A stretch of 64,000 nt of DNA from contig NZ_CP036525.1 in NCBI RefSeq assembly GCF_007741535.1, positions 7,254,001-7,318,000 of the forward strand, in the 5' to 3' direction. The DNA is from Rubripirellula lacrimiformis. GTDB lineage: Bacteria; Planctomycetota; Planctomycetia; Pirellulales; Pirellulaceae. Positions within the stretch are counted from its first letter, which is position 1. The number at the start of each line of letters is the position of its first letter. A program made the translations under genes and the position numbers. This document shows, one piece after another, positions 1 to 64,000 of the stretch. The notes beneath the pieces are model-generated. The model searched no databases. It saw nothing but the letters and a program-made list of their open reading frames with translations, and was not told the origin of the DNA.

Positions 1-5
1 CGCTC

Positions 6-1745
6 TTGGTACTTTGCTCAAAGTTGGACGTTCACCAATCCGTCAAACTATTCGAGTCGGACTTAATCTCCAACGCTGCAGTGTGCGGTAGCATTCGACC
101 GCGAATATTCTTGCCTACGGATTGGCGTGATTGGTCTGACGCCGAACTCCGTTGTGTTCTGGCTCACGAGTTGGCACACGTCGCTAACGGAGATTTTGCA
201 TGGCGAGTGATCAGCGCTGCGGCAGGTGCGGTTCATTTTTTCAACCCTTTCGTTCACCAATTGGTACGTTCGATGGTGTTGGCGCAGGAGTTGACGGCGG
301 ATGTGTCTGCCGCGGTAGCGGTCGAAAGGGCTGCTTACATTCGCTCGCTTTCGGTTTTGGCTTTGCGGCGTGATCAGTCGGACACGGGGTGCGCTCGTGT
401 AGGAATCTCGCCGGTGTTTTCAGGTTTTTTGATCAGGAGGATCAATATGTTGTACGGAAAGAAAGATCTCGGATTGCGACGAATGTCTGGTGTTATGCGA
501 CTCGCCATCGCGGGGGCCTGGATTTCATTCGGAATGTTCGTGTTCACGATTCGTGGGTACGCCGAGCCGCCGATGGCAGAAACGTCCGGCGAAAGCAAAC
601 CGGCCGTTGAACCGACAGCAAGAATTGCCCGCGCATCGCGGACAGAATTAGCTGTCGATCCACGCGAAAGATTATTTCAGCGGCGGAGTGTCGATCCTGC
701 GGACATCGACGAAAACCAAGTTGGTATGTTTGAGATTCGCGTGGCGGATCTATTGAGCCACAAGGATTTGGCTCCCCTGGTTGCGATTGCCAATCAAGGG
801 ATCGCCGGCGAACTAAAATCCTATCTTGAGCTAGAGAAAGCTCCGCAGGTTGAGTTACCGTTGATCGACGTTGTCTACGGTAGCACGCAAGTGACCGTCC
901 GACAGGGGCTAGAAGATGCGGAGTCGCGACTTATGTTCGGTACCGGAAGCCTCCCGACACGGATCCGATTTGTGGAGCCAGTCGATGCGGAATCCTGGAT
1001 TAAGAAGCATGTACGTGGGACCGTGGAAAAGCAGTTGGGAGAGGAAACGTATCTGGAGCTGCCAATCATTCCGGCCATGGGGCCTACTTCATTTTTCATA
1101 AAGCAGCGTGATCCCTCGACCGTTTGCATCGGAAGTTGCGTTCGGAGCTTTGCCGGGAAGGAAGAAATTGAAAAACGTTCGAGTGAGTTTCTCAAAAGTG
1201 TTCGCCGAAAACCACAAATCAATCCTTCGCAGTGGGCAATACCCTTTGATCAAGTCAGGGGAGGTTTGTTGACGATTGCGTGCACCAACGAAGAAATCCA
1301 AATCCCAGAGACTTACAATTCCGGTGGTCGAACAGGGGCCGAGTCGGATTGTGGTCGCATCGTACACCGTATGCTTCACACGTTCGAAACCTTTGCGATG
1401 GGTCTGGATATCAATGAACACGGGACGCGACTTGGTCTCCGTGTGCACATCAGTGCCGCCGATGAAGCCCGCCAGGAGATCATCTTTTCCGATGTTCGGA
1501 CGCTCATCCAGATCGCAAGAGAGCATTTTGTGAATAGCAAGGGCAAGGTGGACATGGAAGTCGACGATCCGCAACTTAGACACATGAGTTTAAAGTCCCT
1601 TGGCCAATTCCTTGATCACATGGTCGTTGAACCTAAGATCGAGGAGGGCGGTTTGCCGTATGTCTCGATTCGATCGGAGATCGAAATCCCTTCGCTGGGA
1701 ATGGTCCTTGCTTCGCTGGTTTCGACTGACGTGAATCTGGAATAG
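6..1745 (+). CDS. M56 family (BlaR1-like) membrane metallopeptidase, 5' end cut by window
   Basis: Partial gene: the reading frame runs into the left edge and the first possible codon in the window is a TTG, so the true start lies upstream. The visible N-terminus is a zinc metallopeptidase region with HELAH at about residues 54-58 and a downstream ELTAD that fits the third zinc ligand of M56 peptidases. A membrane segment follows at about residues 165-183. The last 390 residues, presumably outside the cytoplasm, show no penicillin-binding motif that I recognise. In known BlaR1/MecR1 systems such a protein senses an external signal and cleaves a BlaI-type repressor; a blaI-like gene would be expected upstream, outside the window. 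Peptidase assignment is firm; sensory ligand and target are unknown. Confidence 0.8.
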   Translation: MVLCSKLDVHQSVKLFESDLISNAAVCGSIRPRIFLPTDWRDWSDAELRCVLAHELAHVANGDFAWRVISAAAGAVHFFNPFVHQLVRSMVLAQELTADVSAAVAVERAAYIRSLSVLALRRDQSDTGCARVGISPVFSGFLIRRINMLYGKKDLGLRRMSGVMRLAIAGAWISFGMFVFTIRGYAEPPMAETSGESKPAVEPTARIARASRTELAVDPRERLFQRRSVDPADIDENQVGMFEIRVADLLSHKDLAPLVAIANQGIAGELKSYLELEKAPQVELPLIDVVYGSTQVTVRQGLEDAESRLMFGTGSLPTRIRFVEPVDAESWIKKHVRGTVEKQLGEETYLELPIIPAMGPTSFFIKQRDPSTVCIGSCVRSFAGKEEIEKRSSEFLKSVRRKPQINPSQWAIPFDQVRGGLLTIACTNEEIQIPETYNSGGRTGAESDCGRIVHRMLHTFETFAMGLDINEHGTRLGLRVHISAADEARQEIIFSDVRTLIQIAREHFVNSKGKVDMEVDDPQLRHMSLKSLGQFLDHMVVEPKIEEGGLPYVSIRSEIEIPSLGMVLASLVSTDVNLE

Positions 1746-1794
1746 GCCTAATCACACAGGTTTTTTCTACTTCGGTCGAGGGAATTTGTCAGAC

Positions 1795-3042
1795 TCAAAA
1801 GTCTGCTGCAATGGACTCAGAGGATCCACGGCTACCGAGCGCCCCCCAAAGCCCGTACGGGCTTTTCGCCCCCGGAACGGTCGGAAGCGTGGGGTCCATC
1901 GCGGTGCCGTTCTGGCGAACGCTGGCATGGCTACTGTTTCCCGCTTCGATCGAATCGGTGACGAATCGAACTGCACCGTCGGCTAATAGTACATGAGCCC
2001 CTCCTTGATGGCGGCTCGCGGCGCTAAGCACACCCTCATCCAGCAAGTCCGTAACGTTGCCAAAAGAGCTGTTCCAAGTGCAGCTTTGTCGGTTCGGTGG
2101 AAGGATCGTCTGAAACCCCGTGTATCCCACGCGTCCGCAAGCCCATTTGTGGCCGCGTCGATTGGTTGGAATCGTCCCCGCTTCCGGAGTTCCTGGCAAC
2201 CAGAAACTCGGGCGTGACGGATCAATCATCGTTGCGCAAGCGTTTGGATTTGTTCTTAATTCCACCGCGGATGCGCCGATCTGCGATCGCATATCGCCAT
2301 CACCAAGATCGGTAATGATTTCTCCCATTGCGATCGTGTTCGATAACCCGTCTCGGATATCGGCAAAGCTCGTAAACATTCGATTTACAAACACACCACG
2401 GCACGACTCGCGGGCCCGTTGTGCGGCAATCGTTTTGAATCGTCCCTCTGGATCACCCGGCCCAATATTGGTTTGCTGGATTGCGTCACCAACGCAAAAT
2501 GAAAAATTGGTCCTTCCCATTGCTGGCAGGCCGACGCCTGGATCGCTCGGGCATCGAAGTGTTTGAATCTCCACCATCCATGGTTCATACAAATGAGCCG
2601 CTTGCTCATCCAAGTTCATATTGGGGTGTGGTCCCATCGCAGCGAAGTAGGTGCCGGGGCTTCCGACCTGGACTTCGTAAACATTGCTAATCTGCTCCCA
2701 GAGTGCCTGTTGCTCCATGAAAGGCAACAGCCCCGGAAAGGCACTCAACTCATTGCCGTTCGTGCTACCAGCCTGCTGCGGAGTTGCCCCTGTGACATAG
2801 CCAAAGGTACCGCAGAAAACCGTTCCGCCCATTTGCTTCGGCAGATTTTTGAAGGCTGAGTGGTAGTTATGAAGTGCCAAACCAACTTGCTTGAAGTTAT
2901 TTCCGCAGCTCATCCGTCGGGCGGCTTCGCGAGCGGACTGGACTGCCGGTAAAAGCAATCCGACCAGAACGCCAATGATGGAAATCACGACAAGTAACTC
3001 GACGAGCGTAAAGGCTCGAAAACGAACGAGATTTTTCTGCAT
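1795..3042 (-). CDS. DUF1559 prepilin-like protein (type IV pilin-type N-terminus, H-X9-DG C-terminus)
   Basis: A 415-residue protein. The N-terminus [24 protein letters not shown] is a type IV pilin/pseudopilin processing and hydrophobic segment, followed by the planctomycete-typical stretch [14 protein letters not shown]. The C-terminus carries the H-X9-DG motif ([12 protein letters not shown]) of DUF1559 proteins. These are very numerous in planctomycetes and are thought to be pseudopilin-like surface or secretion components; their function is not established. I chose the ATG at 3042 because it gives a short pilin-like leader; an in-frame upstream start at 3099 would add 19 residues. The residue before the predicted cleavage site is Ala rather than the usual Gly. 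It converges on the M56 gene across a 49-bp gap. Confidence 0.9.
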
Positions 3043-3319
3043 CAGATTCACGGTCCCGGACTTGCGGCGATTCACGTAATTTGCATTGATTCTACACAAT
3101 ACAACCTCGCGATTTTCCGATCCCTACTAGAACTGATGTTTTGCAAGAATGCCTTGACCTCACCGAATGTGTTGAACTAAGTCGAAAGAGGGAAGCTATG
3201 GGGCCCCGAGCCCGCAGCGGATCGAAATTCGCCGCGTCCCGGCACGCCTGCTTCGAAGGGACCAGAGATTCCGGCGACGTGTGTCCCGCTTGCCATCGGA
3301 TCGCCATGCGGGGTCGATG

Positions 3320-4450
3320 CTAGTAACGCAGGATCGCTTCGAACTGCCAGCGGTCTTCGATGATGTCTTCGAAATCCGTTAGCGGGAATTCGTAAGCGGC
3401 CCCCAGTTCGAGGCCACCGTGTGGCTTGTACTTCATACCCACATTGTGCGTGACCAGATTGTTGCCATCGACGTTGCTGGCACCCAAGTTCAACAGGTCT
3501 TGACCGGAGACTCCCAAGGCCGCTCCATCGAATGCATCGCTGGCCCAGTGCCACCACGAGTTTTCGGTGAACAAGTAAACGGTGTCCGTCAACTTGACGT
3601 CGAAGTGGTTGTTCCAGTGAACGGTCGTGCTTTGATCGCTTTGGTCAACAGGCAGTTGCCATCCGAAGGAGCTAAGGACGTGTGCTTGGCCATCGAACAG
3701 ACGCTGGCCACCGGTGGCGAAGAAGTGAAATTCACCATCGCTAACGGCCTGCAATGCACGTTCGCTTCCCATGGGGATTTCGTAGGTGAAACCAGCCGAC
3801 AACAGCGTACCGGTCTTCACGTTACGGATGAGGTTGTATTTCAAACCAGCGGTTACATCTGCCCAACCCGAGTCGAGCAATCCATCCAGCTGGCCTTCAC
3901 TGTTATCGATCAGGTACCCGTCTTTGACAGCGATCAGGCTTAAACGATCGGTCAGCGCGATACGAAACTGCATCGCGATAAGCTGTGCGCTACCGCCGGC
4001 GGGAATGTTAGCCGGCCCGAGTGTATTCGGGAAATTATGATGCACGAAGATTGGACGCAACTCGGTCAAGTTACGCGGGTCTTCGAAGTGGACAAAGTCG
4101 ATCATCGGGCTGATGAAATCGTCGAAGCAATGATCGCTTTTCTGGATGAACCCCATGCCGTCCAGCTTGCGAGCGAAACTATTCAGCTTCGGCAGGCAAC
4201 TGCTAGCCGCTTCGGCAACGTTGCAGCCTGCCAGCGAATCACAACCTCCGTCACAGCACCCGCTATCGCAGCAACTCTCTTGGCAGCACGATCCGGTATC
4301 GCAGCAGGCATCGTCACAGCACGTTTCGCCCAACAGGTCTCCGATCCAACCGGCTGCCTGCACTTGTCCGCTTGTCGTCGTCATTCCGCAAGCCAAGGCA
4401 GCGATGACTAGCCAGTTTTTCAAATTCCGTTTCACAGGTTTACTCTCCAT
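3320..4450 (-). CDS. exported outer-membrane-like protein with cysteine-pair cluster
   Basis: A 376-residue protein with an N-terminal signal peptide (hydrophobic residues about 13-32, ending VQA-A). Residues 44-76 hold 12 cysteines, ten of them as five CC pairs spaced by 3-4 small or acidic residues. The rest is rich in alternating polar and hydrophobic strands and ends in the aromatic EAILRY, as expected of an outer-membrane beta-barrel. The body resembles planctomycete proteins annotated only as hypothetical or transporter-like. The Cys cluster could bind metal or form disulfides near the cell surface. It is the last gene before a 616-bp gene-free stretch and no partner gene suggests a role. 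Function unknown; exported location well supported. Confidence 0.8.
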   Translation of the reverse strand: MESKPVKRNLKNWLVIAALACGMTTTSGQVQAAGWIGDLLGETCCDDACCDTGSCCQESCCDSGCCDGGCDSLAGCNVAEAASSCLPKLNSFARKLDGMGFIQKSDHCFDDFISPMIDFVHFEDPRNLTELRPIFVHHNFPNTLGPANIPAGGSAQLIAMQFRIALTDRLSLIAVKDGYLIDNSEGQLDGLLDSGWADVTAGLKYNLIRNVKTGTLLSAGFTYEIPMGSERALQAVSDGEFHFFATGGQRLFDGQAHVLSSFGWQLPVDQSDQSTTVHWNNHFDVKLTDTVYLFTENSWWHWASDAFDGAALGVSGQDLLNLGASNVDGNNLVTHNVGMKYKPHGGLELGAAYEFPLTDFEDIIEDRWQFEAILRY

Positions 4451-4860
4451 GTCTGGGGCGTTCCCACACCTTGAGGACGACCCCCATCGTATTTCCGTAG
4501 GTATGCCTCCGGGTTATCGAACCATGCATGGATCAGCTGCTTGCAGCCACTTTGCAGGTGCATCATTCGATACAACCGGAAAAGCTTTTCGGGGAGACAT
4601 GCAAACGTGTGACAAAGTCGGCACAAAGCCGTCGACAAGCAATCTAATTCGCGCGTATCCGCGCGAATCCGCCTGTTCTGGCGCGGCAATTGCAACCCCT
4701 GTTGGTAAAGGTTTGCGGCGTTGACACTTTCAAAAATTCGGTCCAGCGCAGTTGGAACTGGATCAACCCGAACAGTTTATCGAGGGGGCCGCATCTAGTT
4801 CTGCCAGCACCCAAGCGCAATTCAGATGGTGCCCCCACCATCTATTTGACTTGAGAGGGA

Positions 4861-4904
4861 AAAGGTGCCAGGACTGTTAATTGGGCAAGAGTTCTGGCAC
4901 CTTT
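4861..4904. repeat. hairpin repeat AAAGGTGCCAGGACT / AGTTCTGGCACCTTT
   Basis: Left arm 4861-4875, right arm 4890-4904, 14-nt loop. The arms are reverse complements except for one position, which would pair as G-U on one strand. There is no following T-run, so it does not look like a simple intrinsic terminator. It sits in a gene-free stretch and may be a dispersed palindromic element. Confidence 0.7.
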
Positions 4905-4922
4905 CTGCCCTGCTCGTAGGAT

Positions 4923-4980
4923 GGCCTTTCCAGGCCGTCGGTGGCTGTTTTTAGATTGTCGACTGCCAGGAAAGGCCGTC
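4923..4980. repeat. imperfect inverted repeat around GGCCTTTCC / GGAAAGGCC
   Basis: Perfect core arms 4923-4931 and 4969-4977, with imperfect extension on the inner side to about 18 bp. It lies 18 bp from the preceding hairpin, suggesting one compound palindromic element. Confidence 0.6.
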
Positions 4981-5066
4981 TTACCTTTCCTGCCGCCCGC
5001 TCAATCGCGGTGGGGTATGCTGGCGCATTGAACGTGCGCAGAGATTTCGCCAAGATCAAGTGCTTG

Positions 5067-6383
5067 TCAATTTTGCGGATCGACCCAGTTGCCACCGAGC
5101 ATGACGCGGCTGACATTGTCGAGGTCCTGCACGGTCTTGTCGGGGAATCCGTCCACGAGGATCAGGTCCGCCAGTTTGCCGGGCTGGATCGTGCCTAGGC
5201 GATCTTGCACGCCGAAGAATTCACTGTTGGTCTTGGTTGCCGCAGTGATCACTTCAAGCGGCGACATCCCCGCTTCGACCAACAGTTCGACTTCTCGCAG
5301 ATAGGCCTTCCCCTGTTCAGCGAAGGGCGCTGCGGTGTGTGAGCCAACGACGATTTTTACTCCGTGTTGATGACAGAGTTCGGTGAAGCGGAGCATGTTT
5401 GCAAAGGCCAACGCTGTCACAGACGTTGCGTTCTTCTGCCCCGTCCGCGATTCGAAGATCGCTAGTGTTGGCGAGACGAACGTTCCCTGATGCAAGAGCT
5501 GGTCCAACAATGGCTTTAGCCTAGGGTTGTTTTCCAGTTCAATATTGCTCCACAACCGGGGCCGCCATTCACGACGTGCATTGGAGTCATTCCCGACGAC
5601 TTCCTCAAAGATCCCTGCTTGCTTTGGATCCGCCAATGCGGTTCCAAAGGACGTGACATGTTCGATGCCGTCGACCCCCGCGTTGATTGCCGCGTCGGCT
5701 CGGATCAGTTCCAAGTGCGCGGTGACCGGGATCCCGTGCCGATCGGCCGCTTCGCAGGCGGCGGCGATGTGTTCGACCGGCAACCGCATGTAGATCTTGA
5801 TCGCAGAAGCTCCGCGTGCCACATGAGCGTCGACGGCTGCGGCCGCGTGCTGTGCGGATTCGATGACGACTGCTTGCTTGGGCCACGCCGGCGGGACGGC
5901 GTCCAGATGCCCACCGCACAGGAAGACGCGAGGAATCGTCAATGAGTTGCGATCTAACCAGTCATAAAACTTGAACGGGTGCCCAGGGTCTCGAAACGAT
6001 GTGATGCCGTTGTTGAGTTCATACTGGATCGGGCGATCGGCTGAATCACGGGAATGAAAGTGAGAATCAAACAGCCCCGGCAACAAAGACTTCCCGCCTG
6101 CGTCAAACGTGATGGCGTCATCGGGAATCGTCGCCTCCGTTTGTGCCCCAGCGAACACAATTTTGTCGCCCGAGACGACGACACAGGCGTTTTCGATCGG
6201 AGGACCGCCGTTCCCATCGATCAATCGAGCATGCGTGATCACGACCGCACGAGACTCCGCCGCCGGCGTGATTGAATTCATCTCGCGATGTTTCACCGGC
6301 GGACCGTGTTCATCGGCCAAGACGACAAGCTTGCCCATTGCCACCATCGCGATCAACGCAGCACATCGAAATATCGGTCTCAT
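5067..6383 (-). CDS. secreted amidohydrolase (imidazolonepropionase/prolidase-like)
   Basis: A 438-residue protein with a probable signal peptide (MRPIFRCAALIAMVAMGKLVVLA). The ATG at 6383 was chosen because it begins that signal; the open frame extends 41 codons upstream. Metal-binding DSHFH (His 108 and 110) follows LLPGL, then a Lys in AIKIY, a His in VTAHLE and another in GIEHVTSF, all in the order of the amidohydrolase TIM-barrel. The C-terminal GTIQPGKLADLILVDG closes the flanking beta-sandwich. The strand-8 position, normally Asp (as in GTDAG), reads GSHTAAP here, so the catalytic Asp seems to be replaced or shifted. Substrate unknown. It is divergent from the esterase at 6623 across 239 bp. 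Confidence 0.88.
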   Translation of the reverse strand: MRPIFRCAALIAMVAMGKLVVLADEHGPPVKHREMNSITPAAESRAVVITHARLIDGNGGPPIENACVVVSGDKIVFAGAQTEATIPDDAITFDAGGKSLLPGLFDSHFHSRDSADRPIQYELNNGITSFRDPGHPFKFYDWLDRNSLTIPRVFLCGGHLDAVPPAWPKQAVVIESAQHAAAAVDAHVARGASAIKIYMRLPVEHIAAACEAADRHGIPVTAHLELIRADAAINAGVDGIEHVTSFGTALADPKQAGIFEEVVGNDSNARREWRPRLWSNIELENNPRLKPLLDQLLHQGTFVSPTLAIFESRTGQKNATSVTALAFANMLRFTELCHQHGVKIVVGSHTAAPFAEQGKAYLREVELLVEAGMSPLEVITAATKTNSEFFGVQDRLGTIQPGKLADLILVDGFPDKTVQDLDNVSRVMLGGNWVDPQN

Positions 6384-6552
6384 CGTCGGTCCTTGAAAAA
6401 TTTGCGTCGACGAGTCCATGAGTTGCTGCCGTCGTCGGACCGAACACCACTCGCCTTGAAGGTGCAAATTGTAAAACAACTGCGATCCCCGGTTGGCGTC
6501 TGCCACTACTTATTTGACTCGGGTTTCGAAATTGGTAGGTTTGGGCACGGGT

Positions 6553-6566
6553 TGATCGCTCGTTGC
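6553..6566 (-). repeat. dispersed motif GCAACGAGCGATCA, copy 1
   Basis: Exact 14-bp copy (read on the minus strand) in the divergent intergenic region between the amidohydrolase and esterase genes. The other copies are at 13884, 13992, 15513 and, shortened, 32774. Confidence 0.6.
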
Positions 6567-6622
6567 TTTAAATCAATCCAGCGAAAACAACAAACCAACC
6601 ATCACTGACAGTGCTTGAACCC

Positions 6623-8926
6623 ATGACATCCATCCAAGACGCCCTTCGCGTCATCTGCGTTTTCCTGGCCGGCACTGTCATCGCGAGCGTGCAATCGGCA
6701 GACGCCAAATCCAGCGATGAAGCCGCGATTTCCGACGGATCCCACTACAGCACCGTGTTTGCGGGACATCGAAACTATCGGATTTTCACTCCGCCTAGCT
6801 ACGCCACCCAAACCAGCAAACGCTACCCCGTCATCTACTTCTTCCACGGTTGGAATCAACGGTACTTTGGATCGATGGGCAAGGGCTATGCGGACTACGA
6901 CAAAGGCGATCAGAACGGTGGCGACAATATCCAGAACTTTGTGTCCAAGAACGATGTCATTGTCGTGAAGGTCGATGGCTTGAACACATTTTCAATCGAC
7001 CCGCAAAATCTAAGCCCCTACAACGTCAGCACCGTCACGACGTTCCGCCAGTTCCCAACGTACTTCAAAGAGTTCGTTCGCTACATCGACAGCCACTATC
7101 GCACGATCCCCGATCGCGAGCACCGGGCCGTGTCGGGGCTTTCCATGGGCGGATTCATGACCTTTTGGCTGGCGGCCAAGTATCCGGACATGATCAGCGC
7201 GGCCGGCAACTTTTGCGGATCGACCGAATTCATGGCAGGTCCGCTGGAGTTTCCGACGGAGTACGCGCATGCCGAAATGTTCGACAACGTCCGGGGCGTC
7301 AGCGTCCGCATGCACAATGGGACTCGTGATCGACTGCGGTTCTATCACCAGGACTTCAACCGGTACTGGTTGAATGTCGTGCCGCAATACGAGTTCCAAG
7401 CCTACGACGCGTCTCACACGACCTGTGGCCTGCATGACATGTTCACGTTCATCATGGATGCGTTCGAGTCGCCGTTGCCCGTGCCGTCCCAGTGGGACCA
7501 CATCGACATCTATCCGAGCTTTGAAGTTTGGGATTATCAGGTCGAAACCAATCGAGCCAGAGCCGGCTTCACGATTCTGGAAAACGTCAATCGTGATGGA
7601 TTCAAAGTCGCCGTCCAGAACTTTCTGCCTGATGGCCAGCGGATGCCCCATGTCTCCGTGACGATAAAAACGGCGCCGATCTATATGGCAGATCAGCGAT
7701 ATCGAATCACCGACGTCACCGATAACGGAATGACCCATCGCACGTCCAACGTCACCAGCGATGCCGAGGGCAGGCTGACCATCGTCACCGATGGAGGCCT
7801 GCATCACATCGCGATTAACGGACAGGATCCACTTCCGAATCTGTGCATTTCCCAGTGGACCATCGACAACATGCCGTGGGCTGAAACAGATAAAGAGATT
7901 CATCTATCGATCGACTTGTTGAACAAGGGGACCGCCGACGCCAACGCGATCACGGGAACAATCATTCCAATCAGCGAGGGTCTGGAAGTGCTGCAAGGCA
8001 CAGGCACGCTTCAGAATCTAAGGTCGCTGAGTGTCGATCAGTTGGAGGGATCGTTGACGGTCAAGAACAACAAACGGGGCATCGAGATTGCCAAATTTGG
8101 ATTGCAGTTGAAAGACGAAAGTGGACATCAATGGCAAGAGGAATTTGAACTGCGACTGAAGGATCCGGTGCCGGAGATCAACGACTTTGAAATCGCCGAT
8201 GGTCGGCTGGTGACGGTCGTCCAAGCGGCGGTGGAATCCGTGTCGGGCATCGTGGGCGTGGGCAATGGCGATGGGATTGCGAACCCTGGGGAAGCCATCG
8301 TGATTTTAGTGAAGGATGACGGCAAGTACCTGCGAACCAATGCGTCTACCCTGCATCCAAAGATCAACGCCGACAACAACCATATCCGAGTTTCCGATAG
8401 CTGGCAGGAGTTCGACCATATCGGCGGTTCGTCCAAGTACACGCAGCCCGTGATCGCATCGAAAGAAAGTGCGGGGAAGTCCGCTTGGTTCTACGTGGAA
8501 TATTGGTTACCGGGCAAAATCAGCGGCCAGCATTTGATCAAGAAAGGCAAGGTTCGGATCGACATCACAGGCCAGGACAAGACTCCGCCACAGTTGCAAT
8601 GGATCCAGATGTCGACGGACGATCGCATCGAGGCAAGAGTCTATGACGGCGCAGGGGTCGACAAAGTGACTCTAACGCTTGTCCCCAATACGGAGAAATC
8701 GACGATCCCACACGTCCAGTGGGATGCAGCCCCAGAGACATTTGAGGTAGAGCTGGTCGACACGGGAACCGACGGCGATGCCGCCAAGGGAGACGGCGTG
8801 TTTAGTCGCAAGATCAAGAATCGTCCGTCCTACTTCTTTGATCTGAAGGTGAAGATGGTCGACGAACGGGGCAACAGCCAGTCGGATGACTCACTAGGAA
8901 CGATCTTCTTAAAGAACACACAGTGA
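6623..8926 (+). CDS. exported esterase (esterase D/feruloyl-esterase-like) with long C-terminal extension
   Basis: A 767-residue protein beginning with a signal peptide (MTSIQDALRVICVFLAGTVIASVQSADA). The ATG at 6623 fits this; a GTG four codons upstream is the alternative. Residues about 45-290 form an alpha/beta-hydrolase of the esterase D / feruloyl esterase type, with the YFFHGW oxyanion region and the nucleophile elbow GLSMGG (Ser174). A late SHTTCGLHD could supply the catalytic His. The last 450 residues contain beta-rich segments that look like CARDB- or Ig-type modules (for example the stretch beginning LCISQWTIDNMPW, about residue 412). It is probably secreted and acts on an ester-substituted polymer; substrate not predictable. 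The gene converges on the DUF1501 gene at 9157. Confidence 0.85.
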   Translation: MTSIQDALRVICVFLAGTVIASVQSADAKSSDEAAISDGSHYSTVFAGHRNYRIFTPPSYATQTSKRYPVIYFFHGWNQRYFGSMGKGYADYDKGDQNGGDNIQNFVSKNDVIVVKVDGLNTFSIDPQNLSPYNVSTVTTFRQFPTYFKEFVRYIDSHYRTIPDREHRAVSGLSMGGFMTFWLAAKYPDMISAAGNFCGSTEFMAGPLEFPTEYAHAEMFDNVRGVSVRMHNGTRDRLRFYHQDFNRYWLNVVPQYEFQAYDASHTTCGLHDMFTFIMDAFESPLPVPSQWDHIDIYPSFEVWDYQVETNRARAGFTILENVNRDGFKVAVQNFLPDGQRMPHVSVTIKTAPIYMADQRYRITDVTDNGMTHRTSNVTSDAEGRLTIVTDGGLHHIAINGQDPLPNLCISQWTIDNMPWAETDKEIHLSIDLLNKGTADANAITGTIIPISEGLEVLQGTGTLQNLRSLSVDQLEGSLTVKNNKRGIEIAKFGLQLKDESGHQWQEEFELRLKDPVPEINDFEIADGRLVTVVQAAVESVSGIVGVGNGDGIANPGEAIVILVKDDGKYLRTNASTLHPKINADNNHIRVSDSWQEFDHIGGSSKYTQPVIASKESAGKSAWFYVEYWLPGKISGQHLIKKGKVRIDITGQDKTPPQLQWIQMSTDDRIEARVYDGAGVDKVTLTLVPNTEKSTIPHVQWDAAPETFEVELVDTGTDGDAAKGDGVFSRKIKNRPSYFFDLKVKMVDERGNSQSDDSLGTIFLKNTQ

Positions 8927-9049
8927 CGATCGAGCAGCCTCTCTTCGCCGGCTGATTTTCGCACCGCGTTCTGGGGAAGCACCGTTGTCGTCGTGAACGA
9001 GGCGAGCGAAATCGACGTACGATCCATGGGTGACGGGATCGCAGTCGTG

Positions 9050-9102
9050 GGATTCGCCAGAATTCGCTCCCCAACTCGATGGTCGGGAATTCTGGCGAAT
9101 CC
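9050..9102. repeat. perfect 16-bp inverted repeat GGATTCGCCAGAATTC
   Basis: Left arm 9050-9065, right arm 9087-9102, separated by 21 bp, between two convergent genes. It could serve as a bidirectional terminator or transcript-end structure, but has no T-run. The same motif with one change occurs alone at 32924-32942, so it is also a dispersed element. Confidence 0.75.
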
Positions 9103-9156
9103 ATCGGCGACAACCATTTTGGGTGCGTTGCTAAGAGCGTTGATACGACTGCCCGC

Positions 9157-10626
9157 TTACGCGATCAAATCATGCACGACTTGTGCGGGCCGATTGGCCG
9201 TGATGATTTGTTCTTGGTTGCCGTGGGGATAGATGACTTCGTCGTGGTTCAGCCCGAACAGATGCATCACGGTGGCTTGGAAGTCGTTGGGGGTGACTTT
9301 GTTTTCGATGACGTGATGTCCAAAGTCATCTGTTTTTCCGTAGGTCAAACCGCCGCGAACGCCGCCTCCGGCCATCCAAATGCTAAATCCCTGACCATTG
9401 TGATCGCGTCCTGCTTTCTCTGGCGATCCATGCTCTTGAGTCACCGGCAGCCGACCGATTTCGCCGCCCCAGTGCACCAAGGTCGAATCCAACATTCCTC
9501 GCTGACGAAGATCGGCTACCAATGCCGCCGTGGGCTGGTCGGTCTTTTGACAGATCGACGTCAATCCGGTTTTGATGCTGCTGTGATTGTCCCAAGGTTG
9601 GTTGCTGTGGAACAGCTGCACGAACCGAACACCGCGTTCGACCAACCGCCGAGCTAACAAACAACGCGTGCCATATTCACGCGTCTCTGGACGATCCAAG
9701 CCGTACATGGTGTGGGTAGCCGCGGTTTCTTGGGAAATGTCCAAGGCATCGGTCGCCGCGGTTTGCATGCGAGCGGCGAGTTCATAGCTGGCGATACGAG
9801 CCTCCAGATCCGATTCGCCTGGGTGGGACTCCAGATGTCGCTGATTCAGTTCCTGTAAGAAATCCAGATTTTGACGTTGAAATTTGCCTGCCAAATGCGG
9901 CGGCGGTTGCAGGTTAAAGATCCGTGGCTCTTTGGGCCGCAGCACGGTTCCTTGAAACATCGATGGCATGAACCCATTGCTCCAGTTGGTCGTGCCGTCG
10001 ACGGGCGGGCCGCCTGGATCCGCCAAGACCATGAACGCGGGCAGGTCTTGAGACTCACTGCCAAGCGCGTACGTCAACCATGAACCAAACGTCGGCCGCC
10101 CCAACACCGCCGGGATGCCACCATGAAAGTAACGGATCGAAACCTCGTGACCGTTCGCTCCGGTGTGCATGCTGCGAATCATGCAGATGTCATCGACGAC
10201 GCCCGCGGTGTGAGGCAACAGCTCTGACAGATCCATTCCACACTGGCCGTGTTTCTGGAATTGAAAGGGGCTGCCAAGTAGCTTTTTGCTGGCTTCATTG
10301 ACGAACGAAAACTGGATGTCGCCGGTGTAATCCGTTCCATCGTATTTCGTCAGTTCCGGTTTCGGATCGGTCAGGTCCATGTGCGATGGACCACCGTGTT
10401 GGAACAACGAGATCATCGCCTTCGCACGAGGCTCGAAGTGCGGCTTTCGTGGCAGCAGATCACTGGGAGGCAGCGTTTTGAGAACAGGCGGCTTTGCCGA
10501 CGCGGACTCTTGATCCAACATCCATTGCAACGCCAACGCCCCCACACCCATTCCGGTTTGTTGCAGGAATTGGCGGCGGGTATGGGGGACCTGAGGGGAA
10601 TCCATCGTCAGTCGCTCCGAAGTCAT
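9157..10626 (-). CDS. DUF1501 protein with Tat signal (alkaline-phosphatase-like fold)
   Basis: A 489-residue protein. The twin-arginine signal TRRQFLQQTGMGVGALALQWML lies near residue 16, so the protein is exported folded. Family landmarks run in order: [58 protein letters not shown] and GRDHNGQGFSIWMAGGG. DUF1501 proteins have an alkaline-phosphatase/sulfatase-like fold, but no reaction is established for them; in planctomycetes they nearly always accompany a PSCyt/DUF1549/DUF1553 protein. The start ATG overlaps the stop of the upstream cytochrome gene (ATGA at 10623-10626), which supports this start and indicates translational coupling. The usual GGEFGR appears as GGEIGR. Confidence 0.92.
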   Translation of the reverse strand: MTSERLTMDSPQVPHTRRQFLQQTGMGVGALALQWMLDQESASAKPPVLKTLPPSDLLPRKPHFEPRAKAMISLFQHGGPSHMDLTDPKPELTKYDGTDYTGDIQFSFVNEASKKLLGSPFQFQKHGQCGMDLSELLPHTAGVVDDICMIRSMHTGANGHEVSIRYFHGGIPAVLGRPTFGSWLTYALGSESQDLPAFMVLADPGGPPVDGTTNWSNGFMPSMFQGTVLRPKEPRIFNLQPPPHLAGKFQRQNLDFLQELNQRHLESHPGESDLEARIASYELAARMQTAATDALDISQETAATHTMYGLDRPETREYGTRCLLARRLVERGVRFVQLFHSNQPWDNHSSIKTGLTSICQKTDQPTAALVADLRQRGMLDSTLVHWGGEIGRLPVTQEHGSPEKAGRDHNGQGFSIWMAGGGVRGGLTYGKTDDFGHHVIENKVTPNDFQATVMHLFGLNHDEVIYPHGNQEQIITANRPAQVVHDLIA

Positions 10627-13600
10627 TCGATGTACAGAAATTCGTTGGAATTGAGCAGCATCTGGCAGAGATTGGCCAGAACTTGCTCGCCGCGAGATCG
10701 GCCTTCCGATGTGCCTTGGCGATCTCGAGTCATCAGCACCAATTGATCACGAGCAAACCGCAGCGACATTTCCAGTTCCGCTTCGCTGGCAGCGCGGGAC
10801 AAAACAATTTCCCATGCCGCATTGATTTGGCCCGGAAGCAACTTCAGATCCGATTCAGGCCCATGAAAATCAACCACCGAATCGTGAATGGCCGGCGTTG
10901 CATCGGATTCTGTGAACGTCAACTTGAGTGGCCAACTGAATGAGTCGGATGTTTCGTTGGCGATACAGTCGGTTACAAAGTCGATCGTTTCGCCAGCCCG
11001 AACGGCGAACGCAGCCACTGCGGTTTCCACGGTGCCATTTTGGATCCGCCAATCTCCCATCAAGCCGCTGGCAGAAACGACTCGGGATCGGACGCCATCG
11101 CCGTTGCCACTACCATGCTGCAGCGTTCCGGTGATGCTAAGCTGTCCGTCACCCGGTGCTGTCCAACGCCGGATCGCTGGGTGAGCGGGGTTTCCGGGAT
11201 GCCCACCGCTAGCGCTTAAAATGGTCCAGCCGAACTCAGCGTCCGGCGCAGTCGCACTCCCTTGCCATGATGTGCCCGTAAAGTGGGGCAGGTCGACGAA
11301 GTCGCGAATCACACCCGCCGCGTCGTCCACCGTGCCGGATCCGTAACGCCACGCGAGCGGTGGAATTTTGGGGAACCACGGTGCGAGAACCTCGTCACCC
11401 GTCGGATCCACTTGGGCAGCCCGCTTGATCGCCTGATCCGCGACGAGAGCAGCTTGTTCGAGAACGAAGGCCCCGTTCAGCATCATCAACGACTGGGGCG
11501 CGACGGTCGTCACGGATCGCACATCACAGTTGACGCCCATCACGGGTGCGTCGAACGTCTGCAATATGCCGACCGGTTGGCTCCGTCGGACTCGCGCGTA
11601 GATGCTGCGACGCGGTTGACTGGCATCCACGCGAACCTGTCCGGTTTCGTCTTCGGCCACAGCGACCGGAGCCCCGTATAGCGTCAGGTCAAGAGTTCCG
11701 GAAACGGCCAACATCGAATCGCGTAGGATCTCTGCATCAACGCGTTGCAGCGACTTTCGCCAATAGGTTCGGTTCTCGGCATCGATCGCTTCCCCATCAG
11801 GTCGACGCACAGAACTTTGCCGCCATGTCGTCGAGGTCAATATTTGTCGGTGCAGTCGTTTCAAGCTCCATCCATGATGGACGAAATCGCTGGCCAACCA
11901 ATCGAGCAATTCGGGATGCGAGGGTTGATCCCCCAACCGCCCAAATTCGCCCGGGGTCGCAACAATCCCGTGTCCGAAGTGGTGCATCCAAATCCGATTG
12001 ACGATGGCCCTAGCGGTCAACGGGTTGCTTTCCTGTGTCAACCATTTTGCGAATGCCAACCGTCGGCCCGTCGTCGGCAGTTGGGGATCATTGATCGGAA
12101 ACGTCACCCGAGCTCCCGCGGTCGAAGCGACGGTTAGGGCGCCCGGTTCGATGACTTGTTTAGGTTGATTGAAATCACCGCGATGAAACAAATGGCTGAT
12201 CGGGACATGGTTCGCAGGTTCTACGAACGCTTGGATGAACTGCTCGACAGGCTTTTGAGCTCGCAAATCTGCAATCTCAGCGTCGATCTTTTTCAATTCG
12301 GCTGCGGCATCGGGGCGATATTGGTACAGAACGCCCGGCGTGATGTTGATGCTGGGGTGATTGGCCAACAACTTGATTTGTTCAGCATCGCGTTTGTCCT
12401 TTGCCGTTTCATAAGCCGTCCGCAATTGAGAACGGAGTGGTTCTTCAAACTTCAACAGTTCTTGCTCAAACACCTCTTGGATAAACGCACTTTGCTGACT
12501 GGCACGCTCGGCCGCCACGTTGCTAACTTCGCTTTCGATTTTTGCTGACGCCGCGCGATCCTGTTCGGTGGCTAAAGAAACCAGTCTCGCAGCCGGCGGC
12601 TTCCAGGCCTGCCAATCCAAGGCGGGTTCAAAAACGGCTCGCAAGGAGAAATAGTCGGCGTGTGAGATAGGGTCGTAGCGGTGGTCGTGGCACTGGGCAC
12701 AATGAACGCTAGAACCAAGCAAAGTCGAGCAGACGATTTGCAGTGTGTCGGCGATCACTTTGTTGCGGGCTTCGGGACTGTTGTCACCACTGCCGGTGCC
12801 GTCGGCTGCCATTCGCAAAAAACCTGTGGCGGTCAACAGTTCAATCTGGCGTGGCGTCCAATCGTCCTGTTTAGGTCCGGCCAGTTCATCACCCGCAATC
12901 TGCTGGTGAATGAATTCGTCGAACGGTTTGTCTTCATTGAACGCTTTGGTCACATAATCGCGATAACGCCACGCCCACGCGCGGTTGCGGTCGGCTACCG
13001 TGTAGCCGTCGCTATCGGCATACCCCGCCGCGTCCAACCAGTGCCTGCCCCAACGTTCGCCATAGTGTGGCGAACGAAGCAATTGATCCACCAAGTTTTC
13101 AAACCATCGCGGGTCCGCGGTATGCAGCCAGGGTTCAATTTCCTGCTTTGTCGGTGGCAGTCCAACCAAGTCGTTGTAGGCGCGTTGGACCAGCGTGAAT
13201 CGATCTGCATCGTCCGAGAAAGTCAAACCAGCGGGCATCGCCGCAGCGATGAACGCATCGATCGGCGAGCGAATCGACGGACTGTTCACGTTGGCCGGAA
13301 TGGACACGTCCGCGATCGGTTGGTAAGCCCAGTAGTTGCGTTCTTCCTCGGTGATCGGAATGCCTGGTTCCAGTTGTTCGGGTTCGTCGCGCAGCGTTGC
13401 TGCCCCAGACCGAATCCACGCTTCCAAAACGGCGATCTTTTCATCCGCAACTCGCGCGTCGCCCGGTGGCATATCCCCGTCACGAACACGCTGGATCAAC
13501 AGACTAGCGTCAGGGTCGCCCGGAACCACTGTAGGTCCCGAATCGCCACCCGAAATCATGAAATGGACGAGGCGCAGGTCCAAGCCGCCCTCGAGTTCTT

Positions 13601-13763
13601 CCACCGCACCGTGGCAATCGAAGCAGTATTCACGAAGGATCGGGCGGATCTCGGTCTCGAAGTACCGTGAATCTGCCGCCCACCCCGATTCGCAGATCAG
13701 CACCAGCAGAACGCTGACGAGTGCAAAGCGATGCGGGCAGCGTGAAGCCAACCAAAGGTGCAT
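10623..13763 (-). CDS. planctomycete cytochrome protein (PSCyt1-DUF1549-DUF1553)
   Basis: A 1046-residue exported protein. The ATG at 13763 begins a signal peptide ending CESGWAA; an upstream TTG at 13898 is possible but falls inside the GCAACGAGCGATCA repeat. The first heme-type motif CFDCH lies at about residues 47-51, followed by GMPPGDA-like DGDMPPGDA. A second CxxCH (CAQCHDHRYDPI) lies in the DUF1549 region. DUF1553 follows and ends in LNSNEFLYIE. A beta-rich segment, about 170 residues, is inserted before that terminal motif. The protein is predicted to be a periplasmic c-type cytochrome-like partner of the DUF1501 protein it overlaps by 4 bp. The electron-transfer role is inferred from the CxxCH motifs only. 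Confidence 0.92.
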   Translation of the reverse strand: MHLWLASRCPHRFALVSVLLVLICESGWAADSRYFETEIRPILREYCFDCHGAVEELEGGLDLRLVHFMISGGDSGPTVVPGDPDASLLIQRVRDGDMPPGDARVADEKIAVLEAWIRSGAATLRDEPEQLEPGIPITEEERNYWAYQPIADVSIPANVNSPSIRSPIDAFIAAAMPAGLTFSDDADRFTLVQRAYNDLVGLPPTKQEIEPWLHTADPRWFENLVDQLLRSPHYGERWGRHWLDAAGYADSDGYTVADRNRAWAWRYRDYVTKAFNEDKPFDEFIHQQIAGDELAGPKQDDWTPRQIELLTATGFLRMAADGTGSGDNSPEARNKVIADTLQIVCSTLLGSSVHCAQCHDHRYDPISHADYFSLRAVFEPALDWQAWKPPAARLVSLATEQDRAASAKIESEVSNVAAERASQQSAFIQEVFEQELLKFEEPLRSQLRTAYETAKDKRDAEQIKLLANHPSINITPGVLYQYRPDAAAELKKIDAEIADLRAQKPVEQFIQAFVEPANHVPISHLFHRGDFNQPKQVIEPGALTVASTAGARVTFPINDPQLPTTGRRLAFAKWLTQESNPLTARAIVNRIWMHHFGHGIVATPGEFGRLGDQPSHPELLDWLASDFVHHGWSLKRLHRQILTSTTWRQSSVRRPDGEAIDAENRTYWRKSLQRVDAEILRDSMLAVSGTLDLTLYGAPVAVAEDETGQVRVDASQPRRSIYARVRRSQPVGILQTFDAPVMGVNCDVRSVTTVAPQSLMMLNGAFVLEQAALVADQAIKRAAQVDPTGDEVLAPWFPKIPPLAWRYGSGTVDDAAGVIRDFVDLPHFTGTSWQGSATAPDAEFGWTILSASGGHPGNPAHPAIRRWTAPGDGQLSITGTLQHGSGNGDGVRSRVVSASGLMGDWRIQNGTVETAVAAFAVRAGETIDFVTDCIANETSDSFSWPLKLTFTESDATPAIHDSVVDFHGPESDLKLLPGQINAAWEIVLSRAASEAELEMSLRFARDQLVLMTRDRQGTSEGRSRGEQVLANLCQMLLNSNEFLYIE

Positions 13764-14102
13764 GGCATCTAACCGATTCGTCGAGGCGGGATTTACGAGG
13801 CAGGTCGTTGAAGGCGGGGCTAATTCGGCAAGCGAACCAGATCGCATAGTATGACCTTCGCCGGCGCCAACATCAACGACTTTGCAACGAGCGATCAATC
13901 AGTGTCGTTTCTTTCTTCCCCCTCTCTCTAACTCTCACCCCCGCAAACCGCTGCGCGACGGAGGCGAGATGACTTGAATCGCGACACTGATTGATCGCTC
14001 GTTGCTTGGGCCAGTGCGGGAAACATTTGTCGTGGGTGGACGAGGGCGCGGATCCCGTTCGGATGCTTGGTGTGTGGCACAAACGGATGCAGCCGTGGCG
14101 GG
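13764..14102. other. gene-free stretch of 339 bp with long inverted repeat
   Basis: Lies between the cytochrome gene start and the deacetylase-like gene end. It breaks the otherwise tightly packed array and holds the 24-bp inverted repeat at 13884-14005. No coding frame is supported. Confidence 0.6.
13884..14005. repeat. perfect 24-bp inverted repeat containing GCAACGAGCGATCA
   Basis: Arms 13884-13907 and 13982-14005 are exact reverse complements over 24 bp, enclosing 74 bp that includes a pyrimidine-rich run (13909-13940). Each arm begins with the 14-bp motif found elsewhere in this window. There is no transposase and no obvious target duplication, so it could be a small non-autonomous element or a palindromic intergenic repeat. 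Confidence 0.8.
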
Positions 14103-15470
14103 TCACAGCGTCAGTGACCATTTGCCTGCTGGCGCGTCGACACTGATGATCAGGGCGTCGTCATCCTGGGTGAAGGTGTTGTCGCTTAGCTGCGTCGCGG
14201 TTGCGACCTGCCGCAACACTCGTTTGTCGTCCTTGTGGTGCAGCACCGGAGGCGACTTGATTGCCGCGGCATCCAATTCCAACGTGAATCGCGGGCAACT
14301 GAGCGGCGTTTCAATTTCCAATCGGTCAGGGCTGGGCCGCGCGATCGTGGCCATTTCCTTGACGGCCCAATAGCGAGCGATCTCGCTGACTTTCATCCAC
14401 AACGTTTGGTCACGGTAGCGGTCGGCAAGCGATACCACGATTCTCTTGAAAGTTTCGAAGCCCGACTTTTGACCGTTGCAGTACATGCCGGGCCAATGGC
14501 ACAACATCACCGCTGGTTCGCCGCGCTGAATCATTTCCACCATCCGACCCTGTGTGGCGTCGGCGTTGCAGTAGCGGTCCCCTTCGCTGTCCATGATCCC
14601 CTGCCAACCGCCGAACCAGTCCCCCGTGCCGGCCGGAACACTGACGGTAAGATTGTCGATCGTCTTGCTCGCTCCCACAAATTCCAACCGCGGTGCCGTC
14701 GATTCGGGGCCGCTGACCACGTATTTGAAGTAGTGCGGCAGTTCGACCGGGAACACGTCGCGGACCGCTTGGTGAACCGCCAAGGGCAGCGAATCCTTGA
14801 CTCGATTCCCAAAACCACCCGGCGTGGTAACGCCTTCGCAGGGCAAGCCACAGTTCTTTAAGATCTTCAGCGCGTAGGCCAGATAGCTTGCCAATTCGTC
14901 GACACTCTGGTCGATCTGCGGATACGAGTTCTCCATCGTGGCGGAGGAAGCCGTTGCCTTGGGACGCCCCGTTTTCAGGTCAATGACACGCGTGTGCGTA
15001 ATCATTTCCGGATGAATGTCCCAGTTGGGCAACATCAAATCGCGGACCAGTCCTAGGCTGGCGTCCAGCTGTTGCTTGGACCAGCCGGGGAGACCGCGAT
15101 CCAGCCATCCGACACAAGCCGGATAGGGCACGATGCTGTACTTGCCTTTGACCCCCTGTTGGGCGCACCATTCGCCAAACTCGCGGACAAAGTCGTCGGG
15201 AATTTCTCGCGGCCAATCTTTCCACGGTTGCTTGTATTCGTCGCGGTCGGGCCAAGCTTCGGCGAACTGAGGCGTACAGAAGTGGCCCATGTTCACCAAG
15301 CACGTCGAGTCGTCGATGATGAACGACAGCGGCACCCGCCCGAGCGGATTGACGATCCGCACACCGCTGGCCAGTGATTGCTGGGCGTGCAACGTGTTAA
15401 CGCACGCACCGGCGATGGTCGCGCCGGTAGCCTGCATGAAAGTTCGGCGAGGCAGGTCAAAGGAGTTCAT
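14103..15470 (-). CDS. Tat-exported protein resembling polysaccharide deacetylases
   Basis: A 455-residue protein. The N-terminus LPRRTFMQATGATIAGACVNTLHA is a twin-arginine-type signal. After it, VPLSFIIDDST resembles the first (Asp-containing) motif of NodB-type deacetylases, and HPEMITHT at about residue 165 could supply metal-binding His residues. VKGKYSIVPYP fits a barrel strand of that fold. I cannot assign all catalytic residues, so the enzymatic call is tentative. It sits 53 bp downstream of the NHL gene in the co-directional array and may belong to the same transcription unit. A carbohydrate deacetylase would suit an array for polymer breakdown, but that is inference. Confidence 0.65.
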   Translation of the reverse strand: MNSFDLPRRTFMQATGATIAGACVNTLHAQQSLASGVRIVNPLGRVPLSFIIDDSTCLVNMGHFCTPQFAEAWPDRDEYKQPWKDWPREIPDDFVREFGEWCAQQGVKGKYSIVPYPACVGWLDRGLPGWSKQQLDASLGLVRDLMLPNWDIHPEMITHTRVIDLKTGRPKATASSATMENSYPQIDQSVDELASYLAYALKILKNCGLPCEGVTTPGGFGNRVKDSLPLAVHQAVRDVFPVELPHYFKYVVSGPESTAPRLEFVGASKTIDNLTVSVPAGTGDWFGGWQGIMDSEGDRYCNADATQGRMVEMIQRGEPAVMLCHWPGMYCNGQKSGFETFKRIVVSLADRYRDQTLWMKVSEIARYWAVKEMATIARPSPDRLEIETPLSCPRFTLELDAAAIKSPPVLHHKDDKRVLRQVATATQLSDNTFTQDDDALIISVDAPAGKWSLTL

Positions 15471-15512
15471 GATCAGAGAAACCTGTGAATGGGGAGGGGT
15501 TTCCTCATCTTA

Positions 15513-15526
15513 GCAACGAGCGATCA
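15513..15526 (+). repeat. dispersed motif GCAACGAGCGATCA, copy at an ORF end
   Basis: Exact 14-bp copy. Its last three bases, read on the minus strand, form the TGA stop of the NHL gene at 15524-15526, so the repeat reaches into the coding end. Confidence 0.6.
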
Positions 15527-16582
15527 TGGCAGGGGCATCTTTAGAATTCGGTGATGGTAACTATCAGCAATGAATAGCTCGCCACCGCGAACGGTGACTC
15601 CGTGAGGCCGCTGAAGTTTGAAGTCACCACGACCAAGCACCGTTGTCAAAGTCTTTGCTTGCGGATCGTATTTTCGAATCATGTGATTCCTATCATCGGC
15701 GATGTAAACATGGCCCGCTTTGTCGATGGCTAAGTGCTTCGGTTCCGCCAACTGGGCTTCCAACGCGATGCCGTCTTTCCAGCCGGACTTTCCCGTCCCT
15801 GCGACCGTTTCGATGATGCCCGACGGGCGGACGACTCGCAGGGCATTCCCATTGCGTTCGACAATGTACAGGTTGCCCGCATCGTCCATCGCTGCCGCGC
15901 GCGGATCAACGAGCGGCGATTCGATCGCCAACTGCCCGTCTTGGGGAACCCCGACCTTTCCGTTCCCCGCGACCGTCGTGACGGTGTTGGATCGCAAATC
16001 GATCAACCGAATGCGATGGTTCGCTAAATCGGCGACCAACAGTGCCGTGCCATCGGGAGTCAGCGCGACACTCATGACGACATTGAATTGTGCTTGGTCC
16101 GCCGCCCCACCATCTCCCGAAAACCCACGGGTACCCGAACCCGCAAAGGTAGACACATTGCCGCTAGACGCATCAATCCGCCGCACGACGTGATTGTTGT
16201 GATCCGACAGCAGGACATCACCGGCCGACGTGACCGCCAGGTTATGAATGTCGTTGAAGGTAGCCTGTGTTGCCGGGCCACCATCGCCTTCGTACCCGTT
16301 CTTGCCCAAACCGGCGACCAATTGCAGGTTGCCGGAGCCCTGCAAACGCAGCACACGGCCACCGACATACTCGGCGATCAGCATGTTCCCCTGCGGATCA
16401 AAGTCGACCCCAAAAGGAATATTCAACGGCCCACTGGTTACGTCATGAGGCGACGGCGTAGGGTCCCCAACCAGCACCGTCACATCCTGGGCAGCCAACG
16501 ATGCGACCGACACGAAAACCAACACCAGCGACGGAACAACATTGCGCACAGAATAGCCCTTTCGAAATACCAGTCGTCTCAT
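15524..16582 (-). CDS. exported NHL-repeat beta-propeller protein
   Basis: A 352-residue protein with a signal peptide (hydrophobic residues about 16-31, ending SLAAQ). At least five NHL repeats are visible, each with a pattern such as GVDFDPQGNMLIAEYVGGRVLRL and a following GxGxxGFSGDGGAA loop; the last blade includes HLAIDKAGHVYIADDRNHMIRKYD. NHL propellers bind protein or carbohydrate ligands, or act as scaffold; the specific partner is unknown. It lies 30 bp after the DUF1501 gene at 16613 and is probably co-transcribed. Its stop codon lies within a copy of the GCAACGAGCGATCA repeat. Confidence 0.88.
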   Translation of the reverse strand: MRRLVFRKGYSVRNVVPSLVLVFVSVASLAAQDVTVLVGDPTPSPHDVTSGPLNIPFGVDFDPQGNMLIAEYVGGRVLRLQGSGNLQLVAGLGKNGYEGDGGPATQATFNDIHNLAVTSAGDVLLSDHNNHVVRRIDASSGNVSTFAGSGTRGFSGDGGAADQAQFNVVMSVALTPDGTALLVADLANHRIRLIDLRSNTVTTVAGNGKVGVPQDGQLAIESPLVDPRAAAMDDAGNLYIVERNGNALRVVRPSGIIETVAGTGKSGWKDGIALEAQLAEPKHLAIDKAGHVYIADDRNHMIRKYDPQAKTLTTVLGRGDFKLQRPHGVTVRGGELFIADSYHHRILKMPLP

Positions 16583-16612
16583 TCCAATTCTTCTCGTTCG
16601 ATACCAGTTCGG

Positions 16613-17923
16613 TTATCCAGCACTATCGAAGAGCGCGGCAATCGGCTGGCCTTGGTCAATGATAGGAACCGGGCGATCGCCGGCAAAAAGGTTCTTGCGG
16701 TAGTCCACTCCCGTCGCCGCACAAATCGTCGCGAAGAAATCGGGAACGCTGACCGGATCCGCAACAATCTTCTTGGCGGCTTCATCCGTTTGGCCCCACG
16801 CGCCGCGATGCGACAAGCCGCCACCGGCCAGCACACAACTGAAGGTCGATCCCTGGTGGCCACGTCCGCCGCCGCTATCGAACCCGGCCGGTCGTCCGAA
16901 TTCCGTTGTGATCACGATCAGCGTCTTGTCTAGCAACTTTTTCTGTTCCAGGTCGCTGATCAGCGTAGCCACCGCGGTATCCATTTCCTGGATCAGTTTG
17001 TGTTGATTGACGATCCCGCTGTTATGAACGTCCCAACCCGCTCCGTTTAGAAAATTCAGGTTGTGACTGACTTCGATAAACCGCACACCACGCTCGACCA
17101 GTCGACGGCTCAGCAAACAGCGTTGACCAAACTCGCCACCGTAGCGATTCCGCAAATCATCCGATTCACCGTCAAGGTGAAAGACGCGGTTGAAGTCGGG
17201 GCCGCTGAGTTTCAAACTTTGTTCGATCGCAGCATCGTAGTCCAACAATTCGGCAACCTTCGTCGGCGGGGCATTCTTCCGCAGTGTCGCAAGGAATTGC
17301 TCGCGGCGGCTTTGACGCTGCGGCAAAATCCCATCGGGCCGCGATAGCCCCGCCGGACCTCGTCCCGTTTCGGTCAAATACAGATACCCATGCTTGGCTC
17401 CCAAAAAACCGGGACCGCGCGTCACGTTGGGATAGCCAATCAGAACATAGGGCGGAGCCGTATCATTCATGGGGCCACGTTGGTGGGCGATCAACGACCC
17501 CAGCGACGGATACGTCACCGTCCCACTGATCGCGCGGCCGGTGTGCATGCGGTTGGTCGCCGCAGCATGTTCGTCGATCACATTGTGGTTCACCGATCGC
17601 ACCGCAGTGACGCGGTCCATCACCTTGGCCATCTGGCCCAGATGCTCGCAGACCTGCACTCCGTCGACAGCTGTATCGATCGCATCGTAATAGGATCCCG
17701 GCTTCTTCGTTTTGGGATCGCCTTTGGCTTTCGGGTCAAACGTATCGATCTGTCCCATCCCGCCGCCCAACCAGATCGAAATGACGTGCTCGGCTTTTCC
17801 CTGAACGAACGGCCCGCTAGACGATGCTGATGCAGGGTTGGTTAGCAAACAGCCGGCCGCCGCCGAGATCCCCATCAAACTTTCGCGACGGGTGAATCGA
17901 CCACGTGTATTTTGAATGTTCAT
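16613..17923 (-). CDS. DUF1501 protein, divergent subtype
   Basis: A 436-residue protein with a Tat-like signal ([24 protein letters not shown]). Family landmarks are present but altered: the usual GGPSHxD reads [14 protein letters not shown], and the GGEFGR region reads [38 protein letters not shown] and [16 protein letters not shown] are typical. Replacement of the His in GGPSH by Gln suggests a distinct active-site type or a different role within the family. It is paired with the LamG-cytochrome gene upstream, across 134 bp, and is followed closely by the NHL gene. Confidence 0.9.
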
Positions 17924-18057
17924 AGGAAGGGTTTTCCAAAGTCAAGGATTGTGTTTCGGGGGAACGATGAAAGCGAAGCGTCGGTGAGGGGGCAGCCTTT
18001 TGAAAGCAGGCTCGAACGCCTTCTTTCCCCCCACGCGCACCGCATGGCTTGCCGACA

Positions 18058-21000
18058 CTAAGGCACAAACACAAAGTCGCGATCGTTGACCAAGCTCCAG
18101 ATCACATCTTCGTACACTTCACGCCAATCAGGTTGCAGACGCGGATCGACAGCGGGCCCGCGTCGAACTCGCCGCTGCCATTCCTCTTGGATCTCGTTCG
18201 CTTCGGGCACCAAGTGGTTCGACCACGTCGATTGCGGCAAACGCGGTTCCGGGACCGGCCGTTTTACCAGTCCGTCCGGCAGCCGACGTTCTTTGAAACC
18301 GGCGGCCAACGCGGGAACAAAAGCAGCCTGTTCCTGGTGACTGGGATATCGCGTCAGAAACCGCAAGAACAATGATTCCAGCAGTGTTTCAGGCGACGCT
18401 GCGTCGATCGCAAGCTGCGCCAGGGCAGATTGGTCGGCCGCCCGCGTCAACGACATCGACAGGGTGCCATTGGCCAGAATCCCAGGCTGCAACAGGTTCG
18501 GATCGGTTTCACGCTGGGCGATCGGTTGCTGACGGGTTCCAGTCCAACCAAACGCTTCTAGCACATCAGCGATCGGCTGGGCACGCGGCATCGACAAACT
18601 GGGACGGTCACGTTCGTTATTCAATCCGGCAAACATCCAGGCGTGGCTTGGCGATCCAAGTGTCAGCCGATGGGTCATGGGTTCGGCACCATCGTGCACG
18701 AACGTCAAGGTTTCGGTATCCATCGGACGCTGGGCAGCGGCGAACAGCGAATCAACCACTTGTTCAGCGGCCAATCGTCGTGGATCGGGTGCCGCAAAGA
18801 ACCTCTGCTGGGCGGATGCGGTTTCGTTCTGGCCGACCGACTTACGTTGGTACGTTTGCGACGTCATGATCTGCTGCAGGACATGCCGCAGATCGTAATC
18901 GTGTGATATCAGTTCATCGGCCAACCACTGCAACATTTCCGGATGGCTGGCGGTTGCCCCTTCCCAGTCGTTGACCGGCTGGACGATGCCAGCACCGATC
19001 AATCGATTCCACAGATGGTTCACGACGACCTTAGGAAAGCGATCGTTTTGGGCAGCGGTAATCAACGCCGCCAAACGTTCGCGCGGATCATCGGGGCTTT
19101 GCATCAGCTTGTCGATGTGCGGACCATCCTCCACGGCGGTGAACGATGCGAACGGCCATTTCGGCTGAACTTGCACGCCCGGTTTCAGCGTGACCTTGAT
19201 CAACGATTCGCGTCCAATGTTCTCGAAGAACGCATCGGGAACGCGGCTGGTTTTCGGCGGGGTCAGCTGTTTGCGATTCAGCATCGCGGCTAACGAATAC
19301 AGGTCTTCTTGGGATGTGCTGTGGTAGGGCGAATCGTGACAACGGGCACATTGCAGTTCGATTCCCAGAAACGCCGAGGCCAGGATGTGCCCTTTGGCTG
19401 CCAGCGGAGAATCATTTTCACCGGCCATCCCAAAGCCAGCACTGCCACCTTCGTGCGGACTGCCACGCATCAAAACCAGTTCGGTCACCATCCGGTCCAA
19501 CGGTTTCCCATCCCGCAACGATTCGTACAGGAACCAACGGAACGGTCCCGTCGAATTCAGCGATTGATTCAACAGCGTCGGATTCTCGGCCAATAGGTCC
19601 ATCCAAAAACTGACCCAATGATCGGCGTAACGTTCGTCCTGCAATAGCCGCTGAATCAACTTGCTTCGTTTCGCCGCATCACGATCGGCCAGAAACGCCC
19701 GTGCCTCGTCTTCGGTCGGGCCTACGCCAACCGTGTCCAGATACGCACGGCGAAGGAAAGACGCGTCATCGACCAGCGGTGCGATCGCGACCGACTGCGG
19801 AGCCAGCGGCGGGTTCGGCCAGAGAGCGCCATCATTGACCCAGTCTTCCAAGGTTGCGATCTGCGATTCAGTCAGCCCTTCGTCGGTCGGCGGCATATCA
19901 TGGTCACGGATGCGAACGATCATCTCGCTGGCGTCCGCATTGCCGGGCACGACGGCCGCCAATTCCGATTCACCCATCGAAAGAGCGTGTTCTCGCGAGT
20001 TCAGCCTCAGCCCACCCTGCTGTTTCTCGCCATGGCATCGGAAGCATTGTTCCTGCAAGATCGGCAACACATTCTGGTGGAAATGCTGAGTCGTTTTCTC
20101 GTCCGATTCTGCCGCTTGGCTGACTGCAAGATCGATTTTGTCGGCGACGAATCGGTCGATCGGATGGACGTTCCCGTGTTCCACAGATGAAGTCGGCTGC
20201 GCGACCGAAGCACGTGCGACCGCGTGCCGCTGCTGCCAAAACGCGTCTTGCGAAGCGGCGGCTTCTCGGCGTGTGGAGTCTTCGAACGTCACCATCGACG
20301 ATTCGAACTTCTGCAATTCTCTTTCGATTGCAGCGTCGGTCAGCATCAACGGCGACGACGAATCGGCTTTCAACACGAACAGCGGGCCATCTCCCTCGGG
20401 TTGCACCGCGACACAAACCTCCCCCGATTCCGTCCGGTCACCGTTGCCACCGACCATCACTTCCAAGACGACTCGCAACCGCCGCGGTTCGTCCTGTGGA
20501 CTTGATGGGATTTCGTATTCCGTCAGCGCTTCCTGTTGTGGGAACGGCAGCAATCGAGCACCGGGAACCAACGGTTCAGGGACCGGCACAATCGGCTCTA
20601 GATTCCCACCTCGATTGCGCACGGTTTTGGTGCTCGTCACCAGTTCGCCATCCACCCACAACCGACTCAGCGAGCGGGCCCGGACAAGAAAGCGATGTTT
20701 GCCGCTTGGCAATTCGATGTCCCCGGCAATCCGCAGCAACAGCGGAGCCTTCCAGTCGGAACGGATCCCCCACGCGTCATACCGCACCGGAATCCGCGGC
20801 AGCAAAAACGAATCGCCAATCCAGCGAGTCGATTCTGCGGGCATGGGTTCGCCTTCATACAACCAACGGTTCCCCGCAGGCATACTTTCGCTTAGCTGAA
20901 ACAACACACGACCGCTGGGAACGTCGTCCAGTTCGGGCATCACTGCCGGTGCGATTTTCACCACCCGTTCTTTTCCTACGCGGCGGAAACGAGCGGCGAT

Positions 21001-21723
21001 GGCTTCGTCATCTAGCAGCGAACGATGGATCGCGATGCCGTCCAACAGTCCATCAAAACCGTTGCCGATACGAACTTCGTCGTCATCAACGACCGGCTTC
21101 TCTTTGGTCGGGCCGGCATAGCTCCATACGCCTTCGATCGGTTTGCCGTTGATCCAACCACGTATCGATTCCAGATCGCCGAAACGGTGCGACACAGCAA
21201 TGTGGTGCCAACCGGTGCCGAGGGGGAAACCCGTCTTGGAGTCCCATCGATGCCAGTGTTTACCGTCGCCCGTCACCTTGGTAGCGAACAGAAAACTCAG
21301 CCGGGATTCGCCCTTGACCCCAACGATCCGCAGGGCCCAGTTCTGGTTGTCTCGCGTGAAGTTTGGATTTCCCGTCCTCCCTTTTCCAATCACGTACAGA
21401 GGCTGTCCGTCGCGAACGTCCGACGGGTTGACCCAGGATTCGATCGTGATTTCATCGTCGTTGGTAAAGTCAAAACGGCTGTCTTCGCCGGGATCCTGAA
21501 CGGAAAAGAACGCTCCCGCATCGACTCGCACGGCCATGTTCTCCGGCGACATATCGGGGAATTCAGGGGGTCGAGGACCGACTTGATCTTGTTGAACTTG
21601 TCCATGAGGAACCAGAGTGGTTTCATCATCGGATCCGAATTCCCAACGTGCGACTTCCTGAGCCAATCCAAGATTGGCGACTAGCAGGACGATGGCGATC
21701 GACTGACAGGTTTTGTTCCACAT
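18058..21723 (-). CDS. planctomycete cytochrome protein with N-terminal LamG-like domain (LamG-PSCyt1-DUF1549-DUF1553)
   Basis: A 1221-residue exported protein. The ATG at 21723 starts a signal peptide (MWNKTCQSIAIVLLVANLGLAQ); a start eight codons upstream is possible. Residues about 20-260 form a LamG/concanavalin-like domain (ITIESWVNPSD, WHHIAVSHRFGD, IRGWINGKPI). The PSCyt1 region has CFRCH near residue 575 followed by HDMPPTDEGLT. A second motif, CARCHDSPYH, lies in DUF1549, and DUF1553 closes with DRDFVFVP instead of the commoner NSNEFLYxx. The LamG domain suggests glycan or surface binding. Partner of the DUF1501 gene at 16613. Confidence 0.9.
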   Translation of the reverse strand: MWNKTCQSIAIVLLVANLGLAQEVARWEFGSDDETTLVPHGQVQQDQVGPRPPEFPDMSPENMAVRVDAGAFFSVQDPGEDSRFDFTNDDEITIESWVNPSDVRDGQPLYVIGKGRTGNPNFTRDNQNWALRIVGVKGESRLSFLFATKVTGDGKHWHRWDSKTGFPLGTGWHHIAVSHRFGDLESIRGWINGKPIEGVWSYAGPTKEKPVVDDDEVRIGNGFDGLLDGIAIHRSLLDDEAIAARFRRVGKERVVKIAPAVMPELDDVPSGRVLFQLSESMPAGNRWLYEGEPMPAESTRWIGDSFLLPRIPVRYDAWGIRSDWKAPLLLRIAGDIELPSGKHRFLVRARSLSRLWVDGELVTSTKTVRNRGGNLEPIVPVPEPLVPGARLLPFPQQEALTEYEIPSSPQDEPRRLRVVLEVMVGGNGDRTESGEVCVAVQPEGDGPLFVLKADSSSPLMLTDAAIERELQKFESSMVTFEDSTRREAAASQDAFWQQRHAVARASVAQPTSSVEHGNVHPIDRFVADKIDLAVSQAAESDEKTTQHFHQNVLPILQEQCFRCHGEKQQGGLRLNSREHALSMGESELAAVVPGNADASEMIVRIRDHDMPPTDEGLTESQIATLEDWVNDGALWPNPPLAPQSVAIAPLVDDASFLRRAYLDTVGVGPTEDEARAFLADRDAAKRSKLIQRLLQDERYADHWVSFWMDLLAENPTLLNQSLNSTGPFRWFLYESLRDGKPLDRMVTELVLMRGSPHEGGSAGFGMAGENDSPLAAKGHILASAFLGIELQCARCHDSPYHSTSQEDLYSLAAMLNRKQLTPPKTSRVPDAFFENIGRESLIKVTLKPGVQVQPKWPFASFTAVEDGPHIDKLMQSPDDPRERLAALITAAQNDRFPKVVVNHLWNRLIGAGIVQPVNDWEGATASHPEMLQWLADELISHDYDLRHVLQQIMTSQTYQRKSVGQNETASAQQRFFAAPDPRRLAAEQVVDSLFAAAQRPMDTETLTFVHDGAEPMTHRLTLGSPSHAWMFAGLNNERDRPSLSMPRAQPIADVLEAFGWTGTRQQPIAQRETDPNLLQPGILANGTLSMSLTRAADQSALAQLAIDAASPETLLESLFLRFLTRYPSHQEQAAFVPALAAGFKERRLPDGLVKRPVPEPRLPQSTWSNHLVPEANEIQEEWQRRVRRGPAVDPRLQPDWREVYEDVIWSLVNDRDFVFVP

Positions 21724-21822
21724 CGGGATGGTCTTCTTTTTTACCAATGAAGTTTGGACAAACCGCTTGCTTGCGAAATTACTGTCCAGCTATCGAATGC
21801 ATTCGAAGGATTCAGCGCGGCA

Positions 21823-23244
21823 CTATGAAGTGATGTCTTGATAGAAGTGACCTTCATTCAGATCAACTCGTTCAGGCCGCCCCTTGTGCATGTAGACGAC
21901 TTTGGTGTGGTCCATGCCAAGCAAGCCCATCACGGTTGCGTGAATGTCATGGACGTGCAGTCGGTCTTCGACCGCGTACAGCCCTAGTTCATCCGTGGCT
22001 CCGATCGTCTGGCCTGCTTTGACGCCGCCGCCGGCCATCCACATGGTAAACCCAGTCGGGTTGTGGTCGCGTCCGTTTCCCTTTTCGCTCATCGGCGTTC
22101 GGCCGAATTCGCCACCCCAAATCACAAGTGTATCGTCCAGCATGCCACGCTGCTTTAGGTCAGCGATCAGTCCGGCGATCGGCTTGTCGACACCTTTGCA
22201 CAGCCGGCCGTGGTTGGATTCGATATTGCTGTGACTGTCCCATTTGCTGCCGGCACCGGAATACAGCTGAATGAATCGCACGCCCCGTTCCACCAATCGA
22301 CGTGCCAACAGACATTGCCGACCGTAGACTTGTGTTTCTTTCTGATCCATGCCGTACAGTTCTTTGATGTGGGCAGGTTCTTGGTCCACATCAATCGCCT
22401 CGGGGGCATCGGCTTGCATTCGCGCGGCCAATTCATAGCTATGAATGCGAGCTTCCAATTCGGAATTCGATTCGCGCCCGGCAAAGTGCCGTTGGTTCAA
22501 TTGGTTGATGAAGTCGATCTTGTTCTTCTGTCCCCCGCCTGAGATCCCCGCGGGGTTGTTCAAATTACGCAGCGGTTCGGCGCCGGTTTCAAACAGCACG
22601 CCTTGGTGTCCCGAAGGCATGAATCCGGAACCCCACGCACGAGCGCCATTGACGACCATGGACGCGCTATCCTTCATCACGACAAACGTCGGCAGACTTT
22701 CGGTAACCGTCCCCAGACCGTACGACACCCAGGCCCCCAGCGAAGGGCGGCCTCCGAACACGGCCCCCGTGTTCATTTGACAGACTCCGCCGGCATGGTT
22801 GATGCCGTCGGATACGCACGAACGAATCACGCACAGTTCGTCCGCCACGTCATGATGATGCGGCAACCAATCCGAGATCCAAAGCCCGCTTTCGCCACAT
22901 TGTTTCCATTTGCGTTTGACCTCTAGGATCGGCGAATTGGCTTCGCCCATCGCGGTAACCGGACGAGCAAAGCTGTCCGGCAAACTCTGCCCAGCCAACT
23001 CGTTGACGGCTGGTTTTGGGTCAAACAGATCCAAGTGGCTGGGGCCGCCTTCCATGAACAACCAGATGACGTTCTTCGCCTTGCCAAATCGATTCGCGAT
23101 CTTTGTCGCAGCAGGATTTTCAGTCGTCGACGCCATCAACGAATCGCCGGTCAAAGCGGCATAAGCCAGCGCACCAAATCCGCCTCCTGCTTTGCACAGG
23201 AATTCGCGTCGTGAATCTGGAATATCGAATTGGTTACATCTCAT
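21823..23244 (-). CDS. DUF1501 protein with Tat signal
   Basis: A 473-residue protein with the signal DSRREFLCKAGGGFGALAYAAL. All common family landmarks are intact: [81 protein letters not shown] and MWMAGGGVKAGQTIGATDELG. It follows the cytochrome gene at 23281 by 36 bp, so the two are probably one transcription unit. It is the best-conserved DUF1501 copy in the window and a good reference for the divergent one at 16613. No reaction is established for the family. Confidence 0.93.
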   Translation of the reverse strand: MRCNQFDIPDSRREFLCKAGGGFGALAYAALTGDSLMASTTENPAATKIANRFGKAKNVIWLFMEGGPSHLDLFDPKPAVNELAGQSLPDSFARPVTAMGEANSPILEVKRKWKQCGESGLWISDWLPHHHDVADELCVIRSCVSDGINHAGGVCQMNTGAVFGGRPSLGAWVSYGLGTVTESLPTFVVMKDSASMVVNGARAWGSGFMPSGHQGVLFETGAEPLRNLNNPAGISGGGQKNKIDFINQLNQRHFAGRESNSELEARIHSYELAARMQADAPEAIDVDQEPAHIKELYGMDQKETQVYGRQCLLARRLVERGVRFIQLYSGAGSKWDSHSNIESNHGRLCKGVDKPIAGLIADLKQRGMLDDTLVIWGGEFGRTPMSEKGNGRDHNPTGFTMWMAGGGVKAGQTIGATDELGLYAVEDRLHVHDIHATVMGLLGMDHTKVVYMHKGRPERVDLNEGHFYQDITS

Positions 23245-23280
23245 GGGATCAATCCCTTCCTTATCGCAGTCAGGTTTGCA

Positions 23281-26200
23281 TCAATGCAGATACAGAAACT
23301 CGTTCGAATTGAACAGTGCGTGACAGAAATCCGTGACGGCGGAAATCATCGGATCATTTTCGCTAGTCGCATCAGGTTTGGTTTCGCGGCGCAGCCATGC
23401 TGTCGATGGCGCCGGCTGTTCACCGTCGCTGCCGTCAAACGTCCAGTCGATGATGGCATCGGACTTGTCGGAATCATTGCCGGTCAGCAGTTGATCGCTG
23501 GCCAATGCACCCCGGCTGATTTTCAGTCGGGCAAGCTGGCCATCCCACAGGTGTCCCTTGCTGTCACGACCGCCCGCAATGATCTTCATCGCCGGATTCT
23601 GAGCCTGGCCAACCACCGCTGTCTCGACCGTTGCGGTTTGCAATTTCGATTTTGGATCCGATAGATCTTTCATGGTGAACGTGACGTAGCCGCTGGTTGG
23701 GTTGTCATCTGAAACGCTGGCCGAAATCGATGCCGCCAAGTAGACCGGTTTGCCAATCGGGAAAGTCAGTCCCGATGCAACCACCTCGTACGTCGGTTCG
23801 TCCTGAAAATTACGTCCCACCAGTTGGACGATAAAGTTCTGTGGATGGTATCCGGACTTTGCACTGGTAACACCAAAGTTCCAGCCATTGGTTTTGGTGC
23901 TGCTATTCCAACGCGACAGCAATGTATTGACACTGGCATCGGGATAGATCCGATCCAAGATTGTAATTGCTTCGATGGTGAACTGATCACCAAGATCGTC
24001 CGTCTTTTTCAAGTGCAGTCTTTCAAAGCGGCTATCCGGTTGGAACCAAAGCGTCTTTTGGCCGAGACCGAATGAGGATGCCGATGCAAAATGCTGCGAC
24101 GCAGGGCGCAATCCATTTTCGTTTGGAAATGGCACGTCGGGTTGCGGACGCGACGTTTCGTGCAATTCATATTGTTTGGTCTGCTGATCGATGAAGCGCA
24201 GTGCGCCCTGAATTTCTTCGCTGGTGACCTCTCGCCCATACGCCAAACGATAGGCCTCGCGAATGGAATCGTCGGTCACTTTGTGATTGCCCGCGATCAA
24301 CCGTTTGGCAAACGAGCGTGATCGATCCAACGTCCACTTTCCGTTGACCAGCAGCAGAGACTGGACAGGCGTGGTGGTCGCAATCCGTTCGGCCGCCGAC
24401 TCGAACCCGAGCGGCGAGTCGAAACCGCTGAGCATTTCGTCAGGTCGATTTCGCATCTTTTTCACAAAGACGCTACGATTGGGCGAAGTGCCGCTGACCG
24501 AGGCACCTCCGTCACGGTGCTTCAGTTCACCGGAGACAGCGAACATCGCATCCCGCACCTGTTCGGCATCGAGTCGCTGCGGTGGAAAACGCCATAGCAA
24601 CCGATTGGTCGGATCCACGGTGTCTTCTTTCTTCGTCGGCTCGCGGCGTGCCGTTTGACGATAGGTAGCGCTGTTCATGACCATCGCGTGCAGCGGCTTG
24701 ATTTTCCAGCCCTTTTCCAGGAACCGTTTGGTCAACCAATCCAGCAACTGCGGGTGACTCGGCAATTCGCCCAAGGTGCCAAAGTCATTGGCCGTGGGCA
24801 CGATCCCTTCGCCAAAGTGACGTTGCCAGACACGATTGACGATCACGCGAGTCGATAGCGGGTTGTCATCTCGCGCGATCCAATCGGCCAGTACCGTTCG
24901 TCGGCCCGTGGTCGTCGCCGTTGGTTGGATTTCAGGCGTCGGGTCTCCCAACAATGCTAGAAACGACGGTTCGACCGTTTCCTGTGTCGTGCGAGTCATC
25001 AGCAACGTTGGGGCAGGATCGGGCCCAACGTCAGTTGCGACGAACGCCGTCGGCAATGGCTTCGGTTTCACCGCGTCGAACTTTTCCAATTCGACCTTTA
25101 GCTGGTGGTAACGTGCAAGCTTGTCCGGTTTCTTGGCCAGACTTTTTTCATAGTTGAACTTCGAAGCCGCACGTTCGGCCTGACGCCGAACGAGGTACGA
25201 CAATTGTTTCTCGTAGGTTGTCTTCTGCGATTCGGGCTTGCTGTAGATTTCCTTGACATCGTCGGGGAACTGGCCAACGGTGTACTGTTGATCTTTGTCG
25301 AATGCTTCCTTCGCCAGGTCATGCATTTCGTCGCGGATAGCTTTCGTGGCGTCTTCCCACGCCTGTTGCTGTTCACGGTATTCAGCGATTTCTGCGGGCG
25401 TTGCCAATGGTCGGTCCATGGGCCAAGCCACCGACGAAAGAAACGCCTGCAGTCCGAAATAGTCCTTCTGCAGGATGGGATCGAATTTGTGGTCGTGGCA
25501 CTGGGCGCATCCAATCCCGATCCCCAAGAACGCTTCGCCGGTCACGCGAGTCATTTCGTTGATGATCAGGTCCCAATGCATCCGCGCGTTCCGTTGATTC
25601 CATTCGTAGACACCATGACGAAGATAGGCGGTGCCAATGAATACGTTGGGATCATCCGGTGCGATCTCGTCACCGGCCAAATGCTCTCGGACGAATTGGT
25701 TGTACGGTTTGTCGTCGTTGAATGATGCGATGACGTAGTCACGAAAGACACTGGCATCGGGACGGAAGGCGTCTTCGTTGTACCCGTCGCTTTCCGCGAA
25801 CCGCACCACATCCAACCAATGTTGTGCCCAACGTTCACCGTATCGCGGACTATCCAACAATTCGTCGATCAAACGCTGCCACGCATCGGGCCGGTCATCG
25901 TTGACGAAGGCATCCACCTGCTGAGGCGTGGGCGGCAAACCGTGCAGGTCAAAGTAGGCGCGCCGCACGAGTTCAAAACGACTGGCCGGTTGGGCGGGTT
26001 CCAGCCCCGCATCATCCAATTGCCTAGCGACGAAACGATCGATGGGATTGCGCGCCCAGCCCTCACCATCCGCAGGCGGCGTGGGATCTTGCACCGGTTG
26101 GACGGCCCACCAATTTCGGTCTTCTTCGGTGAACGTTTTTTCGGAAGTTCGAATCGGATTGGAATCCGATTCTGGCCAGGGTGCCCCCATTTCGACCCAA

Positions 26201-26535
26201 CGTGTCAGCACGTCAATCGACTTTTCGCTCAACTGCTTCTCCGGCGGCATTTCGAACGACTCGTAATTGATCGCCTCGATCAGCAAGCTTTCCTCTGGCC
26301 TGTGTGGAGTGACCGCCGCGCCACTGTCGCCTCCTTGGATCAATGCCGCCAATGAATCCAAGCGAAGTTCGCCTTCCTGCTTTTCAGCACCGTGGCACTG
26401 GACGCATTTAGAAGCCAACAAAGGGCGCACTTCGGTTTCAAAGAACTTCAAATGCTGGACATCGTCCGCGTCGTTTGCGGTTACCAAGGTTGGCAACGAC
26501 AACAGGGCCAGTAGTGCAAAAAACTTGGGAAACAT
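23281..26535 (-). CDS. planctomycete cytochrome protein with internal LamG-like insertion (PSCyt1-DUF1549-DUF1553)
   Basis: A 1084-residue exported protein with a short signal peptide (MFPKFFALLALLSLPTLVTA). PSCyt1 has CVQCHGAEKQEGELRLDS near residue 42, DUF1549 contains CAQCHDHKFDPIL, and DUF1553 includes NRVWQRHFGEGIV and QSLLLVNGKWTLDRS. Between about residues 840 and 1045 a beta-sandwich-like segment (FTIEAITILDRIYPD, GYVTFTMKD, GQLARLKISRGAL) interrupts DUF1553 before its terminal FNSNEFLYLH; it resembles LamG. It heads a pair with the DUF1501 gene at 21823 and lies 50 bp after the FecR-like gene, placing it next to the sigma/FecR regulators. Confidence 0.92.
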   Translation of the reverse strand: MFPKFFALLALLSLPTLVTANDADDVQHLKFFETEVRPLLASKCVQCHGAEKQEGELRLDSLAALIQGGDSGAAVTPHRPEESLLIEAINYESFEMPPEKQLSEKSIDVLTRWVEMGAPWPESDSNPIRTSEKTFTEEDRNWWAVQPVQDPTPPADGEGWARNPIDRFVARQLDDAGLEPAQPASRFELVRRAYFDLHGLPPTPQQVDAFVNDDRPDAWQRLIDELLDSPRYGERWAQHWLDVVRFAESDGYNEDAFRPDASVFRDYVIASFNDDKPYNQFVREHLAGDEIAPDDPNVFIGTAYLRHGVYEWNQRNARMHWDLIINEMTRVTGEAFLGIGIGCAQCHDHKFDPILQKDYFGLQAFLSSVAWPMDRPLATPAEIAEYREQQQAWEDATKAIRDEMHDLAKEAFDKDQQYTVGQFPDDVKEIYSKPESQKTTYEKQLSYLVRRQAERAASKFNYEKSLAKKPDKLARYHQLKVELEKFDAVKPKPLPTAFVATDVGPDPAPTLLMTRTTQETVEPSFLALLGDPTPEIQPTATTTGRRTVLADWIARDDNPLSTRVIVNRVWQRHFGEGIVPTANDFGTLGELPSHPQLLDWLTKRFLEKGWKIKPLHAMVMNSATYRQTARREPTKKEDTVDPTNRLLWRFPPQRLDAEQVRDAMFAVSGELKHRDGGASVSGTSPNRSVFVKKMRNRPDEMLSGFDSPLGFESAAERIATTTPVQSLLLVNGKWTLDRSRSFAKRLIAGNHKVTDDSIREAYRLAYGREVTSEEIQGALRFIDQQTKQYELHETSRPQPDVPFPNENGLRPASQHFASASSFGLGQKTLWFQPDSRFERLHLKKTDDLGDQFTIEAITILDRIYPDASVNTLLSRWNSSTKTNGWNFGVTSAKSGYHPQNFIVQLVGRNFQDEPTYEVVASGLTFPIGKPVYLAASISASVSDDNPTSGYVTFTMKDLSDPKSKLQTATVETAVVGQAQNPAMKIIAGGRDSKGHLWDGQLARLKISRGALASDQLLTGNDSDKSDAIIDWTFDGSDGEQPAPSTAWLRRETKPDATSENDPMISAVTDFCHALFNSNEFLYLH

Positions 26536-26585
26536 GAAGAACCTAAATTCGTGTGTTCACAGCAAAGGTTGGTGGCGTTGTCGGA

Positions 26586-28328
26586 TCAAATCAGCGGAGG
26601 AAGACCGCCGATAAACACGGGATCAACAATATGCTTGTCATCGAGTGCGTCTTGGATGAACAATTCATCCACCGTTTCGCCGTCGCCGTATCCGAGGTCC
26701 GACAAGTCAATTCCGACGGTCAATCCACGAAATCGGATGCCGTGACGGCTAGGGGAAGTGTCCAGTGTTCGAAGCGTTTCCAGCGAACTTGCTCGTTCGC
26801 GAAACATATGCACGTAAAAGCCTGCCAATTCGTGCGATCCGGGTGATTCCATGGTCAGGTCATAGATGCGGATCGTGTGCGATTTCAGGCCAGGCCGGAA
26901 ACGGACGGGGCTGATGTGAAACGCATCCCCATCGGGCGGATTGCCAAACGTTTGCAAATCAAAGAACACCACGTCATCGCCGGGGCCGTTGATGACCGGT
27001 TGGCGAAAGCGGATCGCCATGCCCGGAGTCGCCGATTCACCCAACAGCACAGGATCGGCAGATAGCGGTTCTTCGCTACCACCGGGGTTGATCACCCCCG
27101 CGTTCAAACTGCGATTGGAGGCGGTTTCCAGCAGTTCAACCGGGTACGTCGAATCGCCGCAGATGAACGCGCCTGGCAGGGTGGTCGTGAACGCGGTGAT
27201 CTGTGCAGGGATGATGTCACCCACCAAGATCGTCTCGGTGCGGCCGCCACGTTGGATCGTGACACTGGTCAATGTTGTGGAACCGCCTTCTTCATCCACG
27301 TTTGCCTGATAGGAAATCACACGATCGGGCAACTGGCGATGGTAGGCCGCGGGGTCATAGGGAATGCTGTCTGCGGCAAACTCTCGGCCTCTTGCAAACT
27401 TACTCGCTTCGCCAACGGTCAGACGAACTTCCGTTTGTGTTGCCCTCTGTTGGGCCGCTGCGTCTGCATTGGAAAGAGCTTGCGAACCATGCTCGTAGAT
27501 GTCTGCTGCGCCTTCGATGACTTGGACTTCCGTTTCGCTTGTTTCCGCGACACTGACATTGAACCGGGTGCCGCGATCCACCACACGCGTGACGGGAGTG
27601 ACGACGTGGAAACCTTCTGCACCGTCGGGAGCGTGAACGCTGCAGCTTCCCACGTCCAAGGCAAGGCTGTCTTCCGAGAGAACACGGAAGACGGCGGGGC
27701 CTTCGACAATCGCCGACGCTCCTGCTGGAAAGCTAAGTTCAACCAAACCGCTCATCAACACGTAGTCGCGGCGCGGCGCCAACGCAGAATCCACCGGCGG
27801 CAGCAATTCGCCAAAGAACTTCGCGTGGGCCAAACTGGTAAACCGAACGTCACGGATCTGGTGTGACGCATCCGTTGGTTCCGAAACCACCGTGGCGACT
27901 TCAGGAGGACTTGATCGCCATGACGCAAATCCAATAACGGCGATCAACAAGGATGCAACCAGTGCCAACATCCAGCGTTGATCCCGTACTGCCGAATCAC
28001 CATCGGCGGCTGGGGTCATTGGTTGCTTGGGTTCCACCTGCACACGGCGTTCGGACAATTGTTCGACATCTGCCATGACATCGCTGACAAACTGGTCCGA
28101 TTTCTCAGGCAAACGGGCGATCACTCCATCGACAAACGCATTGCGATGCATCGATGTGTCGTCGGCCACAAGCCCCAGCAAGCGGTGAGTCTGGTACAGA
28201 TCAGCAGCGGTCCTGACCAAGTCAGCATCGGCGGCCAACAGTGCACGCAGTTGGTCGATGCCATTTTCATCAAGCTCGCCCTCGAGATAGTCCGTCCAAA
28301 GCTCAGCAAATCGATCGTCAGGATTCAT
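26586..28328 (-). CDS. FecR-domain membrane protein, putative anti-sigma/signalling partner
   Basis: A 580-residue protein. The first 115 residues are cytoplasmic and open with DDRFAELWTDYLEGELDENG, typical of planctomycete FecR-like proteins encoded beside ECF sigma factors. One transmembrane segment lies at about residues 124-141 (MLALVASLLIAVIGFASW). A FecR domain spans about 195-290 (LSFPAGASAIVEGPAVF, VTRVVDRGTRFNVSV, EVQVIEGAADIY). The C-terminal 250 residues are beta-rich and unassigned. Its ATG overlaps the TGA of the sigma gene (ATGA at 28325-28328), so the two are translationally coupled. In the FecI/FecR paradigm such a protein controls the sigma factor; that role is inferred here. 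Confidence 0.85.
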   Translation of the reverse strand: MNPDDRFAELWTDYLEGELDENGIDQLRALLAADADLVRTAADLYQTHRLLGLVADDTSMHRNAFVDGVIARLPEKSDQFVSDVMADVEQLSERRVQVEPKQPMTPAADGDSAVRDQRWMLALVASLLIAVIGFASWRSSPPEVATVVSEPTDASHQIRDVRFTSLAHAKFFGELLPPVDSALAPRRDYVLMSGLVELSFPAGASAIVEGPAVFRVLSEDSLALDVGSCSVHAPDGAEGFHVVTPVTRVVDRGTRFNVSVAETSETEVQVIEGAADIYEHGSQALSNADAAAQQRATQTEVRLTVGEASKFARGREFAADSIPYDPAAYHRQLPDRVISYQANVDEEGGSTTLTSVTIQRGGRTETILVGDIIPAQITAFTTTLPGAFICGDSTYPVELLETASNRSLNAGVINPGGSEEPLSADPVLLGESATPGMAIRFRQPVINGPGDDVVFFDLQTFGNPPDGDAFHISPVRFRPGLKSHTIRIYDLTMESPGSHELAGFYVHMFRERASSLETLRTLDTSPSRHGIRFRGLTVGIDLSDLGYGDGETVDELFIQDALDDKHIVDPVFIGGLPPLI

Positions 28329-28921
28329 CCATTCGTCCTCTCGGAGGTTGCCATTCGCGATTCAACGCAGGCTTGAAGTTGCTGCCGGATCAACCACAAC
28401 TGTTTTTTCATTGCCGCAACCGAACGATTGCTGCGGCTCGCCATCTCTTCCAGAGAGATTTCTTCGTCGTATCGCCAACGGACATAACGGCACAGATGAT
28501 CGCCTAAGCCATCCAGGCATTGCTTCAGATGATCCAGCCGCGTCGACAGTATTTCGGGCGGCTGGGAGCTTCGTCGCTGCAATTCACGCTTCAAAAGATC
28601 CGGAGCGTAGCGGGCGTGGTAATCGGCAACGCGGCGCAGACGCGTCAGTTCCGTTTTCATCTGATAACGTGCGATGGTGAACAACCATGCGCCAAAGCGA
28701 GTTTCGGGCGTGTATTCGTCGAGCCGTGAAAAAGCCGCGACAAATGTCCGCTGGGCTACTTCGTCGACATCGATCCCGGGCGGCAAATGACCGGCCAGCC
28801 AGATACGCAGCGGCGTCTCGAACCGTCGCACCACCACCTCAAAGGCTGCGGTTTGACCGTCTTGGGTGAGCTGAATCGCCTGTTCAAGCTCGGCGTCGTT
28901 GGTGTCTTGGGGAGCTGTCAT
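28325..28921 (-). CDS. ECF RNA polymerase sigma factor (Rhodopirellula/Verrucomicrobium type)
   Basis: A 198-residue protein. Region 2 is visible as VAQRTFVAAFSRLDEY and TRFGAWLFTIARYQMKTEL (about residues 55-100), and region 4 as ISLEEMASRSNRSVAAMKKQLWLIRQQLQACV at the C-terminus, with the CLDGLGDHLCRYVRWRY segment characteristic of this sigma group. The ATG at 28921 is preferred to the GTG just upstream. The gene heads the co-directional array and overlaps the FecR-like gene by 4 bp. It likely directs transcription of this array or of related surface-degradation genes, but no matching promoter could be verified. Confidence 0.9.
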   Translation of the reverse strand: MTAPQDTNDAELEQAIQLTQDGQTAAFEVVVRRFETPLRIWLAGHLPPGIDVDEVAQRTFVAAFSRLDEYTPETRFGAWLFTIARYQMKTELTRLRRVADYHARYAPDLLKRELQRRSSQPPEILSTRLDHLKQCLDGLGDHLCRYVRWRYDEEISLEEMASRSNRSVAAMKKQLWLIRQQLQACVESRMATSERTNG

Positions 28922-29186
28922 CACCTAAATATGGCAGCTCGCGGCGGAAGGTTACCCCTTCCCGCAGCAATTTCGGCAAAAAGCCCCCCCGACGCTGCCA
29001 TCACAGCGTGCTACCCCCCGGTCTGCAATTGCATCCGGTCTGCAAAATCACTGAGGCGAATCAGCCAGACCGCCCCCCCGGATAGAAGATGCCGTCAACG
29101 AACGACACTGCTTAGGTCGATGGATCGCTCAGACACTGCCCAGCAGTGCATTGGGTTGAGTTGAACTGGGTTTGCGAACGGCGGAT

Positions 29187-30641
29187 CTACCGACCGACTT
29201 TGCGCATCGCCTTTTGAAGCCCGTCGGATTCGCCGTACAGCGGCGAATCGCTGCCGCGGCTGCCGGGAACCATCGCTGCATCCGTGGCAGGGATCCAACG
29301 GCGATGTTCCGCGATGACGGCATCCAACGTCTGGTCCCCAGCAAGGTTGTGATACTCGTCACCGTCGGTTCGGTGATCGTACAGTTCCTCGGCCCCATCG
29401 CGATAACGAATGTAGTGATAGTCGCGTGACTGGATCGAATGGTTTCCAGGCCCGAACGTACAGATAGCAGGGTGCGGCCAAGGCGCGGTGACATCTGACA
29501 ACAGTGGGGCCAGCCCATGACCATCTAGACCTTCCGGTCGCGGCAGCCCACACGCATCGGTCAACGTCGGGTAAACATCGATCAGCCCAACCGGTGCGTT
29601 GCACTGTTTGCCCACGGCAACATTGGGACCAGCGATGATCATGGGGACACGAGTGGTCCGCCGCCAAAGACTTCGCTTGGCCCATTTGTTCTTTTCGCCC
29701 ATGTGGAATCCATGGTCGCTGAACAGCACGACGATCGTGTTGTCGCCGGCGCCGGACGCCTGAACGCTGTCCATCACCATCCCGACCAAATGATCGACGA
29801 ACGAGATCGATGCCAAATAGGCTTGCACGGCATGCCGGTCTTCCCCGGACTGTTTCATCCATCCATCGCGAGGCGCGGTCGGGTTCAGACTTAGCTGCAC
29901 TGCGATTGGCGGCACATCATCCAGATCGTCGGCGGGCACCTCCGGCATCTGGAGATTATCCAGCGGATAAAGATCCAACCATTTCTTCGTCGCGTAGATC
30001 GGGACGTGCGGAAGGTGGAAACCGATCGCCATCAAAAATGGTTGGTCTTGTTGGGACAGTTCGGGGATCCGATCCGCCGCCCACGCCGCGGTAAAGTAGT
30101 CACGCTGGTCTTCATCGGCCATTTGGAACTGCCCCCAGTCCCAGGACGGGTGAGAGCCGGGGACTCGGTAACGCAGTTTCTCGGTTTGCCCCTTCATGCG
30201 TCGGTAGCCACGCGACGGTTGGACATGGTCGAACGATGCCTTATCGGAACCACCATGAAACACTTTGCCCATCGACTCGGTTCGATAACCGCGGGAACGA
30301 AAGTACTGGAACATCGTCACTGCGTCGCGAGTGACATCGACATCACGAAACCCAGGAACCAAAAAATAGTGACCTGTCGTCGAAGGCAGTTTGCCTAGCA
30401 ACATGCTGATCCGCGACGGATTGCAAATGGGCGCCTGACAATGGGCATTGGTAAAGTTCACCCCTCGTGCCGCCAACTGGTCAATATGAGGCGTCTGCAC
30501 CTGAGGGTGACCGTCTAGGCAGCCAACCCAATCGTTCAAATCGTCGATCGCGACGAACACAACGTTGGGACGGTCGGCCGCCGCTGCCCAGGGGATCGCC
30601 ACAAGCATCCCCAGCAAGAAAAAGAGTGGTCGCATTCCCAT
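29187..30641 (-). CDS. secreted sulfatase, iduronate-2-sulfatase-like
   Basis: A 484-residue protein with a signal peptide (MRPLFFLLGMLVAIPWAAAA). PNVVFVAIDDLNDWVGC supplies the metal-binding Asp pair. PICNPSR contains the C-x-P-S-R signature; Cys73 would be converted to formylglycine by a maturase not encoded here. GYRTESMGKVFHGG, GFHLPHVPIY and LFSDHGFHMGEKNKWAKRSLW are typical of the iduronate-2-sulfatase branch of S1 sulfatases. It is expected to hydrolyse sulfate esters on sulfated polysaccharide outside the cytoplasm. The second codon group MRP is an equally good start. Family assignment is secure; the substrate is not. Confidence 0.92.
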   Translation of the reverse strand: MGMRPLFFLLGMLVAIPWAAAADRPNVVFVAIDDLNDWVGCLDGHPQVQTPHIDQLAARGVNFTNAHCQAPICNPSRISMLLGKLPSTTGHYFLVPGFRDVDVTRDAVTMFQYFRSRGYRTESMGKVFHGGSDKASFDHVQPSRGYRRMKGQTEKLRYRVPGSHPSWDWGQFQMADEDQRDYFTAAWAADRIPELSQQDQPFLMAIGFHLPHVPIYATKKWLDLYPLDNLQMPEVPADDLDDVPPIAVQLSLNPTAPRDGWMKQSGEDRHAVQAYLASISFVDHLVGMVMDSVQASGAGDNTIVVLFSDHGFHMGEKNKWAKRSLWRRTTRVPMIIAGPNVAVGKQCNAPVGLIDVYPTLTDACGLPRPEGLDGHGLAPLLSDVTAPWPHPAICTFGPGNHSIQSRDYHYIRYRDGAEELYDHRTDGDEYHNLAGDQTLDAVIAEHRRWIPATDAAMVPGSRGSDSPLYGESDGLQKAMRKVGR

Positions 30642-30749
30642 GTCAGCCCTGTGTTCCCGTTGGTTTCTGTTACCGCTAGTCTCCGATCGTCACCCCAGCA
30701 ATGGTAGCGGAGTTGGTGATCGTCAACCACGATTGCAAGAAACGCGGTA

Positions 30750-30932
30750 CTATCGCCGCCACAGACGCACATGGGAAACGTGGTGGGAACCGGCTTTGGC
30801 AAACAAGCCAACGTTGGGATGTTGGCGACGTTCTACCGTGCTGTGAATACGCGAAGCACTGGCGAGGCCTGCCGAGGATAGGATGGCGACCAGCGATGCG
30901 ATGGCGACCGCGCTGCGTAGGAAGCGAGACAT
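30750..30932 (-). CDS. small secreted basic peptide (60 aa)
   Basis: A short frame starting at the ATG at 30932: MSRFLRSAVAIASLVAILSS then AGLASA, a clean signal peptide, followed by a 33-residue mature part rich in His, Arg and Val and ending VRLWRR. A purine-rich stretch (AGAAGAAG) lies about 10 nt upstream of the ATG and can act as ribosome binding site. It begins 112 bp downstream of the sigma-54 activator gene and ends 108 bp upstream of the sulfatase start, all on the same strand. No family recognised. Signal peptide plus RBS make it more than chance, but expression is unproven. Confidence 0.5.
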   Translation of the reverse strand: MSRFLRSAVAIASLVAILSSAGLASASRIHSTVERRQHPNVGLFAKAGSHHVSHVRLWRR

Positions 30933-31044
30933 GATGGAACTTCTTCTGTGCAGAGCCTGCAAAAAACTGCGGGCGGTGGCCCCACGGATTCTGGAAGAAT
31001 CGGCGCCGGGATACCGCGTCCCAACGGCTTGTACCGCGGCAGCA

Positions 31045-32406
31045 TCAATGCAACGAATAGCGTCCCATCTTGTAGTGCAATGTGCGGACGCTGATGCCCA
31101 GCGTTTTGGCCGTCCGTTCGCGGTGCAGATTGCATGCTTGCAGAGCAAGTTCGATGGTTTCTCGCTCGCAGCCTTCGACGGCTTCGGCCAACGAATGCGG
31201 TAGTGTCCGACTGGACCGTGGCCGGGGTGCAAAATCGGTGGGCAGTTCGTCGACCTGGATCACGTCATCGGGGTGCGTCACCACGATCCGTTCGACCAAG
31301 TTACGAAGCTGTCGAACGTTGCCAGGCCAATGTGCCGAGGCCAGTGTCTGCATCGCTTCGGGGGACACTCGTTTGCTGGGCCGCTGATGACGCAAACAGA
31401 AATCGGCAAGGAAGTGTTCGACCAACAACGGTATGTCCTCGCGTCGCCCACGAAGAGGTGGTACATCGATGGGGATCACGTTCAGACGATAGTACAAGTC
31501 TTCGCGAAAACTGCCATCGGCGATCAGTTCATCGACGCTGCGGTTGGTGGCTGAAACAACGCGTGCGTCGGTATGCAAAAGAGACTCGCCACCGACACGC
31601 CGAAACTGCCGTGATTCCAACACGCGCAGCAAGTCCACCTGACTCTTGGCCGACATCTCGGTGACTTCGTCCAAGAACAACGTGCCGCCGGACGCCTGTT
31701 CAAAGCAACCGGGTTTCTGTCGCGAAGCGCCGCTGAAGGACCCTTTCTCGTGACCAAACAACTCGCTTTCCAGCAAGGATTCTGGCATCGCGCCAAGGTT
31801 GACGGCTATGAATGGGCCACCACTACGATCGCTGAGGTCATGCAACGCTCGGGCGACAAGCTCCTTGCCCGTACCGCTTTCCCCTTGGATCATCACCGTG
31901 GCTTCGGTTGCCGCGACCTGACGAATCTGTTGGAACACGGACTGCATCGCAGCGCCACCGCCGATGATGTTCGAAACATCCCCGGCGCCCGCCAACCGCT
32001 TCCGCAGTTGTTGGTTTTCGATGCGAAGCCGGTAGTATTCGCGGGCCTTGCGGACCTGCTGGCGAATCAAATCCAGGTCTAGCGGTTTCAGGATGAAGTC
32101 AAACGCACCGGCGTGCATCGCTTCCACCGCCATCTCGACCGTTCCATGCGCGGTGATCACGATCACGGCGGTCTGGGGATGAGAATCCTGCAAACGTTTT
32201 AGTAGGTCGATGCCGGTCATGCCACAGTTGAGTCGAACGTCGGCGATCACCAGTTGATAGTGAGACCGATCGACTTTGTACAACGCATCCCTGGCTTCCC
32301 CGGTGGTGTGCACGGTGTCCGCTTCGCGTGCCAAGCCCTTGGCTAGCCCGCTGCGGATGTTCGGTTCATCGTCGACGACCAGCACACGAAAGGCGTCAGA
32401 ATTCAT
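31045..32406 (-). CDS. NtrC-family sigma-54-dependent response regulator
   Basis: A 453-residue protein in three parts. A receiver domain (residues 1-120) has FRVLVVDDEPNIRSG and the phosphoacceptor-type VIADVRL. An AAA+ domain (about 140-375) has Walker A GESGTGKE and Walker B GGTLFLDEV. A Fis-type helix-turn-helix (ACNLHRERTAKTLGISVRTLHYKM) lies at the C-terminus. The sigma-54 contact loop reads GSFSGA in place of the usual GAFTGA. The ATG at 32406 is used; an earlier one at 32427 is possible. No adjacent kinase gene is present, so it is an orphan regulator in this window; the hybrid kinase at 59581 is distant and has its own receiver. Confidence 0.93.
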   Translation of the reverse strand: MNSDAFRVLVVDDEPNIRSGLAKGLAREADTVHTTGEARDALYKVDRSHYQLVIADVRLNCGMTGIDLLKRLQDSHPQTAVIVITAHGTVEMAVEAMHAGAFDFILKPLDLDLIRQQVRKAREYYRLRIENQQLRKRLAGAGDVSNIIGGGAAMQSVFQQIRQVAATEATVMIQGESGTGKELVARALHDLSDRSGGPFIAVNLGAMPESLLESELFGHEKGSFSGASRQKPGCFEQASGGTLFLDEVTEMSAKSQVDLLRVLESRQFRRVGGESLLHTDARVVSATNRSVDELIADGSFREDLYYRLNVIPIDVPPLRGRREDIPLLVEHFLADFCLRHQRPSKRVSPEAMQTLASAHWPGNVRQLRNLVERIVVTHPDDVIQVDELPTDFAPRPRSSRTLPHSLAEAVEGCERETIELALQACNLHRERTAKTLGISVRTLHYKMGRYSLH

Positions 32407-32714
32407 CAGGTCCCTTTCCATTAGCAATCGAACAGAGAACTCGCAGCCCGCTGGGGCCGGAACAGAATCGATGCGATCGCAGTTGTCGACGAATCACTGT
32501 GTCGCGAAGCTGCACACCATGCCGGCAGCCGCGCCAAACAGGCTAGTAGGCAATTGCTGTGCCAAGGGGATGGGATTCCATCAAGATGACGCGTCACCGC
32601 CACCAGATTTAGGGTCACTAGCAGCGAACGAGACGCACCAGCGGTTGCAGTTAACGTGCCGCCGTATGCGGCCTGCTGACTTCGGCTTTGTCAAAAAAGC
32701 AGCGTTGGAATCAC

Positions 32715-32768
32715 AACCCGAAGCGCCGGCGAGTGGCGGAATCGAATCACTCGCTTTCGCGTCGGGTT
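32715..32768. repeat. imperfect 21-bp inverted repeat AACCCGA...
   Basis: Left arm 32715-32735, right arm 32748-32768, 12-nt loop, 4 mismatches in 21. The outer 7 bp AACCCGA / TCGGGTT are exact. Directly followed by TAA and the 12-bp GCAACGAGCGAT motif at 32774-32785. Confidence 0.65.
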
Positions 32769-32803
32769 ACTAAGCAACGAGCGATGTTCCGAGGACAAAC
32801 GAT

Positions 32804-32847
32804 GTGCAATCGATTGCACGTCGCCTGCAGTGGATTGCAGAGCGACG
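32804..32847. repeat. 16-bp palindrome GTGCAATCGATTGCAC plus adjoining hairpin
   Basis: 32804-32819 is a perfect palindrome. 32819-32847 forms a second stem (CGTCGCCTGCA with TGCAGAGCGACG, one bulge). Could be regulator binding sites or structured RNA; no adjacent gene start is close enough to decide. Confidence 0.55.
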
Positions 32848-32923
32848 TGGATCAGGCCTGCTTTGGGCCGCTGGTTCGATATCGCGTCGTCGATTTCGCA
32901 GAAGTGCTTGTGGGCGGGGGAGG

Positions 32924-32942
32924 GAATTCCGGCGAATCCCAC
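32924..32942 (-). repeat. dispersed motif GTGGGATTCGCCGGAATTC
   Basis: A single copy, read on the minus strand, of the motif that forms the inverted repeat at 9050-9102 (one base differs). It lies 52 bp beyond the csoR stop. Confidence 0.55.
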
Positions 32943-32993
32943 TACGGGATCGGGATGCATGGGCCTTGGGTGATGATCTACTTGGGTGATGAT

Positions 32994-33281
32994 CTAGTCG
33001 ATCACGCCTGCGTACTTTCGAAAGACGCGGATCAGTTCCGATAGTTTCTCGTCACGATCACTTGCATCGCCGCTTTGGATCGCATCGCTGACGCAAGTCT
33101 TCAGGTGCTGTTCCAAGACGATTTGGCCTACCTTGTTCAACGCTCCCGTGGCGGCGGACAACTGCATCAGAATATCGACGCAATAGTCGTCGTTGTCGAT
33201 CATTCGGCCAACCGCCTCGACTTGTCCAACGACACGCCGAAGTCGATTGTTGAGTTTCTTTTTCTCGTCGTCTGAGCGCAT
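32994..33281 (-). CDS. csoR: CsoR/RcnR-family metal-sensing repressor, probably Cu(I)
   Basis: A 95-residue protein, usual CsoR length. The ATG at 33281 was chosen because the family begins near MRSDDEKKKLNNRLRRVVGQ; the open frame extends further but without similarity. The Cu(I) ligand set Cys-His-Cys is present: DDYCVDIL supplies the first Cys, EQHLKTC the His and second Cys (H-x3-C). These proteins are all-alpha tetramers that leave DNA when Cu(I) binds. It lies 153 bp downstream of the copper ATPase, same strand. Inverted repeats upstream of the ATPase and of the TolC-like gene are its probable operators. Confidence 0.92.
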   Translation of the reverse strand: MRSDDEKKKLNNRLRRVVGQVEAVGRMIDNDDYCVDILMQLSAATGALNKVGQIVLEQHLKTCVSDAIQSGDASDRDEKLSELIRVFRKYAGVID

Positions 33282-33434
33282 TTCATTCCAGCAAAGCAAG
33301 TCCCACGAACCGAGGGCATTTAACAACCGACCCATTGTAGCTGGAATCCCGATCACCCGGCATCCCACGGTCAGATGGCGATCGAACACCGCGATCGATT
33401 CGCCCATCCAGCCGACGGACGTCCGCAGTCCGAA

Positions 33435-35831
33435 TCAGTTCAGATCGGCCGATCGCAGCCGCAGCGCGTTGGCAATCACCGACACGCTACTAAGACTCAT
33501 GGCCGCCGCAGCAATCATCGGACTCAACAGAACACCGAAAAACGGATACAGCAGTCCCGCTGCCAACGGGATCCCCAGCGCGTTGTAGATAAACGCAAAG
33601 AACAGGTTCTGACGAATGTTGCTCATCGTTTTGCGGCTCAGCGTAACGGCCGCGGCGACACCGCGAAGATCACCGCCAACGAGCGTCACGTCGCCGGACT
33701 CCATCGCGACGCCCGCGCCCGTCCCCATGGCGATGCCCACTTGGGCTTCGGCCAGCGCCGGTGCATCGTTGATTCCATCGCCGCACATTGCAACGATCTT
33801 GCCAGCGCTTTTCAGAGACCGAACGAAGTCATGTTTGTCCTTGGGAGAAACGCCCGCGTGAAATTCACCGATGCCAAGTTCGGTCGCCACTGCTCGGGCT
33901 GTGGGTTCGGCGTCACCGGTTAACATCACAACTTTCAACCCCAGTTCATTCAGGGTCTTAAGCGCCGCTGGCGTGCTGCCTTTGATCGGGTCGGTGATCG
34001 CCATGATCGCCGCCAACTGTCGATCGATTGCGACGAAGACCACGGTGGCCCCATCGGCCTGATAAGCTCCCGCCAAGGATCGCCCATCGTCGACGTTGCC
34101 AATCCCCTGCTGGTCCAACAATTCTGCTTTGCCGATCAGCAGTTCGTGGTCGCCAACCCGCCCGCTGGCTCCTCCGCCGGTGACACTTTGGAAATCCGAT
34201 GCCTGTGCGACGGACAGCTTGTCGGCTTTCGCACGCCGCGTAATCGCCTGGGCCAAGGGGTGTTCGCTGGACGCTTCGACGGCGGCGGTCAGTGCCAGCA
34301 CATCACGGTCATTCCACTGGCCAAATGTCTTGATATCGGTCAGTTCCGGCTTCCCCTGCGTCAGTGTGCCGGTCTTGTCGACCACGATCGTGTCGACCTT
34401 TTCCATCACTTCCAGAACCTCGGCATTCTTGATCAACACACCTGCTTTGGCACCACGTCCGACGCCCACCATGACCGACATCGGAGTCGCCAACCCGAGG
34501 GCGCATGGGCATGCAATGATCAGCACCGCCACGGCGGCCACCAACGCGTGTGTCAACTGCGGTTCCGGGCCGAACATCCACCATCCGACGAATGCTAGGA
34601 CCGAAGATGCGATCACGGCCGGCACAAAGTATCTGGCCACCACGTCGGCTAGCCGTTGAATCGGAGCACGACTTCGCTGCGCCTCTGCGACCATCTGGAC
34701 GATTCGGTTCAGCACCGTGTCGCCCCCCACACCCACCGCCTCCATCACCAAGCCGCCGGTTTGGTTCAGCGTGCCACCGGTGACGTCGTCGCCTTCGCCC
34801 TTGGATACCGGAATCGGTTCGCCCGTCAGCATCGATTCATCCACACTGCTAGCTCCGCTGATCACGCGACCATCGACTGGCACCTTTTCGCCGGGACGAA
34901 TTCGCAGGCGATCGCCTCGCTGAACCGATTCCAACGCGACGTCCTCTTCACCCTGGTCGCTGATTCGATGAGCGATCGAGGGCGCCAGTTGCATCAATTC
35001 GCGAATGGCCCCGCCGGTTTGCTGACGAGCCCGCAATTCCAAAACTTGCCCCAACAACACCAGCGTGATGATCACAGCGGCCGCCTCGAAGTACAGTGGC
35101 GGTGCCCCGTTTTCGAACATCGATTCCGGAATCGCACCTGGCAACAAGACAACGATCAAACTGAATCCATAGGCTGCAAGTGCCCCCACCGCGATCAACG
35201 AGAACATGTTTAGGTTCAGGCTGCGAAAGGACTTCACCCCGCGAACCAGCAACGGCCACCCGCACCAAAACACCACCGGGGTCGCAAGCGCCAACTGCAA
35301 TCGGCCAAAGGAAACTTGCCCGATCCAATCCGAGACGTTCACGCCCACCATCGGCCCCATCGCGATCAATAGCAGCGGCAGCGACAACGCAGCACCCATC
35401 CAAAAGCGCCGCTTCATGTCGCTGTACTGTTTGTCATCGCCATCGGACGACATGTCAACGAACTTGGGCTCTAGATCCATCCCGCAGATCGGACAATCGC
35501 CAGGACCGACTTGTTCGATCTCGGGGTGCATCGGGCAGGTGTACACGGCTTCGGAATCGCCATCCGCCGGATTCCGTTTCGCCAAACCGGTGGATGATCC
35601 ACCATTCCCGCCACAGCATGAATGTTGTTCGCCGGGATCCGCCGTCGCCTTCGCAGCATCCTTTGCCGCCCGCTTGGCTAAGACGCCAACCGGATCGCTA
35701 TCGAACTTCTTCTGGCACCCGGCACTGCAAAAGAAATACGCCTTCCCCTTGTACTCGCTGCGCAGCGAATCACCGGGGGCAACGGTCATCCCGCATACAG
35801 GGTCGATTGCTGAAATATTGATCGCGACCAT
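33435..35831 (-). CDS. copA: Cu(+)-translocating P1B-type ATPase with YHS and heavy-metal-binding N-terminus
   Basis: A 798-residue inner-membrane pump. The N-terminus has a YHS domain ([12 protein letters not shown] ... [12 protein letters not shown], about residues 11-48) and a heavy-metal-binding module (YTCPMHPEI ... [10 protein letters not shown], about 92-118) in place of a classical HMA domain. [10 protein letters not shown] (near 443), [13 protein letters not shown] (near 483), SSEHPLA and [10 protein letters not shown] (near 684) are the ion-channel, phosphorylation, nucleotide and hinge motifs. YNALGIP and MSLSS in the last membrane helices match the Cu(+) subgroup (P1B-1). It exports Cu(I) from the cytoplasm. 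The inverted repeat at 35868-35884 lies 37 bp before the ATG. Confidence 0.95.
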
Positions 35832-35867
35832 CGGTCATCCTTCGGTGTCATACTGGCATCAGGCAAT

Positions 35868-35884
35868 ATACCCTGCATAGGTAT
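35868..35884 (-). promoter_or_regulatory. candidate CsoR operator upstream of copA
   Basis: Inverted repeat ATACC-N7-GGTAT ending 37 bp before the copA ATG. On the coding strand it is directly followed by TATATT-like sequence that could be part of a promoter. The half-sites and spacing equal those at 37802-37818. CsoR operators of other bacteria share this TACC/GGTA type of GC-centred inverted repeat. Confidence 0.65.
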
Positions 35885-35930
35885 GCAACTTGTGTTCCGA
35901 AATCGCTGTATTCCCAGGTTATTCGCTGCA

Positions 35931-35964
35931 CAGTGTGCAAGAAGGGACAGTGTGCAAGAAGGGA
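35931..35964. repeat. 17-bp perfect tandem duplication
   Basis: CAGTGTGCAAGAAGGGA occurs twice head-to-tail (35931-35947, 35948-35964), about 100 bp upstream of the copA ATG. Confidence 0.8.
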
Positions 35965-36164
35965 TCGCCCGGCTGAACAACGGTGCGATCGCAGCCGCGG
36001 GGGTTCGAAGAATGGGCGGCAAACGCCCAGCAAACGTCCGGCAATTTGCGGCAACCGGCCCATCGTGCCTCCATCGTGAATGCCACGATGCTGGACGCCG
36101 GCCATCATTCACCCGTCGTCGGCGGATCCAGATTCGATTGTCGCGTTGTCGGCGCCGTCGCCAA

Positions 36165-37727
36165 TCAGGGGCAGCCGACAGTGCGTTCGATCTGGGCCAT
36201 CGTACTGGCCAAGGCGGCTTTGCTGCGTGCGACTTGGACCTGCAGAGCCAACAGTTCGTGATAGGTGGCGATCAGGTCTGTGAAATCGGCTCGCTTGCCT
36301 TGGTAGTCCGCGATCACGATTTCCAGAGTCTGCTCGGTGCGCGGGATCAAGCGATTGCGAAAGAGTTCCAGCTGCTCGACCGCAGCATCCGCGGCGGCGA
36401 CTTGACGCCGCAATGTCCCACGCAGTTTGTCCTGTTCCGCTTCGCGGCGAAGCGTGGTGCTGGAACGGTTGTGCGCCGCTTCGCGAATCCCTGCGTTGAT
36501 TTTGTCTCGCCAGACTGGCAACGTGATGCCAACGGTAAAATTGATGTTGTCGTGGCCGTTGGCGACGGGACTGATCACATTGGTATCGTCGTCAACAATC
36601 GAATAGCCCAGGCCAAGTTGAAAGTCCGGGTACTGCTGCAAACACGCCAGCGATTCCTTGGCTCGATCCCGAGCGATCTCGGCGGCCAAGCCCTGCAGCG
36701 TTGGATTGCACGCTTCGGCTTGGGCAACCAATTCATCCAGCCTCGGTGAGGCCTCGGTGAGGATCAGTTCGTCGACAGCGATCGACATCCAATCCAGCGG
36801 CTGACGAACGAGCGCACCAAGATCCGCTCGCGCTTGCTCTTTCTGAAGTCTCAGCGAGATCATCTGCTCGGCAAGACGGTCGCCTTCTAGCTGCGCACGC
36901 AGAATGTCTTGCTGGCTGCCACCGGTTCGATATCGAGCCTCGGCGACTTCAATCAAATCGTCGACAAGCGCGCCATTTTCATCCACGATCTGAACCAATT
37001 CTTCGGCTAGCCACAACTGATAGTAGGCCAAGCGAACCGCTTCGGTGATCTCCAGTTCCGCACGCGCGCTTTCCGCGATGGCAACCTGCACCTCTCGCGA
37101 TGCCACGCTTCCTCTTGCATTCAGTTTGGCGGGCCAGGGAACTTTTTGAGTCAAAGCGAACTGGTGACCGATCCGGCCTCCGGCGGTTTGCAAGGCTTGG
37201 TCTTGGATCGGCCAAAACGTATTGCCCAAGGTAGGATCGTCCAGCGCCGTCACTTGCGGGATGCGATGCTGGGCGGCGGCGACTCTTTGACGCGCTGCGG
37301 CGACCGTGGGGTGCGTGGCCAACGCACGAGCCACCAGATCGGAAAGCGAGACCGGGACTGGCGTCGAACGCGAGTCCACCAAGACGGGAGCGATCGATTC
37401 TTCGTCAACGCCTGGGATGACTTGGATCGCTTGGTCGTTTGCCGCGGGTAAGTCGGTTGCTGCCGCGATCTCGTTAGGATTCTTGGCGACTTGCTCGGCA
37501 TTCCCGTTCTGGGCAATCTGGAAACTGGCCAGCGCAGTTTGCGAATCCGGGGACGACGCAGCGGCGATGCTTGCGGATCCCGCGGGCGTTGCGGCCGCTG
37601 GTCTGCCGACGTCCGCGACGCGAAGGCCGCTCGATTGGCAGCCCGGCAAAGCGAAAACGCAGCCCAGCAACAAATGTCGTTGCCAGCGTCGTCTTCGATT
37701 CGGATTGATTCTTCCGAATTTGTCCAT
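36165..37727 (-). CDS. TolC/CusC-family outer-membrane efflux protein
   Basis: A 520-residue protein. The ATG at 37727 begins a signal sequence with a lipobox-like end (HLLLGCVFALPGCQSSG), so it may be a lipoprotein like CusC. About 95 Ala/Asp-rich residues follow before the OEP domain, which starts near VPVSLSDLVARALATHPTVAAARQR. The two OEP repeats are visible, with long coiled-coil segments (YYQLWLAEELVQIVDENGALVDDLIEVAEARYRTG; QLELFRNRLIPRTEQTLEIVIADYQG). It would form the outer-membrane channel of a tripartite efflux system. It is encoded upstream of copA and shares a CsoR-like operator. No adaptor or RND pump is adjacent; the cluster at 51942-56942 lacks a TolC gene and could be its partner. 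Confidence 0.9.
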   Translation of the reverse strand: MDKFGRINPNRRRRWQRHLLLGCVFALPGCQSSGLRVADVGRPAAATPAGSASIAAASSPDSQTALASFQIAQNGNAEQVAKNPNEIAAATDLPAANDQAIQVIPGVDEESIAPVLVDSRSTPVPVSLSDLVARALATHPTVAAARQRVAAAQHRIPQVTALDDPTLGNTFWPIQDQALQTAGGRIGHQFALTQKVPWPAKLNARGSVASREVQVAIAESARAELEITEAVRLAYYQLWLAEELVQIVDENGALVDDLIEVAEARYRTGGSQQDILRAQLEGDRLAEQMISLRLQKEQARADLGALVRQPLDWMSIAVDELILTEASPRLDELVAQAEACNPTLQGLAAEIARDRAKESLACLQQYPDFQLGLGYSIVDDDTNVISPVANGHDNINFTVGITLPVWRDKINAGIREAAHNRSSTTLRREAEQDKLRGTLRRQVAAADAAVEQLELFRNRLIPRTEQTLEIVIADYQGKRADFTDLIATYHELLALQVQVARSKAALASTMAQIERTVGCP

Positions 37728-37800
37728 GCGATCTGCGCCCGTTGTATCGACCGTTACGAAAGTTCCTCTAAGGCACTTTTCGGCATGCGGCGATACGATG

Positions 37801-37819
37801 GATACCTCAAAGGGGTATC
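37801..37819 (-). promoter_or_regulatory. candidate CsoR operator upstream of the TolC-like gene
   Basis: Inverted repeat GATACC-N7-GGTATC, 73 bp before the ATG at 37727. The core ATACC-N7-GGTAT (37802-37818) matches the site upstream of copA in half-site sequence and in spacing. It therefore probably places this outer-membrane gene under CsoR control. Confidence 0.65.
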
Positions 37820-37990
37820 TTTCACCCTGCTTCCCCCATCGAACTTCCGAACAATCCGCATCGCCGTCAAATCTTGACTGATCGATACCGACGCATCGGG
37901 AGTGTTGAACGCGGCTCAAGGGGGGGGGGCAGAGAGATGATGAACACGCGGCCGGACAGCGGCGTAGCGATGATCCAGCGCAGGGAAACG

Positions 37991-38164
37991 CTACTTCGAC
38001 GCCTTCAGCGCAACCGCCTCGGCCTCTAGTTTCGCTATTTCGTCCTCCAACTGCTTCAGTTCATCCAGGTCATCGGCCTGTTCGCGGGATCCGGCTAGCC
38101 GCGGTCGCAGGGTTTGCAGTTTCTTGTTAATAACGTCAAGTCGTTTCTTAGCTTTCTTGTCCAC
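37991..38164 (-). CDS. 57-residue charged coiled-coil protein
   Basis: A short frame starting at the GTG at 38164 (read as Met): MDKKAKKRLDVINKKLQTLR, then a Gln/Asp-rich middle and a heptad-like C-terminus LEDEIAKLEAEAVALKASK. An in-frame TGA two codons upstream of the GTG rules out an upstream start. Nearly the whole chain is predicted helix with a basic N-terminal half and an acidic C-terminal half. I believe similar small KKAKKR-type proteins are common in planctomycetes, but no function is known to me. It lies 42 bp downstream of the MlaFE-like gene, same strand, and may be co-transcribed with it. Clear coding pattern; role unknown. Confidence 0.75.
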   Translation of the reverse strand: MDKKAKKRLDVINKKLQTLRPRLAGSREQADDLDELKQLEDEIAKLEAEAVALKASK

Positions 38165-38206
38165 GGATCAGCGAGGCCTTTGGGGGAAATCGAACGGTTG
38201 GGCAAC

Positions 38207-39781
38207 CTAGAACTCGAACAACGCGATGATGAAATGAACGACCAACACAAACAGGGTCGTCCAAAGCACGGTTGATGTGATCGCGTTGCTGACATCACCA
38301 GCGGAATGCTTCGGTGACGCCCCACGATAGTAACCGATCGTACCGGTTCCTACACCGCAGGTAAGGTTCTTCAACATCACCCACCCCCAACCTTTCGGCC
38401 AGGTGGAATCACCAAGGTGGCGAAAAAAGTGTTGCTCCCAGAAATGCGACCCGATATCGGGATGCGTGTTCACGAAGGTCGCCAACGAAATCCACTGGGC
38501 CGCGGTGAACGCCAACCATTCCAATACCGGTGTCGCGACCAGGAACGCCATCACGACGCAGGCCAGCAAATAGACCTGGGGCCTGACCCCCAACGTCCGC
38601 AGCGCATCGATCTGTCCGCCATACTGTTTAACGCCAACATCGGCTGCGACCGCCGCACCGCAGCGAGCGGCGATCAGCGTCGTCGCCAAAATCGGAACCA
38701 ACACGCGGTACAGCGCAAATCCAATCGACGACAACAGTTCGTCGATCAGCAGCGGTTGGGTGTATAGCCGAAAGGGCAGAAAGCGAAATGTAAAATAGGT
38801 GGTTGTGAATCCCACAATCAGCCCGGCCAAAATCAAATAGGCCCATGCCGACGGGCCACCCACCAAACGCAAGTAGTGCAAAAAGAAACGGATACCCCAA
38901 CGCGGACGAGGAAACAACGGCAACCCATCAAAGGGCAACCGCACCGCTGCGATCAAGGCGGATCCAGTCGCGGTCACAAACCGGTCAATCCCGGCCAATG
39001 ACGACGCGGCGATCGTTGTATCCGGTGTCGTGATCGGCTCGGTTGCCACCGGTTTCATCCGATCCGGAATCTGAGACCAATCTTCCCGTGCAATCGAAAC
39101 CAAACGTTTTTCGGCACTGTCCAACAACAGCACTTCGTCGGCGATCGGCAGCAGCGTTTCATAGTCGTGTGTGACGACAACACTGGTGCGTTGGTGACGT
39201 TGTTGTGTTTGCCGAATCAGTTCGGCAACCTTCCGGCCGCTGGCGGCATCCAACCCTGACGTCGGTTCGTCATACAGAAGGATGTCAGGATCCGATGCCA
39301 ACGTCCGCGCGATCGCCAATCGTTGCTTCTGTCCCCCGCTTAGCTGAGCAACATGCCGATTGCTGGGCACCCCCAACTCTTCCAGCCATTGCCGGGCATC
39401 TTGCGATACCGGCGCCCCTGGATCGCTTCGGTGGTCGATCCCAAACTGAACATTCGCCAGCGGCGACAGTTCGTCGAACAACGCGAACTGCTGAAAAACG
39501 ATCCCGACACGGGGGACACGGCCTGGTTCACTTTTCGATTGTCCGAGCTGGATTTGGCCCTGCCAAGACAACGTTTCACCATCGCGAGGAATCAACCCCG
39601 CCAACACTCGCAACAACACCGACTTGCCCGCGCCGCTGCCGCCGACAATCACGGTGATTTTCCCACCGGGGATGGTGACCGTCGTGTCGCCCAACAACGA
39701 TTGACGACCGGCCTGAATATTCAGGTCGGTCAACTGCAACGGAGATTGATCCGATGAAACAATGGGTTCAGCGTTTGGCAT
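38207..39781 (-). CDS. fused ABC transporter: MlaF-like ATPase + MlaE-like permease
   Basis: A 524-residue protein. Residues 1-235 are an ABC ATPase with Walker A GGSGAGKS, signature LSGGQKQRLAIA, Walker B ILLYDEPTSGLD and the H-loop VVTHDYE. Residues about 275-524 are a MlaE-type permease with several membrane helices (YLILAGLIVGFTTTYFTF, VLVPILATTLIAARCGAAVAADVG, and a last helix ending the chain). MlaE and MlaF are separate proteins in most bacteria; here they are one chain. In Mla systems the complex moves phospholipids between membranes using an MCE protein. The gene lies 6 bp after the MCE-like gene at 39788, so the two are one operon. Confidence 0.9.
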   Translation of the reverse strand: MPNAEPIVSSDQSPLQLTDLNIQAGRQSLLGDTTVTIPGGKITVIVGGSGAGKSVLLRVLAGLIPRDGETLSWQGQIQLGQSKSEPGRVPRVGIVFQQFALFDELSPLANVQFGIDHRSDPGAPVSQDARQWLEELGVPSNRHVAQLSGGQKQRLAIARTLASDPDILLYDEPTSGLDAASGRKVAELIRQTQQRHQRTSVVVTHDYETLLPIADEVLLLDSAEKRLVSIAREDWSQIPDRMKPVATEPITTPDTTIAASSLAGIDRFVTATGSALIAAVRLPFDGLPLFPRPRWGIRFFLHYLRLVGGPSAWAYLILAGLIVGFTTTYFTFRFLPFRLYTQPLLIDELLSSIGFALYRVLVPILATTLIAARCGAAVAADVGVKQYGGQIDALRTLGVRPQVYLLACVVMAFLVATPVLEWLAFTAAQWISLATFVNTHPDIGSHFWEQHFFRHLGDSTWPKGWGWVMLKNLTCGVGTGTIGYYRGASPKHSAGDVSNAITSTVLWTTLFVLVVHFIIALFEF

Positions 39782-39787
39782 CGTGCG

Positions 39788-41107
39788 TCAGTTCTTGGGG
39801 TCGGCCAAATGGACAATCGGGTACGGCATCGTTTCCGTAGCCATCGTGATCCGCGGCGGGTCGGTCGTCGCGTCAGCGTCCGATGGTGAAACCGCGCGGG
39901 CCACGATCCAACGGCGATCTTTTCCCAAGATTTGGTTTCGCAAGACGCGAGCAAAATTGGGATTGATTCCGCCTTCGCGAGTCCCGAACAAATCGTCACC
40001 GATCTGGCGTGCGACAGGTTCCAATCGATCGCTGGTCAAATCGAATGCGGATCGCGCTTCGTCGCCCGTCCAGATTTCAGTCCACACCATTCGCAGTTGC
40101 TGGTTTTCAACAAACGTTTCCTTCAGGATCGTTCGCACCAGATCACGGGTTTCGGGATCGGCCGCGATCTGGCCAGCCACTTCGGACAGTTCGGAACGGA
40201 TGTTGGGATTCCCCGCCACGTCGATCACGATCTGTTGCACCGCGTCCGCGATTTCGTCCATGTGAGATTCGAATACCGGGACCGCCTGTTCTTGGACGAA
40301 TCGATCCCACTCTTCTTGCAACAGATCTTTTTTCGGTAGCGGCGACCGATCATAAACCGCTCTCCAACCGAAACGCCACAACGATGCTTTGTCCCACAGT
40401 TCGCGACCGATTGCTTCGGCCTGCGGTTCGCCATGCTTTCGCACGATGGGTAAAATTTCGCGTCGCGCCATCGGGATCAAACGATCTTCCAGGACCTGAT
40501 CATTCCACCGTCCTAGCAGCGAATCGACCTCGTCGCGATGGCGCCCGACCGACAACCGAAACTCGTCCTCGATGACCGGCAACGAGGCTTGCAGGCTGCG
40601 CTGCACCAACGGCAGGTACGCTGCCGTCAATTGGTCGCCATGCTGGGCCATCGCCACCTTGATTCGGTCGATCATTTTTTGACGTTGCTGATCGGGCAAC
40701 ATCACCGCAATCACATCCTCTAGCCGGCCGCTGCTGCGATACAGTTCCAACCGACAAGCCGATGGCGGGATGTCACGAGAATTCCAAGCGATGGCGACGG
40801 TCGCCGCCGAATCGGCAGACGTTCCGGTATCGCCAGCCACGGAATCCGATTCGACGTATCCGATTTGCGACCATCCGCCTTCCGCGTCCTGATAGAAAAC
40901 GGGGTCATGAACCTTCAATTGGCCGGTTGGATCTGCCGCGATCACGTGATCCTGCGCCCCCAACCAGTGCATTGCCATGGTCTTTGCGATCGGCGCAGAC
41001 GACGACCCTTGGTCGGATTTCAATCCCCAACCGGCCATTGCCAAGACGGCTGCCCAAAACAGCGTCCCCGTTCCGCGGGCGATATTGCGACGCATTCCTG
41101 GTTTCAT
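39788..41107 (-). CDS. membrane-anchored protein, possible diverged MCE (MlaD-like) partner
   Basis: A 439-residue protein. The ATG at 41107 gives an N-terminal anchor (TGTLFWAAVLAMAGWGL). Residues about 55-85 (LKVHDPVFYQDAEGGWSQIGYVES) resemble the opening strands of an MCE domain. The remaining 330 residues are mostly charged helix (for example residues 180-400), which could form a long tunnel-like or stalk structure. No other family is recognised. The 6-bp spacing to the fused MlaFE-like transporter, and the expected position of an MCE gene there, support a role as its periplasmic subunit. The MCE similarity itself is weak. Confidence 0.6.
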   Translation of the reverse strand: MKPGMRRNIARGTGTLFWAAVLAMAGWGLKSDQGSSSAPIAKTMAMHWLGAQDHVIAADPTGQLKVHDPVFYQDAEGGWSQIGYVESDSVAGDTGTSADSAATVAIAWNSRDIPPSACRLELYRSSGRLEDVIAVMLPDQQRQKMIDRIKVAMAQHGDQLTAAYLPLVQRSLQASLPVIEDEFRLSVGRHRDEVDSLLGRWNDQVLEDRLIPMARREILPIVRKHGEPQAEAIGRELWDKASLWRFGWRAVYDRSPLPKKDLLQEEWDRFVQEQAVPVFESHMDEIADAVQQIVIDVAGNPNIRSELSEVAGQIAADPETRDLVRTILKETFVENQQLRMVWTEIWTGDEARSAFDLTSDRLEPVARQIGDDLFGTREGGINPNFARVLRNQILGKDRRWIVARAVSPSDADATTDPPRITMATETMPYPIVHLADPKN

Positions 41108-41366
41108 CGTTGCTTTCGTAAAAAGTAGATTGATGCCGCCGTCCTGGTGGCTCCGCGATTGGGTCGTCCCGAGTATTCTACGCAGGAAGACAGACTGATC
41201 GGGCAAAACCCGTTCGCCGCTGGTGCGCTTGCACCGATTGAACTTGCGACCCGCGGCGAATGCCCAAACGGCCGACACGCCGAATGGATCCTGACGACCT
41301 GCTTCACCCCACTTTTGACACGGCACCGATGCCGTGCGATTTGCCTTTCCCCGAGGATCCGCCTCT

Positions 41367-42377
41367 ATGAAACCCTATTTCCTGGGCATTCTAACGCTCG
41401 TTTCGATTTGCCAGTACCAGTTTGCCCATGCCCAAACCGAGGTCCAACCCGTTCGCATGGGATGCGGGATCATGACGTTTGATACCGTGCCGGGATGGGG
41501 ACTTCGTCCCGACGGAAACTCCGCAGTCGGGTCGACTCACGGCGGCGTCGTGATCGACAAAGCGGGCAATATTTTCTTCAGTGCCAAAGAAGGCGTGTTC
41601 GTATTTTCGCCCGACGGAAAGGTGATTCAGTCGTACTTGGGCAAAGAATATGCCAACATGCACGACATTGAAATTCGATCCGAAGAGGACGGTGAATTCA
41701 TCTACGGCGCCCGCAATGTCGATGCCGAGGGAGTCAAATTCAATGCTCATTCGGGCGAGATCGTGTTGCACCTGGGCGTCCCCGAAGAATCCGGACTGAA
41801 GGGAAAGATCCAACTGAAACCGACCGCCATCACCGTAGCCCCCAATGGCGACATTTTCTTGTCCAACGGATACGCCAGCAACCATATTTTCAAATACGAC
41901 AAGACGGGAAAGTATTTGATGCACTTTGGCGAAAAGGGCAACGGCATGAAGCAGTTCAATACTGCGCACGGGATGACAGTGGACACCCGTTATGACCCGC
42001 CACGACTGCTGATCTGTGACCGCAACCACGAACCCAAAGGTCGATTGCTGCACTACACACTGGACGGCGAATTCATCGAAGAAATCATCACCGGATTGGG
42101 CATGCCGACGTCCGCATCCATCCAAGGTGACTACGTCTCGGTTCCCGATCTCCGTGGTCGTCTGGTGATCTTGGACAAGACCAACACGATCATGTCGGTG
42201 CTTGGTTACAACCCGGACATCGCACGCGGACGCCAATTCAACATTCCACAATCGGAATGGGTCGAGGGCATTTTCAACGGCACTCACGGATCCTTCTGGG
42301 ACGCCGATGGCAACCTTTACGTCCAGGACTGGAACGTCGACGGACGCATCAGGAAATTGGTGCGGGTGAAACCGTAG
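41367..42377 (+). CDS. exported NHL-type beta-propeller protein
   Basis: A 336-residue protein with a signal peptide (MKPYFLGILTLVSICQYQFAHA); an in-frame ATG 11 codons upstream is less likely. Repeated blades show HGGVVIDKAGNIFFSAKEGVFVFSPDGK, AITVAPNGDIFLSNGYASNHIFKYDKTG and GSFWDADGNLYVQDWNVDGRIRKL, the pattern of NHL/6-bladed propellers. Proteins of this kind are often annotated as peptidylglycine-lyase-like or simply NHL. No catalytic assignment is made. It diverges from the MCE-like gene across 259 bp and ends 3 bp from the stop of the sulfatase on the other strand. Confidence 0.85.
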   Translation: MKPYFLGILTLVSICQYQFAHAQTEVQPVRMGCGIMTFDTVPGWGLRPDGNSAVGSTHGGVVIDKAGNIFFSAKEGVFVFSPDGKVIQSYLGKEYANMHDIEIRSEEDGEFIYGARNVDAEGVKFNAHSGEIVLHLGVPEESGLKGKIQLKPTAITVAPNGDIFLSNGYASNHIFKYDKTGKYLMHFGEKGNGMKQFNTAHGMTVDTRYDPPRLLICDRNHEPKGRLLHYTLDGEFIEEIITGLGMPTSASIQGDYVSVPDLRGRLVILDKTNTIMSVLGYNPDIARGRQFNIPQSEWVEGIFNGTHGSFWDADGNLYVQDWNVDGRIRKLVRVKP

Positions 42378-42380
42378 CCT

Positions 42381-43850
42381 TTACTGGACCAGCGATTTCA
42401 GCGCCGAGGAAATTTCCGACGACTCCATGTGCGGGTCGGTGGAAGCTTGGGCATAGGCCACCATCGCTTGGGCCAACCGTTGCAGGTCTGCGGCATGCTC
42501 TGGATCGCCGGCATGGTTGATCAATTCGTCTGGGTCCGATTTCAAATCGAACAGCCAGGGCACATCGGCAACCGAGACCACTAGTTTGTATTGGTCACTG
42601 ACCGCCGCCAACCAACCGGGCTTGCTGCCAGCGGATCGAAGAAAGGTGACGTCATCCCAGGATGGTTGGTCCGCATTGCCCACCAACAATGCCGATGCGT
42701 CCCGCCCTTCGATTCCATCGGGCGAATCCATTTCCATCAACGACAAGATGGTGGGTGCAAAGTCGACCGTGCCCAGTGCTTGGTCGATACGCTTGCCAGC
42801 GGGAATTTTCCCTGGGGCCGCGATGATCATCGGAATCTTCGCACTGCCTTCGTATGGGTTCCCCTTGTTCAGCCGTCCGTGTTCATAACACAGGTCGCCG
42901 TGATCGGAAGTGAACACCACGATCGTGCGATCCGTCAGATTCAATTCGTCGATCAGCGCCAAGATCCGTCCCACGTTGTCGTCGATGCATCGCACCATGC
43001 CGAAATACAGTGACATCTGGTCGGCGCGAAACGAAAGCTTCGCGTTCTTGGCCCCCGACCCGATGTACTTGGGAAGCGGGTATTCGGTCTGGAACGTTGC
43101 CGGTGGTCGAATGGGAGTGTTTTCGAACATCTGGTCATAGGGAGCCCTGACCGCATTGGGCCCGTGCGGATCCGGCAAACTGAGGTGATAACAGAATGGT
43201 TCACCGGCGTGCTTGCGGATAAAATCCATCGCCCGGTTCGACAACCAATCGGTAGAGAACGATTCTTGGTCGGCGCCGGCCAGTGAATAACTGGGGTCGC
43301 CCTGTTTGCTGCGGGCGGCAACGCGGGGCCCATCGGCGGTCAGTTCGAACTTCTTCCAGTGACCGCGATTGAACATGAATCGGTTGTCAGTGAACCCAAA
43401 CTTTCGTTTCGGCTGCCACTGTGGTTTCCCCGCACCGTCCAGGTGCCATTTGCCCGCGTAGCCGGTTGAATATCCCTGCCGACGAAGCACTTCGGCGAAG
43501 GTGACGATATCGCCCGAAAGCGGACGGTCGTTTTGCCAACTGCCCGTGTTCTGTGGATAGCGTCCCGAGAAAAACGCGGCTCTTGATGGCGTGCATACAG
43601 GACTGGTTGCGTAGTACGAGGTGCAGATCGCACCGCGTTGGGCAATCGAATCGATCGCCGGCGTTTCAACCACCGCGTCTTTGCCCCAGACGAACGCTTG
43701 CTGGTCCGCCAAGGTCTGGCGATAGCAACCCAGCGTTCGAAAATTATGCTCGTCCGTCTGGATAATCAAAAGGTTCGGCGGGGGAGTCCCGGCGGCGCCC
43801 GCGGTCACCGAAACCACCAACAGAAACGCAGTGGAAAGAATCTTGGTCAT
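42381..43850 (-). CDS. secreted S1-type sulfatase
   Basis: A 489-residue protein with a signal peptide (MTKILSTAFLLVVSVTAGAAG) from the ATG at 43850. PNLLIIQTDEHNFRTLGCY provides the first metal site (Asp-Glu rather than the usual Asp-Asp). SPVCTPSR carries the formylglycine motif (Cys86). GYSTGYAGKWHLDG, FCYHLSLPDPHGPN and VVFTSDHGDLCYEHGRLNKGNPYEGSAKIPMI are typical of formylglycine sulfatases. It should cleave sulfate esters of extracellular polysaccharide. The maturase is not in the window. It differs in type from the sulfatase at 29187. It converges on the NHL gene with only 3 bp between them, so there is no room for a separate terminator. Confidence 0.92.
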   Translation of the reverse strand: MTKILSTAFLLVVSVTAGAAGTPPPNLLIIQTDEHNFRTLGCYRQTLADQQAFVWGKDAVVETPAIDSIAQRGAICTSYYATSPVCTPSRAAFFSGRYPQNTGSWQNDRPLSGDIVTFAEVLRRQGYSTGYAGKWHLDGAGKPQWQPKRKFGFTDNRFMFNRGHWKKFELTADGPRVAARSKQGDPSYSLAGADQESFSTDWLSNRAMDFIRKHAGEPFCYHLSLPDPHGPNAVRAPYDQMFENTPIRPPATFQTEYPLPKYIGSGAKNAKLSFRADQMSLYFGMVRCIDDNVGRILALIDELNLTDRTIVVFTSDHGDLCYEHGRLNKGNPYEGSAKIPMIIAAPGKIPAGKRIDQALGTVDFAPTILSLMEMDSPDGIEGRDASALLVGNADQPSWDDVTFLRSAGSKPGWLAAVSDQYKLVVSVADVPWLFDLKSDPDELINHAGDPEHAADLQRLAQAMVAYAQASTDPHMESSEISSALKSLVQ

Positions 43851-43963
43851 GGGACATCCATCAATGCACGAGAGAAAAACGAAACCTTCTGTCACGGTCA
43901 ACCACATTGGCGGCACGACCCCTTGCCGAACATCACGTCCAACATCAGGCCAACCAACCGCGA

Positions 43964-44821
43964 TTACTTACCACCGGCGGATTCCAGCAGAGCCATCACC
44001 TTTTTCCACCCCAACGACTTTGCCAAACGCATCGCCGTCATGCCGTTGCCAGCAACCGCATTCGGATCGGCGCCGTGTTTCAGCATCACAGCCACTCCTT
44101 TGGCGCTGCCAGCCAACGCCAACTGATGCAAAAACGTGAATCCACGATCATCGGTCGCGGTCAGAAAGCTGGGATCTTCCTTCAACGATCCAGCCAGCGA
44201 ATCGCCCATGTTCTCTGACATCGGGTGTTCGAACTTACTGACTTCGGAAACCGTTTGGGGGATCTGCTTGGCTGGGAAGAATCGACTTAACATCCCAGAT
44301 TTAACGGGAGCTGCACCGATGGAATCCGGCGGCACCAATCGCACCATGGTGGGGTCACCAAAATCCAGTCCCCACGCGGCATCATGCTGTTTGCGTTCTT
44401 TGCCGCCCATTCGCGACCGCAACAACTGGACGGTATAGCCGCCGTAGACTTGGTTGGCGATCGCGTACATCCAATCGGAAACTTGTCCGGGTTTGACTTT
44501 CACATCGTCCCCTTCCGAAACGGACTGCAGCCAACCGGGCGAATTGATCAAGGTTCCAGTCACATGCTGGCCATCAAACTGCACATCACTGATCCACATG
44601 TGTTCGACCGACGGATCGTCGCCGTGATCGATCTCCGGCGGATCACGAAACATGACTTTCACGCAAGCCATGTCCAAGCCAGGAATGATGCGGCGATACT
44701 CCCAAGCCAGCTCACGCCAAAAATACCGAAATGTCTGGCGTGCCCGCTTCCAGGCGGCTTCCATTTCAGCATCGTCATCGGGATTCAGAAAAATGGGCGG
44801 GTCGTTGGATTCAGCATTCAT
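43964..44821 (-). CDS. DUF2314 protein with C-terminal ankyrin repeats
   Basis: A 285-residue cytoplasmic protein without signal. Residues about 15-170 match DUF2314 (ARQTFRYFWRELAWEYRRI, VEHMWISDVQFDGQHVTG, VSDWMYAIANQVYGGYTVQLLRSR). Residues about 215-283 contain ankyrin-type repeats (RGFTFLHQLALAGSAKGVAVMLKHGADPNAVAGNGMTAMRLA). DUF2314 is found in bacterial housekeeping-like and anti-toxin-like contexts with no firm function; the ankyrin repeats imply protein binding. It lies 113 bp upstream of the sulfatase, same strand, but the two need not be related. It is divergent from the HlyD-like gene. Confidence 0.85.
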   Translation of the reverse strand: MNAESNDPPIFLNPDDDAEMEAAWKRARQTFRYFWRELAWEYRRIIPGLDMACVKVMFRDPPEIDHGDDPSVEHMWISDVQFDGQHVTGTLINSPGWLQSVSEGDDVKVKPGQVSDWMYAIANQVYGGYTVQLLRSRMGGKERKQHDAAWGLDFGDPTMVRLVPPDSIGAAPVKSGMLSRFFPAKQIPQTVSEVSKFEHPMSENMGDSLAGSLKEDPSFLTATDDRGFTFLHQLALAGSAKGVAVMLKHGADPNAVAGNGMTAMRLAKSLGWKKVMALLESAGGK

Positions 44822-45024
44822 GGCTTCATATTAATGGGCCGAAGGCGTGCCGGGGGACCGCTAGCCCCACCATTTGAATAGATTTCGCACGCCCAACTGA
44901 AATGAACTAAACTGGGCCTCAAATTCCTGTGCCCGACAATGACGACATTGGCGGGGTTGATTGGCCCCTCGGGGTCGTGTCCATCGATGATGGGACGCGG
45001 CCAAACTCTTTCTGCACTGAGCTC

Positions 45025-46422
45025 ATGAAACGAATCTTCCGCTTGCGTTTCGCATCCGCACTCTTGATTGGGTTGATCTCGTGCGGCCACTTAGGAACCG
45101 CCGCCGCAGCCGATACGACGCTGCCCGAGCCGCCATCGACGAGTGATAAACCCGCCAGCGAAAAACCCGCTGGCGATAAGTCGACCAGTGACAAGTCGAC
45201 AGGCGATGAAACGATTGACAAACCCAATCGCGATCCTGCGGCCAAGGAAGATGCGTCCCCCGCGAAGGCCGAAAAGAAACCGGATCCGATTCGGATTGCA
45301 GGCGTCTTCGAATCCATCCAACCATTCGAAATCAAACCTGACACCGAACGGACCAAGTCCTGGGAAATCAAAAAGATCGTCAAGCATGGCGCGACGATCA
45401 CTCGCGGCCAGAACGTCGTCGTGTTCGATTCCAAAGACATTGACGAAACCATCCAGCGATCGGAAGTGGACCTACGATTGGCCAAGCTTTCGCTGGATGA
45501 CGCAGAGTTCGACTTTGGCCAGTTCCAGAAAACCCAAGAATTGGATCGCCAAGCCGCCAAACGAGATCGCGACAGCGCCAAGCAAGCGCACGACAACTTC
45601 GTACAGGTCGATCGAGATCGCCAAGTATTGACTGCCCAGTTCAGTCTGAAGTCGTCGCAAGCATCGCTTGAAAACGCTCAGGAAGAACTGAACCAATTGC
45701 AACAAATGTATTTGGAAGACGATCTGACCGAAGAGTCCGAAGAGATCGTCCTTAAGCGAGCCAAGCAAGCTGTCGAATCGGCTCAGTTCCGACTCGATGG
45801 AACCAAAATCAGTTCCGACCGCAGCCTATCGCAAAGCATTCCCCGCGCAATCGAAACGCAAGAGTATGCGTTGGCGAAATCGGAACTGGCCTACCAGAAA
45901 GCCATCCGCAACCTGAACTCAGAACGTCAACGTCGAGAAATCGAAATCCAACGCAAACGCGACGATTTCCGGAAGCAACAAGACAAGCACGACGAACTGA
46001 AACAAGAACGCAAACGCGTCGCGATCACCTCGCCGATCGATGGCGTGGTCGTGCACGGGGCACTGACCCGCGGCAAGGTAAGCGACAAGCCAAGTCTGTT
46101 GGAAACGGGAACCAAAGTAACGGGGCAGCAAGTGGTTGCCACCATCGTCAACCCTGACAAGCTGCAGATCCGTGTATCGCTGGACGAAGATAAGCTTGAC
46201 GTTGCGAAGGTTGGTCAACCGTGCAAAATCACCAGCGATGCCTACCCCGGTTTCAAAGCAAGCGGGAAGGTCCGATCGGTTTCGTTGGTCCCGTACGCGG
46301 GCAGCAAATTTGATGCGGTCGTTCAATTCAAGATGCCAGCCGATGCGCCGGCAATCATGCCCACCATGACCTGTCATCTGGATTTCGAAGCCAAGACCAA
46401 GGACACCGACAAGGATGAATGA
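45025..46422 (+). CDS. HlyD/RND-type periplasmic adaptor-like protein
   Basis: A 465-residue protein with a signal peptide (MKRIFRLRFASALLIGL then ISCGHLGTAAAA) from the ATG at 45025. Residues about 38-66 form a low-complexity run of pentapeptides of the form [SG]-[DE]-K-[PS]-[AT]. A half-lipoyl segment (GATITRGQNVVVFDSKDIDE) leads into a long coiled coil (about 135-345), then ITSPIDGVVVHGAL completes the lipoyl fold and a beta-barrel (QVVATIVNPDKLQIRVSLDEDKL) follows. This is the layout of membrane-fusion adaptors. No pump is adjacent; instead the next gene, overlapping by 8 bp, is a squalene-cyclase-like repeat protein. A cross-envelope role is inferred. Confidence 0.85.
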   Translation: MKRIFRLRFASALLIGLISCGHLGTAAAADTTLPEPPSTSDKPASEKPAGDKSTSDKSTGDETIDKPNRDPAAKEDASPAKAEKKPDPIRIAGVFESIQPFEIKPDTERTKSWEIKKIVKHGATITRGQNVVVFDSKDIDETIQRSEVDLRLAKLSLDDAEFDFGQFQKTQELDRQAAKRDRDSAKQAHDNFVQVDRDRQVLTAQFSLKSSQASLENAQEELNQLQQMYLEDDLTEESEEIVLKRAKQAVESAQFRLDGTKISSDRSLSQSIPRAIETQEYALAKSELAYQKAIRNLNSERQRREIEIQRKRDDFRKQQDKHDELKQERKRVAITSPIDGVVVHGALTRGKVSDKPSLLETGTKVTGQQVVATIVNPDKLQIRVSLDEDKLDVAKVGQPCKITSDAYPGFKASGKVRSVSLVPYAGSKFDAVVQFKMPADAPAIMPTMTCHLDFEAKTKDTDKDE

Positions 46423-47749
46423 TGTGGCTAACCCAAGACGCAGGGAAGTGGATCGCGGGCTAGGATTGCTGGGTCGATGCCTGTTCCTAACGCTGTTTGT
46501 CATGGTTCCGGTACCGGGGGACGTCATCGGCGACGACAACCCGGTGGTCTTGGACCGTGTCGCCGACGATCACGTTGCAGATGATTCGGTCACAGCCGAA
46601 GCATCCGATCACGCCACGTCAGCCGCAATCGATTTCAGTGCCCCACCCGTGTTGCCCGAAATCGATGCCGCGAACGCATCCGAGATTCGGTCGTCGATCG
46701 ATCGTGGGATTGCATTCCTGCTTGCCGATCAAAACCCCGATGGATCATGGGGATCTGCGACGCGCACGAAAAGCTTGAACATCTACGCGCCCGTCCCAGG
46801 CGCTCACCATGCATTCCGCACGGCGACCACATCATTGTGCATTGCCGCGTTGATCGAATTGGAAACCGAATCGGTTGCCGACAAAGCGAAAGTTTCCGCT
46901 TCGATCGACCGGGCGGAAACTTGGTTGATTGAACGGTTGCCGCGGCTGCGACGCGCCACAGCCAATGCGATCTACAACGTTTGGGGGCATGCCTATTCCA
47001 TCCAAGCGCTCGTGCGAATGCATGGCCGCCATGCTGGGGACGAAGCGGCGCAGGCCGGAATCGTCGCTTTGATCCAATCGCAGTTCGACATGTTGACTCG
47101 TTATGAATCGGTCGATGGCGGATGGGGGTACTACGATTTTCGGTATGGCGGCAACCAACCAACTTCGTCCTCGATCAGCTTTGTCGGCGGAACGGTACTG
47201 ATCGCGTTGGCCGAGGCTCGTGATATCGGTGTCCAGCCGCCTCAGCGCATCGTTGACCGCGCGATCGATGCACTCAACCGCCAAAAGAAACCCGACTTCA
47301 GTTACCTGTATGGCGAGTATCTTCAATACCAGCCGATGCGTGGAATCAATCGGCCGGGTGGAAGTCTAGGGCGGACGCAGTGTTGCAATACCGCACTGCG
47401 TGCCTGGGGCGACACCACCGTCACCGACAATGTGGCCATGCATTGGCTGTACCGTTTGTACGTACGCAATGGCTGGCTGGATATCGGACGCAAACGCCCG
47501 GTTCCTCACGAGTCGTGGATGCAGGTCGCTGGGTACTTCTATTACTACGGCCACTACTACGCGGCCCTTAGCATGGACCAGTTACCGGCATTCGAGCGTC
47601 CGCCGTATCGCGAACTGCTGGCACGGCTGATGCTAGATCGACAAGAAAAGGACGGTTCATGGTGGGACTATCCGCTGTACGACTACCATCAGCCCTACGG
47701 CACCGCATTCGCGCTGATGACGTTGCGGCGTTGTCTGCCAACGCCCTAA
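46415..47749 (+). CDS. squalene-cyclase/prenyltransferase-like alpha-toroid repeat protein
   Basis: A 444-residue protein with an N-terminal hydrophobic signal (LGLLGRCLFLTLFVMVPVPGDVIG). At least three QW-like repeats are visible: DQNPDGSWGSATRT, SVDGGWGYYDFRYGG and EKDGSWWDYPLYD, along with the CCNTALRAWG and TATTSLCIAALIEL helices of an alpha/alpha toroid. I see no DxDD motif of squalene-hopene cyclases, so catalysis by that chemistry is doubtful. The ATG lies within the last 8 bp of the HlyD-like gene, so translation is coupled. The pairing suggests a shared periplasmic complex, but partner and substrate are unknown. Confidence 0.82.
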   Translation: MNDVANPRRREVDRGLGLLGRCLFLTLFVMVPVPGDVIGDDNPVVLDRVADDHVADDSVTAEASDHATSAAIDFSAPPVLPEIDAANASEIRSSIDRGIAFLLADQNPDGSWGSATRTKSLNIYAPVPGAHHAFRTATTSLCIAALIELETESVADKAKVSASIDRAETWLIERLPRLRRATANAIYNVWGHAYSIQALVRMHGRHAGDEAAQAGIVALIQSQFDMLTRYESVDGGWGYYDFRYGGNQPTSSSISFVGGTVLIALAEARDIGVQPPQRIVDRAIDALNRQKKPDFSYLYGEYLQYQPMRGINRPGGSLGRTQCCNTALRAWGDTTVTDNVAMHWLYRLYVRNGWLDIGRKRPVPHESWMQVAGYFYYYGHYYAALSMDQLPAFERPPYRELLARLMLDRQEKDGSWWDYPLYDYHQPYGTAFALMTLRRCLPTP

Positions 47750-48140
47750 CCGGCGCGTCAGGGTCCAGATTACAACAGCCTCGGAGAGGCGAAAGCGTCA
47801 TGCCGGTGGCCTCGGGCCACCGGATATGGCATCCCCCCATGATCGTCTCGGCCATCACTAACCGTGGGCCAGCCACACGGCAAAAAGCTGCCGCCGCACA
47901 GCGGCTATGCGGAACGCTCTCGTCCGCCGGAACTGCTTCGCTCAGTCAGGCCCGATACCCAGGCCCGATTCCGCCTAAAGGCGGTACTACGAACGGCGCC
48001 CATTCTGTTGCCTACGCGTTAAAACCCTCACGATCATCAATCTCACCGCCTTGGCACCTCTGCTTCTGGCAGCGTAGGGAGACGAGTCGAGCACCGGCGT
48101 TCTCTGCAACCTAGGGTTTCAAGCCTTCCTATTTCTTGCA
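47750..48140. other. gene-free stretch of 391 bp with palindromic repeats
   Basis: No coding frame supported. It contains the perfect hairpin 47803-47823 (CCGGTGGCC-TCG-GGCCACCGG) and the short palindrome 47971-47984 (CCGCCT-AA-AGGCGG). The overall texture is that of a cluster of dispersed intergenic repeats. Confidence 0.6.
47803..47823. repeat. perfect 9-bp stem hairpin, 3-nt loop
   Basis: CCGGTGGCC TCG GGCCACCGG, 54 bp after the cyclase-like gene. It has no T-run, so it is not a classical intrinsic terminator, but could stabilise the transcript end or be a REP-like element. Confidence 0.7.
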
Positions 48141-50228
48141 GTGTCATCGGAAGACGCCATTTTGCCAACCGTCAAGGGCGTCCGCGCGGGCATGCTAGAT
48201 CAAAGAACGAATACGAGTACCGTCGTGCCATACACATCCGATCGCCAAACGCTGAACAGCACGACGGATAACACATCGACGACCAGCGGCTACACGTCGC
48301 CAGAATTTTCTATCCAGTGTGACCAATCGAACACCGCAGTCCTTGCGGATGCCGAACGAAAGACCACCGAAGAAATCGTCAAGCAGCAATTGACCGCTTT
48401 TCGCCGCGCCGTCAGTGCAGCGGGGATCTTGGCAGTCACTGACGTCACCGGAAAGATCATTGAAGTCAACGACAACTTTTGTGAAGTGTCGGGGTACGCC
48501 CGCGAGGAACTGATTGGTCAGGACCATCGCATTCTGCAATCGGGACAACACAACGTCCAGTTCCTTCGCGAAATGTACTCGACGATTGGACGTGGCAAGA
48601 TTTGGCGAGGCGAAATCTGCGATCGCGCCAAAGATGGTTCGCTGTATTGGATGGACACCACCATCGCGCCGATGCTGAACGAATCGGGCAAACCGCACAG
48701 CTACTTTGCTCTTCGCGTTGACATCAGCGACCGGAAACGGTTGGAGGGATGTCTGCATGAACTGGCCTATCACGACACGCTTACCGGATTGGCGAATCGC
48801 GACGCCATTTTACAATCGATCCAAGCGTCCATCGGACGCAGTAGCCAACACCAGTCAGCACTGCTGTTCTTGGATTTCGATCGTTTCAAACTGGTCAACG
48901 ACAGCCTAGGCCATGACGTCGGCGACCAACTTCTGATCGCCATCGCAAAACGGTTAAGCACAACCTTGGACCATGCGGTACCGCTTGCAAACAGTGTGAT
49001 TCCCGCCCGCTTGGGAGGCGACGAGTTTGTCGTCTTGCTAGAGGGATTGAAGCGAGCCGAAGATGCGACGATCGTGGCCGAGCGGTTGCTGCGAGTGTTC
49101 AGCAAAAGTTACAAGCTGGGGAACCACACGGTTTATTCCTCTGCCAGTATCGGCATCGTGACCAGCACGCAAGAGTACACACTGGCACGCGAAATGTTGC
49201 GTGATGCTGACCTCGCGATGTACGAAGCCAAAGCAACAGGAAAAGCAAACTACGTGGTCTTCGACTGCGCCCTGCGTGACAAAGCCAAAGCCCGGCTAAA
49301 AATCGAAAACGAAATCCGATTAGCGATCGAACGCGAAGAGTTTTCGCTGTTGTACCAGCCCATCGTTTCGCTGGAATCGGGACGAACCGAATCGGTCGAG
49401 GCACTGATCCGCTGGAAGAACGAAGATGGCGAACTGATCGAACCCGAGGAATTCATTTCGATCGCAGAAGAAACCGGAATGATCGTCCCGATCGGCAATT
49501 GGGTGCTTCGCGAAGCCTGTCGCCAGATCGCCCAATGGGAAGAAACTCTTGGCCCGTTGGCACCCGTATGCGTTCATGTCAACGTATCACGTCGCCAGTT
49601 GGCATTGCCGAACTTTGCATCCTTCATTCTTGAAACCACTCAGCACTACGGTGTCGAACCGGGGCGACTCCATATCGAAGTCACCGAAAGCATGATCATG
49701 CATGATCGCGAAGCGTCGATCGCGATCTTGTGCGACCTGAAGGAACTTGGATTCAAAATCGATATCGATGACTTTGGAACGGGCTATTCGTCCCTGTCAT
49801 GTTTGCACGCGTTCCCCATCGATGTGCTGAAGATCGACCGCGAATTCGTTTCGAACCTGAATCATGGTCAAGACTTTGGTGCTCTGCTGCATACGATCGT
49901 CGCATTAGCCGACAACCTTAATCTGAAGGTGGTCGCCGAAGGAATCGAGAACACCAACCAACTGACCCTGATCCAGGCGTTGGGTTGCGAGTTTGGTCAG
50001 GGGTATCTGTTTTCCAAGCCGCTGCTGCCCGAGGATCTGGAACAGTTCCTGCGCAACGACGCGGCACGCCCGCCGTGCCACTGGGACGTGTCCCCAATCC
50101 AAACGTTCCATTTATCCGATTCAGATCCCACCGACCCTCCACACCGCCAACCAATGTCGGTTGCCGCAAGCTCTTGCGGCTCAGGTTCCCAAAGCCTGAA
50201 AATCAACCGATCGAGATCCACCCTATGA
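48141..50228 (+). CDS. PAS-GGDEF-EAL cyclic-di-GMP signalling protein
   Basis: A 695-residue protein starting at a GTG (48141); an ATG at 48192 is also possible. A Ser/Thr-rich N-terminus precedes a PAS domain with PAC extension (about 85-205: GILAVTDVTGKIIEVNDNFCEVSGY). The diguanylate cyclase domain has the intact motif RLGGDEF (near 293), and I see no RxxD inhibitory site before it. The EAL domain keeps EALIRW, VNVSRRQL, VTESMIM, DDFGTGYSSL, LKIDREFV and EGIEN, so phosphodiesterase activity is expected. It therefore could both make and degrade cyclic-di-GMP. Its stop overlaps the HDOD start (ATGA at 50225-50228). No membrane segment is visible. Confidence 0.93.
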   Translation: MSSEDAILPTVKGVRAGMLDQRTNTSTVVPYTSDRQTLNSTTDNTSTTSGYTSPEFSIQCDQSNTAVLADAERKTTEEIVKQQLTAFRRAVSAAGILAVTDVTGKIIEVNDNFCEVSGYAREELIGQDHRILQSGQHNVQFLREMYSTIGRGKIWRGEICDRAKDGSLYWMDTTIAPMLNESGKPHSYFALRVDISDRKRLEGCLHELAYHDTLTGLANRDAILQSIQASIGRSSQHQSALLFLDFDRFKLVNDSLGHDVGDQLLIAIAKRLSTTLDHAVPLANSVIPARLGGDEFVVLLEGLKRAEDATIVAERLLRVFSKSYKLGNHTVYSSASIGIVTSTQEYTLAREMLRDADLAMYEAKATGKANYVVFDCALRDKAKARLKIENEIRLAIEREEFSLLYQPIVSLESGRTESVEALIRWKNEDGELIEPEEFISIAEETGMIVPIGNWVLREACRQIAQWEETLGPLAPVCVHVNVSRRQLALPNFASFILETTQHYGVEPGRLHIEVTESMIMHDREASIAILCDLKELGFKIDIDDFGTGYSSLSCLHAFPIDVLKIDREFVSNLNHGQDFGALLHTIVALADNLNLKVVAEGIENTNQLTLIQALGCEFGQGYLFSKPLLPEDLEQFLRNDAARPPCHWDVSPIQTFHLSDSDPTDPPHRQPMSVAASSCGSGSQSLKINRSRSTL

Positions 50229-51118
50229 ACGCTGTGCTCGACTGCCAAGACGTGACCAACGACCTACCGTTGGCGGTAGATATCGCCATCGAAAAAATCC
50301 GCAATCTTGCCACGTTGCCGACGGTGGCCACCCAGATCATCGAAATGGCGGCATGCCCTGATACCGGGCTGAACGAACTGCACGCGATCATCAACGGCGA
50401 CCCCGCATTGGGCACCCGAATTCTAAAGCTGGCCAACTCGGCATTCTATGGCGTCCCAAGACAGATCGATTCGCTCGATCGTGCCGTCGTGATGTTAGGA
50501 ATGAACGCGATCAAAAACACCGCGATTGCGGCTAGTTTGCACAAGGTCTTTCGATCAAGTTCCACCCCGTCGGCTTTGAATCCACGCGATCTTTGGTTGC
50601 ACAGTGTCGCCGTTGCGGTTGCCGCAAAACAGCTAGCCATCACCACGAGGACGCTAAAATCGGACGTCGCTTTCCTTGCCGGACTGATCCATGACATTGG
50701 CATCATGGTTGAAATGCAGGCGTACAGCATCCGGTTTGGCGAATGGGCAAAGTCGATTGCGACGCCTCATGAAAACGGATTCCTGGCCGCTGAACAAGAA
50801 TTCTGGGGGGCCACGCACCAAGACTTTGGTGCTGGCCTATGCCGAAAATGGAACTTTCCCTTCCACCTAGAACTTGCCACCCGGTACCACCATTGTCCGG
50901 ACTTGTTGCCCGAAGACCAACGATTGTTGCCGACGATCATTCACGTTGCCGACATCATCGCAGTTCGAATGGACGCTGGATTCACAGGGACGGTCGACCA
51001 CGCATCGGTGCATCCGAGTGCTTTGAAAATGCTGGGGCTTAGCGACCAGGACGTCGACGACCTGGCCGCGACTTTGCCCGAGGAACTTTCCCAGGCCATA
51101 ACGCTGCTGGGTTCATGA
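50225..51118 (+). CDS. HDOD domain protein
   Basis: A 297-residue protein. The ATG at 50225 overlaps the preceding TGA, which fixes the start. The HDOD domain spans about residues 25-225 (LATLPTVATQIIEMAACPDTGLNELHAIINGDPALGTRILKLANSAFYG), with an HD-like pair in LAGLIHDIGIMVE; the second region (HHCPDLLPEDQRLLPTIIHVADIIAVRM) keeps further His and Asp residues. HDOD proteins are usually non-catalytic signalling modules that accompany cyclic-di-GMP and chemotaxis systems. Translational coupling to the PAS-GGDEF-EAL protein suggests direct cooperation. Confidence 0.92.
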   Translation: MNAVLDCQDVTNDLPLAVDIAIEKIRNLATLPTVATQIIEMAACPDTGLNELHAIINGDPALGTRILKLANSAFYGVPRQIDSLDRAVVMLGMNAIKNTAIAASLHKVFRSSSTPSALNPRDLWLHSVAVAVAAKQLAITTRTLKSDVAFLAGLIHDIGIMVEMQAYSIRFGEWAKSIATPHENGFLAAEQEFWGATHQDFGAGLCRKWNFPFHLELATRYHHCPDLLPEDQRLLPTIIHVADIIAVRMDAGFTGTVDHASVHPSALKMLGLSDQDVDDLAATLPEELSQAITLLGS

Positions 51119-51308
51119 CCGCTTGCTGCGGATACTCTTCTTTGCCCAGGCGTCCGAAGCATAGACGGGTCTTCCACAGCCCAGTCAATGAACGATCACG
51201 GTGGTCATCGCAGGCCCCAAACAAAGACCATTCGAATTGGTTCTTGATCTATTCATCGGCTCTGGTTCGGCCTAGGATGATGACGTTGATCCCTCTGACG
51301 AGAAACGA

Positions 51309-51782
51309 ATGAACCGCCTGATTGCGATCCTGCTGATTCCCATGTTCATGCTGGGGCACACTCTGCCTCACACGCATGCGGATGGCGGCGCATCGAGTTC
51401 AGGCGACCATGCAGTGCGACCGCACCTGCATTTGGGTCATTCGAATCCACAGCACGCTGCACCGCATGGACATCACGGTGACCACGGTCACGCACATCGT
51501 CCGACGCAGCATGAATCAACGTCGATTGATTCGAATTTGCCAACGGGAACCGGATGGGTTCAGCAAGGCAGCGACCACGACAGTGACGCGGTGTACTTGT
51601 CGAGTTTGCCCGCCATCCGAGCAATCGCAGCGGATGCAACCAGCACGGCTTGCCCGATCGCCCGTTCGACCGACCCACATTGTCCGTCCCCACGACGGTC
51701 CAATCAACGCGTCCAGCAGGCCCCGCCCCAGCGGTCTGCTTCGCTGCCGATCTATCTTTTGACGTTATCCATTCGGCTATAG
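51309..51782 (+). CDS. small exported histidine-rich protein
   Basis: A 157-residue protein with a signal peptide (MNRLIAILLIPMFMLGHTLPHTHA). Residues about 19-75 are very His-rich, with runs such as RPHLHLGHSNPQH and HGHHGDHGHAHRP. The C-terminal half is Ser/Pro/Arg-rich with no recognised domain and ends in a short hydrophobic LPIYLLTLSIRL. The His pattern fits periplasmic binding of a divalent metal, and it lies 159 bp upstream of the RND adaptor of a heavy-metal efflux set, same strand. Metal buffering or sensing at the pump is inferred. Confidence 0.75.
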   Translation: MNRLIAILLIPMFMLGHTLPHTHADGGASSSGDHAVRPHLHLGHSNPQHAAPHGHHGDHGHAHRPTQHESTSIDSNLPTGTGWVQQGSDHDSDAVYLSSLPAIRAIAADATSTACPIARSTDPHCPSPRRSNQRVQQAPPQRSASLPIYLLTLSIRL

Positions 51783-51941
51783 CGGATGCGTGCGCGATCG
51801 CGCTGATCGCCTTCTTTTTTGAACCCCGGCAGTCGCACGAAACGAGTGCCGCTGACCGCTTCCCAGCTTGCCAAAAGGTTGTCGCATGTGCTGCGATCCC
51901 CTTGGGTTGTCTGCTGCACTTCCAACGAAGGATCCGTTCCG

Positions 51942-53399
51942 ATGAAACCCAACCGGTTCCGTTTCAACACTTTCATAGGACCGACAATCCTGATCGTGGC
52001 CGCCGCTGCGCTGTGGTCTTTCCGCGCGGAACTTTTTCCGGTCCGACCGGCAGCTGAAGCCCAGTCCAATCGTCCACCGGCACAACCAGACGAAGACCAG
52101 ACGGTGCTAGAGATCAGCGTCCAAGCGAGAAAGAACCTGGGCTTGGTATCGGCTCCGGCAAGACCGCAAACGTATTGGCGTTCGGTGACGATCCCAGGCG
52201 TCATCGCCGATCGTCCCGGCCAGTCCGATCGCGGCGTGACCTCACCCGCCGTGGGGATTGTCACCGCAGTCCATGCGTTCCCCGGGGACACGATCCGGCC
52301 TGGCGATGGCTTGTTCACGCTGCGACTGTTCAGCGAGTATCTGCAACACACGCAGACGCAACTGTTCAAGGCGAACCAAGAAACTCGCATCATCCAAGAA
52401 CAGATCGATCGTTTGTCCGCGGCCGCCACAACCGGTGCCGTTTCCAAAGCCAAAATGATTGAATTGGCGGCCAACATGACTCGCCAGCGAGCCGTCATCC
52501 AATCGTCGCGGCAAGACCTGCTGACTCGCGGGCTGCAGCCCCAGCAGATCGATCGTGTGGAACAGCAGGGTCAATTTGTATCGACCATCGATGTCACCGC
52601 CCCACCACCGCTAGCGACAGATTCATCGGCCGACACCCCGGCCAGCGACACTACGACCAGCGACACTACGACCGGCGCCCCAACAGCGGCATCGGACAAG
52701 ACCGAGGACCGTTCCGCGGCAAACCAGGTTGCCTACGAAGTGCAGGAACTGAGCGTTGAAATGGGACAACAAGTCCAAGCCGGCCAGTTGCTCGCCAAAT
52801 TATCGAACCACCAATTACTGTATGTGGTCGGGCACGCTTTCAAACGCGAAGCAACGTTCCTGGAACAGGCAACCCAGGAAGGTCGACCGGTCACGATTGA
52901 TTTTACTGACGATCGCGGTGACGAATGGGAAACCATCCAACCATCGTTCCAGATCCGCCATCTGTCGAATTCAATAGACACCAACAGTCGAACCTTCGAC
53001 TTCTTTGTGCCGCTGATGAATCAATCGCGATCCTACCAAAAGTCGGGCAACGAATTCCTGGTGTGGCGGTTTCGTCCCGGCCAACGTGTTCGCATCCAGA
53101 TCCCGGTTGAATCGTTCCTTGACGTGATCGTGCTGCCTGCGGCGGCGGTCGTCCGTGATGGGCCCGAAGCGTACGTGTTCCGCCAGAACGGTGATCTTTT
53201 CAAACGGCTTTCCGTGCACGTGCAGCGCGAAGACCGGTTGTGGACAGTGGTCGCCAACGACGGCAGCATTCCGCCGGGATCCTATCTAGCACAAAGTTCT
53301 GCGGCCTCACTGAACCGCGTGCTACGGGCACAAACAGCCAGTGGTGCACAACCGGGTCTGCATGTGCATCCCGATGGAACCACTCACGCCGCTCACTAG
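51942..53399 (+). CDS. RND efflux periplasmic adaptor (CusB/CzcB type)
   Basis: A 485-residue protein with an N-terminal membrane anchor (TFIGPTILIVAAAALWSF) from the ATG at 51942. The barrel-sandwich region begins near VTIPGVIADRPGQSDRGVTSP and the hairpin includes YLQHTQTQLFKANQETRIIQEQIDRL. A low-complexity linker (SDTTTSDTTTG, around residues 233-250) interrupts the domain before its second half. Membrane-proximal strands follow (FRPGQRVRIQIPVESFLDVIVLPAAAVV), and the C-terminal tail HVHPDGTTHAAH has four His that may bind metal. It would link the pump at 53409, 9 bp downstream, to an outer-membrane channel. No channel gene is adjacent. Confidence 0.9.
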   Translation: MKPNRFRFNTFIGPTILIVAAAALWSFRAELFPVRPAAEAQSNRPPAQPDEDQTVLEISVQARKNLGLVSAPARPQTYWRSVTIPGVIADRPGQSDRGVTSPAVGIVTAVHAFPGDTIRPGDGLFTLRLFSEYLQHTQTQLFKANQETRIIQEQIDRLSAAATTGAVSKAKMIELAANMTRQRAVIQSSRQDLLTRGLQPQQIDRVEQQGQFVSTIDVTAPPPLATDSSADTPASDTTTSDTTTGAPTAASDKTEDRSAANQVAYEVQELSVEMGQQVQAGQLLAKLSNHQLLYVVGHAFKREATFLEQATQEGRPVTIDFTDDRGDEWETIQPSFQIRHLSNSIDTNSRTFDFFVPLMNQSRSYQKSGNEFLVWRFRPGQRVRIQIPVESFLDVIVLPAAAVVRDGPEAYVFRQNGDLFKRLSVHVQREDRLWTVVANDGSIPPGSYLAQSSAASLNRVLRAQTASGAQPGLHVHPDGTTHAAH

Positions 53400-53408
53400 G
53401 ACAAATGC

Positions 53409-56400
53409 ATGCTTGATTCCATCATTCGATTTTCGCTTCGCTATCGATTTCTGGTCCTTGTGATCAGCATCGTCGTGTTGGTGTATGGATCGTTCCTGGC
53501 CACGCAGATGCCGATCGATGTCTTTCCGGACCTTGACCGCCCCCGCGTCGTCATCATCACCGAGGCCCCCGGTTTGGCGACCGAGGAAGTCGAAACGCTG
53601 GTGACGCAGCCGATCGAGATTGCGTTGATGGGCGCAAGCGGCGTCCAGGCCGTACGCAGCCAATCCACCGCTGGGCTGAACGTCATCTACATCGAATTCG
53701 ATTGGTCGACCGAGATTCGATCGGCCCGGCAAACCGTTCAAGAACGTCTAGCGACCCTAGAAGGCATCCTGCCCGATGGCATTCGCCCCCAGATGACCCC
53801 GCCGTCGTCGATCATGGGACAGATTGTGGTCGCGGGGCTGTATCGCCAAAACGGGCCCAACGGCGGTCGACTTTCGCAGATCGGCAAGACCCGAATGATC
53901 GCCGAATGGGTCGATCCAGGCGAAGGCCAACCCGACATCGAAGTATGGAACCCGATCGATCGGCATGACGTTTCAAGCTGGCAAAAAGTCCAACCGGTCA
54001 GCATTCATTGGACCGAAGACCCGCGTCAGGAAAGTCCTGATGAACGCCTCGTCGACAACGGATCCAATCCAACATCATTCGCGGGCACCCCACCGGAACC
54101 ACCGCAACGAATCGGCACGGCGACGATCAAAATTGATCAAACAACGCATCAAGCCCACTTCCATACCGATGCCAAACAGCAACTAGAACTGCGCACCATC
54201 GCCGATTGGATCATTCGGCCGCGACTGCTGAAAGTGACCGGCGTCGCGGAAGTGTTCATGTTGGGTGGCGACCGCAAGCAGTACCAAATTCTGATCGATC
54301 CAACCGCGTTGTTGCAGTACGACGTGACGGTCCAAGACGTCGAACTCGCTCTGCGTCAAAGCAACATCAACACCAGCGGTGGATTCGCCGTCACGGGCGA
54401 AACCGAACGCCCCATCCGAATTCTTGGACGACTGGGATCGCTGTCGCAATCCGTCATCGACGATCTAAAGAAGGTCCCGGTCGGCAACAACCCCAAGCGA
54501 TCGGTGCTGCTTGAACAGGTGGCTCGCGTTACCGAAGGGCCACAATTCAAACGCGGGGATGGCAGCGTTGATGGGCGGCCGGGCATCGTGTTTACCATCG
54601 TCAAGCAACCGCACGTTGATACTCGCAAACTGACCGACAACATCGCAGAGGCATTTCGCGAGGTCGAAACCTCGTTGCCGGCCGACGTGATCGTCAACAG
54701 CGAACTGTTCCGATTGAAGAACTTTATCGACCGTGGCATTTTCAATGTTGCCGAGGCGCTGGCGATCGGTGCCACGCTGGTCATCATCGTACTGTTTCTA
54801 TTCCTGTTGAACTTTCGGACAACGTTCATCACCCTGACCGCCATCCCCTTGTCACTGGTGTTGACGACGTTGGTGTTCCGCGTGATTGGGTTCATCAGCG
54901 GGAACGAATTGTCAATCAATGTGATGACGTTGGGCGGCATTGCGGTGGCGATGGGCGAATTGGTCGACGACGCGATCGTCGATGTCGAGAACATTTTTCG
55001 CCGGCTTCGACAGAATCACAACTTGCCCATCGAGGACCAAAAATCATCGATCGTCATTGTCTTCGAAGCGAGCCGAGAAGTTCGCAGTTCCATCGTGTTC
55101 GGCACCGGCGTCGTGATTTTGTCTTTCTTGCCATTGTTCGCATTGTCGGGTGTGGAGGGGCGACTGTTCACGCCACTGGGTTTTGCATACATCGTTTCCA
55201 TCCTGGCATCGTTCGTTGTATCCATGACCGTCACGCCGGTGTTGTCGTACTATTTGTTGCCGACCTCTGGCGCGACTCACCGCCAAGGCGATGGGTTCTT
55301 GCTTGGCGGAATGAAACGTCTCGCGACACCGTTGATCCGAACCAGCATGGCGATTCCCCGCACACTGTTGATCCTGACTTGGATTGCCGTGGCCGTGTCC
55401 GCGTGGCAGATGTCGCAGCTTGGCAAGAACTTTCTTCCCCCCTTTGACGAGGGCAGCATTCAAGTCAACGTGACCCTACCACCAGGGTCGTCGCTGCAGG
55501 CGTCCAATCAGGTATCCCGAGCGATCGATTCGGTATTTCGATCGATGCAGAAGAGCAACGATCAACCCGACGGCGAGATCCTGCACTTCGTTCGTCGAAC
55601 CGGTCGCGCTGAAATGGACGAACACGCATCGCCAGTCCATTTTGGCGAATACATCCTAAGCATGAATCCGGCGTCATCGACCGATCGCGAGGAAGTTCTA
55701 TCGCGGCTACGGCAACGGATCAGCATCGAAGCCCCAGGCGTTGACATCGAAGTCGAACAACCGCTGGCCCATTTGATCAGCCATATGATTTCGGGCGTCT
55801 ATGCCCAGATCGCGATCAAAATTCACGGCGACGATCTCGATACCCTGCAACAGATCGCCGAACAGGTGAAGGGTTCGATCCAAGACGTCCCTGGGATCAC
55901 GCCGCCGATCGTTGAACCCATCCGCGAAACACCAGAGTTGCATATTGAACTGCGTGGCGATGATCTGGCACTTCACGGGCTGACCCGCAAATACGTTGCC
56001 GACGTGCTGCAAACTGCATTGCAAGGCGAAGTGGTTTCGCAAGTGCTGGAAGGGCAACGCCGATTTGACCTGATGGTGCGACTCGAAGAGGAGTATCGGA
56101 CCGACTATGCCAATTTGGATCGGATCCGCATTGACCTGCCACATATCCCAGGTCAGACCGAGCGTGGGCAGATCGAACTGCGTGAAGTCGCCGATGTCAC
56201 CCAGGGCACAGGCCCCAATTCAATCAACCGCGAAAATGCACGCCGTCGCATCGTCATCCGATGCAATACCGAAGGACGTGATTTGGCCGGTTCCGTCAAC
56301 GAAATCAAACAACGCATCGCTAACCAGATTGATTTGCCGATCGGCTACTTCATCGAATACGGAGGCCAGTTCGAAAGCCAACAACGAGCGACGAAGCTGA

Positions 56401-56942
56401 TCTTCTTGTTGGCGGGTCTGTCCGTCGCAGGCATGTTTGTGGTGCTGTTGATCCTGTTTCCGTCCGTGCGGATCGTGTTGCAAATCCTGAACGCGTTACC
56501 GACCGCTTTTGTCGGCGGCGTAGCCGCCTTGGTCATCACTCAGCAAAGCCTGACGGTGGCCAGTCTGGTCGGATTCATTTCGTTGGGAGGGATCGCGGTT
56601 CGCAATGGCATTCTACTAGTGACCCACTACTTCCATTTGATGAATCAAGAAGGCGAGGACTTCACACCCGGCATGGTGGTGCGTGGTAGCCTGGAACGGC
56701 TTGCACCCGTGTTGATGACAGCCCTAACGGCCGGGATTGGATTGATCCCGCTGGTCGTGGGCGGGCAAGAACCTGGGCGTGAGATCCTGTATCCGGTGGC
56801 GACCGTCATCTTGGGCGGCTTAACCACGTCGACGTTTTGTGAATTCTTGATCCACCCCGGACTGTTCTGGAAATTCAGCGGCAAAGACGCCGCACGACTT
56901 GCCAAGCAACCGTCCAAGGAGGACGAACTAGCCATGCCTTGA
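53409..56942 (+). CDS. heavy-metal RND efflux pump (CzcA/CusA family) with extra insertion
   Basis: A 1177-residue inner-membrane pump, about 130 residues longer than CusA or CzcA. The N-terminus (MLDSIIRFSLRYRFLVLVISIVVLVYGSFLA ... MPIDVFPDLDRP) and the helix-4 segment AMGELVDDAIVDVENIFRRL, with its acidic proton-relay residues, are typical of the heavy-metal RND group. The extra length lies around residues 140-258 in the first porter domain, between IVVAGLY and LELRTIADWIIRPRLLKVTGVAEV. It is probably an exporter of Cu/Ag or Co/Zn/Cd; I could not assign the metal. It forms a cluster with the adaptor (9 bp upstream) and two His-rich proteins. Confidence 0.93.
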   Translation: MLDSIIRFSLRYRFLVLVISIVVLVYGSFLATQMPIDVFPDLDRPRVVIITEAPGLATEEVETLVTQPIEIALMGASGVQAVRSQSTAGLNVIYIEFDWSTEIRSARQTVQERLATLEGILPDGIRPQMTPPSSIMGQIVVAGLYRQNGPNGGRLSQIGKTRMIAEWVDPGEGQPDIEVWNPIDRHDVSSWQKVQPVSIHWTEDPRQESPDERLVDNGSNPTSFAGTPPEPPQRIGTATIKIDQTTHQAHFHTDAKQQLELRTIADWIIRPRLLKVTGVAEVFMLGGDRKQYQILIDPTALLQYDVTVQDVELALRQSNINTSGGFAVTGETERPIRILGRLGSLSQSVIDDLKKVPVGNNPKRSVLLEQVARVTEGPQFKRGDGSVDGRPGIVFTIVKQPHVDTRKLTDNIAEAFREVETSLPADVIVNSELFRLKNFIDRGIFNVAEALAIGATLVIIVLFLFLLNFRTTFITLTAIPLSLVLTTLVFRVIGFISGNELSINVMTLGGIAVAMGELVDDAIVDVENIFRRLRQNHNLPIEDQKSSIVIVFEASREVRSSIVFGTGVVILSFLPLFALSGVEGRLFTPLGFAYIVSILASFVVSMTVTPVLSYYLLPTSGATHRQGDGFLLGGMKRLATPLIRTSMAIPRTLLILTWIAVAVSAWQMSQLGKNFLPPFDEGSIQVNVTLPPGSSLQASNQVSRAIDSVFRSMQKSNDQPDGEILHFVRRTGRAEMDEHASPVHFGEYILSMNPASSTDREEVLSRLRQRISIEAPGVDIEVEQPLAHLISHMISGVYAQIAIKIHGDDLDTLQQIAEQVKGSIQDVPGITPPIVEPIRETPELHIELRGDDLALHGLTRKYVADVLQTALQGEVVSQVLEGQRRFDLMVRLEEEYRTDYANLDRIRIDLPHIPGQTERGQIELREVADVTQGTGPNSINRENARRRIVIRCNTEGRDLAGSVNEIKQRIANQIDLPIGYFIEYGGQFESQQRATKLIFLLAGLSVAGMFVVLLILFPSVRIVLQILNALPTAFVGGVAALVITQQSLTVASLVGFISLGGIAVRNGILLVTHYFHLMNQEGEDFTPGMVVRGSLERLAPVLMTALTAGIGLIPLVVGGQEPGREILYPVATVILGGLTTSTFCEFLIHPGLFWKFSGKDAARLAKQPSKEDELAMP

Positions 56943-57009
56943 TGTATGCCGACATTTGCCGAACGAAGAATCCAACGAAGTCCCTTTTCGAACCCCAAGG
57001 CCCAATTCG

Positions 57010-57552
57010 ATGAAGATCAATCCGATGCAGATCAATCCAATGACCACCACCCGATCGTTTTTCTTACTGCTGATGCTCGCTGGTTCTGTTGGCCTAACGG
57101 GCTGCAAACAAAACGCGACGGATGCTGTCACGACCGACCAACATGAACACGATCATGCCGACGACGGCTCGCACGATCATGACGTGGCCGGCCACGCTCA
57201 TGGAATCGGGCCTCACCAGGGTGTGATCGCCGACTGGGGCGGCGGCAAGTATCACGTCGAGTTCACCGTCGATCACGACCAGCAACAGGCAACCGTCTAT
57301 GTATTGGGCGGCGACGAATCCACGGCCACGCCGATCGACGCCGAATCGATCGAACTGCGAATCAAGGATCCCGAAATGACGGTAACGTTAGCCCCATCGC
57401 CACAGGAACAAGATCCCGCTGGCACAGCATCGCGTTTCGTTGGCACCCACGAAAAACTTGGCGTGGTGCAGGAATACGAAGGGACGATGACAGGTCTGAT
57501 CGACGGAACTCCGTACTCCGGAGACTTCAAAGAAGAAGCCCACGACCACTAG
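57010..57552 (+). CDS. histidine/aspartate-rich lipoprotein
   Basis: A 180-residue protein. The ATG at 57010 has AAGG 11 nt upstream; a later ATG at 57040 would also serve. The lipobox LTGC gives a lipoprotein signal (SFFLLLMLAGSVGLTGC). A His/Asp-rich stretch (HEHDHADDGSHDHDVAGHAHGIGPHQG) follows the Cys by about 12 residues. The rest is beta-rich (WGGGKYHVEFTVDHDQQQATVYVLGGDES) and resembles small proteins encoded with metal RND pumps in planctomycetes. It lies 67 bp after the pump. It likely binds the exported metal or assists adaptor assembly, by inference. Confidence 0.85.
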   Translation: MKINPMQINPMTTTRSFFLLLMLAGSVGLTGCKQNATDAVTTDQHEHDHADDGSHDHDVAGHAHGIGPHQGVIADWGGGKYHVEFTVDHDQQQATVYVLGGDESTATPIDAESIELRIKDPEMTVTLAPSPQEQDPAGTASRFVGTHEKLGVVQEYEGTMTGLIDGTPYSGDFKEEAHDH

Positions 57553-57720
57553 CCGCCACGATGTTTCCGGGCGCTGGCTCGATTCAACTTTAGGAACGTG
57601 CAGCACGGGCTCTCGCCCACGCCCCCCAACATCGATCGGATCATTGACAATGCTGGCCGATTGGCAATGATCGCCAGCCGATGGGCAACGTGGACGCCGG
57701 ATCCGAAACCAACACCCGGT

Positions 57721-58623
57721 TCAATTCTGATGAAACGATTCCGATACGAACTGCAACACGTTCGGCAGCGCCGATCGCCAATAGCTCCACCGGTGTCCAC
57801 CGTCTCGGATTCGAAACTCGTGAGGAACGTCACGTTTTCGCAGTGCGATGTGGACCAGTGAGTTTCCTTCGTAAAGGAAATCGTCGTCACCACAGTCGAT
57901 GTACCAGCGAACGCTTTTCAAATCGTCCACCGGCATGTTTTCAGCCAACAGAAGTGCGCTGTGCCGTTCAACGTAGGCTTTGATAGTTTCGTCACTGACC
58001 GGTTCTAGCTCGGCATCCGATTCATCACGGCGCGGTCGGTTGTAGCGTGCTTTGGCGTCATCCAAATTCTTCGACCCCGTGCTGGCACTTAACGGGCACG
58101 CCGAGGAAAACAATTCGGGATGGTGCATCGCATACATGAAGGCGCCTCCGCCTCCCATCGAAAGCCCCGCAACGGCGCGATAGCGTTTGTCCGCTTTGAC
58201 TCGGTAGGTCGATTCGATATGCGGGATCAATTCGTCGAAAAAGAAATCCTCGTAATTCCATTCGCCGCGAATGTCATTGAAATACCCACGTTTGCCGGTA
58301 TCCGCATCGGGCATCACGATCACCATCTGCGTTGCCACCCCATCGGCGATCGCTTTGTCGGCAATGTGCTGAACCTCACCAAACTGAATCCATCCGGTTT
58401 GATCGTCCCCGGCACCATGCAGCAGATACAAAACCGGATAACTGCGTTGGGACGTTTCATAGCCCGGGGGCAGATAGATCGCATAATTCCGCTCGCCCCC
58501 CAGAATCTGACTCGTCATGGTGCAGACGTCTTTCACGACGCTGTGGTGACTGGTTTGGGCCGAGGCAACGCTAGAGGCAAGCAACATCAGTGATGCCAAG
58601 ATCTGGATAGCGAAAGTCTTCAT
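57721..58623 (-). CDS. secreted esterase (esterase D/feruloyl-esterase-like)
   Basis: A 300-residue protein with a signal peptide (MKTFAIQILASLMLLASSVASA) from the ATG at 58623; the open frame extends upstream through a tandem repeat and is not thought to be coding. LYLLHGAGDDQTGW supplies the oxyanion region, AVAGLSMGGGGAFMYAMHHPELF the nucleophile (Ser), and RDGGHRWSYWRSAL the catalytic His. It has the usual length and motif order of secreted feruloyl-esterase/esterase D proteins. Substrate not predictable; perhaps an acylated polysaccharide. It converges on the His-rich lipoprotein gene across 168 bp. Confidence 0.92.
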   Translation of the reverse strand: MKTFAIQILASLMLLASSVASAQTSHHSVVKDVCTMTSQILGGERNYAIYLPPGYETSQRSYPVLYLLHGAGDDQTGWIQFGEVQHIADKAIADGVATQMVIVMPDADTGKRGYFNDIRGEWNYEDFFFDELIPHIESTYRVKADKRYRAVAGLSMGGGGAFMYAMHHPELFSSACPLSASTGSKNLDDAKARYNRPRRDESDAELEPVSDETIKAYVERHSALLLAENMPVDDLKSVRWYIDCGDDDFLYEGNSLVHIALRKRDVPHEFRIRDGGHRWSYWRSALPNVLQFVSESFHQN

Positions 58624-58684
58624 ATTGTTTCCGTGGTGCCAAAGAGATTCGTCGAGGTGTTTTGGGAGCGAAGCGTTTTCAGAG

Positions 58685-58780
58685 CAGGTGTTTGGGGGCC
58701 CGGTGTTGTGGGGGCCCGGTGTTTGGGGAGCCCAGTGTTTCGGGAGCCCGGTGTTTCGGGAGCCCGGTGTTTGGGGAGCT
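58685..58780. repeat. 16-bp tandem repeat, six units, consensus CGGTGTTTGGGGAGCC
   Basis: Units at 58701-58716, 58717-58732, 58733-58748, 58749-58764 and 58765-58780 each have exactly 16 bp with up to 4 changes. A sixth unit, one base short, occupies about 58685-58700, and a weak seventh may lie near 58655. The array begins 62 bp upstream of the esterase ATG. The period is not a multiple of 3, so it is not a protein repeat. Confidence 0.85.
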
Positions 58781-58845
58781 AGGCGGAGAAGGGCGGGTAG
58801 CAGTATACCCAAATCCCAAACCGCCCACGCCGTTCAGCGTTTCGT

Positions 58846-58890
58846 CATCGATCCCGCCGTCATCGATCCCGCCGTCACCTATCCCGCCGT
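58846..58890. repeat. 15-bp tandem repeat, three units (CATCGATCCCGCCGT)
   Basis: Units at 58846-58860 and 58861-58875 are identical; 58876-58890 differs at two positions. It lies 65 bp from the 16-bp array and has an unrelated sequence. Confidence 0.85.
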
Positions 58891-59580
58891 TGCACCGGAG
58901 CCAGGCACAGGGATACCAGATTCCGGCCTGGGTCATGTCCCCATGGGATTCCGGTCTGCTGTTCTTTGCCGGCCGGGGCTCGACCGCAGGAGAACCATTT
59001 CGAATGCCAGCAAAAACCGGACGGCCGCAACCAATCGATCGATGCCCGGGCACTTCGAAGCCCGGGTCGCACCGTGGTTGATCGGACCGATACGCAGGCC
59101 AGCGAAACGTCCAACGACAAAGAGGATTCGGATCGATACAATTTTGGAAGACAGCGCTCCATTGCGATCTGCGATTCAGTGTGCTGGGCGGACGGAATCG
59201 GTCGCAATGGTGTACCCATCGGCACTAGGTCGTGGAGGGAGGACGCGGGGGCAAAAGATTTCCTCCTAAATTCATGAACGGAAATTTCCGCGCTCTCGTG
59301 GTGACGGTTTGACAGGCCAGGAGGCCTTTGGGGGTGCGAGAATGGAAGAAACACAGTCACTCGGACACATCTTGCCGACGGCCACTGCGTCCAAACTTCG
59401 TTCTGGGAATCGAGTCATTCATGTTGACCGGGCCCCCCCGCAGGTTGATAAAGGGGAATGCTGTCGCTGAATCAGCTTGTCGCCCGCGTCCCAGAATGAC
59501 AGATCGTTGTGCCAAACTTGCGTGAATTGTTCTCCATTTCCCCAGCGTCGGCAGAGTTATTAATCATGGGACTCATCGGT

Positions 59581-62499
59581 ATGTCGCGTCGACAAGCCAA
59601 GCTTGGGTTTCGATCCATGCATGTGGGCATTCCACTGGTGTACCAATTCCGCCGCCGAACCGTCGCGATCGCAGCTTTGATTCTGTTGTCAGGTTTCGCA
59701 TTTCCTGGCTCGGTGCTGGGACACGACGTGGACGATACGCTTGCGGAAACGTTGAACGAGCTGACCCAGACTCGCAACGCCCATCCAGACCGATCACACG
59801 CGTTTGACATTGAAGCGCAGCTGGTTTTCGAAACCCGTGAATGGAACCGATTTCGGGTCATTGAAGGACTTCGCAGCGATTGGTGCGTAGCGCCGACAGA
59901 GTATCGCCAGCGATTGATGGGTGCGCGACTGGGGGACCGCCTGCGGATTCGCGGAACCAGTTCACCGAACACGACGATTCTGAATTGCACCTATGTGGAG
60001 TTGCTGGGTCGCGGCGATGTGGATTCATTGATGACCGTTCCGGCGATTGACGGCGGCGTAGCGAACCTAAGCCGCTACGTCGTCCACACGGGAGTCGTCA
60101 AGAACGTCTTCGTTAGCCCGCGATTGATTCGCCTAGACCTGAAGGACCCTCAGCGTCTGCTATCGATCTACGTTGGCTTCGCGATGCCGATCGAGGAACT
60201 TCGGACGTTGTTGGGGGCGACGGTGACCGTTACCGGCGTGATGGAAACGAATCCGCAGGCTTCGCCGCTAAGCGAGTCTCCGGTGCGCATCCTGTCGATG
60301 TCGCCCGAACAGTTACAGATCCAAGAACCAGCCGACCCAGCATCGATCCAACAGCGGAAGTACGAAACCGGTCAGATCACATACATCGGCGAAGACTACG
60401 TGTTGACGGACGGATCTCGAATCCAAACCATCGACAGTCCCAGGCTTCAAGTCGGCGGCAGGATTGAGTATTCGGTCACCCCCACCGATTCCAACGAACC
60501 GGGTGGCGAAGCAAAATGGATCTCGACGGGGCTAGCGTCAACTTTCCCTGCCGCCGTCGCGACTCGTGCTTCGGACATCATCGACCGCGAATTGATGTTC
60601 CACCGCGTCCGCACCCAAGGACGGGTACGATCGATCGATTTCAGCGACCATGCCGCTCAGCTAAAACTGGACGACGAAGGCACCAATTTTTCGGCTTGGA
60701 TCACGCCTCGCAATCTGGCAGTTCCGATTCGGGAACAATTCTCCGGGATCGAAGCTGGCGATTGGGTTCAACTGACCGGAACGGTCGACTCCCCAACAGC
60801 CCTGCAAACCGGCGAACCCTTCCTGCTGCGGATTGATCGTACCAGCGACATCGTGGTCGCGTCCCGCTTGGTCCAACTGGAATCCAGGACCGTTGCCTTG
60901 ATGCTGCTGGGATTCGGCGCATTGGCGTCGACGGCGTTTTTCTGGCAACGAAGCCTGCGACATCAAGTTCGGATGGCGACCGAAGAACTACGTTCCCTGA
61001 ACGCTCGCATCATGGCGGCCACACGGGCGGTGCGGGACGGCATATTGGTGCTGGACCTGGACAACCGTGTCGCCCAGGTGGACGAAGACATCCAAGCAAT
61101 CTTTGGCAACCAGATCGCAGTGGGTGACGGCGCCGACCGGACCCTTCGCTGTGTGTTGTTGAGCCGATTCGCGGACTCGCAGGATTTCCATGAATTCTGG
61201 GACCAGTCATTTCGCGACCCGACACTGACCGCCGCACGCGAATTCCAGTCGGTCCATCCCACCGGATGGCTATCGGTCTATACCGCCCCGGTCGTGGACA
61301 CCAACGACCGACACCTGGGACGCATTGTGACTTTCGAAGACATTTCGAAAAAGAAACAGATCGAAGAAGAGTACCTGCAATCCCAAAAGATCAGCGCCAT
61401 CGGACGGCTAGCCGGTGGCGTTGCGCATGATTTCAACAACGCGTTGCAGGTCATCGGTGCCCGGTTGGAACTGCTATCTTCGCTTGGCGCCGACGACGAT
61501 CGGATTCGCGAACACTCTCAAGCAGCAACCATGGCGGTCGACAAGGCCAGCGAGATGAATCGTCAACTCTTGACGTTTTCGCGGCGAACGACGATCGAAT
61601 CCAAGACACTTTGCACGGCGAATTTGATCCAAGAGACGGCCGAGATGCTTCGCAATACGTTCCAAGCGAACATCAACTTTCGCGTTTCCATTGCACCCGA
61701 TCTGTGGCCGGTCGAATCCAATGCGGCTCAACTGCAACAGGTGCTGATCAACCTTTGCTTCAACGCTCGCGATGCAGCCAAACACGCGGTGGGGACGATT
61801 GAGTTGAGCGCTATCAACACTGTCCGCGAGGGGATTGGTGAATGCGTGCAGATTTCGGTGACCGACGACGGTGTCGGCATCGCGGCGGAAACCCTTCGCC
61901 ATGTCTTCGAACCATTCTTCACGACCAAGGCGGTCGGTGAAGGAACCGGGCTGGGCCTTTCGACATCGCTAAGTGTTGTGGAACAACTGGGTGGCCGGAT
62001 GACGTGCCAGTCCGATCTTGGCAAGGGCACGCGGATGGATGTCCATTTGCCAAGGTCCAAACGCAGCGTCGAAGAAGTCCCCATCGAATCAGCCAAGCCG
62101 CAACCCACGGCCGCCCGAAGTCAACGCATTCTGTTGGTCGACGACGACGAAGCGGTCCGCAAGTCGACATCCTTGCTGCTGACGAACCTTGGACACGAAG
62201 CCCATGTCGCCAATGGCGGCAAGCAGACGCTGTCCATCTTAGAAGACGATTCCAACTTTGATTTCATCCTGCTAGACCTGACCATGCCGGACATGTCAGG
62301 CCGCGAAACCCTGATCGAAATTCGCCGCCGATTGCCCGACATGCGAGTGATCATATGCAGCGGCTTTTCGGATGATGCATCCCACATCATGGAAACGGAC
62401 GCCCTGCGCGCCGACGCGTTCCTCAGCAAGCCGTTCCGGATTCGCGACTTTCAAAAACTGATCGACTCGCTGGCGTCGCTGGACCAGTCCATCGCATAA
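59581..62499 (+). CDS. hybrid sensor histidine kinase with OB-fold-like periplasmic repeats
   Basis: A 972-residue protein from the ATG at 59581 (GTG at 59509 possible). An N-terminal signal or anchor (VAIAALILLSGFAFPGSVLG) and a second membrane helix (TVALMLLGFGALASTAFFW) bracket a periplasmic region of about 400 residues. That region shows repeated OB-like signatures such as LGDRLRIRGT, LGATVTVTGVM and AGDWVQLTGTV. In the cytoplasm a PAS-like segment precedes the kinase core: GGVAHDFNNALQVI (phosphorylated His), NLCFNARDAA (N box) and DDGVGIAAE with GTGLGLS (G boxes). A C-terminal receiver has ILLVDDDEAV and DLTMPDMSG with the phosphoacceptor Asp. The output partner is not encoded nearby. 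Confidence 0.9.
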   Translation: MSRRQAKLGFRSMHVGIPLVYQFRRRTVAIAALILLSGFAFPGSVLGHDVDDTLAETLNELTQTRNAHPDRSHAFDIEAQLVFETREWNRFRVIEGLRSDWCVAPTEYRQRLMGARLGDRLRIRGTSSPNTTILNCTYVELLGRGDVDSLMTVPAIDGGVANLSRYVVHTGVVKNVFVSPRLIRLDLKDPQRLLSIYVGFAMPIEELRTLLGATVTVTGVMETNPQASPLSESPVRILSMSPEQLQIQEPADPASIQQRKYETGQITYIGEDYVLTDGSRIQTIDSPRLQVGGRIEYSVTPTDSNEPGGEAKWISTGLASTFPAAVATRASDIIDRELMFHRVRTQGRVRSIDFSDHAAQLKLDDEGTNFSAWITPRNLAVPIREQFSGIEAGDWVQLTGTVDSPTALQTGEPFLLRIDRTSDIVVASRLVQLESRTVALMLLGFGALASTAFFWQRSLRHQVRMATEELRSLNARIMAATRAVRDGILVLDLDNRVAQVDEDIQAIFGNQIAVGDGADRTLRCVLLSRFADSQDFHEFWDQSFRDPTLTAAREFQSVHPTGWLSVYTAPVVDTNDRHLGRIVTFEDISKKKQIEEEYLQSQKISAIGRLAGGVAHDFNNALQVIGARLELLSSLGADDDRIREHSQAATMAVDKASEMNRQLLTFSRRTTIESKTLCTANLIQETAEMLRNTFQANINFRVSIAPDLWPVESNAAQLQQVLINLCFNARDAAKHAVGTIELSAINTVREGIGECVQISVTDDGVGIAAETLRHVFEPFFTTKAVGEGTGLGLSTSLSVVEQLGGRMTCQSDLGKGTRMDVHLPRSKRSVEEVPIESAKPQPTAARSQRILLVDDDEAVRKSTSLLLTNLGHEAHVANGGKQTLSILEDDSNFDFILLDLTMPDMSGRETLIEIRRRLPDMRVIICSGFSDDASHIMETDALRADAFLSKPFRIRDFQKLIDSLASLDQSIA

Positions 62500-62515
62500 C
62501 GACCGCCCAGGCGGG

Positions 62516-63982
62516 TTAAGCGATGATTTCATGAATCGGTTCGACCTCTTCCACACCGACCAGTTTCTGATCCAGCCCGCTGTAGAAGTACGACAAGTGA
62601 TTTGGGTCGAGCCCCAATTGATGCAGAATGGTGGCGTGCAGATTCTTGACATGCAGCGGATTTTCGACCGCCGCGGCGCCCAATTCGTCCGTCGTCCCAT
62701 GACTGACACCGCCTTTGATTCCACCGCCGGCCATCCACATCGTGAAACCGTACGCGTTGTGGTCACGCCCGCTGCCGTTGGCGTATTCGGCGGTCGGCTG
62801 ACGACCGAATTCTCCACCCCATACGACAAGCGTTTCATCCAGCATGCCGGTGCGTTTTAGGTCAGCCAACAAGGCCGCAATCGGTTGATCGGTATGACCG
62901 GCGTGCTTGTTGTGGTTGGTTTCCAAATCGCCGTGCGCATCCCAGTTGTCATCGTTGTGGGCACCGCCACTGTACAGTTGGACAAATCGCACCCCACGTT
63001 GGACCAAGCGACGGGCCATCAAACAGCGTGTACCGAAGTCTCGCGTCCCCTCTTTATCGATTCCGTACATGGCCAGCGTTTGGGCGTCTTCACCCGCTAG
63101 GTCGACGGCTTCGGGAGCGGTCGACTGCATGTTGTAGGCGAGTTCATAGCTTGCGATTCGAGATGCCAAATCGTCATTCCCCGGATGCATCGCCATGTGC
63201 TGCGTGTTCGCGTTCTGAATCGAATCGATCAGAGTTCGCTGGACGCCTTCGGGGAAATCAGCAGGGGCAGCCAGGTCTAGAATCGGCGCCCCTTTGCTGC
63301 GAAAGACGGTACCGGCATAGGTCGCCGGCATGTATCCGCTGCTCCAGTTTTTGGCACCGCTGATGGGACCGCCGGTGGGGTCCAACATCACCACAAATCC
63401 AGGCATGTTTTCGTTGACGCTGCCCAAGCCATAGTTGACCCAAGACCCGATCGCCGGATTGCCCGACAAAATCTTGCCACTGTTCATCATCAACATCGCC
63501 GAACCGTGGATCGGCGAATCGGCGGTCATCGAATGCAAGAACGCGATATCATCGACATGCTTGGCAACGTTCGGAAATAGCGAACTGACCCACTTGCCAC
63601 ATTGTCCATGCTGTTTGAACTTCCAACGGGGTTCGACGATCCGACCGCCCGCCTTGTGACCACCACGACCAAAGGTTTTGACGTCGACGGTCTTGCCGTC
63701 CATCCCGTTCATCTTTGGTTTGTAGTCGAACGTATCGATATGGCTGGGTCCGCCATACATGAACAAAAAGATCACCGACTTTGCTTTGGGTGCAAAGTGC
63801 GGGGGCTTGGCGGCCAGTGGATTGCGAAACGCCGACTCCGACGCACCCGCAGAGGCGCCAAAGAATCCGTCACGCGACAGCATCGATGACATTGCCGCAG
63901 CACCGAAACCGGCGCCGGATTGCCATAGAAATTCGCGGCGAGTCCGTCCGCAGAAACCAGTTCGTTTTCGGTTGATGGTCAT
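62516..63982 (-). CDS. DUF1501 protein with Tat signal
   Basis: A 488-residue protein. The signal GRTRREFLWQSGAGFGAAAMSSML lies near residue 13. All landmarks are present: MYGGPSHIDTFDYKPKMNGMDG, SSGYMPATYAGTVF, RCLMARRLVQRGVRFVQLYSG, WDAHGDLETNHNKHAG, VWGGEFGRQPTAEYANGSGRDHN and MWMAGGGIKGGVSHGTTDELGAAA. The usual partner, a PSCyt/DUF1553 protein, is not inside the window; from the orientation it would be expected just upstream, beyond position 63982. Its stop lies 16 bp from the end of the kinase gene, so the two genes converge tightly. Confidence 0.93.
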   Translation of the reverse strand: MTINRKRTGFCGRTRREFLWQSGAGFGAAAMSSMLSRDGFFGASAGASESAFRNPLAAKPPHFAPKAKSVIFLFMYGGPSHIDTFDYKPKMNGMDGKTVDVKTFGRGGHKAGGRIVEPRWKFKQHGQCGKWVSSLFPNVAKHVDDIAFLHSMTADSPIHGSAMLMMNSGKILSGNPAIGSWVNYGLGSVNENMPGFVVMLDPTGGPISGAKNWSSGYMPATYAGTVFRSKGAPILDLAAPADFPEGVQRTLIDSIQNANTQHMAMHPGNDDLASRIASYELAYNMQSTAPEAVDLAGEDAQTLAMYGIDKEGTRDFGTRCLMARRLVQRGVRFVQLYSGGAHNDDNWDAHGDLETNHNKHAGHTDQPIAALLADLKRTGMLDETLVVWGGEFGRQPTAEYANGSGRDHNAYGFTMWMAGGGIKGGVSHGTTDELGAAAVENPLHVKNLHATILHQLGLDPNHLSYFYSGLDQKLVGVEEVEPIHEIIA

Positions 63983-64000
63983 AAGATTCGGGAAGGCTTG

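Follow-up and report, generated by a model that had tools for sequence, protein, structure and literature searches.

The window analyzed here is a 64,000-nucleotide stretch of the Rubripirellula lacrimiformis genome that encodes a copper ATPase, a TolC-like outer membrane protein and a CsoR-type repressor. The question raised by this locus is whether a short inverted repeat, ATACC-N7-GGTAT, places the ATPase and the outer membrane channel under that repressor. The original prediction, made from the letters of the window alone, held that the repeat precedes both genes, that a CsoR with the full Cys-His-Cys ligand set is encoded in the same module, and that the repeat serves as its operator.

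Two exact palindromes ahead of copA and a TolC-like gene

The repeat is present exactly ahead of copA, as predicted, and again ahead of the TolC-like gene, where the span originally given, 37801-37819, comprises the operator plus one further complementary G/C pair (Table 1). These are the only two exact matches in the window. Because a scan of the window allowing up to two mismatches returned 8 matches against 8.8 expected, only the exact form of the pattern is informative there, and such relaxed matching was discarded. The G/C tracts of the two sites, CCC/GG and CC/GGGG, are short and uneven.

Table 1. Features of the copper module and exact sites elsewhere in the genome (window positions, or genomic positions where prefixed C1)
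Feature	Position	Strand	Remarks
csoR, copper-sensing repressor, C-H-C ligands	32994..33281	-	PF02583; 153 bp downstream of copA, same strand
copA, P1B-type copper ATPase, N-terminal YHS domain and an HMBD	33435..35831	-	TIGR01511, PF00122, PF00702, PF04945, PF19335; ATG at 35831
Putative -10 element TATATT	35865..35870	-	overlaps copA-proximal half-site
Operator 1, CsoR-type (predicted), ATACCCTGCATAGGTAT	35868..35884	.	exact match; 36 bp ahead of copA ATG
TolC-like outer membrane efflux protein (OEP/CusC type), tolC1	36165..37727	-	PF02321
Operator 2, CsoR-type (predicted), ATACCTCAAAGGGGTAT	37802..37818	.	exact match; 74 bp ahead of likely tolC1 start
Site at copA2-csoR2	C1:4701764		divergent from Csp-like gene
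tolC2, tolC paralogue	C1:4684377-4685618		divergent from cysrich-cusB-cusA
Site at tolC2	C1:4686176		tolC2 divergent from Cys-rich secreted ORF, then cusB, cusA
Site at second Cys-rich-cusB-cusA locus (RND)	C1:4468590		
Site at secreted Met/Cys-rich ORF	C1:1786620		presumed copper-type

The TolC-like gene probably starts at the ATG at 37727, which gives a protein beginning MDKFGRI followed by what, judged by eye, resembles a lipoprotein signal; the mechanically called ORF reaches a TTG at 37919, and from there operator 2 would fall inside the ORF.

Gene products of the module

The window CopA scored 585.6 bits against the NCBIfam model TIGR01511 (cut-off 397), which places it among the copper P1B ATPases. 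Besides the N-terminal YHS domain it has a short heavy-metal-binding domain, and the Pfam search reported no HMA domain. The TolC-like protein matched the OEP family PF02321 at 109 bits (cut-off 22) and remained below the cut-offs of the NCBIfam IhpA equivalog and TolC subfamily models. An NtrC-type sigma-54 response regulator (31045-32427) is encoded after csoR in the same orientation.

The listed csoR ORF extends to 33407, and its start was set at 33281 because relatives begin at MLSDDEKKK. The product matched PF02583 (Trns_repr_metal) at 100.9 bits (cut-off 22.8). Its best solved relatives, 4m1p, 4adz and 2hh7, all bear the CsoR name, and we take them to be the Geobacillus, Streptomyces lividans and Mycobacterium tuberculosis proteins, respectively. 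The Cys-His-Cys ligands align in register with these three chains, bearing out the full ligand set that had been predicted, and in a 17-sequence alignment including the window CsoR, Cys34 and His59 are invariant and Cys63 nearly so. The NCBIfam cut-offs for the CsoR/RcnR family were not reached (best score, RicR, 75.4 against 175; FrmR and RcnR lower), a result that concerns RicR, FrmR and RcnR only, a CsoR-specific NCBIfam model being absent from the hits. The genome encodes two CsoR paralogues, 79% identical, each adjoining its own copA and site, and the RLXR DNA-contact motif of helix 1, described for CsoR in passages of PMC3902906, reads RLRR in both.

The site across the R. lacrimiformis genome

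The single-contig, 8.54-Mb genome contains 8 exact ATACC-N7-GGTAT sites and no copy of the reversed control pattern at N7. Across the remaining 13 spacings between N2 and N15 there were 21 exact sites in all (mean 1.6), so that the excess at N7 has a Poisson P of 3e-4 with their mean as the rate. The sites, moreover, are not as common at random positions as ahead of these genes, the outcome on which the prediction could have foundered: six of the eight adjoin copper-type genes, the sixth presumptively, and these include a second copA-csoR locus. A chance origin of the sites was rejected on the basis of gene context, the reversed pattern and the comparison with other spacings.

The presumptive case is the secreted Met/Cys-rich ORF, for which the Spy match was sub-threshold and no Pfam family was found; its relative in another genome (G148) lies within a Cus cluster bearing such a site. 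Two sites, at loci L006 and L010, do not fit. One falls within a long ORF and the other precedes an infB-like gene; both look like background, and both were retained in all counts of eight. The L010 site (L010:4607-4623, C1:6738606) stands between nusA-like and infB-like genes, both named by eye, and probably reflects chance.

The Csp-like protein neighboring the site at L009:4765 resembles solved Csp four-helix bundles (3lmf, uncharacterised, 6e-22; RkCSP3, 6zif, 4e-16; Csp1, 5fjd, 7e-4), a similarity sufficient to call it Csp-like; it belongs to no Pfam family and reached 19 of 100 bits with the NCBIfam Csp1 model, far below the cut-off. At both Cus loci, a Cys-rich secreted ORF lies between the operator and cusB (L008:5182-5766 and L007:4003-4596), with relatives in L102 and L151; the L008 copy matches no Pfam or NCBIfam model. 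An ORF that appears ECF-sigma-like from its sequence (L008:2793-3347) adjoins the tolC2/cusBA locus. The occurrence of the same box at copA2-csoR2, the Csp-like gene, tolC2, the two cusBA loci and the Met/Cys-rich ORF, in addition to the window, points to a copper regulon of genome-wide extent.

Conservation in the csoR regions of relatives

Among 199 genomes drawn from the family, 48 carry a PF02583 gene, and from the 47 other than R. lacrimiformis we collected 59 csoR regions of at most 12.5 kb each, 708 kb in total. These regions contain 63 exact sites against 0 reversed controls, in genomes that are related and hence not independent. At least one exact site is present in 44 regions; of the 15 regions lacking one, three are on short contigs. 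Judged by neighboring ORFs, 32 of the 63 sites stand ahead of copA and 20 ahead of an OEP gene from either of two subfamilies, and some of the remaining 11 lie beside Csp, csoR, Cys-rich or multicopper-oxidase genes. The predicted tie between an outer membrane channel and a CsoR-type box thus recurs in the family. The half-sites compared among relatives are identical by selection of exact matches; the spacers vary, which shows that the sites are not mere recent copies of one another.

Six CsoR relatives (in L154, L156, L157, L158, L159 and L160) retain the Cys and His and have the third ligand Cys replaced by Ser. In two genomes (G153 and G194) this Ser form is the sole PF02583 match, yet exact operators are kept at copA/csp.

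With two CsoR genes in R. lacrimiformis, each beside its own copA and site, the paralogues might split the regulon, each serving its own subset of sites and perhaps responding to a different metal. Such a division would refine the best explanation, a CsoR operator, instead of competing with it. Spacers and flanks at copA are unlike those at OEP genes, consistent with separate subsets; against this, the Cys-His-Cys ligands and RLRR are kept in both paralogues, and nothing here separates their targets. We consider a split unlikely.

Co-occurrence of the site with CsoR

We compared the upstream regions of copA homologues in genomes with and without csoR. Of the 30 loci used from the longer match list, 29 remained once L025, with a contig that breaks off at copA, was dropped. 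Among the matches listed, 8 of 12 csoR-positive genomes have an exact site in the 400 bp upstream of copA, as against 0 of 17 csoR-negative genomes (P = 1e-4). Allowing one mismatch, these numbers become 10/12 and 0/17, two of the 12 csoR-positive genomes among the matches listed having no site at copA even then. The difference persists among the matches listed when R. lacrimiformis itself is removed (7/11 vs 0/17, P = 3e-4) and when L021, kept despite 100 N at -310 to -210, is left out (8/12 vs 0/16). Relatedness and the presence of CsoR are, however, confounded: restricting the matches listed to copA homologues of at least 59% identity leaves just four csoR-negative genomes and gives 8/12 vs 0/4 (P = 0.08), which is not decisive. 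Some of the genomes without csoR are also incomplete (G014, 74%).

The same comparison was made for TolC homologues in 31 loci of the longer match list, with a scan reaching at most 400 bp ahead of the expected start. Some of the sites found there lie between the TolC homologue and a divergent Cys-rich gene. These data bear on the possibility that only the copA site is an operator and that the palindrome ahead of the window TolC-like gene arose by chance. In favor of chance at the TolC-like gene, two of the eight genomic sites look like background, and 5 of the 24 TolC homologues from csoR-positive genomes among the matches listed, one of them in a genome of the same genus (G011), have no site even at one mismatch. 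Against it, among the matches listed, exact sites precede 17/24 TolC homologues in csoR-positive and 0/7 in csoR-negative genomes (P = 1e-3; 15/22 vs 0/7, P = 2e-3, without R. lacrimiformis), and the reversed pattern precedes none of the 31; moreover, a second OEP subfamily in the relatives has its own site, as does the paralogous tolC2. A coincidental palindrome at this gene is thus highly improbable, and we read operator 2, like operator 1, as a CsoR-type site.

On the scale of whole genomes, site density is 0.59 per Mb in the 48 csoR-positive genomes versus 0.32 in the 151 csoR-negative ones. The csoR-positive genomes contain 223 sites against 34 reversed controls. The csoR-negative genomes contain 303 sites against 157 reversed controls, an excess of about twofold for which the CsoR reading does not account. 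The reversed pattern is perhaps not an ideal control.

MerR-family copper operators are likewise inverted repeats, so the sites could in principle be those of a copper regulator other than CsoR, for instance a MerR activator of the CueR type. However, R. lacrimiformis yielded only three MerR_1 hits, the best at 39.6 bits and none within 170 kb of a site, and the site tracks csoR presence at both the copA and the TolC homologues. In a set of 80 csoR loci from named records, drawn partly from the same genomes as the 59 regions, 30 of 36 planctomycete loci carry a site, as do 15 of 44 others, either adjoining csoR or elsewhere in the locus; these others include loci from Myxococcota, Sumerlaeota and archaea, and the site is often at about 100 bp or less from csoR (62 sites and 1 control overall); the other 29 non-planctomycete loci have no site. 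The sequence also fits published CsoR boxes, as given in the relevant passages (PMC3902906, PMC5057107). We rejected the MerR reading as very improbable. The operator prediction itself is supported, as the format corresponds to that of characterized type-2 CsoR operators and the site tracks CsoR in relatives.

A proposed cytosolic copper circuit

Operator format, conservation, gene content and co-occurrence with CsoR, as established above, make it very probable that both window palindromes are type-2 CsoR operators with the canonical box, forming part of a genome-wide copper regulon. From these features, we infer the following circuit. At low cytosolic Cu(I), CsoR would bind ATACC-N7-GGTAT and block transcription of copA, and on the second copy would block the TolC-like gene. 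The position of csoR, shortly downstream of copA and on the same strand, suggests that the repressor would control itself as well if the two genes are co-transcribed. Once Cu(I) fills the Cys-His-Cys site, CsoR would let go, and the ATPase in the inner membrane and the outer membrane channel would be made together.

How binding would block transcription is suggested for copA by a putative -10 element over which the operator may lie. Planctomycete promoters are poorly known. A hexamer TATA(A/C/T)T is present at the copA-proximal half-site in 23 of 32 distinct copA rows and at the corresponding place in none of 19 distinct OEP rows. A sigma-70 consensus promoter scan found nothing at either window operator, and a sigma-70 promoter assigned by consensus was accordingly rejected. 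Since the OEP rows lack the hexamer and the scan was empty, the -10 overlap is proposed for copA only.

In many csoR-positive Pirellulaceae the box stands before outer membrane channels and a Cus-type pump. From this we predict a copper circuit that could dispense with a periplasmic sensor, with one cytoplasmic sensor perhaps running most of the copper-export line. Taken to its limit, a single cytosolic Cu(I) repressor would in this branch of the planctomycetes do the work that CueR and CusRS share in proteobacteria. Cytosolic copper would then be all that governs export through the entire envelope, and the 17-bp box would run the ATPase, the RND pump, the outer membrane channels, the storage protein and the Met/Cys-rich envelope proteins. 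We advance this wider takeover tentatively, as an idea with slightly less in its favor than against it. At a practical level, the site provides a search pattern for copper genes in planctomycetes.

In the literature searched, mostly at the level of titles and abstracts, we found no account of a planctomycete regulon in which CsoR boxes link cytosolic and outer membrane functions. The portion of a survey of marine bacteria that covers planctomycete representatives lists two-component and ECF-sigma homologues, BlaR-type regulators in some, and no CsoR, at a threshold of 1e-30 (PMC10141476), in contrast to the PF02583 gene in 48/199 genomes of the family drawn here. Proteins as short as CsoR might miss that threshold.

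Comparison with known CsoR and copper-export systems

Type-2 CsoR operators are described, in passages of PMC3902906, as an inverted repeat 5'-TAC-X9-GTA-3' with G/C tracts. For S. lividans, the same passages report that swapping bases in TAC/GTA abolishes CsoR binding and that apo-CsoR binds the operator while Cu(I)-CsoR does not. TAC-X9-GTA stands upstream of copper genes at both window sites and at six of the eight genomic sites. In the type-2 operators of S. lividans, Bacillus subtilis, Listeria monocytogenes and Staphylococcus aureus, the TAC-X9-GTA repeat encloses G/C tracts, and those of S. lividans precede the copZA operons as well as csoR (PMC3902906, same passages). Compared with these, the G/C tracts in the window are shorter and uneven, and a gene-side GGGG is present in 27 of 32 distinct copA rows. 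Going by the sites, the regulon here adds outer membrane channels, an RND pump and a Csp-like gene.

Passages of PMC5057107 give the box as TATACCC-N5-GGGTATA for Bradyrhizobium and as ATACCCC-N3-GGGGTAT for Corynebacterium, both of which share the frame of ATACC-N7-GGTAT. The csoR-cueA system of Bradyrhizobium liaoningense likewise comes from a Gram-negative bacterium, with the same box frame and with CsoR repressing a copper ATPase, but csoR and cueA are divergent, whereas here csoR follows copA; a tolC also emerged there as a copper-resistance gene, but the passages do not name it as a CsoR target (PMC5057107). In M. tuberculosis, the CsoR homologue RicR runs a regulon of several operons, with a metallothionein and a putative multicopper oxidase among its members; unlike the regulon proposed here, the RicR list as given in passages of PMC10141476 includes no outer membrane channel or RND pump.

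The operator itself is textbook, and what appears unusual is a regulon with a Cus-type envelope pump, outer membrane channels and a Csp-like gene behind the box. In proteobacteria, CusCFBA is controlled by CusRS/CopRS and copA by CueR, positive regulators that divide the genes between them. The effector types are the same, a copper ATPase, an RND pump and an outer membrane channel, but where the proteobacterial system splits them among activators, in R. lacrimiformis one repressor-type box lies beside them all.
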